Positions 1 through 64,000 of a stretch of 64,000 bases of DNA are shown in pieces; the first letter of the stretch is position 1, and each line of letters opens with the position of its first letter. The translations under genes and the position numbers were made by a program. The stretch is taken from assembly GCA_018262095.1 (NCBI GenBank), contig JAGTRW010000010.1, positions 1-64,000 on the forward strand, read 5' to 3'. Source of the stretch: Pseudomonadota bacterium (GTDB lineage Bacteria; Pseudomonadota; Gammaproteobacteria; Burkholderiales; Rhodocyclaceae). The notes beneath the pieces are model-generated. The model made no database searches, was not told the origin of the DNA, and saw only the letters and a program-made list of their open reading frames with translations.

Positions 1-3000
1 GCGGCGAAACGCCGCCGCCAAACCGATGACGGCGTCGAGAATCGCCAGGTCGTCAGGGTCGTCGAGCATGTCGCGAACGAAGCTCTGGTCGATCTTGAGT
101 TGCGAAACCGGCAGGCGCTTGAGGTAGGTCAGCGACGAATAGCCGGTACCAAAGTCGTCGAGCGCGAAACTGACACCGATATCCTGGCAATCCTTGATGA
201 TCTGCGAGACTCGGATCAGGTCGTCAAGCGCGCTCGATTCGAGCACCTCCAGCGCCAGATCGCCCGGGCGGACCGCCGGATGCGCCGCCAGCCTCTGCTT
301 GAGGCGCAGAGCGAAGTCGCCTTGTTGCAACTGGCGGGCAGCGATGTTGACGCTGATCGGAAGATTCAGCCCCTGGATGCGCCATTCTTCGATCTGGGTC
401 AGCGCGCTATCGATGACCCACTCCCCCACATCAACAGCCAGCGTGTCGTTTTCTATCAGCGGCAGAAATATTGAGGGCGGCAGCAGGCCGCGTTCGGGAT
501 GCTGCCAGCGGATCAACGCCTCGGCGCCGACGATTTCACCGTTGCGCAGGTTGACCTTGGGCTGAAAATGCAGCACGAACTGGCCTTGCTCAAATGCCGA
601 GCTGATGTGTTGCAGCCCCTCGCGTTGGGTGCTCACTGCCGCATCGTGAGCGACGTCGAACAGGTGATAGCGGTTTTTGCCCGATTGCTTGGCGACGTAG
701 AGTGCCTGGTCGGCGTGGCGGATCAGCAGGTCAGCATCGCTGCGGTCCTGTGGGTAGAGGGTAACGCCGATGCTCACCGAGACCTGCAAGCTCAGTTCGT
801 CGAGCACCACCGGCGCGGCGGCGGCGAGCAACAGGCGCTCGATCGCGCTCTGATAGCTTTGCGCTGGCTCCAGGTTGACCAGCACCGCGATGAATTCGTC
901 GCCGCCGATGCGCGACAACGTGTCGCCTTCGCGCAACGCGTCTTTCATCCTTTGTGCGACGGCGACCAGCAAGGCGTCTCCGACGCCGTGGCCGTGGCGA
1001 TCATTGACCGCCTTGAAGTCGTCGAGGTCGAGATAGACGACCGCCACTGAACTGTTCTTACGCCGGCTCTGCGCCAGCGCTTGCTGCAGACGATCGGCGA
1101 GCAGCACGCGGTTGGGCAGGTTGGTCAGCGCGTCGTAATGCGCGATGCGCTGCAATTGCTCCTGAAGCGCCTTGGTGCCGGTGATGTCGGTAAACAGCCC
1201 GACATAGTTTTGCGTCGTTCCCCGGCTGTCGCGAACGGCGCTGATCGTCAGCCCCTGGGCGTAGAGTTCGCCGTTCTTGCGTCGATTCCATATTTCGCCG
1301 CTCCAATGACCTTGTTTGGCGAGCGATTTCCACAGGGTGGCGTAAAACTCAGGCGCTTGCCGGCCGGATTTGAGAATCCGCGGATTGCGACCGATGGCAT
1401 CGGCGCGCTCGAAACCGGTGATCCGGGTGAACGCGTCATTGACCTCAACGATGATGCCGTCCGCGTCGGCGATCATGATTCCTTCGCGAACATGCGTGAA
1501 GACGTCGGCGGCAAGCTGCAGACGGGCTTCGGTCTGCTTGCGCACGCCGATATCTTGAACGATGCCGAAAACGATCCTCTTTGACTTGTCGATCTGGGCA
1601 ATCGAATGGATGTCCCTGATTTCGCCGAGGTCGGCGGTCTTGAGCTTGAATTCGATGTCGTAAGTCTCTCCGCTTTCAAGCAGATTCCTGAATGCCGCGT
1701 CGTGCTGCGGGATGTACTCGGGAAGCAGCAGGTTTTTGATCGTCGCCGAGTCGACTCGGCTCGTCTCGAGACCGATCAGCTGGACTGCGCCTTCGGACGC
1801 AATCATCGTTCTTGAGTCGAGATGGAGCTCCCAATTCCCCGACTTTGCCGCGAGTTCGGCGCGCCTCAAGCGCGCTTCGCTAAGACGGACCGTGTCTTCG
1901 ATCCGCTTGCGTTCGCTGACGTCACGCAGTTGATTGATGGTGTGAATGCTTCCCTTCGAATCACAAAAGCAGGTGGAATTGACATCGACGTCAAGCCGCC
2001 TGCCGTCGCGACAGATGGCGCGCAGTTCGCCGCTAAAGCGACCGGTTCGGTTGCGCTTTCTGATGGCGGGAAGCAGCCGCGGATCGCTGCCGTCCATGAT
2101 TCCCGAGGATCCGAGTCCGCGCAATTCGTCCTGACTGTAGCCGAAGAGCCGGCAGGCGGCCGGGTTGGCCGTTTCGATCGGACCGTGCGGCGACGAAAAA
2201 ACGATCGCGTCGCCGCTGTTTTCGAAGATCTGGCGGAAGTGTTCTTCGCTCTCGCGTAGCGCCGTTTCGCGGCTCGCCAGGGTGTCGAGCAGGTGGTTGA
2301 AGCCGGAAATCAACACGCCGATTTCGTCTCGTCGGACGATCGGCAGCGGCTGATGTGCTCGGTCGAAATCGGCGATGGTCGCCAGCGCATTGGCGGTGCT
2401 GGCCAAAGGCGACAGTTGGCGCTTGAGCGACCACCAAGTCAACGCGCCAGCGAGCAGCGTCAGCAATAGTGTCGCCAAACGCAGCCGTTGCTGCAGGTCG
2501 CGGATCGGAAAGAAAGCCTCGTCGGTCGGTAGGAAAACGAGCGCGTCCCAATCGGCGAGCGGGATCTTCTTGAACGAGTAGAGGACCTCGGCACCGTTTG
2601 CATCCAGGGTCACCCCCGAGCCCGCATTGCCCTGCACTGAACGCTCGTCAAAAGGGTTGCCGCCGGCCGGGTCCTGCGATTCCAGGACGCGTTGCTTGTT
2701 GGACGCGGTGACGATCAGTCGATGTTGCGGCGCGATGATCAGATAGCCGCCGGTCTTGCCGTAGCGCCCGGCGATCAACTGGTCGAGAAAGTTGGGAATG
2801 CCAAGGTGAGTGACCCCGGCGAGCGCACCAATGACCTTTCCGTGCTCGTCGCGAATCGGCACCGCAATACTGATTACTGGAATCTGCGCCGTCTTGCTGA
2901 GCACCGGTCGGCCGATCGCCGCCTTGCCGTCACGCAGCGCATGGAGCATTTGATCGCGGTCGCCGTAGTTGATGCCGACACGGTCGGCGGCATCGGGCGC

Positions 3001-3360
3001 TGCGGCGATCGCGGTGCCGTCAAGTTGGGTCGCGAAGACACCATCGCTGAACAACACGTGCAGATCAAAGCGATGCTGGAGAAAGCGCTGCATCGCCGCT
3101 GGTCCGCTCTGCATCGGCCGGCCCGACAAGCGTGCCACGGCTTTCAGCGTTTCGAGCCGAGCCGCAAGTTCGCGCTCGACCTGTGCGGCAACCATCGACA
3201 CTGTCGAAAGCTGTTGCTCGCCAAGCAGACGTTCCATATCTTCGCGCAGGATTCGATGGGCGTAAAACGACAACGACCAGATGCCAGCCAGGAAGATGAG
3301 CAGCGTCGTCAAGGTAATCCGCGTTTTGAGCGAATGTCTTAGAAGAACGGCAGGAACCAT
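1..3360 (-). CDS. Membrane PAS/GGDEF/EAL cyclic-di-GMP signalling protein (3' end beyond window)
   Basis: I translated this frame by hand. It starts at an ATG at 3360 and stays open to base 1, so at least 1120 residues are present and the C-terminus lies outside the window. Order: TM helix about residues 15-33, a periplasmic sensor region resembling Cache, a second TM about 288-312, a HAMP-like linker about 320-360, three PAS-like segments (about 365-480, 490-600, 607-730), GGDEF about 735-895, then EAL. The cyclase motif RIGGDEF (about residue 817) and the EAL motif GAEAL (about 945), plus DDFGTGYSSL further on, are intact, so both c-di-GMP synthesis and hydrolysis are possible. In such proteins one activity often dominates; the sequence does not say which. 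Confidence 0.93.
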   Translation of the reverse strand, partial: MVPAVLLRHSLKTRITLTTLLIFLAGIWSLSFYAHRILREDMERLLGEQQLSTVSMVAAQVERELAARLETLKAVARLSGRPMQSGPAAMQRFLQHRFDLHVLFSDGVFATQLDGTAIAAAPDAADRVGINYGDRDQMLHALRDGKAAIGRPVLSKTAQIPVISIAVPIRDEHGKVIGALAGVTHLGIPNFLDQLIAGRYGKTGGYLIIAPQHRLIVTASNKQRVLESQDPAGGNPFDERSVQGNAGSGVTLDANGAEVLYSFKKIPLADWDALVFLPTDEAFFPIRDLQQRLRLATLLLTLLAGALTWWSLKRQLSPLASTANALATIADFDRAHQPLPIVRRDEIGVLISGFNHLLDTLASRETALRESEEHFRQIFENSGDAIVFSSPHGPIETANPAACRLFGYSQDELRGLGSSGIMDGSDPRLLPAIRKRNRTGRFSGELRAICRDGRRLDVDVNSTCFCDSKGSIHTINQLRDVSERKRIEDTVRLSEARLRRAELAAKSGNWELHLDSRTMIASEGAVQLIGLETSRVDSATIKNLLLPEYIPQHDAAFRNLLESGETYDIEFKLKTADLGEIRDIHSIAQIDKSKRIVFGIVQDIGVRKQTEARLQLAADVFTHVREGIMIADADGIIVEVNDAFTRITGFERADAIGRNPRILKSGRQAPEFYATLWKSLAKQGHWSGEIWNRRKNGELYAQGLTISAVRDSRGTTQNYVGLFTDITGTKALQEQLQRIAHYDALTNLPNRVLLADRLQQALAQSRRKNSSVAVVYLDLDDFKAVNDRHGHGVGDALLVAVAQRMKDALREGDTLSRIGGDEFIAVLVNLEPAQSYQSAIERLLLAAAAPVVLDELSLQVSVSIGVTLYPQDRSDADLLIRHADQALYVAKQSGKNRYHLFDVAHDAAVSTQREGLQHISSAFEQGQFVLHFQPKVNLRNGEIVGAEALIRWQHPERGLLPPSIFLPLIENDTLAVDVGEWVIDSALTQIEEWRIQGLNLPISVNIAARQLQQGDFALRLKQRLAAHPAVRPGDLALEVLESSALDDLIRVSQIIKDCQDIGVSFALDDFGTGYSSLTYLKRLPVSQLKIDQSFVRDMLDDPDDLAILDAVIGLAAAFRR

Positions 3361-3482
3361 TCTATTTTCGTCTCAACATCGTGTCGCGCGGCATGGCTTA
3401 AGGGCGGTGCTTCTGGGGGTTTTCGAGGAAGGCCGAATTGCTTGGCGTGCTCTGCCGCTGAGGATAACCAGCAGCGAATCGA

Positions 3483-3504
3483 CGGCGCCAAGCGCTTGGC
3501 GCCG
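3483..3504. repeat. 22-bp perfect palindrome between the winged-helix gene and the GGDEF/EAL gene
   Basis: The arms CGGCGCCAAGC and GCTTGGCGCCG meet with no spacer. The site lies just after the 3' end of the winged-helix gene and about 120 bp upstream of the GGDEF/EAL start. There is no T-run on either side, so a standard intrinsic terminator is unlikely. A protein-binding site or an mRNA-end hairpin are both possible. Confidence 0.6.
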
Positions 3505-3524
3505 AACGCAGCACATCGAAAACT

Positions 3525-4169
3525 CTAGTCAATAGCGGCGCTTTTGATCGATGATGACAATGACGCGATTTGCGCTGACAGGCCGGTGCCTTGCGCCGCG
3601 ATCTTGAGTCGCGAGCGGTGGCGGCTGTCCTTCTGCGCACTCGTCAGTGATTGGGGTTTGGGCGCTGCGGCTCCGGGACCGCAGGCATAGACTGGCGACA
3701 TCGGACCGTGCGACGAACGCCGCCAGTCGCCGATGTGGATCCGCCCTTGCACCAACAAAGCATCGAGGAAACCGCTGTTCTTGACGGTATTGAGCGACAA
3801 CCCGGAGAACCGGGCGATTTCGCGATAGGTCAGTTGGCCGTAGCGTTCGAGCGTCGCGACGATGCCCTGCATTCCCGGTGCATCACGATTGCTGTCGTCG
3901 ATGCGCGGACGAATCACATCATCGACGCCGCCCAGGCTATAAAGCGGCGTCGAAAAACGGCCGTTGACCTTGCGCCAGCCGCTGACGTAGATGAGTTTTC
4001 GCTTCTTGAGTGCGGCGATGTAGCCGCCGCAGGCGAGCGTGCTGACGCCGACAAAGGCTTCAGCCGAGATGTCCGAAACCGACATGTTCGACTTCTTCTC
4101 GAGGACGCCCAGAATGCGCTGCATGGCGGGGCTGGAGACGGGTTCCGGGATCTTCATCGGCTGGTGCAT
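3525..4169 (-). CDS. Tandem winged-helix DNA-binding protein, function unknown
   Basis: A 214-residue protein with two copies of one unit: a helix-turn-helix-like stretch (about residues 14-60 and 95-130) followed by a beta-wing with the pattern W-R-x5-G-x-x-S/x-P-x-Y-x-x-G (YVSGWRKVNGRFSTPLYSLG; IHIGDWRRSSHGPMSPVYAC). The C-terminal 60 residues are basic and low in complexity. The ATG at 4169 overlaps the chemoreceptor stop as TGATG, so it is probably translated by coupling from the same mRNA; a TTG one codon earlier is less likely. I do not recognise a named family. A DNA-binding regulator that shares the chemoreceptor's sigma-28 transcript is the simplest reading. Confidence 0.75.
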   Translation of the reverse strand: MHQPMKIPEPVSSPAMQRILGVLEKKSNMSVSDISAEAFVGVSTLACGGYIAALKKRKLIYVSGWRKVNGRFSTPLYSLGGVDDVIRPRIDDSNRDAPGMQGIVATLERYGQLTYREIARFSGLSLNTVKNSGFLDALLVQGRIHIGDWRRSSHGPMSPVYACGPGAAAPKPQSLTSAQKDSRHRSRLKIAAQGTGLSAQIASLSSSIKSAAID

Positions 4170-5794
4170 CAAAGCTTGTAGGCGTTGACGATGTGCCGCA
4201 TGTCGGTCGCCAGTCGGTCGAGTTCGTGCGCCGACTCGGCGCTGTTGCCGGCGGCGGCGCTGCTCTCTTCCGACATTTGTGCGATGCGTTCGACCTGCGT
4301 CGCGATATTGTTGGTCGCCGCCCCCTGCTCGCGGATCGCCTCGGCAATCTCCTCGACCATGCCGAGCGCGTGGCGGCTGCCCTGCCCGATCTGCTTGATC
4401 GATTCGTTGGCTTGTTGCGCGCGCTCGACGCCCTGGGTGACCTTGGCGACGACGCCCTGCATGCTGGCTACCGCGTTGCTGGCGCCTGAGCGCATGGTGT
4501 CGATCGTCGTCGCGATCTCCTGCGTCGACGCCGAGGTGCGTTCGGCGAGCTTGCGCACTTCGTCGGCGACCACTGCAAAACCGCGCCCTTGTTCGCCGGC
4601 GCGCGCCGCCTCGATCGCCGCGTTGAGCGCCAGCAGGTTGGTCTGGTCGGCAACTTCCTTGATCACTTGAACGACGTTGGCGATCTGCTGGCTGTGCTGT
4701 TCGAGACCATGGATAATTTCGGCCGCCTGATCGACGGTCGCGGCAATGTCGTGAATGTCGTCGGCGGTCTGGCCGATAATCGATTCTCCGGTGCTGGCCA
4801 ACTTCCCGGATTCGCTGGCCAGGTGGCTGGTTTCCTGGGCTCGGTCGGCGACGTGGTTGATGCTGACCGTCATCTGTTCGACCGTCGCCGCCATATTGGA
4901 CGCGGCCTCGCTTTGCTGGCGCGAGGCGGTGGCGACCTGACCGGCGGTCGTCGCCATGGCGTTGGCGGCGGTGGCGACCGAATGGGCACCACCGGCGATC
5001 GACTTGAGGTTGCCCTGCAACCGGTCGAGCAGTTTGTTGAAGGCGTCGGCCGAAAGGCCCAGTTCGTCCATGCGCTTGATCGGAATGCGTACGGTGAAGT
5101 CGAGCGACTCATTGACGTGACTGATCGTGTCGCGGAAGCGGTTCATGCGGAAGCGTATCTCCCTGGCAACCGTCGTGCCTATCGTGCCGACGACCAGCAG
5201 CGCGATCAGGATGGTGGTCAAGGTGATCTTGAACCCCTTGTCCGCATTGTCGAGCGCGTCCAGTGTCGTTGCCTCGGCGCTCTTGCGGTTGTACGCGACG
5301 AGGTCTTCAAAGCCCTGGACCGTCCTGGTGGCGATCGGCACCAACTGCGTGGTGATTACCGGTCGCAATCCCTCCAAGTCGTTGGCGCGTGACAGCGGAA
5401 TGAGCTGGGTCATGATCGCGTCCGAATAGGCCTTCATGTTGTTCACACACGCGTCGAGCAATTTCTTCTCCTCGGCGTCGGCGGCCAGCTTTTCGTAATC
5501 CTTGAGCAGCTTCGAGGTCTTATCAAATTGGTCTTGCAGCGTTTTTTCGACTTTCGCCTTGGCGTCGTCGTTGGCTGCGATGATATGCGCGTAGGTGGTG
5601 ACGCGCGCGAGCGTGAAGGTCTGCCGTGCATCGCCAATGAGCTGGATGCTCGCCAAGCTGTCGTCGTTGATTGCCTTGATGCTATCGACGCTCTTGTTGC
5701 CGACCGACAGGCCGTCGTAACCGACCAACAGCAACGAAACAACCGACGCCGCGATCAGCAACACGATGCGGTGAGCGATGGTGAGCTTATTCAT
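4169..5794 (-). CDS. Methyl-accepting chemotaxis protein
   Basis: A 541-residue transmembrane chemoreceptor. TM1 is at about 10-30, followed by a helical periplasmic region of about 155 residues fitting the four-helix-bundle sensor class, TM2 at about 190-210, HAMP, then the cytoplasmic signalling coiled coil. The hairpin tip that contacts CheA and CheW is intact ([20 protein letters not shown], then [18 protein letters not shown]). There is no C-terminal NWETF-type pentapeptide for CheR docking; it ends in VNAYKL. It is preceded by a near-consensus sigma-28 promoter and overlaps the next gene, so it belongs to the motility regulon. The ligand cannot be read from the sequence. Confidence 0.95.
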
Positions 5795-5853
5795 AGGCTT
5801 GTCTTTGCATGAGGAAAGTAAGGTTTGCCGGCCGATCGAGCCGCGTCGGGTTG

Positions 5854-5880
5854 TTAACGGCCGCGCATCGCGAAACTTTA
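5854..5880 (-). promoter_or_regulatory. Sigma-28 (FliA) promoter of the chemoreceptor gene
   Basis: On the minus strand TAAAGTTT (5880-5873) is followed by 11 bases and GCCGTTAA (5861-5854). The enterobacterial FliA consensus is TAAAGTTT-N11-GCCGATAA, so 15 of 16 positions match with exact spacing. The predicted start of transcription lies about 50 nt before the ATG at 5794. Confidence 0.85.
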
Positions 5881-6013
5881 TCCATAGTGCGCCGTCGAAT
5901 CAGCGCGCAATTCTATGTTTTGGGCACGCCGTGCGTCAATCGATTACACGTCAAGACCGGCAGGCGTTGACGACATCTCGCATGGCGGCCGCAAAACCTT
6001 CGATTGCCTGCGC

Positions 6014-6053
6014 AAAAAAAAGGGAAAGTGCATTGCGCACTTTCCCTTTTTTT
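6014..6053. terminator. Bidirectional intrinsic terminator after the tRNA cluster
   Basis: A perfect 10-bp stem GGGAAAGTGC / GCACTTTCCC with a 5-base loop, flanked by eight A on one side and seven T on the other. It lies 4 bases past the CCA end of the last tRNA, and works on paper in both directions. It ends the minus-strand tRNA transcript before the chemoreceptor promoter. Confidence 0.93.
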
Positions 6054-6056
6054 ATT

Positions 6057-6132
6057 TGGAGCGGGAGAAGAGTCTCGAACTCTCGACCTATACCTTGGCA
6101 AGGTATCGCTCTACCAACTGAGCTACTCCCGC
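6057..6132 (-). tRNA. tRNA-Gly (GCC), distal copy
   Basis: A 76-nt gene on the minus strand with the 3' CCA encoded. The acceptor stem GCGGGAG/CTCCCGC, the anticodon stem-loop CCTTGCCAAGG with anticodon GCC, and the TTCGAGA T-loop are all present. It appears identical to the copy at 6285-6360. Confidence 0.97.
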
Positions 6133-6145
6133 GTGAAACTGTTGC

Positions 6146-6219
6146 TGGAGGCGCGAGCCGGAGTCGAACCGACCTACACGGATTTGCAATCCGGTGCATA
6201 ACCGCTTTGCTATCGCGCC
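6146..6219 (-). tRNA. tRNA-Cys (GCA)
   Basis: A 74-nt minus-strand gene including the encoded CCA. Acceptor stem GGCGCGA/TCGCGCC, anticodon loop TTGCAAA (GCA), T-loop GGTTCGACTCC. It sits between two tRNA-Gly genes and shares their promoter and terminator. Confidence 0.97.
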
Positions 6220-6284
6220 ATGCCTATCTCGCGATAGGTACTGCCTTTTAGTACAGAAAAGCAATCAATGCTTTTCGCCAAATT

Positions 6285-6360
6285 TGGAGCGGGAGAAGAG
6301 TCTCGAACTCTCGACCTATACCTTGGCAAGGTATCGCTCTACCAACTGAGCTACTCCCGC
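6285..6360 (-). tRNA. tRNA-Gly (GCC), promoter-proximal copy
   Basis: A 76-nt gene with encoded CCA and anticodon GCC. It begins about 10 nt after the predicted transcription start of a strong promoter. The order pgsA then Gly-Cys tRNAs matches the enterobacterial pgsA-glyW-cysT-leuZ arrangement, but with a second Gly in place of Leu. Confidence 0.97.
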
Positions 6361-6376
6361 GTTGAAGCGAGTGCGC

Positions 6377-6404
6377 ATTATAAAGACTTCGCTTCGGCTG
6401 TCAA
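6377..6404 (-). promoter_or_regulatory. Strong sigma-70 promoter of the tRNA operon with GC-rich discriminator
   Basis: On the minus strand TTGACA (6404-6399), a 16-bp spacer and TATAAT (6382-6377), both perfect hexamers, are followed directly by GCGCAC. A GC-rich discriminator after a consensus -10 is typical of stable-RNA promoters under stringent control. A relA gene is also present in this window. Confidence 0.88.
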
Positions 6405-6441
6405 CGTCTTTGCCGATTTTCCTTGGTCTTCGCTGAGCAGC

Positions 6442-7020
6442 TTACTGTTTCTTGTCCTGCTCGGCCAGATGCGGCCAAGCCATCCGCAGGTAGTAGACCA
6501 TCGACCACAAGGTCAGTACGGCGGCGATGTAGACCAGCCAGGTGCCGAGGTACTGCACATCGATCTTGCCGATCGGCTGGTGGTAGAGCAGCAGCGGAAT
6601 GGCGGTCATCTGGGCGACGGTCTTGATCTTGCCGATCATCGACACGGCGACGCTCTTGCGCGCGCCGACCTGCGCCATCCACTCACGCAGCGCGGAAATG
6701 GTGATCTCGCGGCCGATGATGATGGCGGCGATGCTGGCGTCGAGACGGTGGAAATCAACCAGCATGATCAGCGCCACGGCGACCACCAGCTTGTCGGCGA
6801 CCGGATCGAGAAAGGCGCCGAACGCCGAAGTTTCGTTCCAGCGCCGCGCCAGATAACCATCGAGCCAGTCGGTCCACGCCGCAAAAACGAAAACCAGCAT
6901 CGCCGCCAGATCCCGGCCGACGCCGAAGAGCCATGAAGCGGGGACGTAATAGATGCCGATCATCAAGGGGATCAGCAGGATTCGTAGCCAGGTCAGGAGA
7001 ATCGGGATATTGAGGGGCAT
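6442..7020 (-). CDS. pgsA: CDP-diacylglycerol-glycerol-3-phosphate 3-phosphatidyltransferase
   Basis: Makes phosphatidylglycerophosphate from CDP-diacylglycerol and glycerol-3-phosphate, the committed step to phosphatidylglycerol and cardiolipin, in the inner membrane. The 192-residue product carries the full CDP-alcohol phosphotransferase signature DG-x2-AR-x8-G-x3-D-x3-D (DGYLAR ... GAFLDPVAD) near residue 55-78, and several hydrophobic helices. The ATG at 7020 overlaps the uvrC stop as TGATG, so it is read by coupling from uvrC; a TTG at 7023 is rejected for that reason. The uvrC-pgsA-tRNA order is conserved across beta- and gammaproteobacteria. Confidence 0.96.
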   Translation of the reverse strand: MPLNIPILLTWLRILLIPLMIGIYYVPASWLFGVGRDLAAMLVFVFAAWTDWLDGYLARRWNETSAFGAFLDPVADKLVVAVALIMLVDFHRLDASIAAIIIGREITISALREWMAQVGARKSVAVSMIGKIKTVAQMTAIPLLLYHQPIGKIDVQYLGTWLVYIAAVLTLWSMVYYLRMAWPHLAEQDKKQ

Positions 7021-8837
7021 CAATGTAACGCCGTGTAGATGGTTTCGGCCAGCTCCCGACTGATTCCGGGAACTGCGCTTAGTTGGTCGACCCCCGCATT
7101 CGAGATGCCTTGCAAGCCGCCGAAGTGGGAAATCAACGCCTTGCGCCGCTTCGGCCCGATGCCGGCGATTTCGTCAAGTCGTGAAGTCCGTCGTGTCTTG
7201 CTGCGTTGCGCCCGATGTCCGGAAATCGCAAAGCGGTGAGCCTCGTCGCGAATTTCCTGAAGCAGGTGCAGTGCAGGATGTTCCGGCGACAATTGTACCG
7301 GTTCGCGGCCGTCTGCGAAAATAAGGATTTCGAGCCCCGGCTTGCGCGCTTCGCCCTTGGCGATGCCGAGCAGCGGCAGATGCGCCAAACCGAGCTCTTC
7401 GAGTGCCGATAAGGCGCAGCCGAGTTGCCCTTTGCCGCCGTCGATCAGCACCAGCGAAGGTGCGACGGCCTCGCCGCTGGCGACTTTTTCGTAGCGGCGC
7501 AACACGGCCTGCCGGATCGCCGCGTAGTCGTCGCCGGGCGTGATTCCCTGAATATTGAAACGCCGATAGTCCGACTTGCGCATTCCATTGCCCTGATAGA
7601 CGACACACGAAGCGACCGCCGACTCGCCCTGGGTGTGGCTGATGTCGAAGCATTCGATGCGCGTTTCCTTGTCCTCGTCGGACTCCAGGCCGAGCACTTC
7701 GTGCAGCGCATCCAGTCGCGACGCCTGTCGCAAGAGCACGCTACGCCGCGCGACGATCGCCAGCCTGGCGTTCTGCTCGGCCATCTCGACCCACATCTTC
7801 TGCATCGTGAGGCGCGCTTCGAGGATCGGTACCGGACGCTTGGCGAGCTCGCCAAGCGTCGCAGCGAGATCGCCGTCGGGCAGCGGCAGATTGAGGTAGA
7901 CGCGTTCCGGAATCGGGTGAACCAGATAATGCTGCGTCAGGAAAGCGCACAGCACGTCGAGCGGCGAACTATCGGCGGCATTGCTCGGAAACTGCGTCTT
8001 GTCGCCCAGGTGCCGACCACCGCGCACCATCGCCAGGTTGACGCAGAGCATTCCGCCGTCCTCGACGACGACGACGACATCGACGTCCTCGCCGCGCCCG
8101 GTCTCGATGTACTGCTTGTCCTGCACATGGCGCAGCGACTGAATCTGGTCGCGATAGACCGCGGCCTGCTCGAAGGCCAGCGCGCCGGCGGCCTGATCCA
8201 TCGCCTCGCTGAGTCGTCCGATCACTTCCTGATGTCGTCCGAGCAGGAACAGCGTCGCCATCTGCACGTCCTGCGCGTAGGCTTGCGGGGCGATCAGATC
8301 GACGCAAGGGCCTGAGCAGCGCTTGATCTGGTGCAGCAGACAGGGCCGCGAGCGGTTGTTGAACACCGAATTTTCGCAGGTGCGCAGACGGAACATCCGC
8401 TGCAGCAGATTGACGCTGTCGCGCACCGCCAGCGACGACGGAAAGGGGCCGAAATAGTCGGCACGGCGATCGGTGTTGCCGCGAAAGAAGCCGAGGCGCG
8501 GGTACGGATCGCGCGTGAGCACGATATAGGGGTAGGACTTGTCGTCGCGGAACAGGATGTTGTAACGCGGCGCCAGGCTCTTGATCAGGTTGTTTTCAAG
8601 CAGCAGCGCCTCGGCTTCAGAACGCGTCACCGTCGTTTCGACGCGCGCGATCTGCGCCACCATCAAGGCGATGCGCGGGCTCGGATGGTTCTCGCGAAAG
8701 TACGAGGCGACGCGCTTCTTGAGGTTTTTGGCCTTGCCGACGTAGAGCACCGTCCCCTTGGCGTCGACCATGCGGTAAACGCCGGGCAATTCGGTGAGCG
8801 TGGCCAGCAGTTCCTTGGCGTCGAACTTTTCGTCCAT
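7020..8837 (-). CDS. uvrC: UvrABC excinuclease subunit C
   Basis: Makes both incisions in nucleotide excision repair once UvrB is loaded at the lesion. The 605-residue protein shows the N-terminal GIY-YIG nuclease (LPGVYRMV ... VLYVGKAKNLKKRV, about residues 18-95), a UVR motif for UvrB contact about 205-240, the RNase H-like 5' nuclease with ECFDISHTQGE about 395-405, and helix-hairpin-helix repeats at the C-terminus (IAGIGPKRRKALISHFG). Length fits the family (about 600-620). The ATG at 8837 diverges from earP across about 60 bp, so the two promoters must be packed closely. Confidence 0.97.
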   Translation of the reverse strand: MDEKFDAKELLATLTELPGVYRMVDAKGTVLYVGKAKNLKKRVASYFRENHPSPRIALMVAQIARVETTVTRSEAEALLLENNLIKSLAPRYNILFRDDKSYPYIVLTRDPYPRLGFFRGNTDRRADYFGPFPSSLAVRDSVNLLQRMFRLRTCENSVFNNRSRPCLLHQIKRCSGPCVDLIAPQAYAQDVQMATLFLLGRHQEVIGRLSEAMDQAAGALAFEQAAVYRDQIQSLRHVQDKQYIETGRGEDVDVVVVVEDGGMLCVNLAMVRGGRHLGDKTQFPSNAADSSPLDVLCAFLTQHYLVHPIPERVYLNLPLPDGDLAATLGELAKRPVPILEARLTMQKMWVEMAEQNARLAIVARRSVLLRQASRLDALHEVLGLESDEDKETRIECFDISHTQGESAVASCVVYQGNGMRKSDYRRFNIQGITPGDDYAAIRQAVLRRYEKVASGEAVAPSLVLIDGGKGQLGCALSALEELGLAHLPLLGIAKGEARKPGLEILIFADGREPVQLSPEHPALHLLQEIRDEAHRFAISGHRAQRSKTRRTSRLDEIAGIGPKRRKALISHFGGLQGISNAGVDQLSAVPGISRELAETIYTALH

Positions 8838-8899
8838 GGGTAGCAGCGGTTAGGATAGCGGCTTCGATGTTATCACGGCCTTGTGCCGACCCAGCCTCC

Positions 8900-10075
8900 A
8901 TGCCTTTACCCGCCACCGCCCCCGAGTGGGACATCTTCTGCACCGTCATCGACAATTACGGCGATATCGGCGTGTGCTGGCGCCTGGCGCGGCAGCTCGT
9001 CGCCGAGCACGGCGTCAAGGTACGGCTGTGGGTCGATGAACTGGCTTCATTTGGGAAAATCTGCGCGCAAATCGATCAAAGCCTGCCGACCCAGACTGCG
9101 CACGGCGTCGAAGTGCGGCGCTGGGAATCGACCTGGCTTGAGGCGCTGCCCGGCGACGTCGTGGTCGAAGCCTTTGCCTGCCATCTGCCCGAGTCCTTTG
9201 TCGCCGCGATGGCCGAACGCCGGCCACCGCCGGTCTGGATCAATCTCGATTACCTGAGCGCCGAAGCCTGGGTCTCGGGTTGCCACACCCTGCCCTCGCC
9301 GCACCCGCGTTTGCCGCTCACCAAATACTTCTTCTTTCCCGGTTTTGACCAGACGACCGGCGGCCTGTTGCGCGAAGCCGATCTCGAACGACAGCGGCAG
9401 GCGTTTTGCGCTTCGCGCGAGCAGCAGGCAGCTTTCTGGCAGAGCTTGGGCCAGTCGCCGCCGCCTGCCGAGGCTTTGCTCGTCTCGCTGTTCGCTTACG
9501 AGAATCCGGCGTTGGCCGACCTGCTGGCGCTCTGGGCGCAAAGTACCGTGCCGGTCTGCTGCCTGGCGCCGGTGACGCGCACGCTGGCATCGATAGCGCA
9601 ATTTGCCGGCCAGCCGCTGCAGGCCGGCGACGTGATCCGCCGCGGCCAACTGGAAATCCGCCTGCTGGATTTCGTCGCGCAGCCCGATTACGACCGCCTG
9701 TTGTGGTCGTGCGACATCAACCTGGTGCGCGGCGAGGATTCATTCGTCCGCGCGCAGTGGGCGGCCAGACCGCTGCTCTGGCAGATCTACCCGCAAGCTG
9801 ACGACGCGCACCGGGTCAAGCTCGCCGCCTTTCTCGACCGCTATTGCGCCAAGCTGCCCGCGGCAAGTGCGGCGGCGGTGCGCGAGCTGCATCGGCAATG
9901 GAATGGGGGCAGCGAGCAGGCGACGGCTGGCGGCCGGATCAGCGCCGAATTATGGGCACAGTATCGCGCTGCGCTTGCCGACTTGCGCGGTCACGCCGAG
10001 CGTTGGGCAACAAATCTTTCAAAACAAGAAGATTTGTGCAGCAGCATGGTTCACTTTTGTCTTTCCAAGTTATAA
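8900..10075 (+). CDS. earP: EF-P arginine-32 rhamnosyltransferase
   Basis: Transfers rhamnose from dTDP-rhamnose to Arg32 of elongation factor P, which EF-P needs for rescuing polyproline stalls in this lineage. The 391-residue protein has the family's N-terminal signature (CTVIDNYGDIGVCWRLARQL, about residues 14-33, with the conserved Asp pair) and the C-terminal nucleotide-sugar site (LVRGEDSFVRAQWA). I chose the ATG at 8900 because family members begin about a dozen residues before the DNxGDIG motif; an in-frame ATG at 8867 would add 11 residues. The gene ends 40 bp before efp, its substrate, which carries Arg at position 32. Confidence 0.95.
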   Translation: MPLPATAPEWDIFCTVIDNYGDIGVCWRLARQLVAEHGVKVRLWVDELASFGKICAQIDQSLPTQTAHGVEVRRWESTWLEALPGDVVVEAFACHLPESFVAAMAERRPPPVWINLDYLSAEAWVSGCHTLPSPHPRLPLTKYFFFPGFDQTTGGLLREADLERQRQAFCASREQQAAFWQSLGQSPPPAEALLVSLFAYENPALADLLALWAQSTVPVCCLAPVTRTLASIAQFAGQPLQAGDVIRRGQLEIRLLDFVAQPDYDRLLWSCDINLVRGEDSFVRAQWAARPLLWQIYPQADDAHRVKLAAFLDRYCAKLPAASAAAVRELHRQWNGGSEQATAGGRISAELWAQYRAALADLRGHAERWATNLSKQEDLCSSMVHFCLSKL

Positions 10076-10076
10076 T
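10050..10076 (+). promoter_or_regulatory. Promoter of efp
   Basis: A perfect TATAAT at 10071-10076 overlaps the earP stop codon and is followed by GCGCGG, a GC-rich discriminator. The best -35 is TTCACT at 10050-10055 with a short 15-bp spacer, so the -35 is uncertain. It lies 38 bp before the efp ATG. Confidence 0.6.
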
Positions 10077-10114
10077 GCGCGGCTAAATTTTCCCCGTTAT
10101 TACCGGAACGCTCT

Positions 10115-10672
10115 ATGAAAACCGCTCAAGAACTTCGCGTAGGCAATGTATTCATGGTCGGCAACGACCCGATGGTTGTGCTCAAGGCCGAGTACAGCAA
10201 ATCCGGCCGCAACGCGTCGGTCGTCAAGATGAAGATGAAGAACCTGCTGACCGGTTCGCCGTCCGAGACCGTCTATCGCGCCGACGACAAGTTCGACGTC
10301 GTCCAGCTCGATCGCAAGGACGTCAGCTACTCGTACTTCGCCGATCCGATGTACGTTTTCATGGACGCCGAATACAACCAGTACGAGATCGAAGGCGACT
10401 GCATGACCGACGCGCTCAACTATCTCGAAGAAGCGATGCCCTGCGAAGTCGTCTTCTACGAAGGCAAGGCGATCTCGGTCGCGCTGCCCAACAGCCTGGT
10501 TCGCGAAGTCATTTACACCGAACCGGCAGTCAAGGGCGACACCTCAGGCAAGGTGCTCAAGCCGGCGCGCCTGGCGACCGGCTTCGAGCTGCCGGTTCCG
10601 GCTTTCGTCGAAATCGGCGACAAGATCGAAATCGACACGCGCACCAACGAATACCGCGCGCGCGTCAAATAA
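10115..10672 (+). CDS. efp: Elongation factor P (Arg32 type)
   Basis: Binds between the P and E sites of stalled ribosomes and promotes peptide bond formation at consecutive prolines. The protein is 185 residues, the usual length, with the KOW-like N-domain ([15 protein letters not shown]) and two OB domains ending [12 protein letters not shown]. The loop tip that reaches the P-site tRNA reads SKSGRNAS, with Arg at position 32 rather than the lysine that EpmA/EpmB modify. With earP directly upstream this predicts rhamnosylation, not beta-lysylation. It has its own promoter and a terminator shared with tal. Confidence 0.98.
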
Positions 10673-10689
10673 GTTTCTGACCGCTTGAG

Positions 10690-10718
10690 AAAAAAGGCAG
10701 CTTAGGCTGCCTTTTTTT
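10690..10718. terminator. Bidirectional terminator between efp and tal
   Basis: Stem GGCAGC / GCTGCC with a 4-base loop, six A upstream and seven T downstream. It separates the convergent efp (ends 10672) and tal (ends 10742). Confidence 0.9.
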
Positions 10719-10741
10719 CGCCCTCGATTGGTGAAAACGCC

Positions 10742-11731
10742 TTATTGCTTTTCCAGCGCGCCAAGGCGTGTCGCCAGAAGTTTTTCCAGCGTTTCCAGTG
10801 CCCCGGTGAAGCCTGCGATCCCTTCGGCGAGTTTGTCGGAAGCCATGCGGTCGGCGGCGTGCATGCGATCGAAGGTCGGCTTATCGACGCTGATCTTCTC
10901 GATTCGAGCCGCTGCCGCCTTGCCGACATCGAGCCGTCGCGGCAAATCGCCTTGCATCGCCGTCAGCTCAGCCAGTAGCGACGGTGCGATGGTCAGCAGA
11001 TCGCAACCGGCCAGTTCGGTGATTTCTCCGGTATTGCGGAAACTGGCGCCCATCACCTCGGTCTTGTAGCCGAACTTCTTGTAGTAGGTGTAGATCTGGC
11101 TGACCGACAGTACACCGGGGTCTTCGGCTGGGGCGTAGGACGCCCGGCCGGTATCTTTCTTGTACCAATCGAGGATACGACCGACGAAGGGCGAGATCAG
11201 GGTAACTCCTGCTTCAGCGCAGGCGATCGCCTGATGCAGTCCGAACAGCAGCGTCAGGTTGCAGTGGATGCCCTCTTTTTCGAGCACTGCGGCGGCCTGA
11301 ATGCCTTCCCAGGTCGCTGCAATCTTGATCAGAATGCGCTCACGCGAAACCCCCTTGGCTTCATACTGAGCGATCAGTTCGCGGCCCTTGGCGATCGAGC
11401 CCTGGGTATCGAACGACAGGCGCGCATCGACCTCGGTCGATACCCGCCCGGGAATAATCTGGAGGATCTTGAGACCGAAGGAAACCGCCAGCCGGTCGAA
11501 CGCCAGGGTCACCACCTGCGCTGCCGCCGCCGCAGCGCCGAGGTCCTGCCGAGCCTGGCTCAAGGTTTCATCGACGATGCTCTGGTATTGAGGCATCTGG
11601 GCCGCCGCAGTAATCAGCGAGGGGTTTGTCGTCGCATCGCGCGGCATGTATTTTTCGATGGCGTTGATGTCTCCCGTATCGGCGACAACAACCGTCATTT
11701 CCCGCAATTGTTCAAGCACGTTCTTTGACAA
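10742..11731 (-). CDS. tal: Transaldolase
   Basis: Cytosolic enzyme of the non-oxidative pentose phosphate pathway that moves a dihydroxyacetone unit between sugar phosphates through a lysine Schiff base. The 329-residue protein is of the TalB class: [20 protein letters not shown] near the N-terminus, TTNPSLI, and the Schiff-base region [13 protein letters not shown]. The start is taken as TTG at 11731: it has AGGAG six bases upstream and restores the N-terminal residues found in TalB ([20 protein letters not shown]). The first ATG, at 11698, would cut into conserved sequence. It converges on efp. Confidence 0.94.
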
Positions 11732-11833
11732 AATAGGCTCCTGAATGAGATTTTCGAATGTTCACGAACAAACGTGACCAAAGCAATCAGCGCCAACCAA
11801 GACGCCGATTTGAGTTGCTCAAGCCTTGATATT

Positions 11834-14008
11834 CTACTGTTTTCGCGCCAAGTCGCTCGCTGCAGCGCGCAGCGCAGGCAACAAACGCAGCGCCAGCGCC
11901 AGTTGAGCTCGCAGCCCGCGGTGAATTTCGGGCTCGTCAGGCGCTGCTGCCGCCGCCAAGGCATCCAGTTCGGCGGTCTCTGGCAACTCGACATCAGGCA
12001 GAGTCTGGCCGCAATCAAGCGCCTGCGCCACCGTTTCAAGGGCCAGGCGCAAGCGGGCGGCAGCGCTGGCCACATCATCGACCGGCGCGTGCTCGGCGTT
12101 GCGGTGCGCGCCCAGCGCCGACAGGTAGTTGAGCAGCGTATGCGACAACACCAGAAAACGCGTTCCCGATTCGATGTGGCGCCGGATGTAGGCCGGTTCC
12201 CTGAAAGCTGCCGTCAATGCGCTGGAGAGCGCGGCATCGGCATTGTGTGCGTCGCGCCGCGCAATCCGGTAGGCCAGGTTGTCGTGCCGCCCTGCCCCGC
12301 TGTACTGCGCCATGATTTCGCTAAAGTAACGCGCCTGACGGCGCAGCGTATCGGCCGCCAGGCGCGGCAGGCGCAGTGAGTTCCAGCAAGGCAGGACCAG
12401 CCAGACCGAAAGGCCGGCGACCAGGCTGCCGGCCAGCGTATCGAGCAGACGTGGAACGATCAGGCCGTAGCCATCGCTGACCTGATTGAACGACAGCAGA
12501 ACGAACATCGTAATGCCGGCCGTCGCCAGCGTGTAACGCGTCGTACGAAAAATGAAGAAAAGCACGGCGGCGGCGACGACGAAGACCGATTGCGCCAACG
12601 GGTCGGCAAACAGTCTGAGCAAGGCCCAGCCGACGCACAGTCCAAGCACGGTACCGCCGATGCGTTCGATCAGCCGGGTCAGCGTCGCACCGTATTGCGG
12701 CTGGCAGACAAAGACGATCGTCAGCAGGATCCAGAAGCCGTAGCTGTCGCCGGTCATCAGCATCAGCGCGTAGCCGACGGCCAAGGCGACGCTCAAACGA
12801 ATCGCGTGGCGCATCAGTGGTGACCGCAGGCTCAACTGCCCAAGCAGGCGTTCGCGGAATTGCCCGAGCGTTCGCGGCTGGATGTCTTGTAGCGCCGTGT
12901 CGGCCGGCATCCGGTGCCGCTCATCCTGGAACACTCCCGAAATTTCCTGGCTCATGGCATTGAGATTGGCGGCCAGCGCGCGCAACGATCGCCGAGCACG
13001 CTGCTCCGCTTCGGCCGACGCGCTCACCGTTTCTATGTGGCTGATCGCCGCTTCCAGGTCTTCGACCGCACGCGAAGTCACGCCATCTCTGGACCATTTT
13101 TCCTGTGTTTGGATCGCCTCGGCCAGGCTCTGGCAATCGTCGCCGAGCAAGGCCAGAACGCGCTGGCAACGGTAAAGCACATCGCTGTGAAAGAAGGTAT
13201 CGGCCAGCAGCTCATAGTGCTCGTGCGAAGAACTGGTGCGTTCGTGCACATCCTGCGCGACAAAAAACTGGTGCAGCGCGGTGGCCAGCCGGTCCGCGAC
13301 ATGCTTCGGATTGGTCCGGCTGAAGAGGCTCTCCTTGGTCGCATTGAGCGCATCGACCACGCGTCCGTTATGCAGCGCCAGCGCCAGACGGCGTTGCTCC
13401 AGGTCGATGCCGCGGACCGGCTCGAATAGGGTCGATTTCAACGCCAGGTATTTACCCAAAGACGCGTACAGGCTGGCCAGATTTTGCTCGACCGCCCGCA
13501 TCGGAAAGGCCGCCGCCCACAGCACCGAGATCGCTCCGTACCAGGCCGCCCCCGAAAGCAGCAGGATTTCCTGCCCGTGCGCCACCACGCGGCTGGCGCC
13601 GGGCTGAGTGGCCAACGCGGCATAGAGCGCCATGATCAGCGTCGCCGAGGTGATCGCCCGGTAGCGTTCGCCGAGCGCACCAAGCAAGGTGAGCAGGAAC
13701 GCGGCGCCAAGCAACACCAGGATCAGATACGCGCGGTGCGGCAAGCTCAGTTGCACGAAATAGATGATCAGCGCGAAGCAAAGCAGTGTCGTCGCCAGGG
13801 CGCACAGTCGACCGCGCCAGTTGTCGTCGGTTTCGGCAAGGGCGCTTGCAATGACGCCGAGCAGCAGCGGGATGACGGCCTGCACACGGTCCAGAGCGAC
13901 GCATGCGGCCATCGCGCCGATCAACGCCAGCGCAATGCGCAAGGTCGATGCACCGAGGACTCGAGACCTCAGGTGTCGCCACCGCATTCCCTCGAAGCTG
14001 CTGGCCAT
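11834..14008 (-). CDS. FUSC/YccS-family inner-membrane protein
   Basis: A 724-residue membrane protein built of two hydrophobic blocks (about residues 25-190 and 395-560), each with about six short helices, separated and followed by soluble helical segments. This is the architecture of YccS/YhfK and the fusaric-acid-resistance (FUSC) family, and the length matches YccS (about 720). Typical segments are TLRIALALIGAMAACVALD and AIRLSVALAVGYALMLMTGD. Family members are putative efflux or envelope proteins, and the transported compound is unknown. The ATG at 14008 has AAGGGA upstream; a TTG one codon earlier is less likely. It is co-directional with tal, about 100 bp away. Confidence 0.85.
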   Translation of the reverse strand: MASSFEGMRWRHLRSRVLGASTLRIALALIGAMAACVALDRVQAVIPLLLGVIASALAETDDNWRGRLCALATTLLCFALIIYFVQLSLPHRAYLILVLLGAAFLLTLLGALGERYRAITSATLIMALYAALATQPGASRVVAHGQEILLLSGAAWYGAISVLWAAAFPMRAVEQNLASLYASLGKYLALKSTLFEPVRGIDLEQRRLALALHNGRVVDALNATKESLFSRTNPKHVADRLATALHQFFVAQDVHERTSSSHEHYELLADTFFHSDVLYRCQRVLALLGDDCQSLAEAIQTQEKWSRDGVTSRAVEDLEAAISHIETVSASAEAEQRARRSLRALAANLNAMSQEISGVFQDERHRMPADTALQDIQPRTLGQFRERLLGQLSLRSPLMRHAIRLSVALAVGYALMLMTGDSYGFWILLTIVFVCQPQYGATLTRLIERIGGTVLGLCVGWALLRLFADPLAQSVFVVAAAVLFFIFRTTRYTLATAGITMFVLLSFNQVSDGYGLIVPRLLDTLAGSLVAGLSVWLVLPCWNSLRLPRLAADTLRRQARYFSEIMAQYSGAGRHDNLAYRIARRDAHNADAALSSALTAAFREPAYIRRHIESGTRFLVLSHTLLNYLSALGAHRNAEHAPVDDVASAAARLRLALETVAQALDCGQTLPDVELPETAELDALAAAAAPDEPEIHRGLRAQLALALRLLPALRAAASDLARKQ

Positions 14009-14056
14009 CAATATTCCCTTCTTGCTAACCGATCGATCGCCGCGCCGGATTCCAGA

Positions 14057-15079
14057 CTAGCCGTTGAGGTGCTCGGCGACGGCGACTCCGGCCAGATAGT
14101 GCGGATCATTGTGCACTGCCGGCAGCGCCGCGCCGGGCGACAGGCGCGCGATGCGCGCCGAACGCAGCGCATCGAACCCGGGCTGCCAGCGCTCGAGCAC
14201 CTCGCCGACGTCGTCGGGCGAATTACACACCAGCAGCATGTCGCAGCCGGCGTCCCACGCCGCGTTGACGCGCGCGACGATGTCGCCGGCGATGGCCGCG
14301 CCCTGCATCGAGAGGTCGTCGCTGAAGATCACGCCGTCAAAGCCCAACTCGCTGCGCAGCTTGCCGATCCACACCGGCGAGAAGCCCGCCGGACGCGAAT
14401 CGACCGCCGGATAGATCACGTGCGCCGGCATCACCGCGTCGAGCGCCAGCTGGCGATACGGTTCCATGTCGGGAGCAAGCTCGGCCAGCGTGCGCTCATC
14501 GACCGGAATCGCCACGTGCGAGTCGGCCTCGGCCCAGCCGTGTCCCGGGAAGTGCTTGCCGCAGGCGGCCATGCCGGCGCGGCGCAGGCCGGCAATCAGC
14601 GCGCCGGCGAGTTTGACGACGACTTTCGGATCGCCGTGAAAAGAGCGGTTGCCGATCACGCTGCTGCGCCCCCAGTCGAGGTCGAGCACCGGCGTGAATG
14701 AGAGGTCGACGCCGTGCTCGCGCAACTCGGCGGCGAGCACGTAGCCCAGGTCGTTCGCTGCGGCGAGCGCCTCGTCCTGGTTCGATTCCCAGAGTTCGCC
14801 GAGCCGGCGCATCGGCGGCAGGCGGGTGAATCCTTCGCGGCAGCGCTGCACCCTGCCCCCTTCGTGGTCGATGGCGATCACCAGCGGCGGCGAACGCAGG
14901 CCATGCACTTCGCCGCACAGCCGCGAGAGCTGCTCGGGCGACTGATAATTTCGCCCGAACACGATCAGCCCGCCGACCAGCGGATGGGTCAGTCGCTCAC
15001 GGTCGAGGTCGGAGAGTTCGAGCCCGGCGATGTCGATCATCAACGGGCCGTGCGGCAGGGTAATCGGCGCAATAGCCAT
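14057..15079 (-). CDS. nagZ: Beta-N-acetylhexosaminidase, peptidoglycan recycling
   Basis: Removes N-acetylglucosamine from anhydromuropeptides in the cytoplasm during cell-wall recycling; its product feeds the AmpR/beta-lactamase signal in species that have it. The 340-residue glycoside hydrolase family 3 protein contains the KHFPGHG ... DSH loop that holds the acid/base His, the nucleophile segment GVIFSDDLSMQGA, and IDHEGGRVQR. Single-domain length fits NagZ. It is the last gene of the lepA operon, 3 bp after acpS. Confidence 0.96.
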   Translation of the reverse strand: MAIAPITLPHGPLMIDIAGLELSDLDRERLTHPLVGGLIVFGRNYQSPEQLSRLCGEVHGLRSPPLVIAIDHEGGRVQRCREGFTRLPPMRRLGELWESNQDEALAAANDLGYVLAAELREHGVDLSFTPVLDLDWGRSSVIGNRSFHGDPKVVVKLAGALIAGLRRAGMAACGKHFPGHGWAEADSHVAIPVDERTLAELAPDMEPYRQLALDAVMPAHVIYPAVDSRPAGFSPVWIGKLRSELGFDGVIFSDDLSMQGAAIAGDIVARVNAAWDAGCDMLLVCNSPDDVGEVLERWQPGFDALRSARIARLSPGAALPAVHNDPHYLAGVAVAEHLNG

Positions 15080-15082
15080 GAT

Positions 15083-15460
15083 TTATACGTGCTCCAGAAC
15101 GACGAAGGCGAGCGCGAAGTCGTGCTCGTCGCTGATCGAAAGATGGGCGGAGAGTCCTCTTTCGGCGAGATAGTTCGCCAGCGCCGGCGCATAGGCGAAA
15201 GCGGGTTTGCCGAGTTGGTCGTGCGCCACCGCGATGTTGGTCAGCGTCGCCGGCGATGCGACGCCGATTCCCAGCGCCTTGCCCAGCGCTTCCTTGGCCG
15301 CGAAACGCTTGGCCAGGAAGCGCGCCGGGTCGCTGGCGCGCGCGAAATCGGCGCGCTCGGTCGCCGCCAGCAGCTTGTCCACCGCATGCTCGCCGTGGCG
15401 CTCATAAAGCTTGCCGAGCCGCGCGACGGCGACGATGTCGGTACCGACGCCGAAGATCAT
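15083..15460 (-). CDS. acpS: Holo-[acyl-carrier-protein] synthase
   Basis: Moves 4'-phosphopantetheine from CoA to apo-ACP, activating it for fatty-acid synthesis. The 125-residue protein has both magnesium-binding motifs: GVGTDIVAVAR with the Asp near residue 8, and FLAKRFAAKEALGKALG with the Glu near residue 58. The ATG overlaps the pdxJ stop as ATGA. The pdxJ-acpS pairing is conserved in enterobacteria as well. Confidence 0.96.
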   Translation of the reverse strand: MIFGVGTDIVAVARLGKLYERHGEHAVDKLLAATERADFARASDPARFLAKRFAAKEALGKALGIGVASPATLTNIAVAHDQLGKPAFAYAPALANYLAERGLSAHLSISDEHDFALAFVVLEHV

Positions 15461-16212
15461 CGCGCGAAGCTTTGCGCCTCGCGCATCAAGAGCTTCATTT
15501 CACGCACCGCTTCGCGCAGGCCGACGAAAATCGCGCGGCTGACGATCGCGTGGCCGATGTGCAGCTCGCGGATTCCCGGCAGTTGCGCGACCGGCTGCAC
15601 GTTGAAATAGTTGAGCGCGTGGCCGGCATTGAAACGCATGCCGTGGCCGCGGATCGCCTCGCCGGCGGCGCGCAGCTTGTCGAGCTCGGCGAGCACTGCG
15701 GCGCTTTCTGAATCGCGTCCATGGTTGTGGAAAGCGTGGGCATAAGGCCCGGTATGGATTTCGCAGACGCGCGCACCGATTCGCGCGGCGGCGTCGATCT
15801 GATCGATTTCGGCGTCGATGAAGACGCTGCTGATGATTCCGGCAGCGGTGAGACGCGCGATCGCCTGCTTGAGCTTGGCTTCCTGCGCGACGATGTCGAG
15901 GCCGCCTTCGGTGGTTACCTCGTGGCGGCCTTCGGGAACGAGCATCGCCATCTGCGGCTTCAAGCGGCAGGCGATGTCGACCATCTCGTCGGTCGCCGCC
16001 ATCTCGAGGTTGAGCTTGATGTGCGTGAGCGTGCGCAGCTTCTCGACGTCGGAATCCTGGATGTGCCGACGATCCTCGCGCAGGTGCACGGTGATGCCGT
16101 CGGCGCCGCCCAGATGCGCCTCGACGGCAGCCCATGCGGGTTCGGGTTCGTAGGTCTGGCGCGCCTGACGAATCGTCGCGACGTGGTCGATATTGACGCC
16201 AAGTTCGATCAT
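15457..16212 (-). CDS. pdxJ: Pyridoxine 5'-phosphate synthase
   Basis: Condenses 3-amino-2-oxopropyl phosphate with deoxyxylulose 5-phosphate to give pyridoxine 5'-phosphate, the last ring-forming step of vitamin B6 synthesis. The 251-residue TIM-barrel protein begins MIELGVNIDHVATIRQAR and contains DGITVHLREDRRHIQD and the C-terminal LHIGHAIVSRAIFVGL, all family-typical. The ATG at 16212 was chosen because it starts this conserved N-terminus and overlaps the recO stop as ATGA; the frame stays open far upstream inside recO, which is not real coding. Confidence 0.96.
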   Translation of the reverse strand: MIELGVNIDHVATIRQARQTYEPEPAWAAVEAHLGGADGITVHLREDRRHIQDSDVEKLRTLTHIKLNLEMAATDEMVDIACRLKPQMAMLVPEGRHEVTTEGGLDIVAQEAKLKQAIARLTAAGIISSVFIDAEIDQIDAAARIGARVCEIHTGPYAHAFHNHGRDSESAAVLAELDKLRAAGEAIRGHGMRFNAGHALNYFNVQPVAQLPGIRELHIGHAIVSRAIFVGLREAVREMKLLMREAQSFAR

Positions 16213-16922
16213 AATTCCTGTAGCTCCATAAAAATACGGCGTGTCTGCAGACTCTTGCCGTCGGTATAGTGGGCGATCAGCGCCCGCATCAATTGCTTGG
16301 CCTCGGCCAGCGAACGCGGATCGGAAAAATCGTCGCGCGCGAGGTCGATCAGCGTCTTGCCGCTCACCGAGAGCGCCGAACTGCCCGGACGCGCGAGCTT
16401 GACCGGCCCGTTCTCGATCTCGTACGCGTAATTCCCTGAAGCGTCGATCGGCGCGCCTTTGGCGTCGCTTTCGAGCGTCAGTCCGTAACCCAATTCCTGC
16501 AAAAAAGCGCGCTCGAAACCGCGCAGGTCGGCTTCCTGAAGCGGCCCGGCGAAGCGGCGCAGCGTCTGCGCATAGACCGCGAAAAGGCGCTCGTGCGCGT
16601 CCTCGCGCGGCAGCAGTTGCAGCAGCAGTTCGTTGAGATAATACGCGCAAAACAGCGCCTTGCCCGAAAGCAGCGGCTGGCCGCCCTGCCATTCGGCCTT
16701 CATCAGCGTCGGCACTTCGCCCTTGCCGGTCCACGCCAGTTCGAGCGGCTGGAAGGCAAGCAGCAGGCCGCGCAGCACCGAACGCGGGCGGCGCGCACCG
16801 CGCGCCATCAGCGCCAGGCGGCCGAAATCGCGCGAGAACACTTCGACGATCAGGCTGGTTTCCCGGAACGGGTAACTATGCAGAACGAAAGCGGGCTGGC
16901 CGTCGACCTTGTTGCGGTGCAT
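16209..16922 (-). CDS. recO: DNA repair protein RecO
   Basis: Loads RecA on SSB-coated gaps with RecR and anneals strands in the RecF pathway. The 237-residue protein has the N-terminal OB fold (PAFVLHSYPFRETSLIVEVF, GRLALMARGARR) and the helical C-terminal domain. The zinc-binding cysteines seen in some RecO proteins are absent, as in many proteobacterial ones. It lies between era and pdxJ, the usual location. Confidence 0.95.
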   Translation of the reverse strand: MHRNKVDGQPAFVLHSYPFRETSLIVEVFSRDFGRLALMARGARRPRSVLRGLLLAFQPLELAWTGKGEVPTLMKAEWQGGQPLLSGKALFCAYYLNELLLQLLPREDAHERLFAVYAQTLRRFAGPLQEADLRGFERAFLQELGYGLTLESDAKGAPIDASGNYAYEIENGPVKLARPGSSALSVSGKTLIDLARDDFSDPRSLAEAKQLMRALIAHYTDGKSLQTRRIFMELQEL

Positions 16923-16943
16923 CGTCAGCGTCCTGGCGGTGAT

Positions 16944-17828
16944 TTACTCGTAACCGAGGCTCTTGAGCAGCCGCTCGTCGTCGCTCCAGCCCGACTTGAC
17001 CTTGACGAAGACCTCGAGAAAGACCTTGCCGTCGAACAGTCGCTCCATGTCCTGGCGTGCTTCCGAGGCGATGCGCTTCAAGGTTTCGCCGCCCTTGCCG
17101 ATGACGATTCCCTTGTGCGCCTGGCGATCGACGACGATCGCCGCGCTGATGCGGCGCAGTTCGCCGTCGATCTCGAATTTTTCGACCTCGACCGTCGCGC
17201 TATACGGCAATTCGTCGCCGATCAGCCGGAAGAGCTTTTCGCGGATGTATTCGGACGCCAGAAAGCGCTCGCTCTTGTCGGTGATCTCGTCCTCGCCGAA
17301 CAGCAGCTCGTTGTTGGGCAGGTGCTTGCGCGCCTCGCCGAGCAGGTCGTCGAGCTGGCTGCCCTTGGCGGCGCTGACCGGAACGATCGCCGCGAAGGCG
17401 TATTGTCCGGCGAGCTTGGCGAGGATCGGCAGCAACTTGGCGCGCTCCTTGAGCTCGTCGATCTTGTTGACCGCCAGGATCACCGGCCGCTCGGCCGGCA
17501 GCAGCTTGACCACCGCCAGGTCGCGTTCGTCGAAGCGATCGGCCTCGACGACCAGGATCACCACATCGACTTCGGCCAGCGCCTGCGTCACGCCGCGGTT
17601 CATCGCGCGGTTGAGCGCGTTGGTGTGCTTGGTCTGGAAGCCCGGCGTATCGACGAAGACGAACTGCGCGTCGGGACGCGTCAGGATTCCCATGATGCGA
17701 TGACGCGTCGTCTGCGCCTTGCGCGAAACAATGCTGATCTTCTCGCCGATCAGGCGGTTGAGCAGCGTCGATTTGCCGACGTTGGGGCGACCGACGATGG
17801 CGATATAGCCTGACTTAAGTTCGTTCAT
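16944..17828 (-). CDS. era: GTPase Era, 16S rRNA maturation
   Basis: Binds the 3' end of 16S rRNA and checks 30S assembly. The 294-residue protein has G1 [12 protein letters not shown], switch I QTTRHRI, G3 DTPGFQ, G4 NKIDE, and a C-terminal KH domain with [15 protein letters not shown]. Its 5' end overlaps the rnc 3' end by 14 bp, so RNase III and Era are made from one transcript, as in E. coli. Confidence 0.97.
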
Positions 17829-18489
17829 TGAGCAGTCTTTCCAGCGCGCTCTGGGCGGCCATTTGTTCGGCAGCGCGGCGACTGCCGCCGCTGCCTTCGG
17901 TTCGAATCTTGAGCGCGTCGATCTCGCAGGCCATCCTGAAATGCTGGGCGTGCGCTTCGCCGTCGGTGCCGGTCAGCGTATATTTGGGCACCGGCAAACG
18001 CCGGCCCTGCAGGTATTCCTGCAAACGCGTCTTGGCGTCCTTGATCGGCTTGCCGGGAACGATCGCCGTCAGCATCTCGCCGTAAAGCCTGACGATCATC
18101 GCGTTCGCCGCGTCGTAACCGGCATCGAGCCAGGTCGCGCCAAACAGCGCCTCGACCGCGTCGGCGAGAATCGACGGGCGTTGCGCGCCGCCGCTTTTGA
18201 GTTCGCCCTCGCCGAGGCGCAGATAGCTGCCGAGCGACAGCTTGAGCGCCAGTTGATGCAGGCTGTCCTGGCGCACGAGGTTGGCGCGCAGCCGCGTCAG
18301 ATCGCCCTCGGGAAGTTCGGGGAAGCGGTCGTAAAGCTGGCGCGCGATCACGCCGTTGAGAATCGAGTCGCCGAGAAACTCGAGCCGCTCGTTGTGCGGC
18401 GAACTGTGGCTGCGATGCGTCAGCGCCGTAAGCAGCAGCGAGCGATCGGAAAATTGGTGGCCGAGCGATTGCTCGAGGCGGTGGCTCAT
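17815..18489 (-). CDS. rnc: Ribonuclease III
   Basis: Cleaves double-stranded RNA, including the rRNA precursor. The 224-residue protein carries the signature [12 protein letters not shown] (about residues 34-45), the second acidic cluster [16 protein letters not shown], and a C-terminal dsRNA-binding domain ending [20 protein letters not shown]. It sits 5 bp after the DUF4845 gene and overlaps era by 14 bp. Confidence 0.97.
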
Positions 18490-18494
18490 TCGAC

Positions 18495-18851
18495 TCAGTC
18501 GCGCCCCGCCGAAGAACCTGCGAAGTCGATCAGCAGGCTGACGTTGTAAAAAAGCGGAATGCGCTTCTCGTATTCAAAGGCGATCACGATCGTGTTGCCC
18601 TCCTTGGTAATATCGAGGTCGGCCGGCGTGATCGTCGACACGTGGTCGACGTCCATGTATTTGGCGAAGCTGGCGCGGATTTCCGGCACCGTCTTGCCCG
18701 ACGAATTGAGCGCGACGGCCTTGACGTCCTTGAGAATTTTGAAGTAGGTGACGTATTCAGGCACTACCTTCATCGCCAGTACTGCGACCAGCGAAATGAC
18801 GACGCCCCAGACCAACACGCCCGAAAGCGCCACGCCGCGCTGATTCTTCAA
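18495..18851 (-). CDS. DUF4845 membrane-anchored protein between lepB and rnc
   Basis: A 118-residue protein with one N-terminal hydrophobic helix (GVLVWGVVISLVAVLAMKVV) and a small extracytoplasmic domain. It matches the uncharacterised DUF4845 family, which in betaproteobacteria lies between lepB and rnc. The start appears to be TTG at 18851, with AAGGGG seven bases upstream. The pilin-like N-terminus (MKNQRGVALSG) suggests a type II signal-anchor. No function is known; context suggests a link to secretion or the envelope. Confidence 0.85.
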   Translation of the reverse strand: MKNQRGVALSGVLVWGVVISLVAVLAMKVVPEYVTYFKILKDVKAVALNSSGKTVPEIRASFAKYMDVDHVSTITPADLDITKEGNTIVIAFEYEKRIPLFYNVSLLIDFAGSSAGRD

Positions 18852-18864
18852 AGTCGCACCCCTT

Positions 18865-19653
18865 TCACCTAAACGAGCCGATCCGCTTCAGGTCGCTGAA
18901 GTTGAACCAGACGAGAAACGCCTTGCCGACGATGTTCTGTTCCGGAACGAAACCCCAATAGCGGCTATCGCGGCTGTTGTCACGATTATCGCCCATCATG
19001 AAGTAATGGCCGGGCGGTACCGTGCAGATTACGCCGGCATTGTTGTAGAGGCAATTATTGCGATACTCGAACTGCGTCGCGTCGGAAATGAACCCCGGCG
19101 CATCTTCGTCGTTGAGGATGCGGTGCGGGGCGCCGTCGGCCTTCTCGACGAACTGTTGCGAGTAGTAAAGCCGCTCAGGGTGCAGATAGTCGGCGATTCG
19201 CGTCGTCTCGACGGCTTTGCCGTTAACCGTCAAGCGCTTGTTCTGATAAGCGACCTTGTCGCCGGGAACGCCGATCACGCGCTTGATGTAGTCGAGCGAA
19301 GGATCTTCCGGGTAGCGGAAAACCATCACGTCGCCGCGCTGCGGATCGCCGATGGCTATGATCTTCTTGTTGATCACCGGCAGGCGAATGCCGTAGGCAA
19401 ACTTGTTGACCAGGATGAAATCGCCGACTTCGAGCGTCGGAATCATCGATCCCGACGGAATCTTGAACGGTTCGACGAGAAACGAACGCAGCACGAAGAC
19501 GAGCAGGATCACCGGGAAAAAGCTGGCGCCGTACTCGACCCACCACGGGTCCTTGGCCTGCGCGGCGCGGCGCTTGCTGAAGATGAACACATCGGCCATC
19601 CAGATGGCACCGCTCGCGACCAGCAGACAGAACAGGATCAAGGCAAAATTCAC
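18865..19653 (-). CDS. lepB: Signal peptidase I
   Basis: Removes signal peptides from Sec and Tat substrates at the periplasmic face. The 262-residue protein has two N-terminal TM helices, the nucleophile in PSGSMIPTL, the general-base lysine in YIKRVIGVPGD, and the box MGDNRDNSRDSRYWGFVP. The start is GTG at 19653 with GGGAG upstream. It follows lepA by 12 bp, the ancestral lepA-lepB order. Confidence 0.96.
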   Translation of the reverse strand: MNFALILFCLLVASGAIWMADVFIFSKRRAAQAKDPWWVEYGASFFPVILLVFVLRSFLVEPFKIPSGSMIPTLEVGDFILVNKFAYGIRLPVINKKIIAIGDPQRGDVMVFRYPEDPSLDYIKRVIGVPGDKVAYQNKRLTVNGKAVETTRIADYLHPERLYYSQQFVEKADGAPHRILNDEDAPGFISDATQFEYRNNCLYNNAGVICTVPPGHYFMMGDNRDNSRDSRYWGFVPEQNIVGKAFLVWFNFSDLKRIGSFR

Positions 19654-19665
19654 GACAAGGCTCCC

Positions 19666-21456
<1,791 letters not shown>

Positions 21457-21685
21457 GGTCTTGAGCGAGTTAGACATCAATGGTTTTCTTAATGCCTTGA
21501 TTTTTTGGGGTGGTAGGTTGCATCACGGTTCTCTACGTCTGAGCACGGCGCGCAATTCCGGGACGATCTTGAGCCCTCAGCAAAACACGCCGAAGCTTAT
21601 GGCGAAAGGCTTGCAGCGAATCACAGCCGAACCGGCGACAAGCAACAGGCAGGCAATACCCGATCGAGCCGACAGATGGGGGCGG

Positions 21686-21691
21686 ATTATA
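21686..21691 (-). promoter_or_regulatory. Possible -10 box for the lepA operon
   Basis: TATAAT on the minus strand followed by CCGCC, about 230 bp before the lepA start. The -35 is poor. If used, the operon would have a long untranslated leader. The rest of 21457-21720 shows no gene. Confidence 0.35.
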
Positions 21692-21720
21692 CCTTGAAGT
21701 GACTTCGCCAGGCGCCGGCA

Positions 21721-24700
21721 TCAAGCGCTCACCCGCACCCGGCTCTGACCGCCGGCCAGGCGAACGACCTCGATGCGCGTGCCGATGCGCTCGGTCATTT
21801 CCGCGACGTGCGAAATCACCCCGACCTTGCGACCCTGTGCCTGCAGGCTGTCGAGCGCCGCCATGGCGACGCCGAGCGCGTCAGCGTCGAGGCTGCCGAA
21901 ACCCTCGTCGATGAACAGCGACTCGACGCGCACGCGGTGCGACGACAGCGAGGCGAGGCCCAGCGCCAGCGCCAGCGAGACCAGGAACGATTCGCCGCCG
22001 GACAGCGAATGCACCGAGCGCAGCTCGTCGCCCATGTCGCGATCGACGACCAGCAGGCCCAGGCTGTCGCCGATGCGCTGCAGGCGATAGCGGCGCGACA
22101 GCGTTGCGAGGTGGCGGTTGGCGTAACCGAGCAGGACGTCGAGCGTGAGCTGCTGGGCGAAATTGCGGAATTTCTTGCCGTCGGCCGAGCCGATCAGTTC
22201 GCCAAGCTGCGCCCAGACGCGCGCCCGCGCGGTCTGCTGCTCGAGGTCGGCGAGCAGCGACGCCGATTTGTCGCGACGCTCGTCGTCGCGCGCAAGATCG
22301 ACGGCGAGCGCGGCCAGCCGCGCGCGCGCCGGCACCAGTTCGGCGAGCGCTTGCTCGAGCGCTGCTTGCAACTGCTCGGCGCTTTCGTCGCTCGTCTTGC
22401 CGAGCCGATGCTCGTCGTGCGCCTGCTGCTGCGCCTTGTGCACCGCCTGCGCATTGGCGATGGCGCCGTCGAGCGCTTGCAGCGCTTGGCGTTCGGCACC
22501 GACCCAGACGGCGTCGAAGGCCAGCAGATCGTTGAGCGCAGCACGCGTCAATGCTTCAGCGTGCTGCGCGTTGAACGATTTCAGCCAGCGCTCCTGCGCC
22601 TGTTGCGCCGACGACGACAACGCTTGGTTCGTGACCAGTTGCGCGGCCATCAGGCGCACCGCTTCACCGTGCCGCGTGCGGTCGGCCTCGGCCTGCTGGC
22701 AGCTCGCCTGGCACTCGTGCAATGCGTTCCTGGCCCTGGCCAGCGCTGCGGCGAGCGCGGTCTCGACGGCCGTCACCGGCTGACCGCCGAACAGCGAACT
22801 GCGCTCGCGCCGCCTCGCCTGCAGATCGGCCTCGAGCTGCGCGCACTGGGCGGCCTGCGCTGCCAGCTGAAGGCGCGCGCTGGCGAGCGCGTCGGCAGCG
22901 CCCTGCTGCGCGGTGACGAGCGTCGCGATCGTCGCCTGAAGTTCGACAACCTGGCGCTCGCGCGTCGTCCACGTCTCGACCTGCGCGCGGCAGCGCACCG
23001 CGAAGGCCGCCGGGTCGGCGCGCCAGGACTCGCGCCAGAGCGTGTCGGCGAAAGCCGCGTCGAGGTCGGCCAGCGCGGCGCCAAGCTGGCGCTCAAGCTC
23101 GGCGAGCTTCTGGCGCGCGCCCAGCAGTGCCTGCGCGCTTTTCTGCTGCGCGAGTTCGACCTTGAGCAGGCGGTCGCGCGCACCGCTCGTTGCCGTTTGC
23201 GACAAGCTCGCCGCGGCCTGCGCCGCGTCCCTGCGCTGCAGCGCCGCGCGATAGTCCGCCTCGTGCCGCCCGAGCTGCGCGAATCCCGCCTGCAGCGTGC
23301 ATTGCTCGCCCGCCAGACGGGTCAGGCGAGCTTCGATGTCCGGCGCCGCCAGCTCGGCCGCCAAGGGATGGTCCGCCCACTGTGCGTCGCTCGCCTGCAC
23401 GGCGGCGATCGCCGCGGCAAGATCCTGGTCGAGCCGGACGAGCTGCTGAGCCGTCGCCTGCCGGCGCGCCTGCGCGGCCGCCGCCGCTTGCAGCAGGTCG
23501 GCGAGCGCCCGGCGCAAATGCGTCACCTCGTCGCGCAGGACGCCGAGCACCGCGGCGAGCTGCGGGTTGTGCTGCGCGTACGGGTGTTCGGGCGAGCCGC
23601 AGACCGGGCACGCCTCGCCTTCCTCGAGCGTCGCGCGCAACTGCTCGACGGTGGCGTCGGCAGCGAGTTCGGCGCCGCGCAGCGCCTTTTCGGCGGCGGC
23701 CAGATCGCGTTCGGCGAGCGGCCGCTTTGCCGCGCCTTCGCCGATTTTCCTCTGTTCGTCGTCAAGCGTCGCCAAATGAATCGGCCGCTGGCTTTCGAGC
23801 TGCCTTAGGCGTTGCTGCTGCTCGCCGAGCGTTCTTGCCAACGCTTCGGCGCTCGCCAGCTGGTCGCGCCGTGTTTCGAGCCGTTGGCGCTGCGCGGCGA
23901 GCTGGTCGGGCTTGAATGCGGCCAAGGCGTGCGTTTGCTCGTCGAGCGCCCGCGTCGCCGCCTGCTGCGCGCTGGCGTGTGCCGCATGATCGGCGCGCGA
24001 TTTTTCGAGCAATTGGCCGAGCGATGTATCGTTTTCCGCGAGCTCGGTGAGTTGCTCGTCGACCGTACGCCGGTCGACGAGCAGGTCCGCGGCCTGGGCC
24101 AGCAGCGTCTCCCAGCGCAGCCAGCCGTCGGCCAGCGGCCGCAGCGCTGCCTGCTCGGTGAGCCAGCGCTGATCGCCCTGCAGCGCGCGCTGCGCTGCGC
24201 CGAGCTCGTCGCCGAGCGTGCGCTGGCGCGCCTCGTCCTTGGCCAACTGCGCGCCCGCCGCGTCGCGCGCCTTGATCGCCGCCTCGACCAGCGGCGTTGA
24301 TGCGGCGATTTGCGCGTCGAGCGATTTGGCCTGGTCGAGCGCCGGGCGCGCATCGGCGCCCGCCTGTTCGGCGCCTTGCAGCTCGCGCGTCGCTGCGGCG
24401 AGCGGCGCCGCCGCCTCGTCGACACGCCGGGCAGCCTGCGCCAGCAGCGATTGCGCGGCGGCGAGCGCGGCCGCCCCGGCGTCGCTCTCGCGTTCGAGCC
24501 GCGCGGCTTCGACGCATAGCGCACGCGCCGGCTGCACCGCTTCGATCCGCGCGAACTGCGCCTGGCGCGCTGCGGCCTGCTGCCTGGCGAGCTGCGCCGC
24601 GGCGAGCTTGTCCGCCGCGTCGGCGACGTTGGCCGTCAGCTTCTGCGCCTGCTGGTGCCAGCGCAGCTGCGCTTCGAGCGCGACCTGGCGCTGCTCGATG

Positions 24701-25455
24701 GCCTTGACTTCAAGCTCGCCCGAGGCGAGCTCGCGCGCCTTGGCGGCGCGCGCCTCGTCGGCGAGCGGCAATTGATCGGCAAGCTGCAGCGTGAGCCGCT
24801 TGACGCAGTCGCCTTCGCCGCGCGCGCGTTCAAAAGCGAGCTGCGAGAGGCGCGTAAAAGTCTGGCTGCCGGTCAGCGTCTGCAAGAGTTCGGCGCGCTC
24901 GTCGTCGGACGCTTTGAGGAAGGCGGCAAAATTGTTCTGCGCCAGCAGCACGGCGCGAGTGAACTGCTCGAAAGTCAGGCCGATGCAGCGCTCGATCAGC
25001 TTGAGCGTCTCGCTCTTGCGGTGGTCGCCGAGCAGTTGTTGGTCAGACAGCCGCAACAGCGTCACTTCGCTTTGCTGCAGTCGGCCGCCGGCCTTGCCGC
25101 GCGCGCGGCGAACGCTCCAGCGCGCGCGGTAGGCGAGCGCGTCGCTGCCGACGAAATCGACTTCGGCGAAGCCGTCGCTGGCGCCGCGGCGCAGGATCGT
25201 TCGCGGGTCGGCGGGGCCGACGCTGTGCTCGCCGACGTCGGGAATGCTCTCGCCCGGCGCGCCGGCGCGCGCCAGGCGCGGCGTTCGCTCGTAGAGCGCG
25301 AGACACAGCGCGTCGAGCAGCGTGCTCTTGCCCGACCCGGTGGCGCCGGTAATCGCGTAGAGGCCGGCGCTGGCGAGCGGCTCGCAGGCAAAATCGACGT
25401 CAAACTCGCTGCCCAGCGACGCCAGGTTCTTGCCGCGGATGGCGAGGATTTTCAT
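21721..25455 (-). CDS. sbcC: Exonuclease subunit SbcC (Rad50-like)
   Basis: ATPase arm of the SbcCD nuclease that cuts hairpins and covalently blocked DNA ends. The 1244-residue protein has an N-terminal Walker A (GATGSGKSTLLDALC), long Ala/Gln/Arg-rich coiled coils, a central zinc hook CPVC (near residue 615), and a C-terminal ABC signature HSLSGGESFLVSLALALGL with Walker B SLFIDEGFGSLD. The ATG at 25455 overlaps the sbcD stop as ATGA; the open frame that continues upstream through sbcD is an artefact of high GC. It is somewhat longer than E. coli SbcC (1048), as in many betaproteobacteria. Confidence 0.96.
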   Translation of the reverse strand: MKILAIRGKNLASLGSEFDVDFACEPLASAGLYAITGATGSGKSTLLDALCLALYERTPRLARAGAPGESIPDVGEHSVGPADPRTILRRGASDGFAEVDFVGSDALAYRARWSVRRARGKAGGRLQQSEVTLLRLSDQQLLGDHRKSETLKLIERCIGLTFEQFTRAVLLAQNNFAAFLKASDDERAELLQTLTGSQTFTRLSQLAFERARGEGDCVKRLTLQLADQLPLADEARAAKARELASGELEVKAIEQRQVALEAQLRWHQQAQKLTANVADAADKLAAAQLARQQAAARQAQFARIEAVQPARALCVEAARLERESDAGAAALAAAQSLLAQAARRVDEAAAPLAAATRELQGAEQAGADARPALDQAKSLDAQIAASTPLVEAAIKARDAAGAQLAKDEARQRTLGDELGAAQRALQGDQRWLTEQAALRPLADGWLRWETLLAQAADLLVDRRTVDEQLTELAENDTSLGQLLEKSRADHAAHASAQQAATRALDEQTHALAAFKPDQLAAQRQRLETRRDQLASAEALARTLGEQQQRLRQLESQRPIHLATLDDEQRKIGEGAAKRPLAERDLAAAEKALRGAELAADATVEQLRATLEEGEACPVCGSPEHPYAQHNPQLAAVLGVLRDEVTHLRRALADLLQAAAAAQARRQATAQQLVRLDQDLAAAIAAVQASDAQWADHPLAAELAAPDIEARLTRLAGEQCTLQAGFAQLGRHEADYRAALQRRDAAQAAASLSQTATSGARDRLLKVELAQQKSAQALLGARQKLAELERQLGAALADLDAAFADTLWRESWRADPAAFAVRCRAQVETWTTRERQVVELQATIATLVTAQQGAADALASARLQLAAQAAQCAQLEADLQARRRERSSLFGGQPVTAVETALAAALARARNALHECQASCQQAEADRTRHGEAVRLMAAQLVTNQALSSSAQQAQERWLKSFNAQHAEALTRAALNDLLAFDAVWVGAERQALQALDGAIANAQAVHKAQQQAHDEHRLGKTSDESAEQLQAALEQALAELVPARARLAALAVDLARDDERRDKSASLLADLEQQTARARVWAQLGELIGSADGKKFRNFAQQLTLDVLLGYANRHLATLSRRYRLQRIGDSLGLLVVDRDMGDELRSVHSLSGGESFLVSLALALGLASLSSHRVRVESLFIDEGFGSLDADALGVAMAALDSLQAQGRKVGVISHVAEMTERIGTRIEVVRLAGGQSRVRVSA

Positions 25456-26699
25456 GATTCGACCGGCGCTTCGCTTGGCGTGTTGAGCAACTCGGCGAAG
25501 GCCGCCATCAGCTCGGCCGGCGCCGCGTCGCCGAAGCGGTGACGATAGAGGCGGTCGAAAAAATCGGCGGGCGAGCGCGCCGCCAGGTCGTCGATCGACA
25601 GCGTCGGCACACTGGCGTCGGCGACCGGCGCGAGGTAGCTCGTTTCGATTCGCGCCAGGCGCAGCGGCAGCTGCTCGATCGCCGCGTCGATCAGCGCGCG
25701 CAGCCCCGGCTCGGGTTGCGTGAGCTGGACGCGAACCTGCAGATACGGCCACTGCGCCGGGTCGAGAGCGGGCAGCGCCAGCGCGCCGAGTGTGGCTAGA
25801 GCGGCGAGCACCTCGTCGAGCGGCGCCGGCTTGGCCGGAACCCGCAGCAGATCGACGGCACGCGGAACACGCAGCGCGCGGATTTCGCCGACCGATTCGC
25901 GCTCGAGGTCGACGACGACGACCTGGTGCGGGTAGTCGATTTCGGAAAACGACAGCGGCAGCGGACTGCCGCTGTAACGGCGCGTCGCGTCGTGGCCGAC
26001 GCACTGCGCGAAATGCAGGTGGCCGAGCGCGACGTAGGCGATTGCCGGATCGAAAGTGCTCGCCGAAAGCACCTCGGCGCCGCCGATCGCGATGCTGCGT
26101 TCAGAGTCTTCGGAGACCTGGCCGCCGGCGAGATGGCAATGGCCCAGCGCGACGATCGCCTGCCCTGGCTGGCGCCGCGACTGCGCGAGCTCGAAGGCTG
26201 CCCGATAGAGCGCCTCGATCCCCGCCAAATACGGATTGGCGACGTTATCGATGCGCGGCACGTCGCCCGGGCGCAGGAAGGGCATGGCGATGCACCAGGC
26301 CGCGATCGCGCCGCCCTCGTCGTGCAGCGGCACCACCAGCCGCTCCAGGTCGACGGTCTGCGTACCAGCCACCGCGCCGATCACCGTCGCGTCGAACAGC
26401 GCGAGCAGCGGCGCCGGTGCTTCGAGCCGGCCCGGCGAGTCGTGATTGCCGGCGGCAATCACGATGTCGATTCCAGGAACGCGGCGCCGCGCTTCGCTCA
26501 AAAACTGATAGAAACGCGCTTGCGCGCTGGCCGGCGGATTCGAGTTGTCGAAGATGTCGCCGGCGATCAGCAGCGCATCGACGCGCTCGGCGACCAGCGT
26601 ATCGCAGAGCCAGGCGAGGAAGTGGTCGTGCTCGTGACAGCGCTCGAACTGGTGCAAGGTTTGCCCGAGATGCCAGTCCGAGGTGTGCAATAAACGCAT
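25452..26699 (-). CDS. sbcD: Exonuclease subunit SbcD (Mre11-like)
   Basis: Metallophosphoesterase subunit that carries the nuclease site. The 415-residue protein begins MRLLHTSDWHLGQTLHQFER and has all five metal motifs: SDWH, AGDIFD, AGNHDSPGR, LGHCHLAGG and LGHLHFAQ. I chose the ATG at 26699 because this is where the family starts; the frame is open further upstream. Transcription diverges from the MFS gene across about 160 bp. Confidence 0.96.
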   Translation of the reverse strand: MRLLHTSDWHLGQTLHQFERCHEHDHFLAWLCDTLVAERVDALLIAGDIFDNSNPPASAQARFYQFLSEARRRVPGIDIVIAAGNHDSPGRLEAPAPLLALFDATVIGAVAGTQTVDLERLVVPLHDEGGAIAAWCIAMPFLRPGDVPRIDNVANPYLAGIEALYRAAFELAQSRRQPGQAIVALGHCHLAGGQVSEDSERSIAIGGAEVLSASTFDPAIAYVALGHLHFAQCVGHDATRRYSGSPLPLSFSEIDYPHQVVVVDLERESVGEIRALRVPRAVDLLRVPAKPAPLDEVLAALATLGALALPALDPAQWPYLQVRVQLTQPEPGLRALIDAAIEQLPLRLARIETSYLAPVADASVPTLSIDDLAARSPADFFDRLYRHRFGDAAPAELMAAFAELLNTPSEAPVES

Positions 26700-26862
26700 T
26701 GGCGAATTTTCCTTGTCATTGACCGGCTGGAAAGCCTTATCAACAGGCGATGCGCCAGCCTGCGCGTGCTTCTTGGTTTTCCCGGCGGTGTATTGTAGAT
26801 CGCCTTTTGACGGCCTTTCAGGCCGGCGTGCAACTTTCGCCCAAAGCGGGGTCTGAATCGAG

Positions 26863-28206
26863 ATGAAATATTTCACTACCAGGAAGCGATCAGTGATCCC
26901 AGAAAGCAGCCCAGCCGAAGGCAACCGCAAGCGCTTCATCGCCTTTCGCGTGTTCTTCAACGCGCGTTTCTACTATCCGGTGCTCGCCGTGCTGTTTCTC
27001 GACCTGGGACTGTCGGCCGCCGACTATTCGCTGCTCAATTTCGTCTGGGCGCTGGTCATCGTCGTCGCCGAGGTCCCGTCGGGCGCGCTCGCCGACCGTT
27101 ACGGCCGGCGCCCGCTGGTGATCGCTGCGGCGCTCTGCATGGTGCTCGAAATGCTGGCGCTGCTCGCCGCGCCGGTGAGCGGCGGGCTCACGCTGCTGCT
27201 CTTGTGCCTCACCAACCGCGTGCTCAGCGGCACCGCCGAAGCGCTGGCGAGCGGCGCCGACGAGTCGCTCGCCTACGATTCGCTGGCACTTGAGGCGCGC
27301 AGCGGCGAGTGGCCGCAGGTGCTCGCCGACGTCATGCGCTGGCAAGCGCTCGGCACGGTGATCGCGATGCTGGTCGGCGCCGCGGTCTATGACCCGCAGC
27401 TGCTTAACGCGGCGCTGGCCTGGCTCGGCAGCGGCCTGCGCGTCGGCCAGAGCCTGACGCTGCGCCTGCCGATCGCGCTCAACCTCTTGAGCGCGTTCGT
27501 CGTGCTGTGGCTGGCATTCACCATGCACGAGCCGCAACGCGCCGCGCCGCGAGCCGTCGGCGACAGCGCCGCGCAGGACATCGTTGCCGCCGGAAAATGG
27601 ATTGTGCACACGCCGCTCGCGCTCTTTGCCATCGTCGGCGGCGTGCTGATCGACAGCGTGATCCGCGTTTTTCTGACCTTCGGCAGCGTCTATTACCGCC
27701 TGATCGACCTGCCGGCGGCGAGCTTTGGTCTGATCGGCGCGGCCATGGCCGGGCTCGGCCTGATCGTCGCGCCGCTCGTTCGCGAGCTTGAGCAACGCGC
27801 GTCGGCGCTGCGCAATTACGCGATCATCGCGGCGCTGGCGCTGCTTGGCCTCTTCGGCGTCGCGCTCAAGATTCCGCTCTGGGGCGTGCTCTTCTCGCTG
27901 CCGTTGGCCGCCGCGATGGCCGCGCTCGGCTTCTTCATGTCGAACACGCTCAACGCGCAGGTCAGCTCGGCGCAACGCGCCACCGTGCTGTCGTTCAAGG
28001 GGCTGGTCTTCAACCTGGGCTACGGCTTTTCCAGCCTGATCTTCGGCCTCGCGCTGCGCTCGCTGCGCGACGGCGGCAACGCCGATCAGGCCTTTGCCGA
28101 CGCGCTCGCCGTGCTGCCGCTGTGGCTGGCGTTCACGCTGGCCTTGCTGGCGCTGCTCTTCTGGCGATCGCGCGCCGCGCTCAGCTGGCGCGCAGGACGT
28201 CGATGA
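26863..28206 (+). CDS. MFS transporter
   Basis: A 447-residue inner-membrane protein with about 12 hydrophobic helices. The loop 2-3 motif GALADRYGRRPLV is the major facilitator signature, and the motif GADESLAYDSLALEA after helix 4 marks the subfamily with an intracellular D/E-S-L-x-Y-D-S-L stretch. The substrate is unknown; genes of this type are often annotated as drug exporters without proof. Its last 26 bp overlap the 3' end of the convergent pyrophosphatase gene, and no terminator separates them. Confidence 0.85.
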   Translation: MKYFTTRKRSVIPESSPAEGNRKRFIAFRVFFNARFYYPVLAVLFLDLGLSAADYSLLNFVWALVIVVAEVPSGALADRYGRRPLVIAAALCMVLEMLALLAAPVSGGLTLLLLCLTNRVLSGTAEALASGADESLAYDSLALEARSGEWPQVLADVMRWQALGTVIAMLVGAAVYDPQLLNAALAWLGSGLRVGQSLTLRLPIALNLLSAFVVLWLAFTMHEPQRAAPRAVGDSAAQDIVAAGKWIVHTPLALFAIVGGVLIDSVIRVFLTFGSVYYRLIDLPAASFGLIGAAMAGLGLIVAPLVRELEQRASALRNYAIIAALALLGLFGVALKIPLWGVLFSLPLAAAMAALGFFMSNTLNAQVSSAQRATVLSFKGLVFNLGYGFSSLIFGLALRSLRDGGNADQAFADALAVLPLWLAFTLALLALLFWRSRAALSWRAGRR

Positions 28207-29821
28207 TGCGCAGCACTTCCGGCAGCAGCTGCTTCTTGCGCGACAAAACGCCAGGCAGGTCGAACACGTGTTCTTCGAGTCGCTTGTAAGACAGTTCCTT
28301 TTCCGCGACCGGCCACGACGAGCACAGCAATACGCTGTGTTCGCGGGTGATGTCGGTCACCAGCAGCAGCGCCCAGGACAGGTTGCGCTCCTTGCGAACC
28401 GCGTCGAGGGCGGCCAGGATGTTGGCCTTGACCTCGTCCAGGTCGACCAGCGTGCCGACTTCGACCTGGCTGACGCCGACCGAGAAACCGCCTTCGGCGT
28501 ACTCCTTGAAGTCGCCGGTGATCATCTGCAGCGGATCGGCTTTCTTGAGACTGGCCATCAGCGAGAGCATCAGCGTGCCGTATTCGTGCAGGTCGACGCC
28601 GGCCAGGCGCGCCAACTCGGGAGCGTACATGCGGTCTTCCGGCGTCGTCGTCGGCGAGCGCAGCAGCATCGTGTCCGAGAGCAGGCCGGAGAGCATCAGC
28701 AAGGAAGTCGGCTGGTCGGGTTCGATTCCGGCCATGCGGTAGTGGCTATAGACGATCGAGCAGGTCGAGCCGATCGGCTTCGAGTAGATGTAGATCGGCG
28801 TGCTGGTCTTCTCGGCGCCCATGCGGTGGTGGTCGATGATCTCGCAGATCTCGGCATCCTCGGCGCCGGCGATGGCTTGCGACAATTCGTTGTGATCGAC
28901 GAGGATCAGCTTGCGGCGCGGTTTCTCGATGAAACTCGCGCGCGTCACGATGCCGACGAAGCGCCCCTCGTTGAGCACCGGCAGACCGTGATATTCGGTA
29001 TTGAGCAGCGTTTTCTTGGCGGCGTCGAAGAGCTCGTCGTGGGCCAGACAGAGCGGCTTGCTGTCCATGATCTGCTTGACCGGCAGCGAAAGACGCAGCA
29101 TGCGGATCGTCTCTGAAGTGTCGCAGCTCGAAACGTAAACCGATCCCGCGAAACTCGAAAAATCAAGTTTGGGCGTTTCGCCGATCGCGTAACCAGTCAG
29201 GATGATCGCCGGGACCTCGCGGCTAACGGCCAGTGCGATCAGGTCCGGGCGGTTGCCGACGATCATGATCGGCTTGGCCGGCGCCAGCGCATCGAGACGC
29301 AACGTCGATTGCTCGAGGTTCATCGCGCCGGCCATGATCGGTGCGCTGAATTCTTGCTGGGCACGCTTGAGGAAATGCCCGGGAATCACTTTTTCGATGT
29401 TGTCGGCGCGAAAAGTGTAAAGCGGGCGAGATTTGACGGTGCCCTCGACGAAATAGCGCAGCATTTCGTGGACGCCGATGACGCCGGCAAAGCGCTGCGT
29501 TTCGTCGAAAACCGGAACGACCGAAATCCTCGGCGTGTCCAGATCCTCGAAAGCCATCTTGAGCGGATCGTTGCTGTCGAGGCGAATCCCGACATTCTCG
29601 GTAATGTCGAGAACGCACGGCCTGACGTCCTTGAGGTAAGGCGGCGGCTCGACTCCGGCGTTGTCGAAGACAAACTTGGCCTGCTTGCCGAGCTGGCCGC
29701 AAACCGCTGCGCGGTAACGGCGTTCGGGGTCTATCGTGTTCTTGAAACTGGCGTAACTCCAGGCCGCACAGGCCGAATCGGTATCCGGATTGCGGTGACC
29801 GATGACGATGATTTCAGACAT
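28181..29821 (-). CDS. ppaC: CBS-domain manganese-dependent inorganic pyrophosphatase (family II)
   Basis: Hydrolyses pyrophosphate, pulling biosynthetic reactions forward. The 546-residue protein is the regulated form of the DHH-family enzyme: DHH motif I IGHRNPDTDSACAAW at the N-terminus, a first CBS domain (about residues 70-130), a DRTGG-like insert (about 140-250), a second CBS domain (about 250-305), then VDHNE, IIDHHRMG and the DHHA2 C-terminal domain ending LSRKKQLLP. CBS domains in this family bind AMP/ADP (inhibit) or ApnA (activate), so activity should follow energy charge. A good AGGAG lies just before the ATG. Confidence 0.93.
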   Translation of the reverse strand: MSEIIVIGHRNPDTDSACAAWSYASFKNTIDPERRYRAAVCGQLGKQAKFVFDNAGVEPPPYLKDVRPCVLDITENVGIRLDSNDPLKMAFEDLDTPRISVVPVFDETQRFAGVIGVHEMLRYFVEGTVKSRPLYTFRADNIEKVIPGHFLKRAQQEFSAPIMAGAMNLEQSTLRLDALAPAKPIMIVGNRPDLIALAVSREVPAIILTGYAIGETPKLDFSSFAGSVYVSSCDTSETIRMLRLSLPVKQIMDSKPLCLAHDELFDAAKKTLLNTEYHGLPVLNEGRFVGIVTRASFIEKPRRKLILVDHNELSQAIAGAEDAEICEIIDHHRMGAEKTSTPIYIYSKPIGSTCSIVYSHYRMAGIEPDQPTSLLMLSGLLSDTMLLRSPTTTPEDRMYAPELARLAGVDLHEYGTLMLSLMASLKKADPLQMITGDFKEYAEGGFSVGVSQVEVGTLVDLDEVKANILAALDAVRKERNLSWALLLVTDITREHSVLLCSSWPVAEKELSYKRLEEHVFDLPGVLSRKKQLLPEVLRIIDVLRAS

Positions 29822-30156
29822 GTTTTCTCCTCAACGCAAGGACGCGTTGGACTCGGCGTGCAGGCTTGGGAACGCGGAATAGAGTCCGGCAGGGCTGGCC
29901 GAACGCTCGATATGGAATCTGCATGGGGCCGGAATGGTATCACTGCGGCAGCATCGCCACCAGACCGGCAGATGGCGTCTTTTTGTCACAACATGCGTCC
30001 AAAAAATCACATAGTCCAAGAGCGCAACGCACCAAACCAATATCGGACCACCCTTGCCGTCGAAGTCCGGATGGAAACGAGCGCGAGATCGACGCCCCAA
30101 TACGTGCCCGCGGCAGCCGCAGCCCCTATCCAGATGCACGACAGAAAGATCATTGA
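29822..30156. other. Intergenic stretch between ppaC and the PLP decarboxylase gene
   Basis: The first bases hold the ppaC ribosome binding site (AGGAGAAA on the minus strand). Beyond that I see no convincing gene, terminator or repeat. It must contain the ppaC promoter, but no clear -35/-10 pair stands out. Confidence 0.5.
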
Positions 30157-31632
30157 CTAGCTGCCGACTTCGCGATCCCGAACGCGGGCGACTGCCGATA
30201 TCGCGTAAATGATGTCTTCTTCGCTGGTCCTGTGATTTGTAATCGCAGCACGAATCACCGTCCTGCCATCGAGCTTTGTCGTCGAAAAGACTGCATCACC
30301 GGACAACTGCAATTCGGATGTTATTTTCGCGTTCAAGCTATCCTGCGCAGAGCCTTCCCATTCGCGTGGCGCGGCGCTAAAGCAACAAACGTTGAGGCGC
30401 ACGGGCGAGGATAGCCGAAGTCCGGGGGTTGTTTCGACGAGCATGGCCATTTGAGCGGCCTGCTCGCAATTTCGCGTGATCGCCCGACCGAGGGCATCGC
30501 TTCCATAGGCACGCAACGCTGACCAGACCTTGAGCGCCCGGAAGCCCCGCGACAAGTCCGTTCCGTAGTCGCAGTACCAGGGCTCGCCGCCACCCAGCCC
30601 CTGATCCTGCTTCGCAAGATAGGCGGGGCGCGCGGCAAATGCCTCACGATGGATTTTCTCGTCACGAATCAGAGCCACGCCGCAATCGTATTGTACGAAC
30701 ATCCATTTGTGAAAATCGAAGGCGAGCGAATCCGCACGCTCAATGCCTTGAACAAGGTCGCACCAAGGCGCTTGCGCTAGTCGCGCCCAGGCCCCGAACG
30801 CCCCGTCAACATGAAACCACAGATTCTCCTCGGCACACAGGTCCGCGAGCGCGTTGAGATCATCAAAGTAGCCCAAATCCACTGATCCCGCCGTACCCAC
30901 TACGCAGAACGGCAGCAGCCCTGCGGCCCGGTCTTCGGCGATCGCTCTAGAAAGACTGGCGACGTCGATACCCCCATCTGCTCCCATGGGTAACCTGCGC
31001 AGCGTCGACGATCCGACGCCCAGCAGTTCGAGCGCCTTCCCTGTTGAGTTATGCACCCCGTCCACCGCATAGGCGGCAAGCTGTCGAGAGTGCTGAATGC
31101 CGTCGATGCGAGATGCCGTCCCCAAGGCCCTCAAACGCGCAGCAGCGAGGCAGATCACTGTCGCTTGCGACGTTCCGGAGACGAGAAGGCCCGACGCCTG
31201 CGAGGGAAAACCGAAGCAACGCCGGCACCAGTCGATAACCGCCCGCTCGACATAGACGGCACCGTGATCACGACCACCGCAATTGCTATTCATCGTCGCA
31301 ACAATCATTTCGGAAAGCAGGCCGCTGGCTAGCCCACTGCCTTGCACCCATCCGAAAAACCGGGGGTGCGTGTTTCCCGACGAAAAGGGCAAGACATTGC
31401 ACGTCAGTTCATCAACCAAGGCCTCGATGCCACAGCCCTCGGTCGGGTCGCCCAGACTTAGCGGCGCCCGATCCGCGTCACTCAGCGGACGCCATGGACG
31501 ATTGCGGACGTCAACCAGGTGGTCGATACAGGTATCGAGCAGACGGTGGGCTTCGTTACGAAAAGCCGTCCAATCATCCGGATCGAGTGGTGGGGCCAAA
31601 GGGTTCGACTGCGTTGTGTTCTCTGTGACCAT
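30157..31632 (-). CDS. Group II PLP-dependent decarboxylase (aromatic amino acid/DOPA decarboxylase family)
   Basis: A 491-residue fold-type I PLP enzyme. The cofactor lysine lies in LAFDFHKWMFVQYDCG, the aromatic stacking region follows SGTSQATVICLAAARLRA, and the N-terminal PRFFGWVQGSGLASGLLSEM is typical of the DOPA/tryptophan/glutamate decarboxylase superfamily. The exact substrate cannot be read: members act on aromatic amino acids, glutamate, diaminobutyrate or cysteine sulfinate. Codon use is less GC-biased than in the housekeeping genes. It stands alone, with about 335 bp and 130 bp of non-coding DNA on its two sides, at the edge of an accessory block. Confidence 0.88.
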   Translation of the reverse strand: MVTENTTQSNPLAPPLDPDDWTAFRNEAHRLLDTCIDHLVDVRNRPWRPLSDADRAPLSLGDPTEGCGIEALVDELTCNVLPFSSGNTHPRFFGWVQGSGLASGLLSEMIVATMNSNCGGRDHGAVYVERAVIDWCRRCFGFPSQASGLLVSGTSQATVICLAAARLRALGTASRIDGIQHSRQLAAYAVDGVHNSTGKALELLGVGSSTLRRLPMGADGGIDVASLSRAIAEDRAAGLLPFCVVGTAGSVDLGYFDDLNALADLCAEENLWFHVDGAFGAWARLAQAPWCDLVQGIERADSLAFDFHKWMFVQYDCGVALIRDEKIHREAFAARPAYLAKQDQGLGGGEPWYCDYGTDLSRGFRALKVWSALRAYGSDALGRAITRNCEQAAQMAMLVETTPGLRLSSPVRLNVCCFSAAPREWEGSAQDSLNAKITSELQLSGDAVFSTTKLDGRTVIRAAITNHRTSEEDIIYAISAVARVRDREVGS

Positions 31633-31761
31633 GATGTGCTCGCCTCACAAGCGCCGAAGCCAAAACGAAAGGATAAGGAGGGTGAAACAACGACGACCAA
31701 TGCAGTTCTCGACACGACGTTACGAGAGCGCCGCGAGGAGATTTGGCCGATCAGATCTAGT

Positions 31762-32013
31762 CTAATGAGACAAAATGGACAACAACCTGGCGAGCAGCCA
31801 CTCGCAGCTGTATTTCCCGCCCGCCTTATCCCAGCGCTTCAACAAGGGGTAATAGAGAACCATCAGCAGCGCCGCCAGCGAAAACGCCGTCGCGGTACTC
31901 AGCAAATCACGCAGATAATCGACTCCCGTTGCCGCATTCACGATACGCAGCGGGATAAAGAACAAGGCGAAATGAGTCAAGACATCCACCGAATCATTTC
32001 TTTTCGCTGCCAT
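31762..32013 (-). CDS. Possible small two-helix membrane protein
   Basis: An 83-residue frame from the ATG at 32013, which has GGAG six bases upstream; the frame can be extended to an ATG at 32091. Two hydrophobic segments (HFALFFIPLRIVNAATG and TATAFSLAALLMVLYYPLL) are joined by a short polar loop, with a basic C-terminus (KRWDKAGGKYSCEWLL). I do not recognise it. It could be a small membrane protein or the remnant of a larger one; the surrounding DNA has no other coding sign. Confidence 0.35.
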   Translation of the reverse strand: MAAKRNDSVDVLTHFALFFIPLRIVNAATGVDYLRDLLSTATAFSLAALLMVLYYPLLKRWDKAGGKYSCEWLLARLLSILSH

Positions 32014-32426
32014 TGGCATCTCCGACTCGAATGGATCAGCTATTTGAACACATCGTGCGGCCAATTCTGCGCTACTGGTAACGACCCTCATCGGTCATCC
32101 GTCCCATCAGTGGTCTAGCGGCAGGTGTCAGAGTGGAGGAATCACCCACAGCGGTAAATGTCGGACGGCATATCGTTCTTAACGGCCGTTTGGTAATGCA
32201 AAAGTAACCACAACAGCTACTAAACCGGTTATTCGGTAACGACAGACTCAAGCGCACTGACATTGATCAGAATGCGCGTAGTTTCGTCGTGGTTGCCTCC
32301 GCGATGCCTGCAATTTTCGAGATACAAGTGCGGTTATCTATCTTGCCTTTTTTCTAAGTAGCAATGCCTTTAAATGATTAACGGATACCGCGCTACGTGT
32401 TTTGCACGAAATGACTTTGACTACAA
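32014..32426. other. Non-coding stretch, intermediate GC, no gene recognised
   Basis: Base composition falls from the genome's high GC into the AT-rich gene that follows. Short frames here have no family features. I see no inverted terminal repeats or target-site duplication that would mark a mobile element, though the region is at the left edge of the compositionally foreign gene. Confidence 0.4.
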
Positions 32427-35400
32427 TCAACTGATCTTGATAGTCGTCTGACAATCGCGAGCCCGAAGCAGAAAATAAGCAGTATTTTTGTCCGCAGTAA
32501 CAGCGTCGACAGACAAAATTTCCCTTGCATTATTTGTAAGTCGCTGAACATAGGTCTGTTCAATCGAATCATTTCCGTGCAATCGCCAAATAAACGAACT
32601 ATGACGAAACAGACTAACCAGATTTCTGACGTCGATTTGAGACTCAAAATAATCCCACAGTGCTCTGTGGGTTTTTATAAAAAGCGAATTGAACCTCTCC
32701 CCGTAGAAATATTGGTATGCAGTAATGAGGTTAGTTAAATCCCCCTTTGAAAGTGATCCGTTTTCCCTTAGACGAATAGATCCAATCTTAACCGCTGCCC
32801 TAGCCGCGTTATAGCTATCACCATCTTTCACGGCGGTTTGGTACACCTGTCTTAGAAGGGCTGTAGCATTAGGGTCTTCGTCTTTTTCAGAAATACGTCC
32901 CAAAACCAAATTATTCGCTACGGTGTTGAATCCGCGCTTTCGCGCTTCATCTTCAAGTAACAGGAGCCCGCTTTTCTTACGTACATCATCCTGCATTTCG
33001 AGAATTATTGACTGCGCTTGTAGGGCATAAGCACTTTTCGGCGAAATATTAATCAATTCATTGGCAACAGAAATAGCCTTCTCGTCTTCCAGAGATTGAA
33101 GACAAAGAGCATACCCACTTAGAATATCTACTTTGTTTTCTTTAGGCCATTTATCCTGTAACAGTTTTTCAAACAATGCTCGCGCCTCTTCGTGTTCGCC
33201 GGACATTCGAAGAGCTTTCGCGAGCATTATTTCTAAGTTGCCACGGTTCTTTTCGTATCCAGAAGCGGGAATGGTGGTGAGAATATCTCTGCATACTATT
33301 GCGCAGCTTCTGTAATACTTTCCGGAAAGTAATGCACCACAGTAAATATGACAGAGATTCAGTATCGGCGAAATGGACGCTGATTCATCCCAGTTTTCAA
33401 TCTGTTCAAGCAAACGCAATACGAGGGCGTGTGGATTCTCTACCAAGCTGCCATCATCGGATGCAAGCTCGCCTCGAATTTTGTTTAGAGATGCAACACC
33501 ATTTCGCCAATTTTCACCGAAGTACAGCGCTATAGCCTTACGAACGAAACCATCAATTTCTCGGCTAGTCATTCTCGACAAAACATAGTCTCGTACAGGG
33601 CGAGGGGCGACAAGTATCTTAAGCCGCTCTTCCTCACTAGAACCAATTCCCATGAGGGTTGTTGATGATCTAACCTGAATTAGATCAAGATCTAGTAATT
33701 CCTCACCGTGTTTTGGGAAAATTGGTTGCGTTGGATCGATACGCTTCAGTCGTTGTAGTGATTCACCATGCGGGAGAATTGCCAGTGCTTTTAGTAAAAG
33801 ATAAGAGCGCTTAGCAGATGAGTCTTTCGATTCCGCTAGTTCGTTAACGGCATGTACCAGAGCAGATGGTATGGATTCGAGGGAAAGATTTGTGTGCGTA
33901 TTCCCAATTGAGGCAGCAAGACCTAGGTCGGAAAGGCTAGCCACACGCAATGATCGTAGCGTAGTGTCAATTTTTCCGGGTAGGCCATCGGTAAGTCGGT
34001 AGATTTCTGTAACTGCACGTGGGGTTTTTGCATCTGCTGAAGCACTAGGGTGAGCGATCAGATAGCTCTTCGTATCTGCCTCATCAAGCGCCTCAAGGGC
34101 CACTGCACCTATTTTGTGTTCTCGAGGCGTAGTTCTTGCCAATAGAAACACAATAATGTCAGGGCAAAAATCCTTGACCATGCGAGCCAAATTTTCGGCG
34201 TCACACTCAATCGGTCTTTCAACAGTATCACCTGAGCTAACAGGTGCCTCGTCAAACATCAATATGGCAGGGCCAGACGCCGCCAGCGCTTTACAGAATT
34301 CAGGAAAGGAACAGCCGGCCATAGTTGAAAATGTTGTGAGAAAAGCTTCACGGCTACCGTAGTTTCCCAAATCGATTCGATAAACGGGCTGCGTGCTTCG
34401 GCCTAATCGCCGCATTACCGACCACAAGAAGCCGTTGCGTCCGAGCCCCCAGTCAGAACAGACCCAGCAAATCCCATGCTGCCGAATGCTTTCGGCACAA
34501 GCCATTTGCAGTAGTTGGCGGATCGACAGATGCTGTTCCTGTTCAGCTAGTGGGTATGAAGTGCTAAGTAGTGCGTTATTCCAATCTGGGAAACTTTTTT
34601 CAACAGCTATCGCCAAATCCACGGCAGGAGCCGAACTTATAGCAAACGACTTCGATGTCGTGGTTGTTCTTATCAAATTTTCAGATTGATATTCGAATCC
34701 TGGTTCAAGATTGAAATTTTCGTGATCTGGTATAAGTTTCCGATCTCCGGTTCGGCTTATGCTTCCTTTTCGAGGCCACAGCTTCCAGGTGACGTTTTCA
34801 CACTCAAAAGAGATTTGTCCGATAGCGTAGCCATGATTGCGCTCGGTTTTTCCATCCGCTAAATGCTCCATTCCAAATAGAGATGCGCTTTGATACGACT
34901 TGCGGCCAGCATCTCCGCCATGAGATCGATTGGTCAAGTCGGCCTCATGCATATGACCAAAGAGATGAGCGGTAAAGCGACCTGGGGTATAAATCTCAGA
35001 TTGGAAGTCACGCACTGCCCCCTGGTTTAGCCAAGACAGAGGGTGGTGCGTAATGAGAAGATTTATGTCGTGTTTACTACACCATGATGGCGCATCGTTA
35101 TCCGTAACTGCATTTAGCTGTCGAGAATCCAGCGCCAATTTCCCCTCAAAATTGCTATCGGTTAGCTGAAGAAAGGCGCTATTTAGTCCGACAAGCCCAA
35201 CCGAGACGTCGTTTATTATCAGCGAGGACGAACTGTCGCCAGGCAAAATCCCTTTTTTCGTTTCAACAACAGGGAAACCTTTTCGGGTAAGTTCATCTTG
35301 CCAATGCACGTAATTCGCGAACGCCTCATGAACTACTTTGATGTATTGATTATCAGTTTTCCCCCAAAACTCTTCTGCGGTTTCCGGATCGGAGTCCCAT

Positions 35401-35729
35401 TTGGCTAGCATCTTGACTCGAGCGTCATTTCCGGGAGGTCTCACAAGATCATGATTTCCAGGAACACAGAATAATTTTGGCTTCTGGTGAATGGTGTCAA
35501 ACAACTCCCAAATCTTGTCCAGATCTTGTGTGAGCGTATCGAATTGACCATGTTCCCCGCCTTGAGTCAAGTCCCCAGAAACTAGGACTAAGTCAATTGG
35601 GCCGGCCTCACCGGAAAGTCTGCGGAGATCTTCAAGAAAGACTGCACGGAAATTAGGCCAAAGCCATTGGGATTTCTGACCAAAATGCCAATCACTTAGG
35701 TGTATCCAAGAGAGTTGTTTTCTTGCCAT
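32427..35729 (-). CDS. Calcineurin-like phosphoesterase fused to a STAND-like NTPase and helical repeats
   Basis: An 1100-residue, apparently standalone protein. Residues 1-310 are a metallophosphoesterase with every metal motif: D13-x-H15 (LSDWHFG), G52-D53, G91-N-H-D94, H228-H229 (LLITHHP) and G258-H-x-H261. Residues about 360-650 look like a STAND/AAA NTPase: a degenerate P-loop CSDWGLGRNGFL (about 425-436, no Lys), a Walker B-like PAILMFDEAP (487-496), a sensor-like strand DIIVFLLART and a GxP-like TDGLPGKI. Residues about 780-1060 are helical and TPR-like. The gene is visibly AT-rich (one sampled 60-base line has 22 G/C). Effector-NTPase-repeat order is that of bacterial NLR-like conflict proteins; the role is inference. 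Confidence 0.8.
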   Translation of the reverse strand: MARKQLSWIHLSDWHFGQKSQWLWPNFRAVFLEDLRRLSGEAGPIDLVLVSGDLTQGGEHGQFDTLTQDLDKIWELFDTIHQKPKLFCVPGNHDLVRPPGNDARVKMLAKWDSDPETAEEFWGKTDNQYIKVVHEAFANYVHWQDELTRKGFPVVETKKGILPGDSSSSLIINDVSVGLVGLNSAFLQLTDSNFEGKLALDSRQLNAVTDNDAPSWCSKHDINLLITHHPLSWLNQGAVRDFQSEIYTPGRFTAHLFGHMHEADLTNRSHGGDAGRKSYQSASLFGMEHLADGKTERNHGYAIGQISFECENVTWKLWPRKGSISRTGDRKLIPDHENFNLEPGFEYQSENLIRTTTTSKSFAISSAPAVDLAIAVEKSFPDWNNALLSTSYPLAEQEQHLSIRQLLQMACAESIRQHGICWVCSDWGLGRNGFLWSVMRRLGRSTQPVYRIDLGNYGSREAFLTTFSTMAGCSFPEFCKALAASGPAILMFDEAPVSSGDTVERPIECDAENLARMVKDFCPDIIVFLLARTTPREHKIGAVALEALDEADTKSYLIAHPSASADAKTPRAVTEIYRLTDGLPGKIDTTLRSLRVASLSDLGLAASIGNTHTNLSLESIPSALVHAVNELAESKDSSAKRSYLLLKALAILPHGESLQRLKRIDPTQPIFPKHGEELLDLDLIQVRSSTTLMGIGSSEEERLKILVAPRPVRDYVLSRMTSREIDGFVRKAIALYFGENWRNGVASLNKIRGELASDDGSLVENPHALVLRLLEQIENWDESASISPILNLCHIYCGALLSGKYYRSCAIVCRDILTTIPASGYEKNRGNLEIMLAKALRMSGEHEEARALFEKLLQDKWPKENKVDILSGYALCLQSLEDEKAISVANELINISPKSAYALQAQSIILEMQDDVRKKSGLLLLEDEARKRGFNTVANNLVLGRISEKDEDPNATALLRQVYQTAVKDGDSYNAARAAVKIGSIRLRENGSLSKGDLTNLITAYQYFYGERFNSLFIKTHRALWDYFESQIDVRNLVSLFRHSSFIWRLHGNDSIEQTYVQRLTNNAREILSVDAVTADKNTAYFLLRARDCQTTIKIS

Positions 35730-35743
35730 GGCCTTAAGCTATC

Positions 35744-35805
35744 AGAGGGGAACACCCGCTAGTCTATCCGGAATTCATTCGGATATGCCTAGAGTATTCC
35801 CCTCT
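35744..35805. repeat. Nested inverted repeats upstream of the phosphoesterase/NTPase gene
   Basis: Outer arms AGAGGGGAA (35744-35752) and TTCCCCTCT (35797-35805) are perfect complements. Inside them TATCCG (35765-35770) and CGGATA (35780-35785) form a second pair. The element begins 14 bp before the start codon at 35729. It could be an operator, a 5' UTR hairpin, or the end of a small element. The rest of the gap to 36005 shows nothing recognisable. Confidence 0.6.
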
Positions 35806-36005
35806 CGAACAGATTGCTGCTCTAGGCCTACTACTAACCTCTTTTAGGTCGCCGTGACATAAGTTGGCGAAAGGCTTCCTTGGCCGATTTGCTCGCGTAG
35901 CTGGTTCGGCAGGTTCTAAAGCTGAGCAGTCATCTGAATGGCCGTTCTCAGGCTTTCACGAAGGTCTGCTCCTAGCCGACTTGAGTCCGTGAGCTCCAAC
36001 GAACG

Positions 36006-36548
36006 CTAAACGCCCGGAGGGAGCTTGGCGGCCATCATCTTCTTCCGGTCGATCTTGCGCCCGTCGACGATGAACGTTCCGTCACCCACCGCGTGAACCG
36101 TACGCTTCTCCTTGCGTGCGCTGTCGAAGTATGCGGCAACCGCCTCCAATACGACGATATCGTGTTTTTTGACGATGTCGATGACCTTGCACTCGATATT
36201 GGCGAGGCACTCCTTGATCAAGGGCGGTCTGACGAGCTTGGCCGGTACTGGCGAAAGCCTGAACTTGGAAAATTTGTCGGTGTTTGCCCCAGAACACGTC
36301 CCTATGCCAATTACCTTATCGAGCAGGTCGACGGTGGGAATGGCAATGACGCACTCCCGATTCTTGCGCAAGGCCGCGAACGAGTAATTCCATTTGCCCG
36401 TGGTAATGGCAAATACGGGAGTGAAATCGAGCACCATTGTCCAGGAGATGGTCATGACGTTGTCGCTCGTTCCGTCATGGGTTGTGACGAGGACAACAGG
36501 ACCTGATTCGATCAGCGTAAAAGCCTTTCTCAATTCCAGCGAATCCAT
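36006..36548 (-). CDS. Flavin reductase-like (FMN-binding split-barrel) protein
   Basis: A 180-residue protein of the flavin reductase domain family, which binds FMN and often supplies reduced flavin to a partner oxygenase. It has the family pattern of an N-terminal strand pair (GPVVLVTTHDGTSDNVMTIS), then FTPVFAITTGKWNYSFAALR and ECVIAIPTVDLLDKVIGIGT. The ATG at 36548 is favoured by a near-perfect GGAGGT seven bases upstream; the frame extends 48 codons further without reason. No oxygenase lies beside it. Confidence 0.88.
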   Translation of the reverse strand: MDSLELRKAFTLIESGPVVLVTTHDGTSDNVMTISWTMVLDFTPVFAITTGKWNYSFAALRKNRECVIAIPTVDLLDKVIGIGTCSGANTDKFSKFRLSPVPAKLVRPPLIKECLANIECKVIDIVKKHDIVVLEAVAAYFDSARKEKRTVHAVGDGTFIVDGRKIDRKKMMAAKLPPGV

Positions 36549-36752
36549 GAGAGCACCTCCGATAGTCATGCCAGGCTGGCGAGTCAACAGGCAGTCATGC
36601 CGAGCGAGTGTCGGCTGTGCAACGATTTCCGCGAGGGCCCTGTATCGCCGCCAGCCGCCCAAGGCAATGGCTTTAGCATAGTTCGCCGCCAATCATCGCT
36701 CAATCTCGCAATTCGGAATCGATTTCTGCCGCAAGGCTTTGCCGCTTAAGGG

Positions 36753-37394
36753 ATGAAGACAGGCCGCCGTCCGCTGGCAAGCCCCAACGACGACAGCGTG
36801 ATCGCCAACGCCTGCGAGTCGGCGCCGTATCGGCTGGCCAGGAACGTACAGTTGCGCGATCAGTTCTGGATCAAGGACCAGCCCTACTCGCTCTCGCACA
36901 TGATGGCCGGCGATCCCCTCGCCGCGCAGTTCGCCGGAGGAACCGTCTACCAGGCGTTCCTCAGCGCCTTGAGCTATCACCGCTGGCACAGCCCGGTGAG
37001 CGGCCGGATCGTCAAGACCCGGCTGATCGATGGCTCGTATTATGCGCAGACGCCGGCGGTCGGTTTCGATCCGGCCGGTCCCAACGAATCGCAGGGCTAC
37101 ATCACGCAGGTTGCGTCGCGCGCGCTGGTTTTCATCGAGGCCGACAATCCAAAGATCGGCTTGATGGCGGTGATGTTCGTCGGCATGGCCGAGGTCTCGT
37201 CAAACGAAATCACCGCTTACGAAGGCCAGCATATCGGCAAAGGCGAACAGCTCGGCATGTTCCATTTCGGCGGGTCGACGCACACGCTGATCTTCAGGCC
37301 GCAGGTCGAGCTCGACTTCGATCTGCACGGCCAGAGCCCGGGATTGGACTCGAAGAACATCCCGCTGCGCGCGCGGATCGCCACGGTGAAATAG
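36753..37394 (+). pseudogene. Phosphatidylserine decarboxylase, N-terminal half missing
   Basis: The 213-residue frame matches only the C-terminal half of the longer phosphatidylserine decarboxylase-like proteins (about 400 residues): SPNDDSVIANACES, SALSYHRWHSPVSGRIVK, ALVFIEADNPKIGLMAVMFV and the self-processing region MFHFGGSTHTLIFRP. An in-frame TAA lies two codons before the ATG, and nothing upstream encodes the missing domain. The catalytic C-terminal part, including the serine that becomes the pyruvoyl group, is intact, so a reduced protein could still fold. I read it as a gene truncated by an insertion or deletion at about 36760. The flavin reductase gene now sits where its 5' half should be. 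Confidence 0.75.
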
Positions 37395-37443
37395 AAAGGC
37401 CGCCGAAAATCAGCTCTCGCCCTGAGTTTTGCTTTGTAGCGAA

Positions 37444-37478
37444 GCCGTTCATGGTTCGACAGGCTCACCACGAACGGC
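37444..37478. repeat. REP-like hairpin element
   Basis: Arms GCCGTTC and GAACGGC bracket AT-GGT and ACC-AC around the core TCGACAGGCTC. The motif GTTCGACAGGCTCACCACGA is, from memory, a dispersed repeat in many beta- and gammaproteobacterial genomes. Only one copy is in this window. Confidence 0.6.
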
Positions 37479-37529
37479 TTAAGTGAACGGTATGACAAGC
37501 CGGCGTGCCGCCTTTGAGCGAGCGCTCGG

Positions 37530-38375
37530 TCAGCTCGCCGGCTTGTCAGCGACGCCGTTGGCAAAGTACGGCAACAGCGCTTTTGCCGCGGCGATCCGGT
37601 GGCGCGCGCTGACCGACTCGTCGTTCATCACCGCCAGCAGGAAGCTCTGCGGATCGCGGTAATCACCGCCGACCTTGAGCGTTGACCGGCGCCGCGCCGG
37701 CACCTCGCTAGGTGAGGTCGGCTCGGCTTCCCTCGGCGCCGGATCGCTCGGCGGCGCGCTCCGCAGCACGCTGAGCGCCGCTTCAAACTCGGCCGGCGTG
37801 ATGCTTTTGAGCGCGGCCAGCAGTTCGGCCTGCTTGTCCTGATTCGGCGCCATCTCGAGCCACGACTCGTCGATGAACATGCCGCCCAGCGTCGGGTCGA
37901 TGAACGCCGACCATTTGCCGCTCGCCGGGTGCCGCCCCGGCACCAGTCTGATCTGCGCCGGCGTCTCGGCTGCCGGATGCAAGCCGAGACGCAGCGCGGG
38001 AAGGTCGGCCAGGTACGCGGTGCGCAGCGCCGCGAGGAAGGCACCGGCCTGCGCCAAGGGGATTGCTTGGGCGAGCGAAAACCAGATCGCGTAGCCTTGG
38101 TGCCCGGCAATCGAGAGCGCCGGCGCCGGCCAGCCGAGCTCGTCCTGCACCGCCTGATAGAGCTTGGCCGCGCGCTGCCAGTCGTTGGCCCGCGCGAACT
38201 CAACGACCAGCGCACGCACCCGGCCGTCGGCGCCGACCAGGTCGAGCTCGACCGCACTCTCGCCAGCCAGGCTTTGGGCGAGCGTCTTCGCGCTCAATCT
38301 CCCCTCACCGCCAGGCGTCGATCGCTGGTCGTCGAGGAAATAGAGCCGCTGCAGTTCTGTAATCAGTTGGTTCAT
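37530..38375 (-). CDS. Conserved-looking protein of unknown function
   Basis: A 281-residue soluble protein I do not recognise. Residues about 40-190 look globular (VELDLVGADGRVRALVVEFA; GYAIWFSLAQAIPLAQ; SGKWSAFIDPTLGGMFIDES), the middle holds a Pro/Glu/Arg-rich linker (about 205-230), and the C-terminus is helical (HRIAAAKALLPYFANG). The GYAIWF and SGKW..F.DP patterns faintly recall archaeo-eukaryotic primase-like folds, but no catalytic acid pair is convincing. It starts at the ATG at 38375 with a weak ribosome binding site, 28 bp after the ABC ATPase gene and on the same strand, so it may share that operon. Confidence 0.65.
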   Translation of the reverse strand: MNQLITELQRLYFLDDQRSTPGGEGRLSAKTLAQSLAGESAVELDLVGADGRVRALVVEFARANDWQRAAKLYQAVQDELGWPAPALSIAGHQGYAIWFSLAQAIPLAQAGAFLAALRTAYLADLPALRLGLHPAAETPAQIRLVPGRHPASGKWSAFIDPTLGGMFIDESWLEMAPNQDKQAELLAALKSITPAEFEAALSVLRSAPPSDPAPREAEPTSPSEVPARRRSTLKVGGDYRDPQSFLLAVMNDESVSARHRIAAAKALLPYFANGVADKPAS

Positions 38376-38403
38376 GGATCACCGGAAAAATGTGAAAACG
38401 CGC

Positions 38404-39124
<721 letters not shown>

Positions 39125-39135
<11 letters not shown>

Positions 39136-39901
39136 AGTGGAAGCGCCGTTCGAGCGCACGGCTGGCGAGCGAGATCGGCAGCGTCAGCAGCAGGTAGCCG
39201 GCCGCCAGCGGCAGATAGCTTTCGAGCGTGCTGTAGGTGAAGGCATTGACTTCCTGTGCGTTGAGCGTGAATTCGCTGACCGCGATGATCGAGAGCAGCG
39301 AGGAATCCTTGATGATCGACGCGAACTGGCCGGTGAGCGGCGGGACCAGCTGGCGAACGACCTGTGGGAAGATCACGTAGCGGTAGGTCTGCGCGCGCGT
39401 CAGCCCGATCGCTCGCGCCGACTCGAGTTGCGAATCGCGGATGCTCTCGATCCCCGAGCGGATCATCTCGGAGAGATAGGCGCCGGCGAACAACGACAGC
39501 GTCAGCACGCCGACGAGATAGCGGTTGTCGACGCCGAAGGCATTGGCGACGACGTAGAAGAGAATCAGGATCTGCACCAGCAGCGGCGTGCCGCGCACGC
39601 TTTCGACGTAAAGCATCGAGAGATAGCGCAGCGGCAGCAAGGCCGAGCGCCGCGCCAGCGCGGTCAGCAGTCCGAGCAGCAAGCTGACGAGCAAGGCGGC
39701 CGCCGAAATCGCGACGGTCATCAGCCAGCCTTGCACGAACTTTTGCCGGTACTGCCAGATCGCGTTCCAGTTCCAGCCGTAGCGCAATTCGCTGAAGGCA
39801 AAGCTGAAGACCGCGCAGACCAGCAGCGCGACCAGCCCCCACGACACGATGGTCGCCGCCAGCGACACCTGCCCGTCGCGGTTCACCAAGAACTGCTTCA
39901 C
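39125..39901 (-). CDS. Amino-acid ABC transporter permease
   Basis: A 258-residue inner-membrane permease of the HisM/GlnP type with about five helices after an N-terminal anchor. The cytoplasmic EAA loop, ESARAIGLTRAQTYRYVIFP, docks the ATPase. The start is GTG at 39901, 13 bp after the stop of the binding-protein gene; no ATG fits as well. The substrate is probably a polar amino acid, set by the upstream binding protein. Confidence 0.92.
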
Positions 39902-39916
39902 CGATCGCCCCGTCGG

Positions 39917-40702
39917 CTAGAGGAAGAACGAATAGCCCAAGCGCTTGAACTCGTCCTTCATCTCCTTGAGGTAGCGATCGCCGAGCTGCTCGAAACCGCC
40001 TTTCTGGCGATAGTCCTTGAGGAACGCATTGACCTGGCGCTTGAGCTCGTCGTTGCCCTGGCGGATGCCGACCGCCCAGTATTCCTTCTGGAACGGCTCG
40101 AGCAGCGCGCGCGTCGTCGCGCTGTTGCGCTGCCAATTCTGGTACGTAGACATCTGGTCGTAAATGAAAGCGTCGGCCTTGCCCTGCGAGACTTCGAGCA
40201 CCGCCGCCGACTCCTTGTCGAGGACCAGCACGGTGGCTTTCTTGAGCTTGTTCGTCGCATAGAGATGGCCGGTCGTTCCCTTCTTGACCGCGACCTTGAC
40301 GCCGGCGCGGTCGAGGTCGGCGATGCTCTTGGCCGGCGAATCCTTCTTGAGCAGCAGGCAAAGGCCGGTCGACAGATAAGGGTCGGAAAAATCGATCGAT
40401 TTGGCGCGCTCGGGAGTCGCCGTCATCGACGAAATCACCAGGTCGACCTTGCCGGTCTTGAGCGCCGGGATCAGCCCGTCGAAGCTGGTGTTCTCGATGA
40501 CGACCGGGCGACCCAGGCTCTTGGCCAGATCAGTCGCCAGGTCGACGCTGACGCCCGCAGGCTTGCCGCTGGTGTCGGTCATCTCGAACGGCGGATAGGC
40601 GAGCTCCATGCCGACGATCAGCGGCTTGGCGCTCTCGGCGGCGGGAACCAGGGCGGTCGTCAGCAGACCAACGATCGCCAGCAACAGTAGTTTTGCTTTC
40701 AT
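39917..40702 (-). CDS. Amino-acid ABC transporter substrate-binding protein
   Basis: A 261-residue periplasmic binding protein (solute-binding family 3) with a cleavable signal peptide (KLLLLAIVGLLTTALVPAAESA, cut likely near residue 24) and no lipobox. Typical features are GMELAYPPFEMTDTSGKPAG, SFDGLIPALKTGKVDLVISS and MTATPERAKSIDFSDPY. The ATG at 40702 has GGAGAG five bases upstream. It is the first gene of the transporter operon. Ligand specificity cannot be read directly. Confidence 0.93.
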   Translation of the reverse strand: MKAKLLLLAIVGLLTTALVPAAESAKPLIVGMELAYPPFEMTDTSGKPAGVSVDLATDLAKSLGRPVVIENTSFDGLIPALKTGKVDLVISSMTATPERAKSIDFSDPYLSTGLCLLLKKDSPAKSIADLDRAGVKVAVKKGTTGHLYATNKLKKATVLVLDKESAAVLEVSQGKADAFIYDQMSTYQNWQRNSATTRALLEPFQKEYWAVGIRQGNDELKRQVNAFLKDYRQKGGFEQLGDRYLKEMKDEFKRLGYSFFL

Positions 40703-40751
40703 GACAACTCTCCTTCGCGTTGATCGGTTCGCACCGAAATGAACGGCAACT

Positions 40752-41294
40752 TCACAGCAGTCCTTTGAGTCGCAGCAGGCCAAGCGTCGCAACCGTCGTT
40801 GCGTCCATGATTTGACCGTTGCTGATCATCTCTTCGACGATCGCCAGCTTGAACGCTTTGGCAACCAAACCCAGCTCTTCGGCATCGAGTTGAGTTTCGC
40901 CCTGAGCAAGCTGCGTCGCCAGGAACACGTCGTAAGCCTGGGTGGAGTAGCCGTAGCCGAGGTACAAGCGCCCGGCGTGCAGCATCGACCCGGCGGTCAA
41001 ACCGGTCTCCTCGCGCAGTTCGGCCCGGGCAAGCACCAGAGGATCGACCGCTTGCTCCTCCCAAGACCCCTGCGGCAGTTCCCAAAAGCGCCGCTGAACC
41101 GGGTAGCGGTACTGCTCGACGAGATAGATCTCGCCTTCGGAGACGGCGGCAATGACGGCGAAGTCCGGTTTTTCGACCACGCTGTAGAGTCCGGTGCTTC
41201 CATCCGAGCGGACGATTGCGTCCTCGCGCAAGCTCATCCACCGATTCTTGTAGACGACAGTGCTACCGGTGGTCTCGATCTCTGGCTTCGACAC
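40752..41294 (-). CDS. NUDIX hydrolase, ADP-ribose pyrophosphatase-like
   Basis: A 180-residue protein that probably splits an ADP-sugar such as ADP-ribose. It has the ADPRase arrangement FWELPQGSWEEQAVDPLVLA followed by the Nudix core RAELREETGL with the three metal-binding glutamates. The box departs from the consensus: the conserved Arg before E-L is Ala, and the Gly-to-Glu spacing is shifted by one. The start is GTG at 41294 with GGAAGG upstream. The gene lies 49 bp before the amino-acid transporter, so they may be co-transcribed, though a functional link is not obvious. Confidence 0.88.
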   Translation of the reverse strand: MSKPEIETTGSTVVYKNRWMSLREDAIVRSDGSTGLYSVVEKPDFAVIAAVSEGEIYLVEQYRYPVQRRFWELPQGSWEEQAVDPLVLARAELREETGLTAGSMLHAGRLYLGYGYSTQAYDVFLATQLAQGETQLDAEELGLVAKAFKLAIVEEMISNGQIMDATTVATLGLLRLKGLL

Positions 41295-41383
41295 GCTTAT
41301 GCCTTCCTGGGTTGCGGTGGCGACAAATTATATGGCATCAGCCGTTGATTCCCTTTTCGCTGTCTGGATTGCCGGCCGACCGG

Positions 41384-42283
41384 CTATTTCGTCGGCGAAA
41401 CGGCAAGCGGATTCTTGCGCAAGAAATCGGCATACAGATCGGCGGTGATCGCCGGCGCATCGAGCATCGGCAGGTGACCGACGCCATCGAGGAACACCTG
41501 CCGGCTATCCGGATATTTCCCGATCAGCGACTGCGCGCCGCCGACATCGAAAATCTGGTCCTTGTTTCCCCAGACGATGAGCGTCGGCAAGCGGCTGGAC
41601 TGTTGCGCACGCAAGGCGCTGCCGTAGAGGTTGACGATGTCCCAGACCTGGCGGTAATGCTGACGATGATCGACGTAGGGCGCGATCATCGCCTGCTTGA
41701 CGTCAGTCGGCAGCTCAGGAACATTGACCAGCAGGAGCCGTAATTCGAGATCGAGTTGCTGTTGATCGACAGGAATAAATGGATTGACTCCGCTCAGGAT
41801 CGCCTGCTTGACCGGCGCCGCCCATTCGCCGATGCCCAGCGGGCCGCCGATGAACGCCAGAGAGGCGACCTGGTGCGGGTAACGCTCGGCATAGAGCGCG
41901 GCAATGGTGCCGCCCATCGAATTACCCGCCAAATGAAAGCTCGCCACCCCGCGCATCCGCATCAGCCGGTCGATCAACTCGACCTGTTTTTCCAGGGCAT
42001 AGACTCCGATCGGGTAGCCGGTGCTTTGCGCATAACCTGGCAGATCCAGCGCGCTGGCCCGATAGCCCGCTTTCGCCAGCGCGCAGAGCACCTCGTTCCA
42101 CTGTTCCTTCTGGGCAAACAGGCCATGCAACAGCAGCACATCGGGGCCAGCGCCGGCAACCTGGTAGGCGATCGTTCCGTCCTCGACAGGTTGATTGAAC
42201 GACCTGATCTCACAGTCGGCGCCTTTGGCCGTCGCGATGCCAAAACAGACGAGCAGGAAAGCGCGGGCGAGCAATTTGATCAT
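41384..42283 (-). CDS. Secreted or membrane-tethered alpha/beta hydrolase
   Basis: A 299-residue alpha/beta-hydrolase with a signal peptide (LLARAFLLVCFGIATAKGADC; a cysteine near residue 23 could be lipidated but the lipobox is poor). The catalytic triad is visible: the nucleophile elbow GNSMGG, the acid in WGNKDQIF, and the histidine in GVGHLPMLD; the oxyanion-hole motif is LLLHGLF. The ATG at 42283 was chosen for the signal peptide; it has no good ribosome binding site. The substrate is unknown. Confidence 0.85.
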   Translation of the reverse strand: MIKLLARAFLLVCFGIATAKGADCEIRSFNQPVEDGTIAYQVAGAGPDVLLLHGLFAQKEQWNEVLCALAKAGYRASALDLPGYAQSTGYPIGVYALEKQVELIDRLMRMRGVASFHLAGNSMGGTIAALYAERYPHQVASLAFIGGPLGIGEWAAPVKQAILSGVNPFIPVDQQQLDLELRLLLVNVPELPTDVKQAMIAPYVDHRQHYRQVWDIVNLYGSALRAQQSSRLPTLIVWGNKDQIFDVGGAQSLIGKYPDSRQVFLDGVGHLPMLDAPAITADLYADFLRKNPLAVSPTK

Positions 42284-42684
42284 GGGAAAAAGACCTTTAC
42301 AAAGCCAGGCTTGGGCAGCACATCCACTGCGCATTGCAGCAACAGGGCCGGCATCGCCGCAATCAAGCTTCGGCGGCAACTTGGCGCCCCCTCTTTATAT
42401 CACTGTTTGAGCGCGAATTTCGACAGCTCATCGACGCCTTGGCCATCGGCAAAATTCACGGACCGAACAAGCGCCGATCATACAAGGGAGCTGTTAGCCC
42501 GCGCTTGGGTCGTTGGCTTCCATGGCGCACAAAAATTGTCATGACGCACAAAAAAAGGGCAATATATCACTCGCCGTTGCGCGCCCGATCTGGGAACATC
42601 GTGTTGATTCAATCGCTTAAATCGGCGACGCCTTTCCGCATGTTTTTTGCTTGATCAAGCCTGACTTCATTGAATCGACGCCCT
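42284..42684. other. Divergent intergenic region, no gene seen
   Basis: It separates the alpha/beta hydrolase (minus) from a plus-strand gene of unknown function. Two copies of CGCACAAAAA occur at about 42524 and 42545, around a TTGTCATGA. I find no clear promoter pair, terminator or RNA gene. Confidence 0.4.
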
Positions 42685-43647
42685 ATGACAAGCAACGTAC
42701 ATCCCTTCAAACACCAAGCGCCTGACGACGAACGCCCGGCGGAAGGTACGCGGCGGATCATCGACGAGCAGGAGCGGGTGTATTACGACGGCTACTGGAT
42801 CAAGACCTATCCGGTTCCCGAGGACACGCTCGACGCCAAAAAGCGCCTGATCGAAGCGCTGACGCGCCGCCTCTTCAACCACACCGAGCACGGGCTGAAC
42901 GTTCCGGGAACGCGACTGGCTGAAGCGCGGCAGTGCTACCAGGCAGAGTCAGATCCGGCGCGCAAACGCGTCAAGGGCGCCATGCTCGCCGGTTCGCTGT
43001 TTAACCGGGCCACCGACATTTTCCGCAAGCTGGTCGAACTGCAGGCCGCCGGCGTCGAAATCCGTAGCGACGACGCCTTGATGCGCGAGTGCGGAAGATG
43101 CCTGCTCGAGGCCATGGAACTGGGCCGTCTGGTGCTGCACCGCAGCGGCGAGGAAGGCATCGACGAACTCTGGGGCGAACCCTTCCGCGCCTTCTCGATT
43201 CCGCTCGAGGATTTCTTTGAAAGCCGCTACATCAAGATCGGCCAGAGCATGCGCGACATCGACCGCATCGCCGAGGCGATGGTCGCCAACTTCACGCGCA
43301 TCCCCGCTTTTTCAGACATCGAAGCGCCGATTCGTGACTTTGTCGATGCGGCCAAGATCAAGACCGAAATCCTGCGCACCGATCCGGATATTTTCGACGT
43401 CTGGGCGCTGTTCGTCACAGCAGCCGAGCGGCTCGCCAATTTCACGCCGCAGGCGGCGCCGGTCGGCACGCTCAAGCACAGCGTTTCGGACGGACTGCAA
43501 CTGATCCGCAGCGGTCGCGATCTGGTGTTCAACATTGCGCGCGCGCGAACGCCGATGCCAAAGAGCACCCGCGACTACATCGTGCGTTGCGAAATCTACC
43601 TCGAAACGGGCTGGTCGCCGATGATCCCGGCGCCGCTTCCGGCCTGA
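42685..43647 (+). CDS. Protein of unknown function
   Basis: A 320-residue soluble, largely helical protein that I do not recognise. The N-terminal 30 residues are polar and look disordered; then VYYDGYWIKTYPVPEDTLDAK introduces a helical region rich in Arg and Glu (ALTRRLFNHTEH; GRCLLEAMELGRLVLHRSGEE; DIDRIAEAMVANFTRIPAF). There is no signal peptide, TM helix or metal motif. The ATG at 42685 is preferred to a TTG at 42670. Its last 52 bp overlap the 3' end of the convergent TetR-type gene, so one of the two C-termini may be shorter in practice. Confidence 0.65.
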   Translation: MTSNVHPFKHQAPDDERPAEGTRRIIDEQERVYYDGYWIKTYPVPEDTLDAKKRLIEALTRRLFNHTEHGLNVPGTRLAEARQCYQAESDPARKRVKGAMLAGSLFNRATDIFRKLVELQAAGVEIRSDDALMRECGRCLLEAMELGRLVLHRSGEEGIDELWGEPFRAFSIPLEDFFESRYIKIGQSMRDIDRIAEAMVANFTRIPAFSDIEAPIRDFVDAAKIKTEILRTDPDIFDVWALFVTAAERLANFTPQAAPVGTLKHSVSDGLQLIRSGRDLVFNIARARTPMPKSTRDYIVRCEIYLETGWSPMIPAPLPA

Positions 43648-44591
43648 ACCGCAACGGGGGCAACTGGCTGCACGTAGCCGAGCACCGCTTCGACGATCAT
43701 CTGTCGTTGCCGCGCAATGTCGTCCTTTTCCCACAAGTCCATTTCAAAGACGGCGTTCCAGGTGTAGCGGTTGGAAACGCGAATGAAGCAGAACGACGTG
43801 ATCAGCAGGTGTAGATGCCAGGGATTGATTCCCGGCCGGAAAACGCCGTCGCGCTCACCGCGCTCAAGCAGGGTGCGAACGGTTTCAATGGCGATGGCGT
43901 TGCGCTGCACCAGCGACGGACGCCCGTTGATATGGCGCGCGCGCTCCATATTCTCGACACAGACCAGGCGCACATGCTCGGGGTGCGCGGCATGGTGGTC
44001 AAAAGTGACCTCGACCAGGCGTTGCATGGCCTCCTTGGGCGGCAGGTCGTCGAGGTGCAAGCCCTGCTCCTTGCTGCGCACGCCGCCATACGCTTCTTCG
44101 ATGACCGCCGCGTAGAGTTTCTCCTTGCTGCCGAAGTGGTAGTAAATCATCGGCTTGGTCGTCCGCGTCCGCGCCGCGATATCGTCGACGCGCGCACCGC
44201 TCAAACCCTTTTCGGCGAATTCCTTCATCGCGGCGTCAATGATGTCGCGCCGCGTCTCTTCGCCAACGCTTGATCGCTGTCGTGGCGATTGCGCGCCATT
44301 TCGCGCCCTCGCCGCTCTCGTCGACGTGACCGCGGCGCTCAGCGCGTCGCCGCTCACCGGCCTTTCCTTTTCAAGCTCCGCGCGCGCCAGCGAAAACTCG
44401 GCATCGAGCAGCGCGAGCATGGCCGTGGCGATCTTTACCCCTTCTTCTTCCTTGGTCGAACCGGTTGAGCGTTCGACGACCTTGGCCTTGTCGACATAGC
44501 GCGGATGCTGCCAGAGGTCGCGAGGGATTTTTTTCAAAATGCCGATCCGCCCGTTGCGGCCGACCCGGATATTTTTTGGCAGCGAAGACAT
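43596..44591 (-). CDS. TetR-family repressor with an integrase-like N-terminal extension
   Basis: A 331-residue protein. Residues about 112-160 are a TetR helix-turn-helix (RRDIIDAAMKEFAEKGLSGA, then VDDIAARTRTTKPMIYYHFG), followed by an all-helical ligand/dimer domain ending near 305. The first 75 residues are unusual: the pattern RNGRIGILKKIPRDLW, STGST-x-EE and ALLDAEFSLARAELE resembles the N-terminal arm/DUF6538-type region of tyrosine recombinases. Residues 76-110 form a basic, disordered linker. TetR proteins are usually about 200 residues. It faces the aldolase-TRAP operon, whose promoter contains TetR-type operators, so it is the likely repressor. Confidence 0.85.
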   Translation of the reverse strand: MSSLPKNIRVGRNGRIGILKKIPRDLWQHPRYVDKAKVVERSTGSTKEEEGVKIATAMLALLDAEFSLARAELEKERPVSGDALSAAVTSTRAARARNGAQSPRQRSSVGEETRRDIIDAAMKEFAEKGLSGARVDDIAARTRTTKPMIYYHFGSKEKLYAAVIEEAYGGVRSKEQGLHLDDLPPKEAMQRLVEVTFDHHAAHPEHVRLVCVENMERARHINGRPSLVQRNAIAIETVRTLLERGERDGVFRPGINPWHLHLLITSFCFIRVSNRYTWNAVFEMDLWEKDDIARQRQMIVEAVLGYVQPVAPVAVQAGSGAGIIGDQPVSR

Positions 44592-44986
44592 CAGAAAGAC
44601 CAAAAGTATGGAATGCGGTATGGAAACACGAACACGAGTTCGTCGTCAAGCGTCGGAAAATCAATTGAAACAGGCGTATTTCAGCGCATCAGGTCAGCCC
44701 GCCAAATAGTATGGATGTTGCTCCAGAACCGCCTGCTCGGTACCTAAAGTATGGTTATTATCGATCTATAGTGCACTTAAAGGTATGGTGTTTTCGGCAG
44801 GTCGAGTGGATCTATCGGCTTATTCATGCGCAGAGGCTTGGTGTAACAGATCACATTAACTATGATTTAGATCTACTTGTTTACATTTTATTTCTAAGAA
44901 TTACTTTACTATTTTACATCGATGACGCCGCACCAGGCCAACTTAGGGTTTGCGTTCTACATGGCGATCTCGGGGTGATTTAAGGA
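44592..44986. other. AT-rich intergenic region between the repressor and its likely target operon
   Basis: It holds five GTATGG motifs in its first half and a very AT-rich second half (about 44860-44920). A 90-codon plus-strand frame from 44711 has no family signs and poor codon use, so I do not call it. The promoter of the repressor gene must be here but is not obvious. Confidence 0.5.
44606..44788. repeat. Five GTATGG direct repeats upstream of the repressor gene
   Basis: GTATGG starts at 44606, 44618, 44709, 44749 and 44783, mostly preceded by two or three A/G bases (AARGTATGG). The first two are 12 bp apart, just before the repressor start. Spacing of the others is irregular. They could be binding sites of a second regulator. 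Confidence 0.4.
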
Positions 44987-45045
44987 TTGACAAGATCTAC
45001 CGTTCGGTACAACAATGGCGCCAATACATTACCTACCGTACGGTA
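44987..45045 (+). promoter_or_regulatory. Repressible promoter with two TetR-type operators for the aldolase-TRAP operon
   Basis: A perfect -35 TTGACA (44987-44992) and a -10 AACAAT (45011-45016) are 18 bp apart. The spacer contains TACCGTTCGGTA (44998-45009). A second site, the perfect palindrome TACCGTACGGTA (45034-45045), lies just past the expected start of transcription. The two are 36 bp apart. Both have dyad TACCG arms as in many TetR operators, and a TetR gene lies divergently upstream. Confidence 0.8.
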
Positions 45046-45154
45046 TCAACGGGTGACTCGATTCGGCTTGGTACGGCCTGGGTTGAACCGCTCAAGAAGG
45101 GCGTCTGCGACCTGGATGCCTCACTTTTCGCCTGACTATCAAGAAAGCCAATCC

Positions 45155-45943
45155 ATGAATCTGAAGAAAAAAATGAAACAGGGGCCAGTCTTCGGCTTTG
45201 CCATATTTACCGGCGCACTGAGCGTGATCGAGTCCGTCGGCAACCTGGGTTACGACTTCGTTTATCTGGACATCGAACATACGTCGATCGGCGTCGGGCC
45301 GGATCTCGAAAAACAGATCATGGCCGCGCGGCTGGCGGGTATTTCAGCGGTCGTCCGGCTGACCGGGACCGACGAGGTCGATATTCGCAAGGTGCTCGAA
45401 ATGGGTGCCGAAGGCGTGGTGATTCCGCATGTCCGAACCCGCGACGACGCCGCATCGATCGTTCGTGCGGCCAAGTTCCCACCCTTGGGGCGCCGCGGCG
45501 CCGAATCGAATGTGCGCGCTGCGGCCTACGGCGGTCCAGGCTTCAACTGGCCCGACTACATCGCCAGGAGCAACGACGAAAGCCTGATCATTCCAATGGC
45601 CGAAGACTTCGAATTTGCCGATAACGTCGATGACATCCTGTCGGTCGACGGCATCGACGCGGTCAACTTCGGGCCGATCGACTATTCGCTCTCGGCCGGT
45701 CTGCCGATCGGCTACAAGATCGATCATCCGTCGCTCTTTGACGCCTATCAGAAGATCGAAACACGCGCCCGCGCCAAGGGCATCGGCATCATGTGCCCGG
45801 TCGTCCCGGCGACGCAGGAAAACGCCCGCGAGATGATCGCCAAGGGCGTCAACATGCTGATTCTGGGCAACGACATGTATCACCTGCAATCGGCTTTCAA
45901 AAACATCTTGTCCGAATGCGTGGCGCCGCTTCGACAAGGCTGA
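45155..45943 (+). CDS. HpcH/HpaI-family aldolase
   Basis: A 262-residue class II (divalent-metal) aldolase of the HpaI family, which cleaves 2-keto-4-hydroxy acids to pyruvate and an aldehyde. Family signs are GYDFVYLDIEHTSIG near the N-terminus, RLTGTDEVDIRKVLEMGAEG, VIPHVRTRDDA and the C-terminal GVNMLILGNDMYHLQSAF. The ATG at 45155 has AAGAAAG upstream; the frame extends earlier through the promoter region and is not coding there. It leads the operon with dctPQM, so the transporter probably imports a sugar acid, or an aromatic-derived hydroxy-keto acid, that this enzyme cleaves. Confidence 0.9.
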   Translation: MNLKKKMKQGPVFGFAIFTGALSVIESVGNLGYDFVYLDIEHTSIGVGPDLEKQIMAARLAGISAVVRLTGTDEVDIRKVLEMGAEGVVIPHVRTRDDAASIVRAAKFPPLGRRGAESNVRAAAYGGPGFNWPDYIARSNDESLIIPMAEDFEFADNVDDILSVDGIDAVNFGPIDYSLSAGLPIGYKIDHPSLFDAYQKIETRARAKGIGIMCPVVPATQENAREMIAKGVNMLILGNDMYHLQSAFKNILSECVAPLRQG

Positions 45944-46054
45944 CCGTTTTTACCATCGACCTGCAGGCCCAGCTGAGTCCGAGCCGTTCTCCTTGATTCC
46001 TGCAGGTCGAAATTCGCAGCATCTTTCCGCAACAATACAACAGGGGGAATTATC

Positions 46055-47044
46055 ATGCGTAAAGTGTTTTTGAAGACCGTATGTGCTGCGGCAGCGATCA
46101 TCGCCGCCGCGATGCCGGTAGCGGCAGCCGATTTCACGTTCAAGTTTGCCCACGCCCAGCCGCCGACCAGCGTCCGCCACAAGTCGATGGAACTGTTCAA
46201 GGAAAACCTCGAAAAAGCCAGCAACGGCCGCATCAAGGTTGAGCTATTCGGCGGCGGCGCGCTCGGTAACGAAGCCGAACTCACCGACATGGTCAAGATG
46301 GGCAGCGTACAAGGCACTCGCGGCGGCGCTTTTGCCAAGGTCAACAAGAAATTTCTGATCTATACCCTGCCCTTCCTCTTCAAAGATACCGACGCCGTGC
46401 TCAAAGCCATGCGCAGCGGCTTCGGTGCCGAGATCGGCAAGCACGCCGAACAAAACGGTTACTACATTCCGGCGACCGGCGTCGCCGGCGGTTTCCGGCA
46501 GATCAGCAACAGCAAGAAGCCGATCAATACGCCCGAGGATGTGGCCGGACTCAAGCTGCGCACGCCGCCGATCGAAACCATCGTCAAGACCATGCAGGCC
46601 TTGGGCGCCAGCCCGCAATCGATCCCCTACGGCGAGACCTATATGGCGCTCAAGATGGGCGTCGTCGATGGCCAGGAAAACCCGCCGTCGAACATCGTCG
46701 AAATGAAGTTCTACGAGGCGCAGAAATATCTGTCGATCGTCGATTACCAGATCCATCCCGACCCCTTGATCGTCAACCTCAAGTGGTACCAGTCGCTGCC
46801 GGCCGACCTCAAGAGCGTCTTCGACAAGGCCGCCAAGGACGCCATGGTTTGGAGCGATAGCAACTGGCTGGCGTCCGAAGCGAGCTACATGGAGACGCTC
46901 AAGAAGAACATGACCGTCAACGCGGTCTCGGCGGAAAACCGCGCCAAGTTCGTCGCCAAGGTCCAACCGGTGTGGGACGGCTACGTCAAGGATGGCACCT
47001 TCACCGCCGCTGAAATCCTGGACGCGCAGAAGGCCGGCAAATAA
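46055..47044 (+). CDS. dctP: TRAP transporter substrate-binding protein
   Basis: A 329-residue periplasmic receptor of the DctP family with a signal peptide (CAAAAIIAAAMPVAAAD, cleavage near residue 26). Typical features are FKFAHAQPPTSVRHKSMELF, the central helix region with PYGETYMALKMGVVDGQENP (the conserved arginine lies just before, in LKLRTPPIE) and VQPVWDGYVKDG. It captures an organic acid for the DctQM permease. A strong ribosome binding site (AGGGGGAA) precedes the ATG. A terminator-like hairpin follows it. Confidence 0.95.
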   Translation: MRKVFLKTVCAAAAIIAAAMPVAAADFTFKFAHAQPPTSVRHKSMELFKENLEKASNGRIKVELFGGGALGNEAELTDMVKMGSVQGTRGGAFAKVNKKFLIYTLPFLFKDTDAVLKAMRSGFGAEIGKHAEQNGYYIPATGVAGGFRQISNSKKPINTPEDVAGLKLRTPPIETIVKTMQALGASPQSIPYGETYMALKMGVVDGQENPPSNIVEMKFYEAQKYLSIVDYQIHPDPLIVNLKWYQSLPADLKSVFDKAAKDAMVWSDSNWLASEASYMETLKKNMTVNAVSAENRAKFVAKVQPVWDGYVKDGTFTAAEILDAQKAGK

Positions 47045-47058
47045 TCAGCCGGAAAGCG

Positions 47059-47092
47059 ACGGCGGCGGGACACTCTCCGCCGCCGTTTTTTT
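47059..47092 (+). terminator. Intrinsic terminator between dctP and dctQ
   Basis: Perfect 10-bp GC stem ACGGCGGCGG / CCGCCGCCGT with an 8-base loop and seven T. It lies inside the operon, so partial termination would make more binding protein than permease, as is common for periplasmic-receptor transporters. Confidence 0.85.
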
Positions 47093-47114
47093 AGCCCCAA
47101 GGAGAGCAATAAAG

Positions 47115-47648
47115 ATGACTCAATCTGCCCATTCTTCAGGCACTGCAAAAAACCTGGTGTGGCGGCTGGAGACGCTGGTCACGCGACTGCTCGAAGGTCT
47201 GCTGACCGCGACCTTCATGGCCATCTTCGTGCTGGTCGTCGTGCTGGTCGTCCTGCGCTACGTCTTCAACACGACGATCGTCGGCGGCAACGAAGTCACG
47301 GTAATGTTGTTCATTTTCACCACGGCGCTCGGCGCCGCAGTCGATGTAGCGCGCGGCAAGCACATCATCGTCGACACTTTCGTCAACCTGCTGTCGGCCG
47401 GCGCCAGGCGCTGGCTCGACGTGGTCAATCTGGCGATCATCGGCACGCTCAACGCCTTCCTGCTCAACTACAGCATCGACTGGATCAGCGCCGTCGGCGG
47501 CAGCGAAAACCCGGTCGTGCATATCCCGGAAGGCGCCGTTCAGGTCGCCATGCCGATCGGCTGTGCGCTGACGATCCTGTTCTGCGCCACCCGCATCGTG
47601 TCCTTATTGGCGGACAAATCCGCCGCAGCCGAACAAGGTCAACCATGA
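47115..47648 (+). CDS. dctQ: TRAP transporter small permease
   Basis: A 177-residue inner-membrane protein with four helices, the small subunit that braces DctM. Features include FVLVVVLVVLRYVFNTTIVG, GNEVTVMLFIFTTALGAAVD and the C-terminal GAVQVAMPIGCALTILFCAT. The ATG at 47115 has AAGGAG 11 bases upstream. Its stop overlaps the dctM start as ATGA. Confidence 0.93.
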   Translation: MTQSAHSSGTAKNLVWRLETLVTRLLEGLLTATFMAIFVLVVVLVVLRYVFNTTIVGGNEVTVMLFIFTTALGAAVDVARGKHIIVDTFVNLLSAGARRWLDVVNLAIIGTLNAFLLNYSIDWISAVGGSENPVVHIPEGAVQVAMPIGCALTILFCATRIVSLLADKSAAAEQGQP

Positions 47649-48922
47649 CATTACTCATTCTTAGCCTGCTGATCTTGATGGTGATGGGGCTTCCCATCGC
47701 CTACTCGATGGGCGCCTCCGGCCTGCTCTATTTCCTCGTCCATCAACCTGCCTTGATCTCGGTTCTGCCGGCGCGCGTCTTCGCCGGAATGGACTCGTCG
47801 GTGATGATCTCGCTGCCGCTGTTCATCATCATGGGACACCTGATGAACCACGGCGGACTGACCAGCCGGCTGATCGACTTCTGCATGATGTTCGTCGGCC
47901 GGCTGCGCGGCGGACTGGGAATGGTCAGCGTGATGGCCAGCATGATTTTCGGCGGCATTTCGGGTTCTTCGGTTTCCGATGCGGCGTCGATCGGCCAGGT
48001 AATGATTCCGGCGATGCGCAACAAGGGCTATCCGCCGCAAATGGCGGCCGGCCTGGTCGCCGCGTCGTCGACCATGGGAATGATCATCCCGCCGAGCATC
48101 CCGATGGTAATCTATGCCTTTGTCGCTTCGGAATCGGTCGGCAAGCTCTTTCTGGGCAGCCTGATCGCCGGAACGATGGTCGGCGTCTTCATGATGATGA
48201 TCACGCTGTTCCTGGCGCACAAGAACAATTACCCCTGCGAAGACGTCGATCTTTCGTTGAAGGAAATCAAACGCTGTTCGCTGGAAGGCATTCCGGCGCT
48301 GATCATGCCGCTGATCGTCGTCGGATCGGTCGTCTCCGGAATCACCACGGCGACCGAATCGGCGGCGGCCGGGACGGTCTATGCACTGCTGGTCGGGATG
48401 TTCGTCTACAAGGGGCTCAAGCTGCGCGATCTGCCCGGGCTCTTCAAGGACGCCATCCTGAGCAGCGCCAACGTGATGATCATCATCGCATTTTGCGGAA
48501 TCTTTACCTGGATCCTGGCGCTCGAACACATCACCGAAGCCGTCGGACTGCTCTTTGCGCAGATGCAGTTCTCGTCAGTCGTCGCGCTGCTGGTCGTCGA
48601 TGTGATCATTCTGGCGATCGGCTTCTTCGTCGACGTGAGCCCGGCCATTTTGCTGCTCACGCCGATCTTCCTGCCGGCGCTCAAGCTGCTGGGCGTTTCG
48701 CCAATCCAGTTCGGCTCGGTGCTGATCACCGGGCTGGCGGTCGGCTTGGTGACGCCACCGGTCGGCATGTGCCTCAATGTCTGCTCGGCGATCTCGGGAA
48801 AAAGCATCATCGACGTCTTCCGCGGTGCGGCGCCTTTTCTCGTCGCCAACCTGTTGGTGTTGCTGCTGATCTCGGTCTTTCCGGCGCTCAGCACCTGGCT
48901 GCCCAGCGTGTTGATGGGTTAA
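47645..48922 (+). CDS. dctM: TRAP transporter large permease
   Basis: A 425-residue membrane protein with about 12 helices that carries the sodium-coupled transport path. Family motifs are SLPLFIIMGHLMNHGGL, FGGISGSSVSDAASIG, STMGMIIPPSIPMVIYAF and GLVTPPVGMCLNVCSAI. The ATG at 47645 overlaps the dctQ stop; the same frame runs open back into dctQ, which is not coding. Confidence 0.95.
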   Translation: MTLLILSLLILMVMGLPIAYSMGASGLLYFLVHQPALISVLPARVFAGMDSSVMISLPLFIIMGHLMNHGGLTSRLIDFCMMFVGRLRGGLGMVSVMASMIFGGISGSSVSDAASIGQVMIPAMRNKGYPPQMAAGLVAASSTMGMIIPPSIPMVIYAFVASESVGKLFLGSLIAGTMVGVFMMMITLFLAHKNNYPCEDVDLSLKEIKRCSLEGIPALIMPLIVVGSVVSGITTATESAAAGTVYALLVGMFVYKGLKLRDLPGLFKDAILSSANVMIIIAFCGIFTWILALEHITEAVGLLFAQMQFSSVVALLVVDVIILAIGFFVDVSPAILLLTPIFLPALKLLGVSPIQFGSVLITGLAVGLVTPPVGMCLNVCSAISGKSIIDVFRGAAPFLVANLLVLLLISVFPALSTWLPSVLMG

Positions 48923-48952
48923 GCGGATCCTCCGCAAACGTCGAACCCGGCG

Positions 48953-48990
48953 CAGCCCAGCCCTTGTGCGAAGGACTGGGCTGCTGGCTT
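48953..48990 (+). terminator. Probable terminator after dctM
   Basis: Stem CAGCCCAG-C-CCTT / AAGG-A-CTGGGCTG with a 5-base loop, followed by only a short T-run (CTTTTC). It ends the aldolase-TRAP operon. Confidence 0.6.
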
Positions 48991-49009
48991 TTCGCGCTAG
49001 AATCGGCCG

Positions 49010-49213
49010 ATGGAATCGAACGACACGCCAGCCGAAAAATGTCATCAATGCGCTCACTATTTCATTACGCACCACGTCTCGTTCCGCTACGGCTGTCGCG
49101 CGATGGGCTTCAAGAGCAAGGGACAGCCGTGTCGTGAGGTCATCGCGGCCTCTGGCGAGCCATGCCGGTATTTTCAACTCAAGCCGGCGAAAATCGCCGG
49201 CCGTGCGCCGTAA
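49010..49213 (+). CDS. Small conserved cysteine-rich protein
   Basis: A 67-residue protein with C-x2-C near the N-terminus (EKCHQCAHYFITHH), then FRYGCRAMGFKSKGQPCREV and SGEPCRYF: five cysteines plus histidines in a pattern that suggests zinc binding. Small proteins with the same C-x2-C-x3-5-F/Y ... YGCRAxxFKS pattern are widespread in proteobacteria and have no known function. It lies alone between the TRAP operon and nasT. Confidence 0.75.
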   Translation: MESNDTPAEKCHQCAHYFITHHVSFRYGCRAMGFKSKGQPCREVIAASGEPCRYFQLKPAKIAGRAP

Positions 49214-49318
49214 GGCCGACCCGTCGGCGATCGGTCCTGCCCGAGTTGAGGCAACTTAGCGCGCCGGGCAAGGTCGTACAAGCTGCTCAATCAGCCCGAT
49301 CGTTGCTCCAGGACCCCT

Positions 49319-49894
49319 ATGGCTCGAATACTCGTGATCGATGAATCGCAACAACGCGCGGTCGAAATCTGCAGCGGCCTGATCAAGGCCGGGCACCAAG
49401 TCGCCGCGGTTCTGCCTTCGGCGCTCGAACTCGTCGAACGCATCGAGGAGATCAGGCCCGACATCATCCTGATCGAAACCGAATCACCTTCGCGCGACAC
49501 GCTCGAGCATCTGGCGGTGATGCACCGCGACATGCCGCGGCCGGTGGTGATGTTCTCGCACGACGGCGAACGCCGGACGATCCGCTCGGCGATCCAGGCC
49601 GGCGTCGCCGCTTACGTGGTCGATGGCTTCGACAGCGAGCGGCTCTCGGCGGTGGTCGAAGTCGCGGTGATCCACTTCGAGGAGCACCAGCTCGTCAAGC
49701 GCGAACTCGCCGAGACCAGCCGCAAGCTCTCCGAGCGCAAGATCATCGAAAAGGCCAAGGGCGTGCTGATGAAGACGCGCGGCATCGACGAGGAAAGCGC
49801 CTATCGGGCGCTGCGCACGCTGGCGATGGAACGCTCGCAACCGCTCGCCAGCGTCGCCGCCAACCTCGTCGACATGGCCAAGCTGCTGCTCTGA
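49319..49894 (+). CDS. nasT: NasT-type ANTAR-domain transcription antiterminator
   Basis: A 191-residue two-domain protein. The N-terminal receiver-like domain (about 1-120) starts ARILVIDESQQR but has Glu53 where response regulators have the phosphorylated Asp (DIILIETESPSRDTL), so classical phosphorylation is doubtful. The C-terminal ANTAR domain (about 130-190: SERKIIEKAKGVLMKTRGID, SAYRALRTLAMER) binds tandem RNA hairpins. NasT proteins relieve termination in nitrate assimilation leaders when freed from the nitrate sensor NasS. A matching RNA target lies directly downstream. No NasS is adjacent: the following nrtA has a Tat signal and looks like an exported binding protein. Confidence 0.92.
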   Translation: MARILVIDESQQRAVEICSGLIKAGHQVAAVLPSALELVERIEEIRPDIILIETESPSRDTLEHLAVMHRDMPRPVVMFSHDGERRTIRSAIQAGVAAYVVDGFDSERLSAVVEVAVIHFEEHQLVKRELAETSRKLSERKIIEKAKGVLMKTRGIDEESAYRALRTLAMERSQPLASVAANLVDMAKLLL

Positions 49895-50034
49895 GAATCG
49901 CCCCAGTCAGGGGCGCCGGCCGACGCCGGGCACGCTTGCGGTGCGTCGTGAGCGATATTCAGGTCACTCACTGCGATCGCCAAAATAAAGCCAACCCATT
50001 GTTTTAAATTGACTTGTTGCGCTCGATCAAGGCA

Positions 50035-50050
50035 TGGCACGGCGATTGCT
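50035..50050 (+). promoter_or_regulatory. Sigma-54 promoter of the nitrate assimilation operon
   Basis: TGGCACG-GCGA-TTGCT matches the -24/-12 consensus TGGCACG-N4-TTGCW at every defined position, with GG and GC in the right register. Transcription should start near 50060. This predicts NtrC-dependent activation under nitrogen limitation. Confidence 0.92.
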
Positions 50051-50065
50051 AACTGATCGTTGAGT

Positions 50066-50106
50066 GTCGAGCCAACGGCGGTTCGACCGAAAAGACAACG
50101 GCGTCT
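50066..50106 (+). promoter_or_regulatory. Tandem ANTAR-binding hairpins in the nrtA leader RNA
   Basis: Hairpin P1: GTCGAGCC (50066-50073) and GGTTCGAC (50080-50087) with loop AACGGC. Hairpin P2: AGAC (50093-50096) and GTCT (50103-50106) with the same loop AACGGC. Both hexaloops have A at position 1 and G at position 4, the recognition pattern of ANTAR proteins. The 3' half of P2 overlaps the left arm of the terminator, so P2 and the terminator exclude each other. Confidence 0.88.
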
Positions 50107-50146
50107 GATTTCTGCCCTGACCGGCAGAGATCAGGCGCCTTTTTTT
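50100..50146 (+). terminator. Regulated leader terminator upstream of nrtA
   Basis: A 17-bp stem with two wobble pairs joins GGCGTCTGATTTCTGCC (50100-50116) and GGCAGAGATCAGGCGCC (50123-50139) with a 6-base loop, then seven T (50140-50146). It lies between the sigma-54 promoter and nrtA, and shares bases 50100-50106 with the second ANTAR hairpin. Confidence 0.93.
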
Positions 50147-50168
50147 GTTGTTGCCTGAGGAGATCGAG

Positions 50169-51452
50169 ATGGCCGACGAACCGAATATCCAATTCCCCGC
50201 TGCCGATGAATCGAAGCGGCGCGATTTCCTGCGTCGCAGCCTGCAACTTGCCACCGGAGCCGCGCTGATGAGTACTTCTATCGTTCCCGGACTCGCTTCG
50301 GGCGCCTGGGCCGCCGGCTCAGACAAGCCGGAAAAAGACGAGGTGCGCATCGGTTTCATTCCGCTGACCGACTGCGCGTCGGTGGTCATGGCGTCGGTGA
50401 TGGGCTTCGACAAGAAGTACGGCATCAGGATCACGCCGACCAAGGAAGCCTCGTGGGCCGGCGTTCGCGACAAGCTGGTCAACGGCGAACTCGACGCCGC
50501 GCACGTGCTCTACGGGCTGATCTACGGCGTCGAACTCGGCATCGGCGGCCCCAAGAAGGACATGGCCGCGCTCATGACGCTCAACCACAACGGCCAGGGA
50601 ATCACGCTCTCCAGCCAACTCAGAGACAAGGGCGTCGCCGACGGTCCGACGCTCGCCGCGCTGGTCGCCAAAAAGGAACGCGACTACACCTTCGCCCAGA
50701 CCTTCCCCACCGGCACCCACGCCATGTGGCTCTACTACTGGCTGGCGACCTACGGCATCAACCCCATCAAGGACGTCAAGAGCATCGTCGTTCCGCCGCC
50801 GCAGATGGTCGCCAATATGCGCATCGGCAACATGGACGGCTGCTGCGTCGGCGAGCCATGGAACCAGCGCGCGATCATCGACAAGGTCGGTTTTTCGGCG
50901 GCGACCTCGCAGGACGTCTGGGTCGATCACCCGGAAAAGGTGCTCGGTACCACCGCCGAGTTCGTTCAGAAGTACCCGAACACGGCGCGCGCGATGATCA
51001 TGGCGGTGCTCGAGGCGTCGAAGTGGATCGACGCCTCGCCGGCCAACCGCAGCAAGGCCGCCGAGGTCATCGCCGCCAAGGCCTACGTCAATACCGACGT
51101 CGACGTGATCCGCAGCCGCATGATCGGCCAGTACGAGAATGGTCTGGGCAAGAGCTGGTCGGAGAAGAACTTCATGAAGTTCTACAACGACGGCGCGGTC
51201 AACTTCCCCTACCTCTCCGACGGCATGTGGTTCATGACCCAGCACAAGCGCTGGGGTCTGCTCAAGGCGCACCCGGACTACCTCGCCGTGGCGAAAAAAG
51301 TCAACCAGATCGCCCTCTACAAGGAAGCCGCCGCCCAGGTCAAGGTGCCGGTCCCGAAGAACGAGCTGCGCGAATCGAAGCTGATCGACGGCGTGGTCTG
51401 GAACGGCAAGGACCCGAAGGCCTACGCCGACGGTTTCAAGATCAAGGCCTAA
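50169..51452 (+). CDS. nrtA: Nitrate ABC transporter substrate-binding protein
   Basis: A 427-residue binding protein of the NrtA/NasF family that captures nitrate (or nitrite). It has a twin-arginine signal (SKRRDFLRRSLQLATGAALM), unlike the lipoprotein signal of cyanobacterial NrtA. Family features are VRIGFIPLTDCASVVMASVM, MRIGNMDGCCVGEPWNQRAI and GMWFMTQHKRWGLL. The ATG at 50169 has GAGGAG upstream and follows the leader terminator by 22 bp, so it is the first gene controlled by NasT. Confidence 0.94.
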   Translation: MADEPNIQFPAADESKRRDFLRRSLQLATGAALMSTSIVPGLASGAWAAGSDKPEKDEVRIGFIPLTDCASVVMASVMGFDKKYGIRITPTKEASWAGVRDKLVNGELDAAHVLYGLIYGVELGIGGPKKDMAALMTLNHNGQGITLSSQLRDKGVADGPTLAALVAKKERDYTFAQTFPTGTHAMWLYYWLATYGINPIKDVKSIVVPPPQMVANMRIGNMDGCCVGEPWNQRAIIDKVGFSAATSQDVWVDHPEKVLGTTAEFVQKYPNTARAMIMAVLEASKWIDASPANRSKAAEVIAAKAYVNTDVDVIRSRMIGQYENGLGKSWSEKNFMKFYNDGAVNFPYLSDGMWFMTQHKRWGLLKAHPDYLAVAKKVNQIALYKEAAAQVKVPVPKNELRESKLIDGVVWNGKDPKAYADGFKIKA

Positions 51453-51484
51453 GCCACGACATCCCCATGCACGAGGAGAGACAC

Positions 51485-52405
51485 ATGACAGCCATCACCA
51501 TCGACGAACTGGCGCCAACGAAACGCTCCAGCGAACTCGACGCCGCGCCGCAGGCAAAGCAGTTCGTCGCGTCAAGCGTCCCAAGCGTTCCAATCGCCGC
51601 TGCGGCGCCGAACAGCGCCACCGAGAGCGCGGCGACGCTGCGCGCCTTCTTCGCCGCGGTGCTGCCGCCGCTCTTCGGCCTCATGCTGCTGATCGGCGCC
51701 TGGCATCTGGCGACGCGTGGCGGCGGCGCAATTCCTTCGCCGGCCAAGACCTGGGACGCCGCGACGATCCTCTTTGCCGACCCGTTCTACCGCAACGGTC
51801 CCAACGACCAGGGCATCGGCTGGAACATCCTGGCCTCCTTGCAGCGCGTCGGCATCGGCTTCGGCTTTGCGGCGCTGGTCGGTATCCCGGCGGGCTTCCT
51901 GCTCGGTCGCTTCGCGCTGCTCGCGCGCATCGTCAATCCGCTGATCAGCCTGCTGCGCCCGGTTTCGCCGCTGGCCTGGCTGCCGATCGGCCTGCTGGTT
52001 TTCAAGCGCGCCGACCCGGCGGCGACCTGGACGATCTTCATCTGCTCGATCTGGCCGATGATCATGAACACCGCGCAGGGCGTACAGCGCGTTCCGCAGG
52101 ATTACCTTAACGTCGCGCGCGTGCTCGACCTCTCCGAATGGAAGGTGATCACCAGGATTCTCTTCCCCAGCGTGCTGCCGTACATGCTCACCGGAATCCG
52201 CCTGTCGATCGGTACCGCCTGGCTGGTCATCGTCGCCGCCGAAATGCTCACCGGCGGCGTCGGCATCGGCTTCTGGGTCTGGGACGAGTGGAACAACCTC
52301 AAGGTCGAGCACATCATCATCGCCATCTTCGTCATCGGCATCGTCGGATTGCTGCTCGAACAACTGCTGCTGCTGCTCGCCAAGCGCCTGCACACGGAGG
52401 TCTGA
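51485..52405 (+). CDS. nrtB: Nitrate ABC transporter permease
   Basis: A 306-residue permease with a 50-residue Ala/Ser-rich cytoplasmic N-terminal tail and about six helices. The EAA-like loop is PQDYLNVARVLDLSEWKVIT, and VAAEMLTGGVGIGFWVWDEW is typical of NrtB. The ATG at 51485 follows the nrtA stop by 32 bp; the frame is open upstream through nrtA but is not coding there. Two copies should pair with NrtA and NrtC. Confidence 0.94.
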   Translation: MTAITIDELAPTKRSSELDAAPQAKQFVASSVPSVPIAAAAPNSATESAATLRAFFAAVLPPLFGLMLLIGAWHLATRGGGAIPSPAKTWDAATILFADPFYRNGPNDQGIGWNILASLQRVGIGFGFAALVGIPAGFLLGRFALLARIVNPLISLLRPVSPLAWLPIGLLVFKRADPAATWTIFICSIWPMIMNTAQGVQRVPQDYLNVARVLDLSEWKVITRILFPSVLPYMLTGIRLSIGTAWLVIVAAEMLTGGVGIGFWVWDEWNNLKVEHIIIAIFVIGIVGLLLEQLLLLLAKRLHTEV

Positions 52406-52407
52406 TC

Positions 52408-53214
52408 ATGAATCACAAGGACAGGAAATACGTCAGCGTCGAAAACGTCGGCATGAGCTTCGCGACCAAGCAGGGCAAGTTCATCGCGCTGCGCGACATC
52501 AACCTCACCATCGGCCAGGGCGAATTCGTCTCGCTGATCGGCCACTCGGGCTGCGGCAAATCGACGCTGCTCAACCTGATCGCCGGGCTGACGCTGCCGA
52601 CCTCGGGCGTGCTGATCTGCGCCGGGCGCGAGATCCCCGGCCCCGGTCCGGAGCGCGCCGTCGTTTTTCAGAACCACTCGCTGCTGCCCTGGCTGACCTG
52701 CTTCGAGAACATCTACCTGGCGGTCGAACGGGTCTTTGCCCGCACCGAGCTCAAGGTCGAGCTCAAGGCGCGCACCGAGCGCGCGCTCGAGCTCGTCGGC
52801 CTGACGCACGCCATGCACAAGTACCCCGGCGAAGTTTCCGGCGGAATGAAGCAGCGCGTCGGCATCGCGCGTGCTTTGGCGATGGAACCCAAGGTGCTGC
52901 TCATGGACGAGCCGTTCGGCGCGCTCGACGCGCTGACCCGCGCGCGCTTGCAGGACGAGTTGATGGCGATCTGCGCGGCGACGCAGGCGACGGTGGTGAT
53001 GGTCACCCACGACGTCGACGAAGCGGTGTTGCTGTCCGACCGCATCGTGATGCTGACCAACGGTCCGCAGGCGACCATCGGCGAAGTGCTGCGCGTCGAT
53101 CTGCCGCGCCCGCGCGAGCGTCTGCATCTCGCGCACGACGCGGGCTACATGGAATATCGGTCGCAGGTGATCGAATTCCTCTACGCCAAACAGCAGCACC
53201 CGCTGGCGGCGTAA
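52408..53214 (+). CDS. nrtC: Nitrate ABC transporter ATP-binding protein
   Basis: A 268-residue ATPase: Walker A GHSGCGKST, Q-loop FQNHSLLPWLTCFENI, signature VSGGMKQRVGIARAL, Walker B VLLMDEPFGALDALT, H-loop VTHDVDEAV. It has the length of NrtD/NasD and lacks the C-terminal NrtA-like regulatory domain that cyanobacterial NrtC carries. It starts 2 bp after nrtB. Confidence 0.93.
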   Translation: MNHKDRKYVSVENVGMSFATKQGKFIALRDINLTIGQGEFVSLIGHSGCGKSTLLNLIAGLTLPTSGVLICAGREIPGPGPERAVVFQNHSLLPWLTCFENIYLAVERVFARTELKVELKARTERALELVGLTHAMHKYPGEVSGGMKQRVGIARALAMEPKVLLMDEPFGALDALTRARLQDELMAICAATQATVVMVTHDVDEAVLLSDRIVMLTNGPQATIGEVLRVDLPRPRERLHLAHDAGYMEYRSQVIEFLYAKQQHPLAA

Positions 53215-53243
53215 AAGGCAAAATCAGATGAGAAACAGATCAG

Positions 53244-53318
53244 CCACAGCGTTCACGGCGAACACGGCGAGAAGCCTTGTTCTTTGGTTTTTCGCCGTGA
53301 CCGCTGTGTTCGCCGTGG
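53244..53318. repeat. Palindromic dispersed repeat, copy 1, upstream of nirB
   Basis: A 33-base left arm starting CCACAGCGTTCACGGCG pairs imperfectly with a right arm ending GCTGTGTTCGCCGTGG. The reverse complement of its right arm is nearly identical to the left arm of copy 2 (55834-55914), so both belong to one family of CACGGCGA-type repeats. Confidence 0.8.
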
Positions 53319-53346
53319 TTAATGTACTGCAGGAAGGACTCCACCA

Positions 53347-55815
53347 ATGACCAAGCAAAAGCTGGTGATGGTCGGCAACGGCATGGCCGGTTGCCGCACC
53401 CTGGAAGAGTTGCTCAAGCTCGAACCCGATCTCTATGAGATCACGGTGTTCGGCGCCGAGCCGCATCCCAACTACAACCGCATCCTGCTCTCGCCGGTGC
53501 TGGCCGGCGAGATGAGCCTGCCCGACATCGTGCTCAACGATCACGACTGGTACCGCGACAACGCCATCACGCTGCACGCCGGCAAGACGGTGACGAAAAT
53601 CGACCGCAAGGCGCAGCGTGTCTTCGCCGCCGACGGCACGGTCGCCGACTACGACCGCCTGCTGCTGGCGACCGGCTCGTCGCCGTTCATCCTGCCGGTT
53701 CCCGGCAAGGACCTGCCGGGCGTCATCGCCTACCGCGACATCGCCGACACCGAAGCGATGATCGCCGCCGCCCAGGCGCATCGCCACGCGGTCGTCATCG
53801 GCGCCGGCCTGCTCGGACTCGAAGCGGCCAACGGCCTGCGCCTGCGCGGCATGGACGTGACCGTCGTGCATCTGGCCGAGTGGATCATGGAACGCCAGCT
53901 CGATCGGAGCGCCGCCGACCTGCTCAAGCAATCGCTCGAAGCCAAGGGCCTCAAGTTCCTGCTCGGCAAACAGACCGCCGAACTCGTCGCCGGCCCAGAA
54001 AACGAAGGGGGCCGGGTCGCCGCGATCCGCTTCAAGGACGGCGAGATTATCCCAGCCGAGCTGGTGGTGATGGCGGTCGGCATCCGCCCCAACACGACGC
54101 TCGCCGAGTCGGCGGGAATCCATACCGTTCGCGGCGTCGTCGTCAACGACACGCTGCAGACCTACGACCCGAAGATCTACGCCGTCGGCGAATGCGCCGC
54201 GCATCGCGGCACCGCCTACGGGCTGGTGGCGCCGCTCTTCGAACAGGCCAAGGTCTGCGCCAACCATCTGGCGCAATTCGGCATCGGCCGCTATACGGGT
54301 TCGGTGACCTCGACCAAGCTCAAGGTCACCGGCATCGACGTCTTTTCGGCCGGCAACTTCACCGGCGACGAGACGACCGAAGAGATCGTCCTCTCCGACC
54401 CGGCCGGCGGCGTCTACAAGAAGCTGGTGATCCGCGGCGAGACGCTGGTCGGCGCCGTGCTCTACGGCGACACCGCCGACGGCGCGTGGTACTTCCAGCT
54501 GCTGCGCGATCAGCAGAACATCGGCGAAATCCGCGACCATCTGATGTTCGGCGCGGCGCACGCCGGCAGCATCGGCGACGTCGGCCACGCTGGCCAGAGC
54601 CAGGCGGCGACGATGGCCGACAGCGCCGAGGTGTGCGGCTGCAACGGCGTGTGCAAGGGAACGATCGTCAAGGCGATCAAGGAGAAAGGACTGTTTACCG
54701 TCGACGAGGTGCGCAGGCACACCAAGGCGTCTTCGTCGTGCGGCTCGTGCACCGGCCTCGTCGAGCAAATCCTGGCGTCGACCGTCGGCGGCGCCTACCA
54801 GCCCGTCGAAAGCCGCGACAAGGCGGTCTGCGGCTGCACCGAGCACTCGCACGGCGAGGTGCGCGCGGCGATCCGCGACCAGCACCTGCTGTCCATCCCG
54901 CAAGTCATGCAGGCGCTCGGCTGGACAACGCCGAACGGCTGCGCCGCGTGCCGCCCGGCGCTCAACTACTACCTGATCTCGAGCTGGCCGCACGAAGCGC
55001 ACGACGATCCGCAATCGCGCTTCATCAACGAGCGCGCCCACGCCAACATCCAGAAAGACGGCACCTTCTCGGTGGTGCCGCGGATGTGGGGCGGACTGAC
55101 GACGCCCAAGGAGTTGCGCGCGATCGCCGACGTCGCCGAGAAGTACCAGGTGCCGACGGTCAAGATGACCGGCGGCGCGCGAATCGACCTGCTCGGCATC
55201 AAGAAGACCGACCTGCCCAAGGTCTGGGCCGATCTCGGCCAGGCCGGGATGGTCTCCGGCCACGCCTACGGCAAGTCGATCCGCACCGTCAAGACCTGCG
55301 TCGGCGCCGAGCATTGCCGCTTCGGCACGCAACTGGCGATGAGCATGGGCGTCAAGCTCGAGAAAATGCTGTTCGGCATGTGGTCGCCGCACAAGGTCAA
55401 GCTCGCCGTCTCGGGCTGCCCGCGCAACTGCGCCGAGGCCGGAATCAAGGACGTCGGCGTGATCGGCGTCGATTCCGGCTACGAGCTCTACGTCGCCGGC
55501 AACGGCGGCATCAAGACCGAGGTCGCGCAGTTCTTCTGCAAGGTCACCAGCGACGAAGAGGTGCTCGAATACGCCGCGGCCTTCCTGCAGCTCTACCGCG
55601 AGCAAGGCTTCTACCTTGAACGCACCTGCCATTACGTCGCGCGCGTCGGCCTCGACGCGATCAAGAAGATCGTCGTCGACGACGCGCCCCGGCGCCGCGA
55701 ACTCTACGAGCGCCTGCTCTTCGCGCTGCAGAACTACGAGGACCCGTGGAACGCGGCGGTGCAAAAACCCGCGCTGCGCCGCGAATTCGAAACACTCGAG
55801 ATCCTGGAAATTTGA
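53347..55815 (+). CDS. nirB: Assimilatory nitrite reductase large subunit, NAD(P)H-dependent
   Basis: Reduces nitrite to ammonium with six electrons from NADH in the cytoplasm. The 822-residue protein has an FAD/NAD domain (VMVGNGMAGCRTLEELL; AVVIGAGLLGLEAANGL), two BFD-like [2Fe-2S] segments (VCGCNGVCKG with SSCGSCTGL about 430-475; VCGCTEHSHG with GCAACRPALNYY about 497-540), and the siroheme/[4Fe-4S] domain with Cys651, Cys657, Cys691 and Cys695 (CVGAEHC; SGCPRNC). Palindromic repeats of one family lie on both sides. nirD follows. Confidence 0.97.
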   Translation: MTKQKLVMVGNGMAGCRTLEELLKLEPDLYEITVFGAEPHPNYNRILLSPVLAGEMSLPDIVLNDHDWYRDNAITLHAGKTVTKIDRKAQRVFAADGTVADYDRLLLATGSSPFILPVPGKDLPGVIAYRDIADTEAMIAAAQAHRHAVVIGAGLLGLEAANGLRLRGMDVTVVHLAEWIMERQLDRSAADLLKQSLEAKGLKFLLGKQTAELVAGPENEGGRVAAIRFKDGEIIPAELVVMAVGIRPNTTLAESAGIHTVRGVVVNDTLQTYDPKIYAVGECAAHRGTAYGLVAPLFEQAKVCANHLAQFGIGRYTGSVTSTKLKVTGIDVFSAGNFTGDETTEEIVLSDPAGGVYKKLVIRGETLVGAVLYGDTADGAWYFQLLRDQQNIGEIRDHLMFGAAHAGSIGDVGHAGQSQAATMADSAEVCGCNGVCKGTIVKAIKEKGLFTVDEVRRHTKASSSCGSCTGLVEQILASTVGGAYQPVESRDKAVCGCTEHSHGEVRAAIRDQHLLSIPQVMQALGWTTPNGCAACRPALNYYLISSWPHEAHDDPQSRFINERAHANIQKDGTFSVVPRMWGGLTTPKELRAIADVAEKYQVPTVKMTGGARIDLLGIKKTDLPKVWADLGQAGMVSGHAYGKSIRTVKTCVGAEHCRFGTQLAMSMGVKLEKMLFGMWSPHKVKLAVSGCPRNCAEAGIKDVGVIGVDSGYELYVAGNGGIKTEVAQFFCKVTSDEEVLEYAAAFLQLYREQGFYLERTCHYVARVGLDAIKKIVVDDAPRRRELYERLLFALQNYEDPWNAAVQKPALRREFETLEILEI

Positions 55816-55833
55816 TCGTGAAAAGGCGAATTC

Positions 55834-55914
55834 AACCACGGCGACACAGCGTGCACGGCGAAAACCTGATTTCTGGTTTTTGCCTCTCGCTGTGTTCGCT
55901 GTGTCGCCGTGGTT
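55834..55914. repeat. Palindromic dispersed repeat, copy 2, between nirB and nirD
   Basis: Perfect 18-bp outer stem AACCACGGCGACACAGCG / CGCTGTGTCGCCGTGGTT, with an internal loop containing two short A/T-rich stretches. It is the same family as the copy at 53244-53318. In mRNA it would form a long hairpin between nirB and nirD, which could affect stability or read-through. Confidence 0.85.
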
Positions 55915-55938
55915 AACCATTTTTTGAAAGGACTGTGC

Positions 55939-56247
55939 ATGAGCGACTGGAAAAAACTCTGCCAACTCGACGACATCCCGCGCCAGGGCAGCCGCGTCGT
56001 CGCCTCGGCGAGCGGCGACATCGCGCTCTTCCGCACCGACGACGACGAGGTCTTCGCCGTGCATGATCAGTGCCCGCACAAGGGCGGGCCGCTGTCGCAG
56101 GGAATCCTTACCGGCAGGGTGGTGACCTGTCCGCTGCACGGCTGGAAGATCGCTCTGGAGAACGGCGAGGCGGTCGCGCCCGACGCCGGTTGCGCGCGCA
56201 CCTTCTCGGTCAAGCGCGTCGGCGACGACGTGTGGATCGCCACCTGA
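55939..56247 (+). CDS. nirD: Nitrite reductase small subunit, Rieske-type
   Basis: The 102-residue partner of NirB. It has a Rieske fold with Cys45-x-His47 (CPHKGGPLSQG) and Cys64-x2-His67 (CPLHGWKI), so unlike E. coli NirD the [2Fe-2S] ligands are all present. The ATG at 55939 has GAAAGGA upstream. Its stop overlaps the nasA start as TGATG, coupling translation. Confidence 0.94.
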   Translation: MSDWKKLCQLDDIPRQGSRVVASASGDIALFRTDDDEVFAVHDQCPHKGGPLSQGILTGRVVTCPLHGWKIALENGEAVAPDAGCARTFSVKRVGDDVWIAT

Positions 56248-59003
56248 TGAAACAAGTGATGTCCCTGACGCAAACGCGCAGCACCTGCTGCTACTGCGGC
56301 ACCGGCTGCGGCGTGATCGTGCATTCGGCGGGCGGAAAGATCGTCAACGTCGAGGGCGACGCGCAGCATCCGGCCAACTTCGGAAAGCTGTGCACCAAGG
56401 GCAACACCCTGCATCTGGCGGCGGTGAAGACCGGCCGCGCGCTGCGGCCGATGCTGCGCCGTTCGCGCAGCGAAGAACGTTCGCCGACGAACTGGGACGA
56501 CGCGATCGACTCCGCGGCGCAGCGCTTTTCCGAAATCATCGCCGAACACGGCCCCGACGCCGTCGCCTTCTACGTCTCGGGACAGCTCTTGACCGAGGAC
56601 TATTACGTCTTCAACAAGCTCGCGCGCGCTCTCATCGGCACCAACAACATCGATTCGAACTCGCGCCTGTGCATGTCGTCGGCGGTCGCCGCGTACAAGG
56701 CGACGCTCGGCGCGGACGCAGTGCCGTGCAGCTACGAGGACATCGACCTGGCCGATCTATTGCTGATCGCCGGCGCCAACCCGGCGTACGCGCACCCGGT
56801 GCTCTTTCGCCGCGTCGAGGCGGCGCGCGCCGCCAACCCGCAGCTCAGGCTGATCGTCGTCGATCCGCGCCGCACCGACACCGCCGCCGAGGCCGATCTG
56901 CACCTGGCGATCACGCCCGGCAGCGACGTGCTGCTCTACTCGGCGATGCTGCACGTGCTGCTCTGGGAAGGGCTGACCGCCCCCACCTTCATCGCCGAAC
57001 ACACCAGCGGTTTCGACGAGCTGCGCCGCCAGGTCGCCGAGCTGACGCCCGGCGCGGTGGCCGCCGCCTGCGGCTTAGGGGTACGCGGGGCCGAAGACAT
57101 CGTCACCGCCGCGCGCTGGTTCGGGCAGGCCAAGGCGCCGCTCTCGTTCTGGTGCCAGGGGCTCAACCAGTCGATCCACGGCACGCACAACGGCGCGGCG
57201 CTGATCCACCTGCACCTGGCCACCGGGACCATCGGCCGGCCCGGCATGGGGCCCTTCTCGCTCACCGGCCAGCCCAACGCCATGGGCGGACGCGAGGCCG
57301 GCGCGATGGCCAATCTGCTGCCAGGACATCGCTCGCTGGCGAGCGCCGACGACCGCGCCGAGCTCGCGGCGCAGTGGGGAATCCCGACGCTCCCCGAGCA
57401 GCCAGGGAAAACGGCGGTCGAACTCTTCGACGCGATCGCCGACGGGGCTATCAAGGCGGTCTGGATCGCCTGCACCAACCCGGCGCACTCGCTGCCCGAC
57501 GTCAATCGCGTGCGCGCGGCCTTGAATAAAGCGCAGTTCGTCGTCGTCCAGGACGCCTGGGGCGACACCGAGACGGCCGCCTTCGCCGATCTGCTGCTGC
57601 CCGCCGCGACCTGGGGCGAAAAGGACGGCACCGTCACCAACTCCGAGCGGCGAATCTCGCGCGTTCGCGCCGCCGTCGCGCCGCCGGGCGAGGCGCGCGC
57701 CGACTGGCGAATCGCGCGCGATTTCGCGCGATCTCTTGGCGACAAGCTCGGCGTCGGCGAGTCAGCCCGGGCGCTCTTCGCCTTCGAATCGGCCGCCGAA
57801 GTCTATGACGAGCACGTCGCCACGACGCTCGGCCGCGATCTTGACATCGGCGGCCTGTCGCACGCCGTTCTCGACCGGATCGGCCCGCAGCAGTGGCCTT
57901 TCCCGTCCGGCGCGAGCGCCGGCACCGCGCGTCTTTACACCGACTCGCGTTTCGCCGGCAAAGACGGCAAGGCGAATTTCATCGCGCTCGAGACGACGCT
58001 GACCGCCGATACGCCCGACGCGCGTCATCCCTTCCGGCTGCTCACCGGTCGCCTGCGCGACCAGTGGCACGGCATGAGCCGCACCGGCCGCATCGCGCGG
58101 CTCTACGCCCACGACCCCGAGCCGAGCGTGCAGCTCAATCCGGCCGATCTGGCGCGGCGCGGTTGGGCCGCCGGCACCCTGCTGACGATCAAGAACAAGC
58201 GCGGCGCCATCGTGCTGCCGGTCGCCGCCTGCGACGACGTGCGCCCCGGCCAAACCTTCGTCGCCATGCACTGGGGGCGGCGCTCGCTCGCGCACGACGG
58301 CGTCAATGTGCTGATGCCGGCGGCCTTCGACCCGCACTCGAAGCAGCCCGAACTCAAGCACGCGGCGGTACGCCTCGAGGCGGCCGAGCTGCCCTGGCGA
58401 CTGACCGTCCTGCGTTCGTCGGGCGCGTCGTGCGACTCGCCGGGCGGCGACGAACAGGTGCAGATTTGGCGCGCGCGGCTGCAGCCGCTACTCGCCGATT
58501 TCGGCTACGCCGCGCTGACGCTCGACGGGCGCGACCGGCCGCTGGTCGCGCTGCGCCTGGCCGTCAGAGAGCCGCTCGCCGCCGAACAAATCGAAGCGAT
58601 CGCCGCCGCGCTCGACATGCCGCAGGCCGTCTGCCTCAACTACCGCGACGGCGCGCGCCACATCGTCAAGCGAGCGATCGTCGAAGAGCGCCGCCTGACC
58701 GGCATCCTGCTCGCCGGCGAAGACGCCGCCAGCGGCTGGCTGCGCGCCGCGCTGCGCGACGGCATCGCCATCGACGCGCTGCGCCGCTGGCTGTTCGCGC
58801 CGCGTTCGACCGCTCCGGTCGCCGGCGCAGCGCCACGCCGCGTCGTCTGCAACTGCTTCGACGTCAGCGAAGACGAGATCGAGCGCGAAGCACGCAGCGG
58901 CAAGTCGCTGCCCGAGCTGCAGCAAAGCCTCAAATGCGGCACCTCGTGCGGTTCGTGTCTCACTGAAGTCAGGCGGATGCTGGCTCAGCACAAGGCCGGC
59001 TAA
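56247..59003 (+). CDS. nasA: Assimilatory nitrate reductase catalytic subunit
   Basis: Reduces nitrate to nitrite in the cytoplasm with a Mo-bis-MGD cofactor. The 918-residue protein has the N-terminal [4Fe-4S] ligands Cys14, Cys17, Cys21 and Cys49, a likely molybdenum ligand Cys142 (SNSRLCMSSAVAAYK), and molybdopterin-binding motifs such as GANPAYAHPVLF and TGQPNAMGGREAGAM. The C-terminal 60 residues add a BFD-like [2Fe-2S] domain (VVCNCFDVSEDEI; CGTSCGSCLTEVRRM), as in the Klebsiella enzyme. No separate NADH-dehydrogenase subunit is next to it, so the electron donor is encoded elsewhere or is ferredoxin/flavodoxin. Confidence 0.95.
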   Translation: MKQVMSLTQTRSTCCYCGTGCGVIVHSAGGKIVNVEGDAQHPANFGKLCTKGNTLHLAAVKTGRALRPMLRRSRSEERSPTNWDDAIDSAAQRFSEIIAEHGPDAVAFYVSGQLLTEDYYVFNKLARALIGTNNIDSNSRLCMSSAVAAYKATLGADAVPCSYEDIDLADLLLIAGANPAYAHPVLFRRVEAARAANPQLRLIVVDPRRTDTAAEADLHLAITPGSDVLLYSAMLHVLLWEGLTAPTFIAEHTSGFDELRRQVAELTPGAVAAACGLGVRGAEDIVTAARWFGQAKAPLSFWCQGLNQSIHGTHNGAALIHLHLATGTIGRPGMGPFSLTGQPNAMGGREAGAMANLLPGHRSLASADDRAELAAQWGIPTLPEQPGKTAVELFDAIADGAIKAVWIACTNPAHSLPDVNRVRAALNKAQFVVVQDAWGDTETAAFADLLLPAATWGEKDGTVTNSERRISRVRAAVAPPGEARADWRIARDFARSLGDKLGVGESARALFAFESAAEVYDEHVATTLGRDLDIGGLSHAVLDRIGPQQWPFPSGASAGTARLYTDSRFAGKDGKANFIALETTLTADTPDARHPFRLLTGRLRDQWHGMSRTGRIARLYAHDPEPSVQLNPADLARRGWAAGTLLTIKNKRGAIVLPVAACDDVRPGQTFVAMHWGRRSLAHDGVNVLMPAAFDPHSKQPELKHAAVRLEAAELPWRLTVLRSSGASCDSPGGDEQVQIWRARLQPLLADFGYAALTLDGRDRPLVALRLAVREPLAAEQIEAIAAALDMPQAVCLNYRDGARHIVKRAIVEERRLTGILLAGEDAASGWLRAALRDGIAIDALRRWLFAPRSTAPVAGAAPRRVVCNCFDVSEDEIEREARSGKSLPELQQSLKCGTSCGSCLTEVRRMLAQHKAG

Positions 59004-59031
59004 AAATCCCGCCGCCTGCAGCGCGGGCGGC

Positions 59032-59739
59032 TTAGCGCAGCAGGACGCCCATCGCGCTGGCATCGAGAATGCGCAGGCCTTGCTGCTCTAGATCGAACGC
59101 ACAGCAGGCGGTCAGCGGCCCGGTGATCACCGACGCCTGGTAGGTCATCAGCACCAGCTCGCTAATCGTAAATTGGGCACTGATCGGGTCCGGGCAAGAG
59201 CGCATGCGCTGTAGTACTTCAGCGACGCGAAAGCGCCCACGATAAAGACCAAAGGTCACGTGCGGGACATACGGAAAATCCTTCTCGCCGGGCCCATCAC
59301 CGACTAGCGCTTGCTGGATCCGCGCGATACCGCCTTCGTCGTCGCGAACCGAGAAGTAGGCGGCTGAAGGAAATGTTGCCGGGCCGCCGACGGCAATCGA
59401 AAAAGGTCGCAGCAAGGCACGCTCAAGAAATTCGATCTGCGCACCGAAGGTCGCCGGCGTGTAGTCATCGCCGAGCCCCTGGTCGGGTCCGGGGAATCCG
59501 CAAATGCGCAGGGTGATATGCGGCTGACGGTCATAGCGCGGCAGTAGATAGTCGGCGAGATGACGACGCATCCGCGCGCTCGCCGCGCACAGGCTTGGCA
59601 GATCGAGGCGAATGGCCCAGACCGCGTAGCGGCTGCGCCCCTGGCGCCAATCGACGAAGTCCTGGCGAACGCTGGCCACCGTCCACGCAGTATCCGACTC
59701 GGCCGGCGCCGAGGATTCAGTCGCTTTTCTGGAAATCAT
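59032..59739 (-). CDS. 2H phosphoesterase (LigT/2'-5' RNA ligase-like) protein
   Basis: A 235-residue soluble protein with both HxTx motifs of the 2H superfamily: RQPHITLRICGF (near residue 73) and PYVPHVTFGLYRG (near residue 160), each followed by a hydrophobic strand. These enzymes act on 2',3'-cyclic phosphates or 2'-5' bonds in RNA or small nucleotides. The N-terminal 30 residues look disordered. The protein is longer than LigT (about 175). The gene converges on nasA with a 28-bp gap. The exact substrate is unknown. Confidence 0.85.
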   Translation of the reverse strand: MISRKATESSAPAESDTAWTVASVRQDFVDWRQGRSRYAVWAIRLDLPSLCAASARMRRHLADYLLPRYDRQPHITLRICGFPGPDQGLGDDYTPATFGAQIEFLERALLRPFSIAVGGPATFPSAAYFSVRDDEGGIARIQQALVGDGPGEKDFPYVPHVTFGLYRGRFRVAEVLQRMRSCPDPISAQFTISELVLMTYQASVITGPLTACCAFDLEQQGLRILDASAMGVLLR

Positions 59740-59774
59740 TGCGATCCACCGGACAGTCTACGGCTTTGGGAGCG

Positions 59775-60359
59775 CTATTTCTGCTGGCTCTCGGCTTCCT
59801 GGCAGACGAACGATTCGCCGGTGAAAAAGAACGAGCCGCCGGCCTGGTAGTGGATCGTCGTGCGACCAGCGTCGGGAAAATGCCAGCGATCTTCGGAAAA
59901 CACCTGCGGGTCGGCCCACGCGGCAAGCACTTGGGCGATGAAAAGATCGTGAGCTTGCTGATTGGCCGGATCGGAGATCACCCGGCACTCGAGCCAGGCG
60001 ACGCAGCCGCTGATCAGCGGCGCGGCGATTTTCGTCGCGGCGAAGGGGACGAGTCCGGTGCGCGCGAACTTGTCGCCGTCGCGTCCGGAAACGCTGCCGG
60101 CGGCGAGTACCTGGTCGGCGATGGCGCGCCCGGGGATGTTGAGCGCGAACTCGCCGGAGGCCTCGACCAGCTCGCGCGTCAGCGTCTGGCGGTCGATGAC
60201 CAGCAGCACCTTGGGCGGATCGAAGTCGAGCGGCATCGCCCACGACGCCGCCATGACGTTGCTCCGTCGGCCAGCGGCGCTGGTGACCAGCGTCACCGGG
60301 CCGTGATTGAGCAAGAGATAGCTCTTGGCCAGCGCGACTGATTGAAACTGCTTATCCAC
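59775..60359 (-). CDS. Flavin reductase-like (FMN-binding split-barrel) protein
   Basis: A 194-residue protein of the flavin reductase domain family: LLNHGPVTLVTSAAGRRSNV, MAASWAMPLDFDPPKVLLVI, RELVEASGEFALNIPG and the C-terminal TIHYQAGGSFFFTGE. The start is GTG at 60359, with GGAG ten bases upstream. It is only distantly like the family member at 36006-36548. The partner enzyme is not apparent; it is co-directional with the 2H phosphoesterase (35 bp apart), so the two may be co-transcribed. Confidence 0.87.
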   Translation of the reverse strand: MDKQFQSVALAKSYLLLNHGPVTLVTSAAGRRSNVMAASWAMPLDFDPPKVLLVIDRQTLTRELVEASGEFALNIPGRAIADQVLAAGSVSGRDGDKFARTGLVPFAATKIAAPLISGCVAWLECRVISDPANQQAHDLFIAQVLAAWADPQVFSEDRWHFPDAGRTTIHYQAGGSFFFTGESFVCQEAESQQK

Positions 60360-60473
60360 GTTCGCAATGCTCCAGGCAAAAGCACAAGCTTAGCCGGTCT
60401 TGGCCTGCGCCGCCCGCAAAGCGCGCAAATCGGCTAGCATTGAGCCCGTTGATCATTTGGCGAGGAGACAAGA

Positions 60474-61226
60474 ATGCATATTCTGGGAATCGATGTCGGG
60501 GGGACGGGAATCAAAGCCGCCATCGTCGACACGCAGACCGGGGAACTCGCCAGCGAACGGATCCGCATCCTGACGCCGCAGCCGGCGACGCCGGCGGCGA
60601 TCGGCGCGACGCTCAAGGAACTGGTCGCGCAGCAGCAGTGGTCGGGGCCGATCGGCATCGGTTTTCCGGCAGCAATCCAGCGCGGCGTCGTTCGCACCGC
60701 GGCCAACATCGACAAATCGTTCATCGGCCTGCCGATTGCCGAGTATTTTTCGCAGCAGACGGACAACCCCGTCTACATCGCCAACGACGCCGACGTCGCC
60801 GGACTCACCGAAATGCGCTTCGGCGCCGGCAAGGCAACCCGCGGCGTGGTGCTGATCGTCACCATCGGCACCGGACTCGGCACCGCGCTGTTCATCGACG
60901 GCCATTTGCTGCCCAACACCGAACTTGGCCATCTGCTGCTCGAAAACGGCATCGAGGCGGAAAAATACGCGTCGGAGACCGTTCGCGTCACCAAGGAACT
61001 CAAATGGAAGGACTGGGGCGCGCGCTTCAACCTTTATCTGACGACCATGGAAAAGCTGCTGTGGCCCGATCTGATCGTTCTCGGCGGCGGCGCCAGCGCC
61101 AAGCTGCACAAGTTCTCGCCGCAGATCACCACGCAGGTGCCGGTGGTCGCCGCCAGCTTCCTCAACCAGGCCGGGATCGTCGGCGCCGCGCTGTTCGCCG
61201 AACAGGAACTGCGCCGCGCCAGTTGA
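60474..61226 (+). CDS. ppgK: Polyphosphate glucokinase
   Basis: Phosphorylates glucose with inorganic polyphosphate (and often ATP). The 250-residue ROK-family protein begins [19 protein letters not shown] (phosphate-1 motif), has [17 protein letters not shown] with the catalytic Asp, and [18 protein letters not shown] (phosphate-2); this set and the short length fit PpgK, not ATP-dependent Glk. The ATG has GGAGA upstream. It ends 9 bp before the convergent relA, with no obvious terminator between them. Confidence 0.9.
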
Positions 61227-61235
61227 TCTAGCGTT

Positions 61236-63461
61236 TCAGGCGCGCCGCGCGCCGACCACGCCGTCGACGTCGTGCAACAACGCCAAGGTTCGATTGAGTT
61301 GATTGACGTTGCTGATCTCGGCGGTGAAGCGCATGTGCGCCTCGCCCTGCTTCGACTGGGTATTGACCGCGATGACGTTGATCTTCTCGCGCGTCAGCAC
61401 TTCCGAGACGTCGCGCAGCAGGCCCTGGCGGTCGTTGGCATCGACCACGATATCGACCGCGAAGATGCCGTCGGCCTGACCACCCCACGCGGTTTCGATC
61501 ACGCGCTCGGGCTGCATCGCCTCCATATTGGAGAAGTTGGAACAATCGGCGCGGTGGATCGACACGCCCTTGCCGCGCGTCACGAAACCGACGATGGGAT
61601 CGGGCGGCGCCGGTTTGCAGCAGCCGGCGAGCTGGGTCAAGAGTTTATCGACGCCGACGATCAGGATGCCTTTCTCGGCTTCGTCGCTGGCCTTGTGCTT
61701 GCGCACCGGCGCTTCGTTGATGGCGCGCTCGTCGGGCAGCGCATCGGCGCCGCGCACCGCGATCTGCAGCTGGCGCAGGTTGATGTCGGCGCGCGCAATG
61801 GCGATGAACAGGTCGTCGCTCTTGGCAAAGCCGAGCTTGACCGCGAGTTCGTCGAGCTTGACCCCGGTCTCGCCCATGCGCTGCAATTCTCGGTTGACGA
61901 TGGCGCGACCTTCGGCCAGCGTTTCCTCGAGCTGGCGCGTCGAGAACCACTGCCGCGCCTTGGCGCGCGCGCGGTGCGTAAAGAGGTAGCCGAGCGTCGG
62001 GTTGAGCCAGTCGCGCGACGGTCCGCCCTGCTTGGCGACGACGATCTCGACGCGCTGCCCGGTTTCGAGCTGGGTATTGAGCGTCACCAACGCGCCGTTG
62101 ACCTTGGCGCCGCGGCAACGGTGGCCAAGATCGGTATGCACGCGGTAGGCGAAATCGACCGGCGTCGCGCCGCGCGGCAGGTCGACGACGCGGCCCTGCG
62201 GCGTCATCACGTAGATCGTCTCGTCGAGCGCCGCTTCCTTGTAATTCTTGACCCAGTCGGACGAATCGGAAACCTCGTCCTTCCAGGTGATGAGCTGGCG
62301 CAACCAGGCGATCTTCTCGTCGTAATTGCCTTCGGACGAGTGCTTGGAACCTTCCTTGTAGCGCCAGTGCGCGGCGACGCCGAGCTCGGCATGCTGGTGC
62401 ATGTCGCGGGTGCGGATCTGCACTTCGAGCGCGCGCCCGTCGGGACAATGCACCGCGGTATGCAGCGAGCGATAGTCGTTGCCCTTGGGATTCGAAATAT
62501 AGTCGTCGAATTCCTTGGAGATCGGCGACCACATGTTGTGCACGATGCCGAGCACCGTGTAGCAGTCCTTGACCTCATCGACGATCACGCGCAGCGCGCG
62601 AACGTCGTAGACTTCGGAGAACTCGACGTCCTTCTTGCGCATCTTGTTCCAGATGCTGTAGATGTGCTTGGGCCGGCCGTAGATTTCGGCGCCGGTGATG
62701 CCGATACCCGCCAGTTCGCGCTTGAGGCGATCGACTGCATCGACGATGAACTGTTCGCGCTCGGCGCGCTTCTCGTCGAGCTGCTTGGCGATCTTCTTGT
62801 AAAGATCGGGATGCAGGAAGCGGAACGAGAGATCCTCGAGTTCCCACTTGAGCTCCCAGACGCCGAGCCGGTTGGCCAGCGGCGAGTAGAGTTCGAGCGT
62901 CTCGCGCGCCACCTGGACGCGCAGCTCGTCGGCCTCGACCGCATAATGGCGCAGCGTCTGCGTGCGCGACGCGAGACGCAGCAGAACGACGCGGATGTCC
63001 TCGACGACGGCCAGGAACATCTTGCGCAGGATCTCGATCTGCGCCTTCATCTCGACCGGATTGCGCTCGCCGCTGTCGGCCGAATGGGCGACGAAACCGC
63101 GCGAAATCGGACGCATGCGATTAAGCCGCGAGATGCCGCCGACCAGGTCTGCACAGGCCGCGCCGAAGCGCGATTCGATCTGCGCCAGGCCCTGCTCGTC
63201 GTAGGTCGGCACGGCAAAGAGCAGCGCTGCCAGACGGCAGTCGGCGTCGAGCTTGAGCCCGACCAGAATCAGCGCCATGCCCAGGCCGTGGTGCCAGACG
63301 CCCTCGCCGCTGCCGAGCTTCTGGTCGCCATAGACCGACAGCGCAAACTGCGCGGCCAGGCGGATCTTGGCCGCCTCGTCAGCGTTGAGTCCTTCGCTCA
63401 AGGTGTGCAGGGAATGCTCGAAGTCGCTCTGCGCGGCGACGGAATGGACGACGGAAACCAT
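61236..63461 (-). CDS. relA: (p)ppGpp synthetase RelA
   Basis: Makes (p)ppGpp from GTP/GDP and ATP when uncharged tRNA enters the ribosome. The 741-residue protein has a hydrolase-like N-terminal domain that has lost the HD metal motif (LLFAVPTYDEQG where SpoT has a His-Asp pair), an intact synthetase domain (YGRPKHIYSIWNKM, SEVYDVRALRVIV, GNDYRSLHTAVHCPDGRALE), a TGS domain (VMTPQGRVVDLPRGATPVDF), a zinc-finger-like region with CCKPAPPD, and a C-terminal ACT domain. The loss of HD marks it as monofunctional RelA rather than SpoT. The ATG at 63461 fits the family N-terminus. Confidence 0.95.
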   Translation of the reverse strand: MVSVVHSVAAQSDFEHSLHTLSEGLNADEAAKIRLAAQFALSVYGDQKLGSGEGVWHHGLGMALILVGLKLDADCRLAALLFAVPTYDEQGLAQIESRFGAACADLVGGISRLNRMRPISRGFVAHSADSGERNPVEMKAQIEILRKMFLAVVEDIRVVLLRLASRTQTLRHYAVEADELRVQVARETLELYSPLANRLGVWELKWELEDLSFRFLHPDLYKKIAKQLDEKRAEREQFIVDAVDRLKRELAGIGITGAEIYGRPKHIYSIWNKMRKKDVEFSEVYDVRALRVIVDEVKDCYTVLGIVHNMWSPISKEFDDYISNPKGNDYRSLHTAVHCPDGRALEVQIRTRDMHQHAELGVAAHWRYKEGSKHSSEGNYDEKIAWLRQLITWKDEVSDSSDWVKNYKEAALDETIYVMTPQGRVVDLPRGATPVDFAYRVHTDLGHRCRGAKVNGALVTLNTQLETGQRVEIVVAKQGGPSRDWLNPTLGYLFTHRARAKARQWFSTRQLEETLAEGRAIVNRELQRMGETGVKLDELAVKLGFAKSDDLFIAIARADINLRQLQIAVRGADALPDERAINEAPVRKHKASDEAEKGILIVGVDKLLTQLAGCCKPAPPDPIVGFVTRGKGVSIHRADCSNFSNMEAMQPERVIETAWGGQADGIFAVDIVVDANDRQGLLRDVSEVLTREKINVIAVNTQSKQGEAHMRFTAEISNVNQLNRTLALLHDVDGVVGARRA

Positions 63462-63655
63462 GGCGCGATTATACCTGCGCACGGCGAACGTTGGGTTTGC
63501 CGTGCGAATGCATGGCCAACGCCGATCGACGGCCCGCACCGCCACGGCATCGGCCGGCGCGCGCCGGGCCACAAAAATGCCTTTGTCCTATTTACATCGG
63601 CAAAGGCTTGCGCTAGTGTCGCCGCTGAAAAGTCATTCGCCAGGAGGGTAAAAGC

Positions 63656-64000
63656 ATGTTCAGCGGCAATCTCGACGACGCGCAATCGAGTGCATTGACG
63701 CCGCAACAGCTGGAAAAGATCCTGTCCTCGATCGACATTCCGGTCTGTCCGGTGGTGGTCACCAAAGCATTGCTCGAGGCGCAAAGCGACGATCCGGATC
63801 TGCCGCGCCTGGCCAGGCTGATCGCCGAAGACCCGAGCATGTCGGCGACTGCGCTCAAACTCGCCAATTCGGTCATTTACCGATCGGCCAACCCCGTCGC
63901 AAGCGTTCGCCATGCGGTCGAGCGGCTGGGCACCCAAGCGGTGGTCAGCATCATCGTTGCCGTGGCTTTGCACTCGACCGTCAAGGGGCTTTCCGAGGCC
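63656..64000 (+). CDS. HDOD-domain protein (3' end beyond window)
   Basis: The first 115 residues of a protein cut by the window edge. After a short leader, residues about 20-115 match the HDOD output domain: SIDIPVCPVVVTKALLEAQS, DDPDLPRLARLIAEDPSMSA, TALKLANSVIYRSANPVASV and RHAVERLGTQAVVSI. HDOD proteins act in signalling, often with GGDEF or kinase domains, but what follows here is not visible. The start ATG has a perfect AGGAGG eight bases upstream. Confidence 0.88.
   Translation, partial: MFSGNLDDAQSSALTPQQLEKILSSIDIPVCPVVVTKALLEAQSDDPDLPRLARLIAEDPSMSATALKLANSVIYRSANPVASVRHAVERLGTQAVVSIIVAVALHSTVKGLSEA

Follow-up and report, generated by a model that had tools for sequence, protein, structure and literature searches.

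A solitary, AT-rich gene encoding a candidate NLR-like defence protein with a metallophosphoesterase effector and a STAND-like core devoid of the P-loop lysine

In the current work, "the window" refers to the whole 64,000-nt stretch of DNA that was analyzed, and "the window protein" to the 1100-residue product of an intact open reading frame located on the minus strand at positions 32427-35729. A gene of this length had been placed at exactly these positions by an earlier, sequence-only reading, which did not state the strand; the plus strand of this interval contains many stops. The gene has a GC content of 0.46 (GC3 0.41), the lowest among the 36 window ORFs of at least 200 aa (mean 0.627, sd 0.044; these were picked mechanically, include the window gene and possibly comprise a few shadow ORFs), and the AT-richness that the reading had perceived relative to the neighbouring genes is therefore real. 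The gene is also solitary, as had been proposed, the nearest same-strand ORFs being located 276 bp upstream and 335 bp downstream (short overlapping ORFs aside), and no operon partner was seen within the window. The features assigned to the gene are as follows, with the basis of each assignment given in brackets.

32427..35729, minus strand: whole gene, 1100 aa, predicted effector-switch-sensor protein (intact ORF, single copy in its genome, GC3 0.41)
34725..35729, minus strand: residues 1-335, calcineurin-like metallophosphoesterase, predicted effector (Pfam and active-site residues)
34575..34724, minus strand: residues 336-385, low-confidence linker from effector to core (pLDDT below 50 over residues 337-382)
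33870..34574, minus strand: residues 386-620, predicted STAND/AAA+-like nucleotide-binding fold (structure models, fold matches)
34428..34451, minus strand: residues 427-434, degenerate P-loop WGLGRNGF with R431 at the lysine position (alignments)
34248..34265, minus strand: residues 489-494, Walker B motif ILMFDE, with D493 and E494 (alignments)
33567..33869, minus strand: residues 621-721, predicted helical/winged-helix region of the STAND module (secondary structure of the models)
32430..33566, minus strand: residues 722-1100, TPR-like helical solenoid, predicted sensor (model, weak Pfam TPR matches, VIA)

A scan of ten of the ORFs lying between 26.9 and 43.6 kb recognised no defence gene; an ATPase ORF at 38404-39159 matches PADLOC models, and these were read as generic ABC matches. 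Counts from a regulatory scan around the window gene were near chance, and no repeats resembling attachment sites were detected at its ends. A clean empty site was not found in sister genomes; in five stretches the two genes flanking the window gene match singly and never together, so that the flanks themselves appear to be variable.

The complete metallophosphoesterase that had been claimed for the N-terminus was recovered as a match to Pfam Metallophos (PF00149) over residues 9-262 (E 2e-12, 48.4 bits against a cut-off of 21.5). Calcineurin-like metallophosphoesterases share a characteristic set of metal ligands, from which eight active-site residues are expected, and all eight are present in the window protein (D13, H15, D53, N92, H93, H228, H259 and H261). 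Of the residues that the sequence-only reading had singled out, D53 and E494 are correctly numbered, whereas "H94" is not: the motif is N92-H93-D94 and the histidine is H93. Structure comparison places Rv0805, a cyclic-nucleotide phosphodiesterase, and GpdQ among the near folds of this domain. One of the VIA lists obtained consists mostly of phosphoesterase matches, and families missing from it may still be related.

The central region, when folded alone (residues 386-725), is predicted to adopt an AAA+/STAND-like fold with a mean pLDDT of 80.6, in line with the NTPase fold that the sequence-only reading had anticipated, and its top Foldseek matches are the archaeal AAA+ ATPases 2fna and 2qen, both of the STAND type, together with ORC/Cdc6, CED-4 and Apaf-1; Avs4, the plant protein RPP1 and Avs3 rank 26, 46 and 49, respectively. 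Fold matches of the whole window protein include 6mfv (a STAND+TPR protein), CED-4 and EfAvs5, with low TM-scores (0.21-0.23 by query length for 6mfv and CED-4). The designation of residues 621-721 as a winged helix is inferred from the CED-4/Apaf-1-type fold matches to the models, and the STAND assignment is based on models from nine sequences. The VIA scores of the core (approximately 12) are equally high for Clp, proteasome and other AAA+ proteins; its VIA list contains mostly generic AAA+ proteins, and families missing from it may still be related. No convincing sequence match to the core was obtained in the PDB, and Pfam searches of the window protein and eight relatives gave no nSTAND3 (PF20720) match up to an E value of 0.1.

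Beyond the core, antiparallel helices are modelled over residues 722-1093, and VIA matches over 727-1098 are to helical-repeat/TPR proteins; the assignment of a repeat fold is based on the model, since Pfam TPR matches (residues 826-894) are weak and all below their cut-offs. The models thus predict a STAND/AAA+-like fold joined to a helical solenoid. The domain order proposed earlier is retained with shifted limits, the NTPase and winged-helix module spanning 386-721 instead of 360-650 and the repeats 722-1093 instead of 780-1060.

A total of 25 proteins with this core, the window protein included, were compared, leaving out a Rhizobium protein (L042) one residue different from L002, plasmids CP071081 and CP047590 (whose matches duplicate those of L009 and L008) and the fragment CP118937. 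The core is associated with a phosphoesterase in 15 cases (12 fused and three with the effector in an adjacent gene) and with SIR2 in nine, the N-terminus having been lost in the remaining one. Residues ~390-1064 of the window protein match SIR2 proteins over 600-700 residues. Because one SIR2 form, from Pseudomonas, is nested within the phosphoesterase clade (tree support 100/100 and 98/97), the effector has probably been swapped between phosphoesterase and SIR2 on a single core; a constraint forcing the phosphoesterase forms into one clade was rejected (p-AU 0.014), the nested SIR2 row being on a long branch (1.62). In the two-gene forms the effector is a separate gene adjoining the core gene, and in split Pseudomonas homologues the gene boundary lies near the linker region 336-385. 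Some split forms may represent frameshifted copies: an Enterobacter copy (L005) is split whereas L009, a relative at 83%, is fused, and L167 has a core frame that remains open for 102 codons upstream of the annotated start, into the SIR2 gene. Stops in two plasmid records fall at the match ends, with no sign of broken genes. L049 and L056, in which a phosphoesterase accompanies a canonical STAND P-loop, were considered as close kin and discarded, as their cores do not match; a conserved small upstream partner was likewise discarded, as the short ORFs preceding several copies are, by eye, unrelated in sequence.

STAND NTPases carry a Walker A motif with GK[ST] and a Walker B motif of the type hhhhD[DE], and follow a plan in which an AAA+-like core is succeeded by a winged helix, a GxP motif and C-terminal repeats; the P-loop lysine normally grips the phosphates of ATP. 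The window protein lacks the first of these motifs (WGLGRNGF, with R431) and possesses the second (ILMFDE), as had been noticed before, and is predicted to follow the overall plan, with AAA+ relatives tying in VIA scores. The lysine is missing in all 15 phosphoesterase-type members and in 20 of the 25 proteins with this core; in the former its position is occupied by R, I, T, A, E, S, G or W, with glutamate in three and arginine in the window protein and L158. The eight phosphoesterase active-site residues are retained in 15/15 of these members. Both Walker B acids are present in 12/12 fused phosphoesterase members (as ED in two of them), and are altered in two (L003 and L157) of the three split phosphoesterase forms. 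The 12 intact fused members, eleven of which are 31.5-59% identical to the window protein, keep W427, G428 and F434 without the lysine; G582 and P584 (G-x-P) are invariant in a nine-row alignment, and a sensor-1-like R532 occurs in 10 of 11 fused members aligned. Considering that the lysine is absent from all phosphoesterase-type members compared, while W427, G428, F434, the Walker B acids of the fused forms and G-x-P are kept, the switch most likely operates without classical ATP hydrolysis, through weak or alternative nucleotide binding or a purely allosteric change. The lysine loss could even correspond to a complete loss of nucleotide binding.

Homologues are rare, scattered and often located on mobile DNA, and do not look like housekeeping genes, in agreement with the non-housekeeping nature assumed in the sequence-only reading. 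The window gene was found in 0 of 58 other relatives, and in a class-level scan of 369 genomes the sole near-full-length match was the source genome, 30 others giving short and weak matches; on these grounds a housekeeping role was disfavoured. In three families scanned, 6/398, 3/349 and 2/346 genomes were positive (3, 1 and 1 of which were previously known). One copy (L119) resides inside a P2-like prophage, another (L120) is arranged in the order tRNA-Gly, gene, integrase, and further relatives were found on plasmids. Of the homologues, which the sequence-only reading had proposed to check for a location in defence islands, several neighbour known defence or mobile-element genes; the window copy itself has no recognised defence gene among the neighbouring ORFs scanned. 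L008 is ~2 kb from CBASS genes (an annotated nucC among them), L004 and L165 have TrlF nearby, L043 PD-(D/E)XK and AAA_21, L157 KAP, and L044 lies ~5 kb from HsdM; the few neighbours scanned around L040 and L041 proved to be ordinary genes, and the single one scanned for L045 is unclassified. Neither the window protein nor the prophage copy matched any phage record, and for the SIR2-type core of Klebsiella a pattern scan of viral contigs gave no relative and E. coli genomes no DNA match.

These comparisons show, at the sequence level, that the phosphoesterase site is intact, the core conserved and armed with either phosphoesterase or SIR2, and the distribution mobile, which supports the effector-switch-sensor plan of NLR-like proteins that had been suggested. 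The window protein is quite probably an NLR-like protein that was acquired horizontally, is encoded by a single gene and acts against phages (or mobile elements); sensing would be performed by the solenoid and execution by the phosphoesterase. The C-terminal TPR-like solenoid would sense an invader product, upon which the central STAND-like module would change conformation and probably oligomerise; the N-terminal metallophosphoesterase would thereby be switched on to destroy a nucleotide or nucleic acid, and growth would stop or the infected cell would die (abortive infection). A small nucleotide is favoured as the substrate by analogy, because the same core carries SIR2, an NAD-consuming domain of other defence proteins.

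The same protein might instead possess an NTPase that is a normal ATP/ADP switch, with the nucleotide held by the conserved Walker B and sensor residues or by a different basic residue and the lysine loss being unimportant, a reading considered less likely than not. The retained Walker B acids, R532, G582 and P584, and the arginine at the lysine site of the window protein and L158 agree with it, as do the Walker A residues needed by PaAvs5 and the NACHT residue needed by DS-8, according to the available passages of PMC12931631 and PMC13092281. Against this, the lysine site varies widely, glutamate in 3/15 being unexpected for a conserved phosphate ligand, and the split forms L003 and L157 have altered Walker B acids as well. 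Erosion of the P-loop in a decaying foreign gene would also explain the lysine lost in the window copy, yet the reading frame is undisturbed, all 15 phosphoesterase-type members retain the active site and 12 intact fused members conserve W427, G428 and F434 in a loop without the lysine, rendering decay scarcely credible.

A mobile signalling or stress-response enzyme, the phosphoesterase of which degrades a second messenger outside immunity, is unlikely: the close folds, including Rv0805 and GpdQ, and the ten neighbouring ORFs without a recognised defence gene are in its favour, but SIR2 replaces the phosphoesterase on the same core, and relatives occupy a prophage cargo position or have neighbours such as CBASS. 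That the window protein is simply a divergent DS-8 or PDC-S60 protein is more improbable still. Its best library matches are NCBIfam DS8_antiphage (E 5.7e-23, 80.6 bits against a cut-off of 790; residues 10-312 only) and PADLOC PDC-S60 (1.3e-23), with further matches to PADLOC 'Effector' (8.5e-15) and DS9_1 (9.9e-13), and the NTPase parts give a weak collinear profile match to DS-8 (E 5.6e-4, probability 30%). All these library matches, however, stay within the phosphoesterase (residues 7-313), so that the likeness to DS-8 extends to that domain and not to the whole protein, and the core matches SIR2 proteins instead. For the DS-8/PDC-S60-like proteins L066 and L171, the alignments to those profiles cover the greater part of the profile or protein; at 177 and 190 bits they too are below 790, and the NCBIfam cut-off alone therefore does not decide DS-8 membership.

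As a tentative but plausible proposal, this may be a distinct NLR-like receptor family in which the phosphate-binding lysine has been abandoned clade-wide while the effector site is invariant. Activation would then need no classical binding and hydrolysis of ATP, and one core would accept interchangeable phosphoesterase or SIR2 effectors, fused or encoded by a neighbouring gene. Explanations of NLR-like receptors, in plants and animals as in bacteria, usually invoke a nucleotide-driven switch. The window protein may show how an immune switch works without the P-loop lysine, and a lysine-less clade with a conserved, exchangeable enzyme offers a direct handle on whether the switch needs ATP binding or hydrolysis, and on what phosphoesterase effectors destroy. 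Since the lysine is also lost in some DS-8-like relatives (3/5 of the aligned DS-8/PDC-S60-like proteins), receptors armed with a phosphoesterase may have arrived at ATP-independent activation repeatedly. The literature searched (titles, abstract openings and passages, with subscription papers mostly outside it) mentioned neither this core nor the loss of its lysine, and the current work adds a mobile family for which the PADLOC and NCBIfam copies searched hold no whole-protein model.

Among phosphoesterase-NTPase proteins whose phenotype has been tested, DS-8 comes nearest. It is a single-protein metallophosphatase-NACHT anti-phage system (NCBIfam NF053861; the PADLOC candidate PDC-S60 is similar), whose defence against phage requires its phosphoesterase residues and a NACHT residue (PMC13092281). 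As in DS-8, a phosphoesterase of this family stands at the N-terminus of the window protein and precedes a P-loop NTPase, all in one gene; the window protein differs in lacking the P-loop lysine and in sharing its core with SIR2 proteins. Avs5, a SIR2-STAND protein, contains an nSTAND3 domain, and G362/K363 of Walker A are required for defence in PaAvs5-1 (PMC12931631); common to Avs5 and the window protein are the effector, STAND and repeat-sensor order, a fold match to EfAvs5 (PDB 9jap, E 1.4e-5) and, in sister forms of the window family, SIR2, whereas the window protein has a phosphoesterase in place of SIR2, no nSTAND3 match and no P-loop lysine. GTPase-centric conflict systems (GASH), in one subsystem of which a calcineurin-type phosphoesterase is the commonest effector (PMC7159879), are multi-gene systems, unlike the STAND-TPR fusion of the window protein; of the 11 plasmid matches that cover the phosphoesterase only, three (H14, H17 and H21) were inspected, and all three lie within GASH-type operons. 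A computational study (PMC8195603) describes STAND proteins whose effectors vary, calcineurin-like domains among them, and PMC9122126 deals with STAND proteins of P4-satellite hotspots that have TIR, SIR2 or nuclease effectors; the accessible portions of both papers contain no description of the core, lysine loss or two-gene forms of the window family, with which these proteins share the replacement of the effector on an NTPase-repeat frame and a mobile-element location. A variable effector position is likewise a property of other bacterial NLR-like defence proteins, and the best reading of the window protein is that it is built like DS-8 and Avs5 while standing outside both families.

The gene that the sequence-only reading had placed at positions 32427-35729 was found to be a real and intact ORF of 1100 codons, though located on the minus strand, and the proposed order of effector, switch and sensor within its product was confirmed. 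As had also been claimed, it is solitary and AT-rich: with a GC content of 0.46 and a GC3 of 0.41, it is the most AT-rich among 36 window ORFs (mean GC 0.627, sd 0.044), which were selected mechanically as being at least 200 aa in length, and its own genome contains a single match to it. The residues previously named were correct except for the histidine of GNHD, which is H93. The relevant features of the window are:

6057-6360: cluster of tRNA-Gly, tRNA-Cys and tRNA-Gly, with two Gly(gcc) genes
30157-31632 and 36006-36692: flanking genes, a PLP-dependent decarboxylase and a flavin-reductase-like protein
32427-35729, minus strand: gene for a phosphoesterase with predicted STAND-like and TPR-like regions
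37530-38375, minus strand: 281 aa ORF, without PADLOC match, with a sub-threshold match (E 2.7e-4) to the archaeo-eukaryotic primase domain of TOTE conflict systems

Both flanking genes are patchy in sister genomes, where they match singly, and the 30-37 kb stretch therefore looks like accumulated accessory genes. A PADLOC scan of ten ORFs around the window copy returned as sole match an ABC transporter ATPase, taken as generic.

A plasmid protein search with the window protein retrieved 24 records, of which two matched over the whole length (Rhizobium and Pseudomonas HR96, the latter as two genes), 11 in C-terminal parts only (four annotated as SIR2, six as hypothetical, one without annotation) and 11 in the phosphoesterase only. 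Scanning of genome contigs yielded 79 loci, six being full length (Paraburkholderia 53%, Duganella 44%, three Pseudomonas and one Rhizobium 32-34%) and 73 being confined to residues 1-380; among viral contigs, two of ten loci were full length, and a repeat scan recovered these together with two more, phosphoesterase-only. Whole-genome searches for the core, i.e. switch and sensor without effector (threshold E 1e-12), detected it in 6/398, 3/349 and 2/346 genomes from the families of the homologue loci L041, L040 and L042 (three, one and one already known, respectively). None of 58 genomes searched from other relatives gave a match, and a class-wide search of 369 genomes found a near-full-length match only in the gene's own genome.

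Twenty-five proteins were compared: 15 phosphoesterase forms (12 fused, three split into adjacent genes), nine SIR2 forms (five fused, four split) and a Pantoea copy without N-terminal effector, which lies a short distance after an IS6 transposase. Identity to the window protein is 31.5-59% for the remaining eleven fused phosphoesterase forms. Next to the closest homologue (L158, 32-1147) is a protein in which a uracil-DNA-glycosylase domain is fused with a Panacea antitoxin-like domain whose match falls slightly short of the Pfam cut-off.

In all phosphoesterase forms, the position of the P-loop lysine holds R, I, T, A, E, S, G or W instead. The lysine is kept in four SIR2 forms (L004, L005, L009, L165) and in the effector-less Pantoea copy, and is missing from the other five SIR2 forms (L007, L008, L156, L166, L167), a total of 20/25 proteins lacking it. 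All 12 fused phosphoesterase forms keep W427, G428, F434 and the Walker B acid pair, and 10/12 keep the second glycine; the acid pair is altered in two of the three split forms. Since the phosphoesterase residues D13, H15, D53, N92, H93, H228, H259 and H261 are present in 15/15 forms, the combination of a conserved effector with loss of the ATP lysine speaks against simple decay and favours a switch for which that lysine would no longer be needed. The loss may be a wider tendency: five aligned relatives of DS-8 (NF053861), a single-protein metallophosphatase-NACHT anti-phage system, and of the similar PDC-S60 divide by P-loop (L060, L164, L047 versus L066, L171), three of the five lacking the lysine, which suggests repeated loss among phosphoesterase-armed receptors. 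In L049 and L056, a phosphoesterase is combined with repeats and with a P-loop of canonical sequence (GMAGVGKT), and L049 partially matches an FxSxx-COOH TPR protein model; this other phosphoesterase-STAND-repeat family is a natural comparison for the lysine-less one.

Effector exchange was indicated by a tree of 21 cores, in which the Pseudomonas protein L156, carrying a SIR2_2 domain (2.8e-15), is placed within the phosphoesterase forms (branches 100/100 and 98/97). A single clade for the 14 phosphoesterase forms tested was rejected (p-AU 0.0143), a result to be read with caution given the length of the L156 branch (1.62). The SIR2 domain of L156 is only distantly similar to the three compared from the other clade (best blastp E 3e-5, Vibrio L007) and closer to those found in further plasmid proteins (33% and 31%), which fits separate acquisition. 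In three Pseudomonas copies the phosphoesterase is encoded by its own upstream gene, which adjoins or overlaps that of the core; these copies group together (100/99), so that in this clade the two-gene arrangement looks inherited. Elsewhere, splits may have arisen recently or by frameshift, given that Enterobacter L005 is split versus its fused 83% relative L009, and that the core frame of L167 is open into the SIR2 gene.

Several homologues occupy mobile or defence-associated loci. L119 is read as a P2-like prophage from its replication-nicking, tail and tape-measure proteins, the gene (GC 0.40, versus mostly 0.54-0.67 around) sitting between the regulator region and tail genes. L120 is flanked by tRNA-Gly and an integrase, with a repressor farther along, and L003 is followed by an integrase. 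CBASS genes lie ~2 kb from the Proteus form, TrlF close to the Citrobacter and K. variicola forms, HsdM ~5 kb from L044, a KAP NTPase near L157, and a PD-(D/E)XK nuclease, an AAA_21 gene and a transposase around L043; evidence to the contrary is that the window copy gave just the generic ABC match noted above, and that the small number of genes scanned beside L040, L041 and L045 were ordinary or unclassified. The window protein is probably an anti-phage receptor that is mobile and uses a phosphoesterase as effector.

Among systems with a phenotype, DS-8 comes nearest, and its phosphoesterase is of the same family. Its description (PMC13092281) states that phosphoesterase and NACHT residues are both required, and notes a resemblance to SMPDL3A that the window phosphoesterase shares. 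The DS-8 profile matches the window protein at residues 10-312 only (80.6 bits versus a cut-off of 790), the switch regions matching weakly; DS-8-like relatives also fall below this cut-off, but their matches extend over most of the protein. For the SIR2-STAND protein PaAvs5-1, the Walker A lysine is required (PMC12931631). Three related plasmid phosphoesterases belong to GASH GTPase operons (PMC7159879); these are the five-gene plasmid clusters L168, L169 and L170 (Klebsiella, Aeromonas, Pantoea), in which the gene after the phosphoesterase encodes a GASH protein. STAND proteins bearing calcineurin-type effectors have been described computationally (PMC8195603), and phage-satellite hotspots hold STAND proteins with variable effectors (PMC9122126). 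Therefore, the effector-on-STAND plan is already known, and within the literature searched the new part appears to be the family itself, together with a lysine loss that spans a whole clade and the exchange of effectors.
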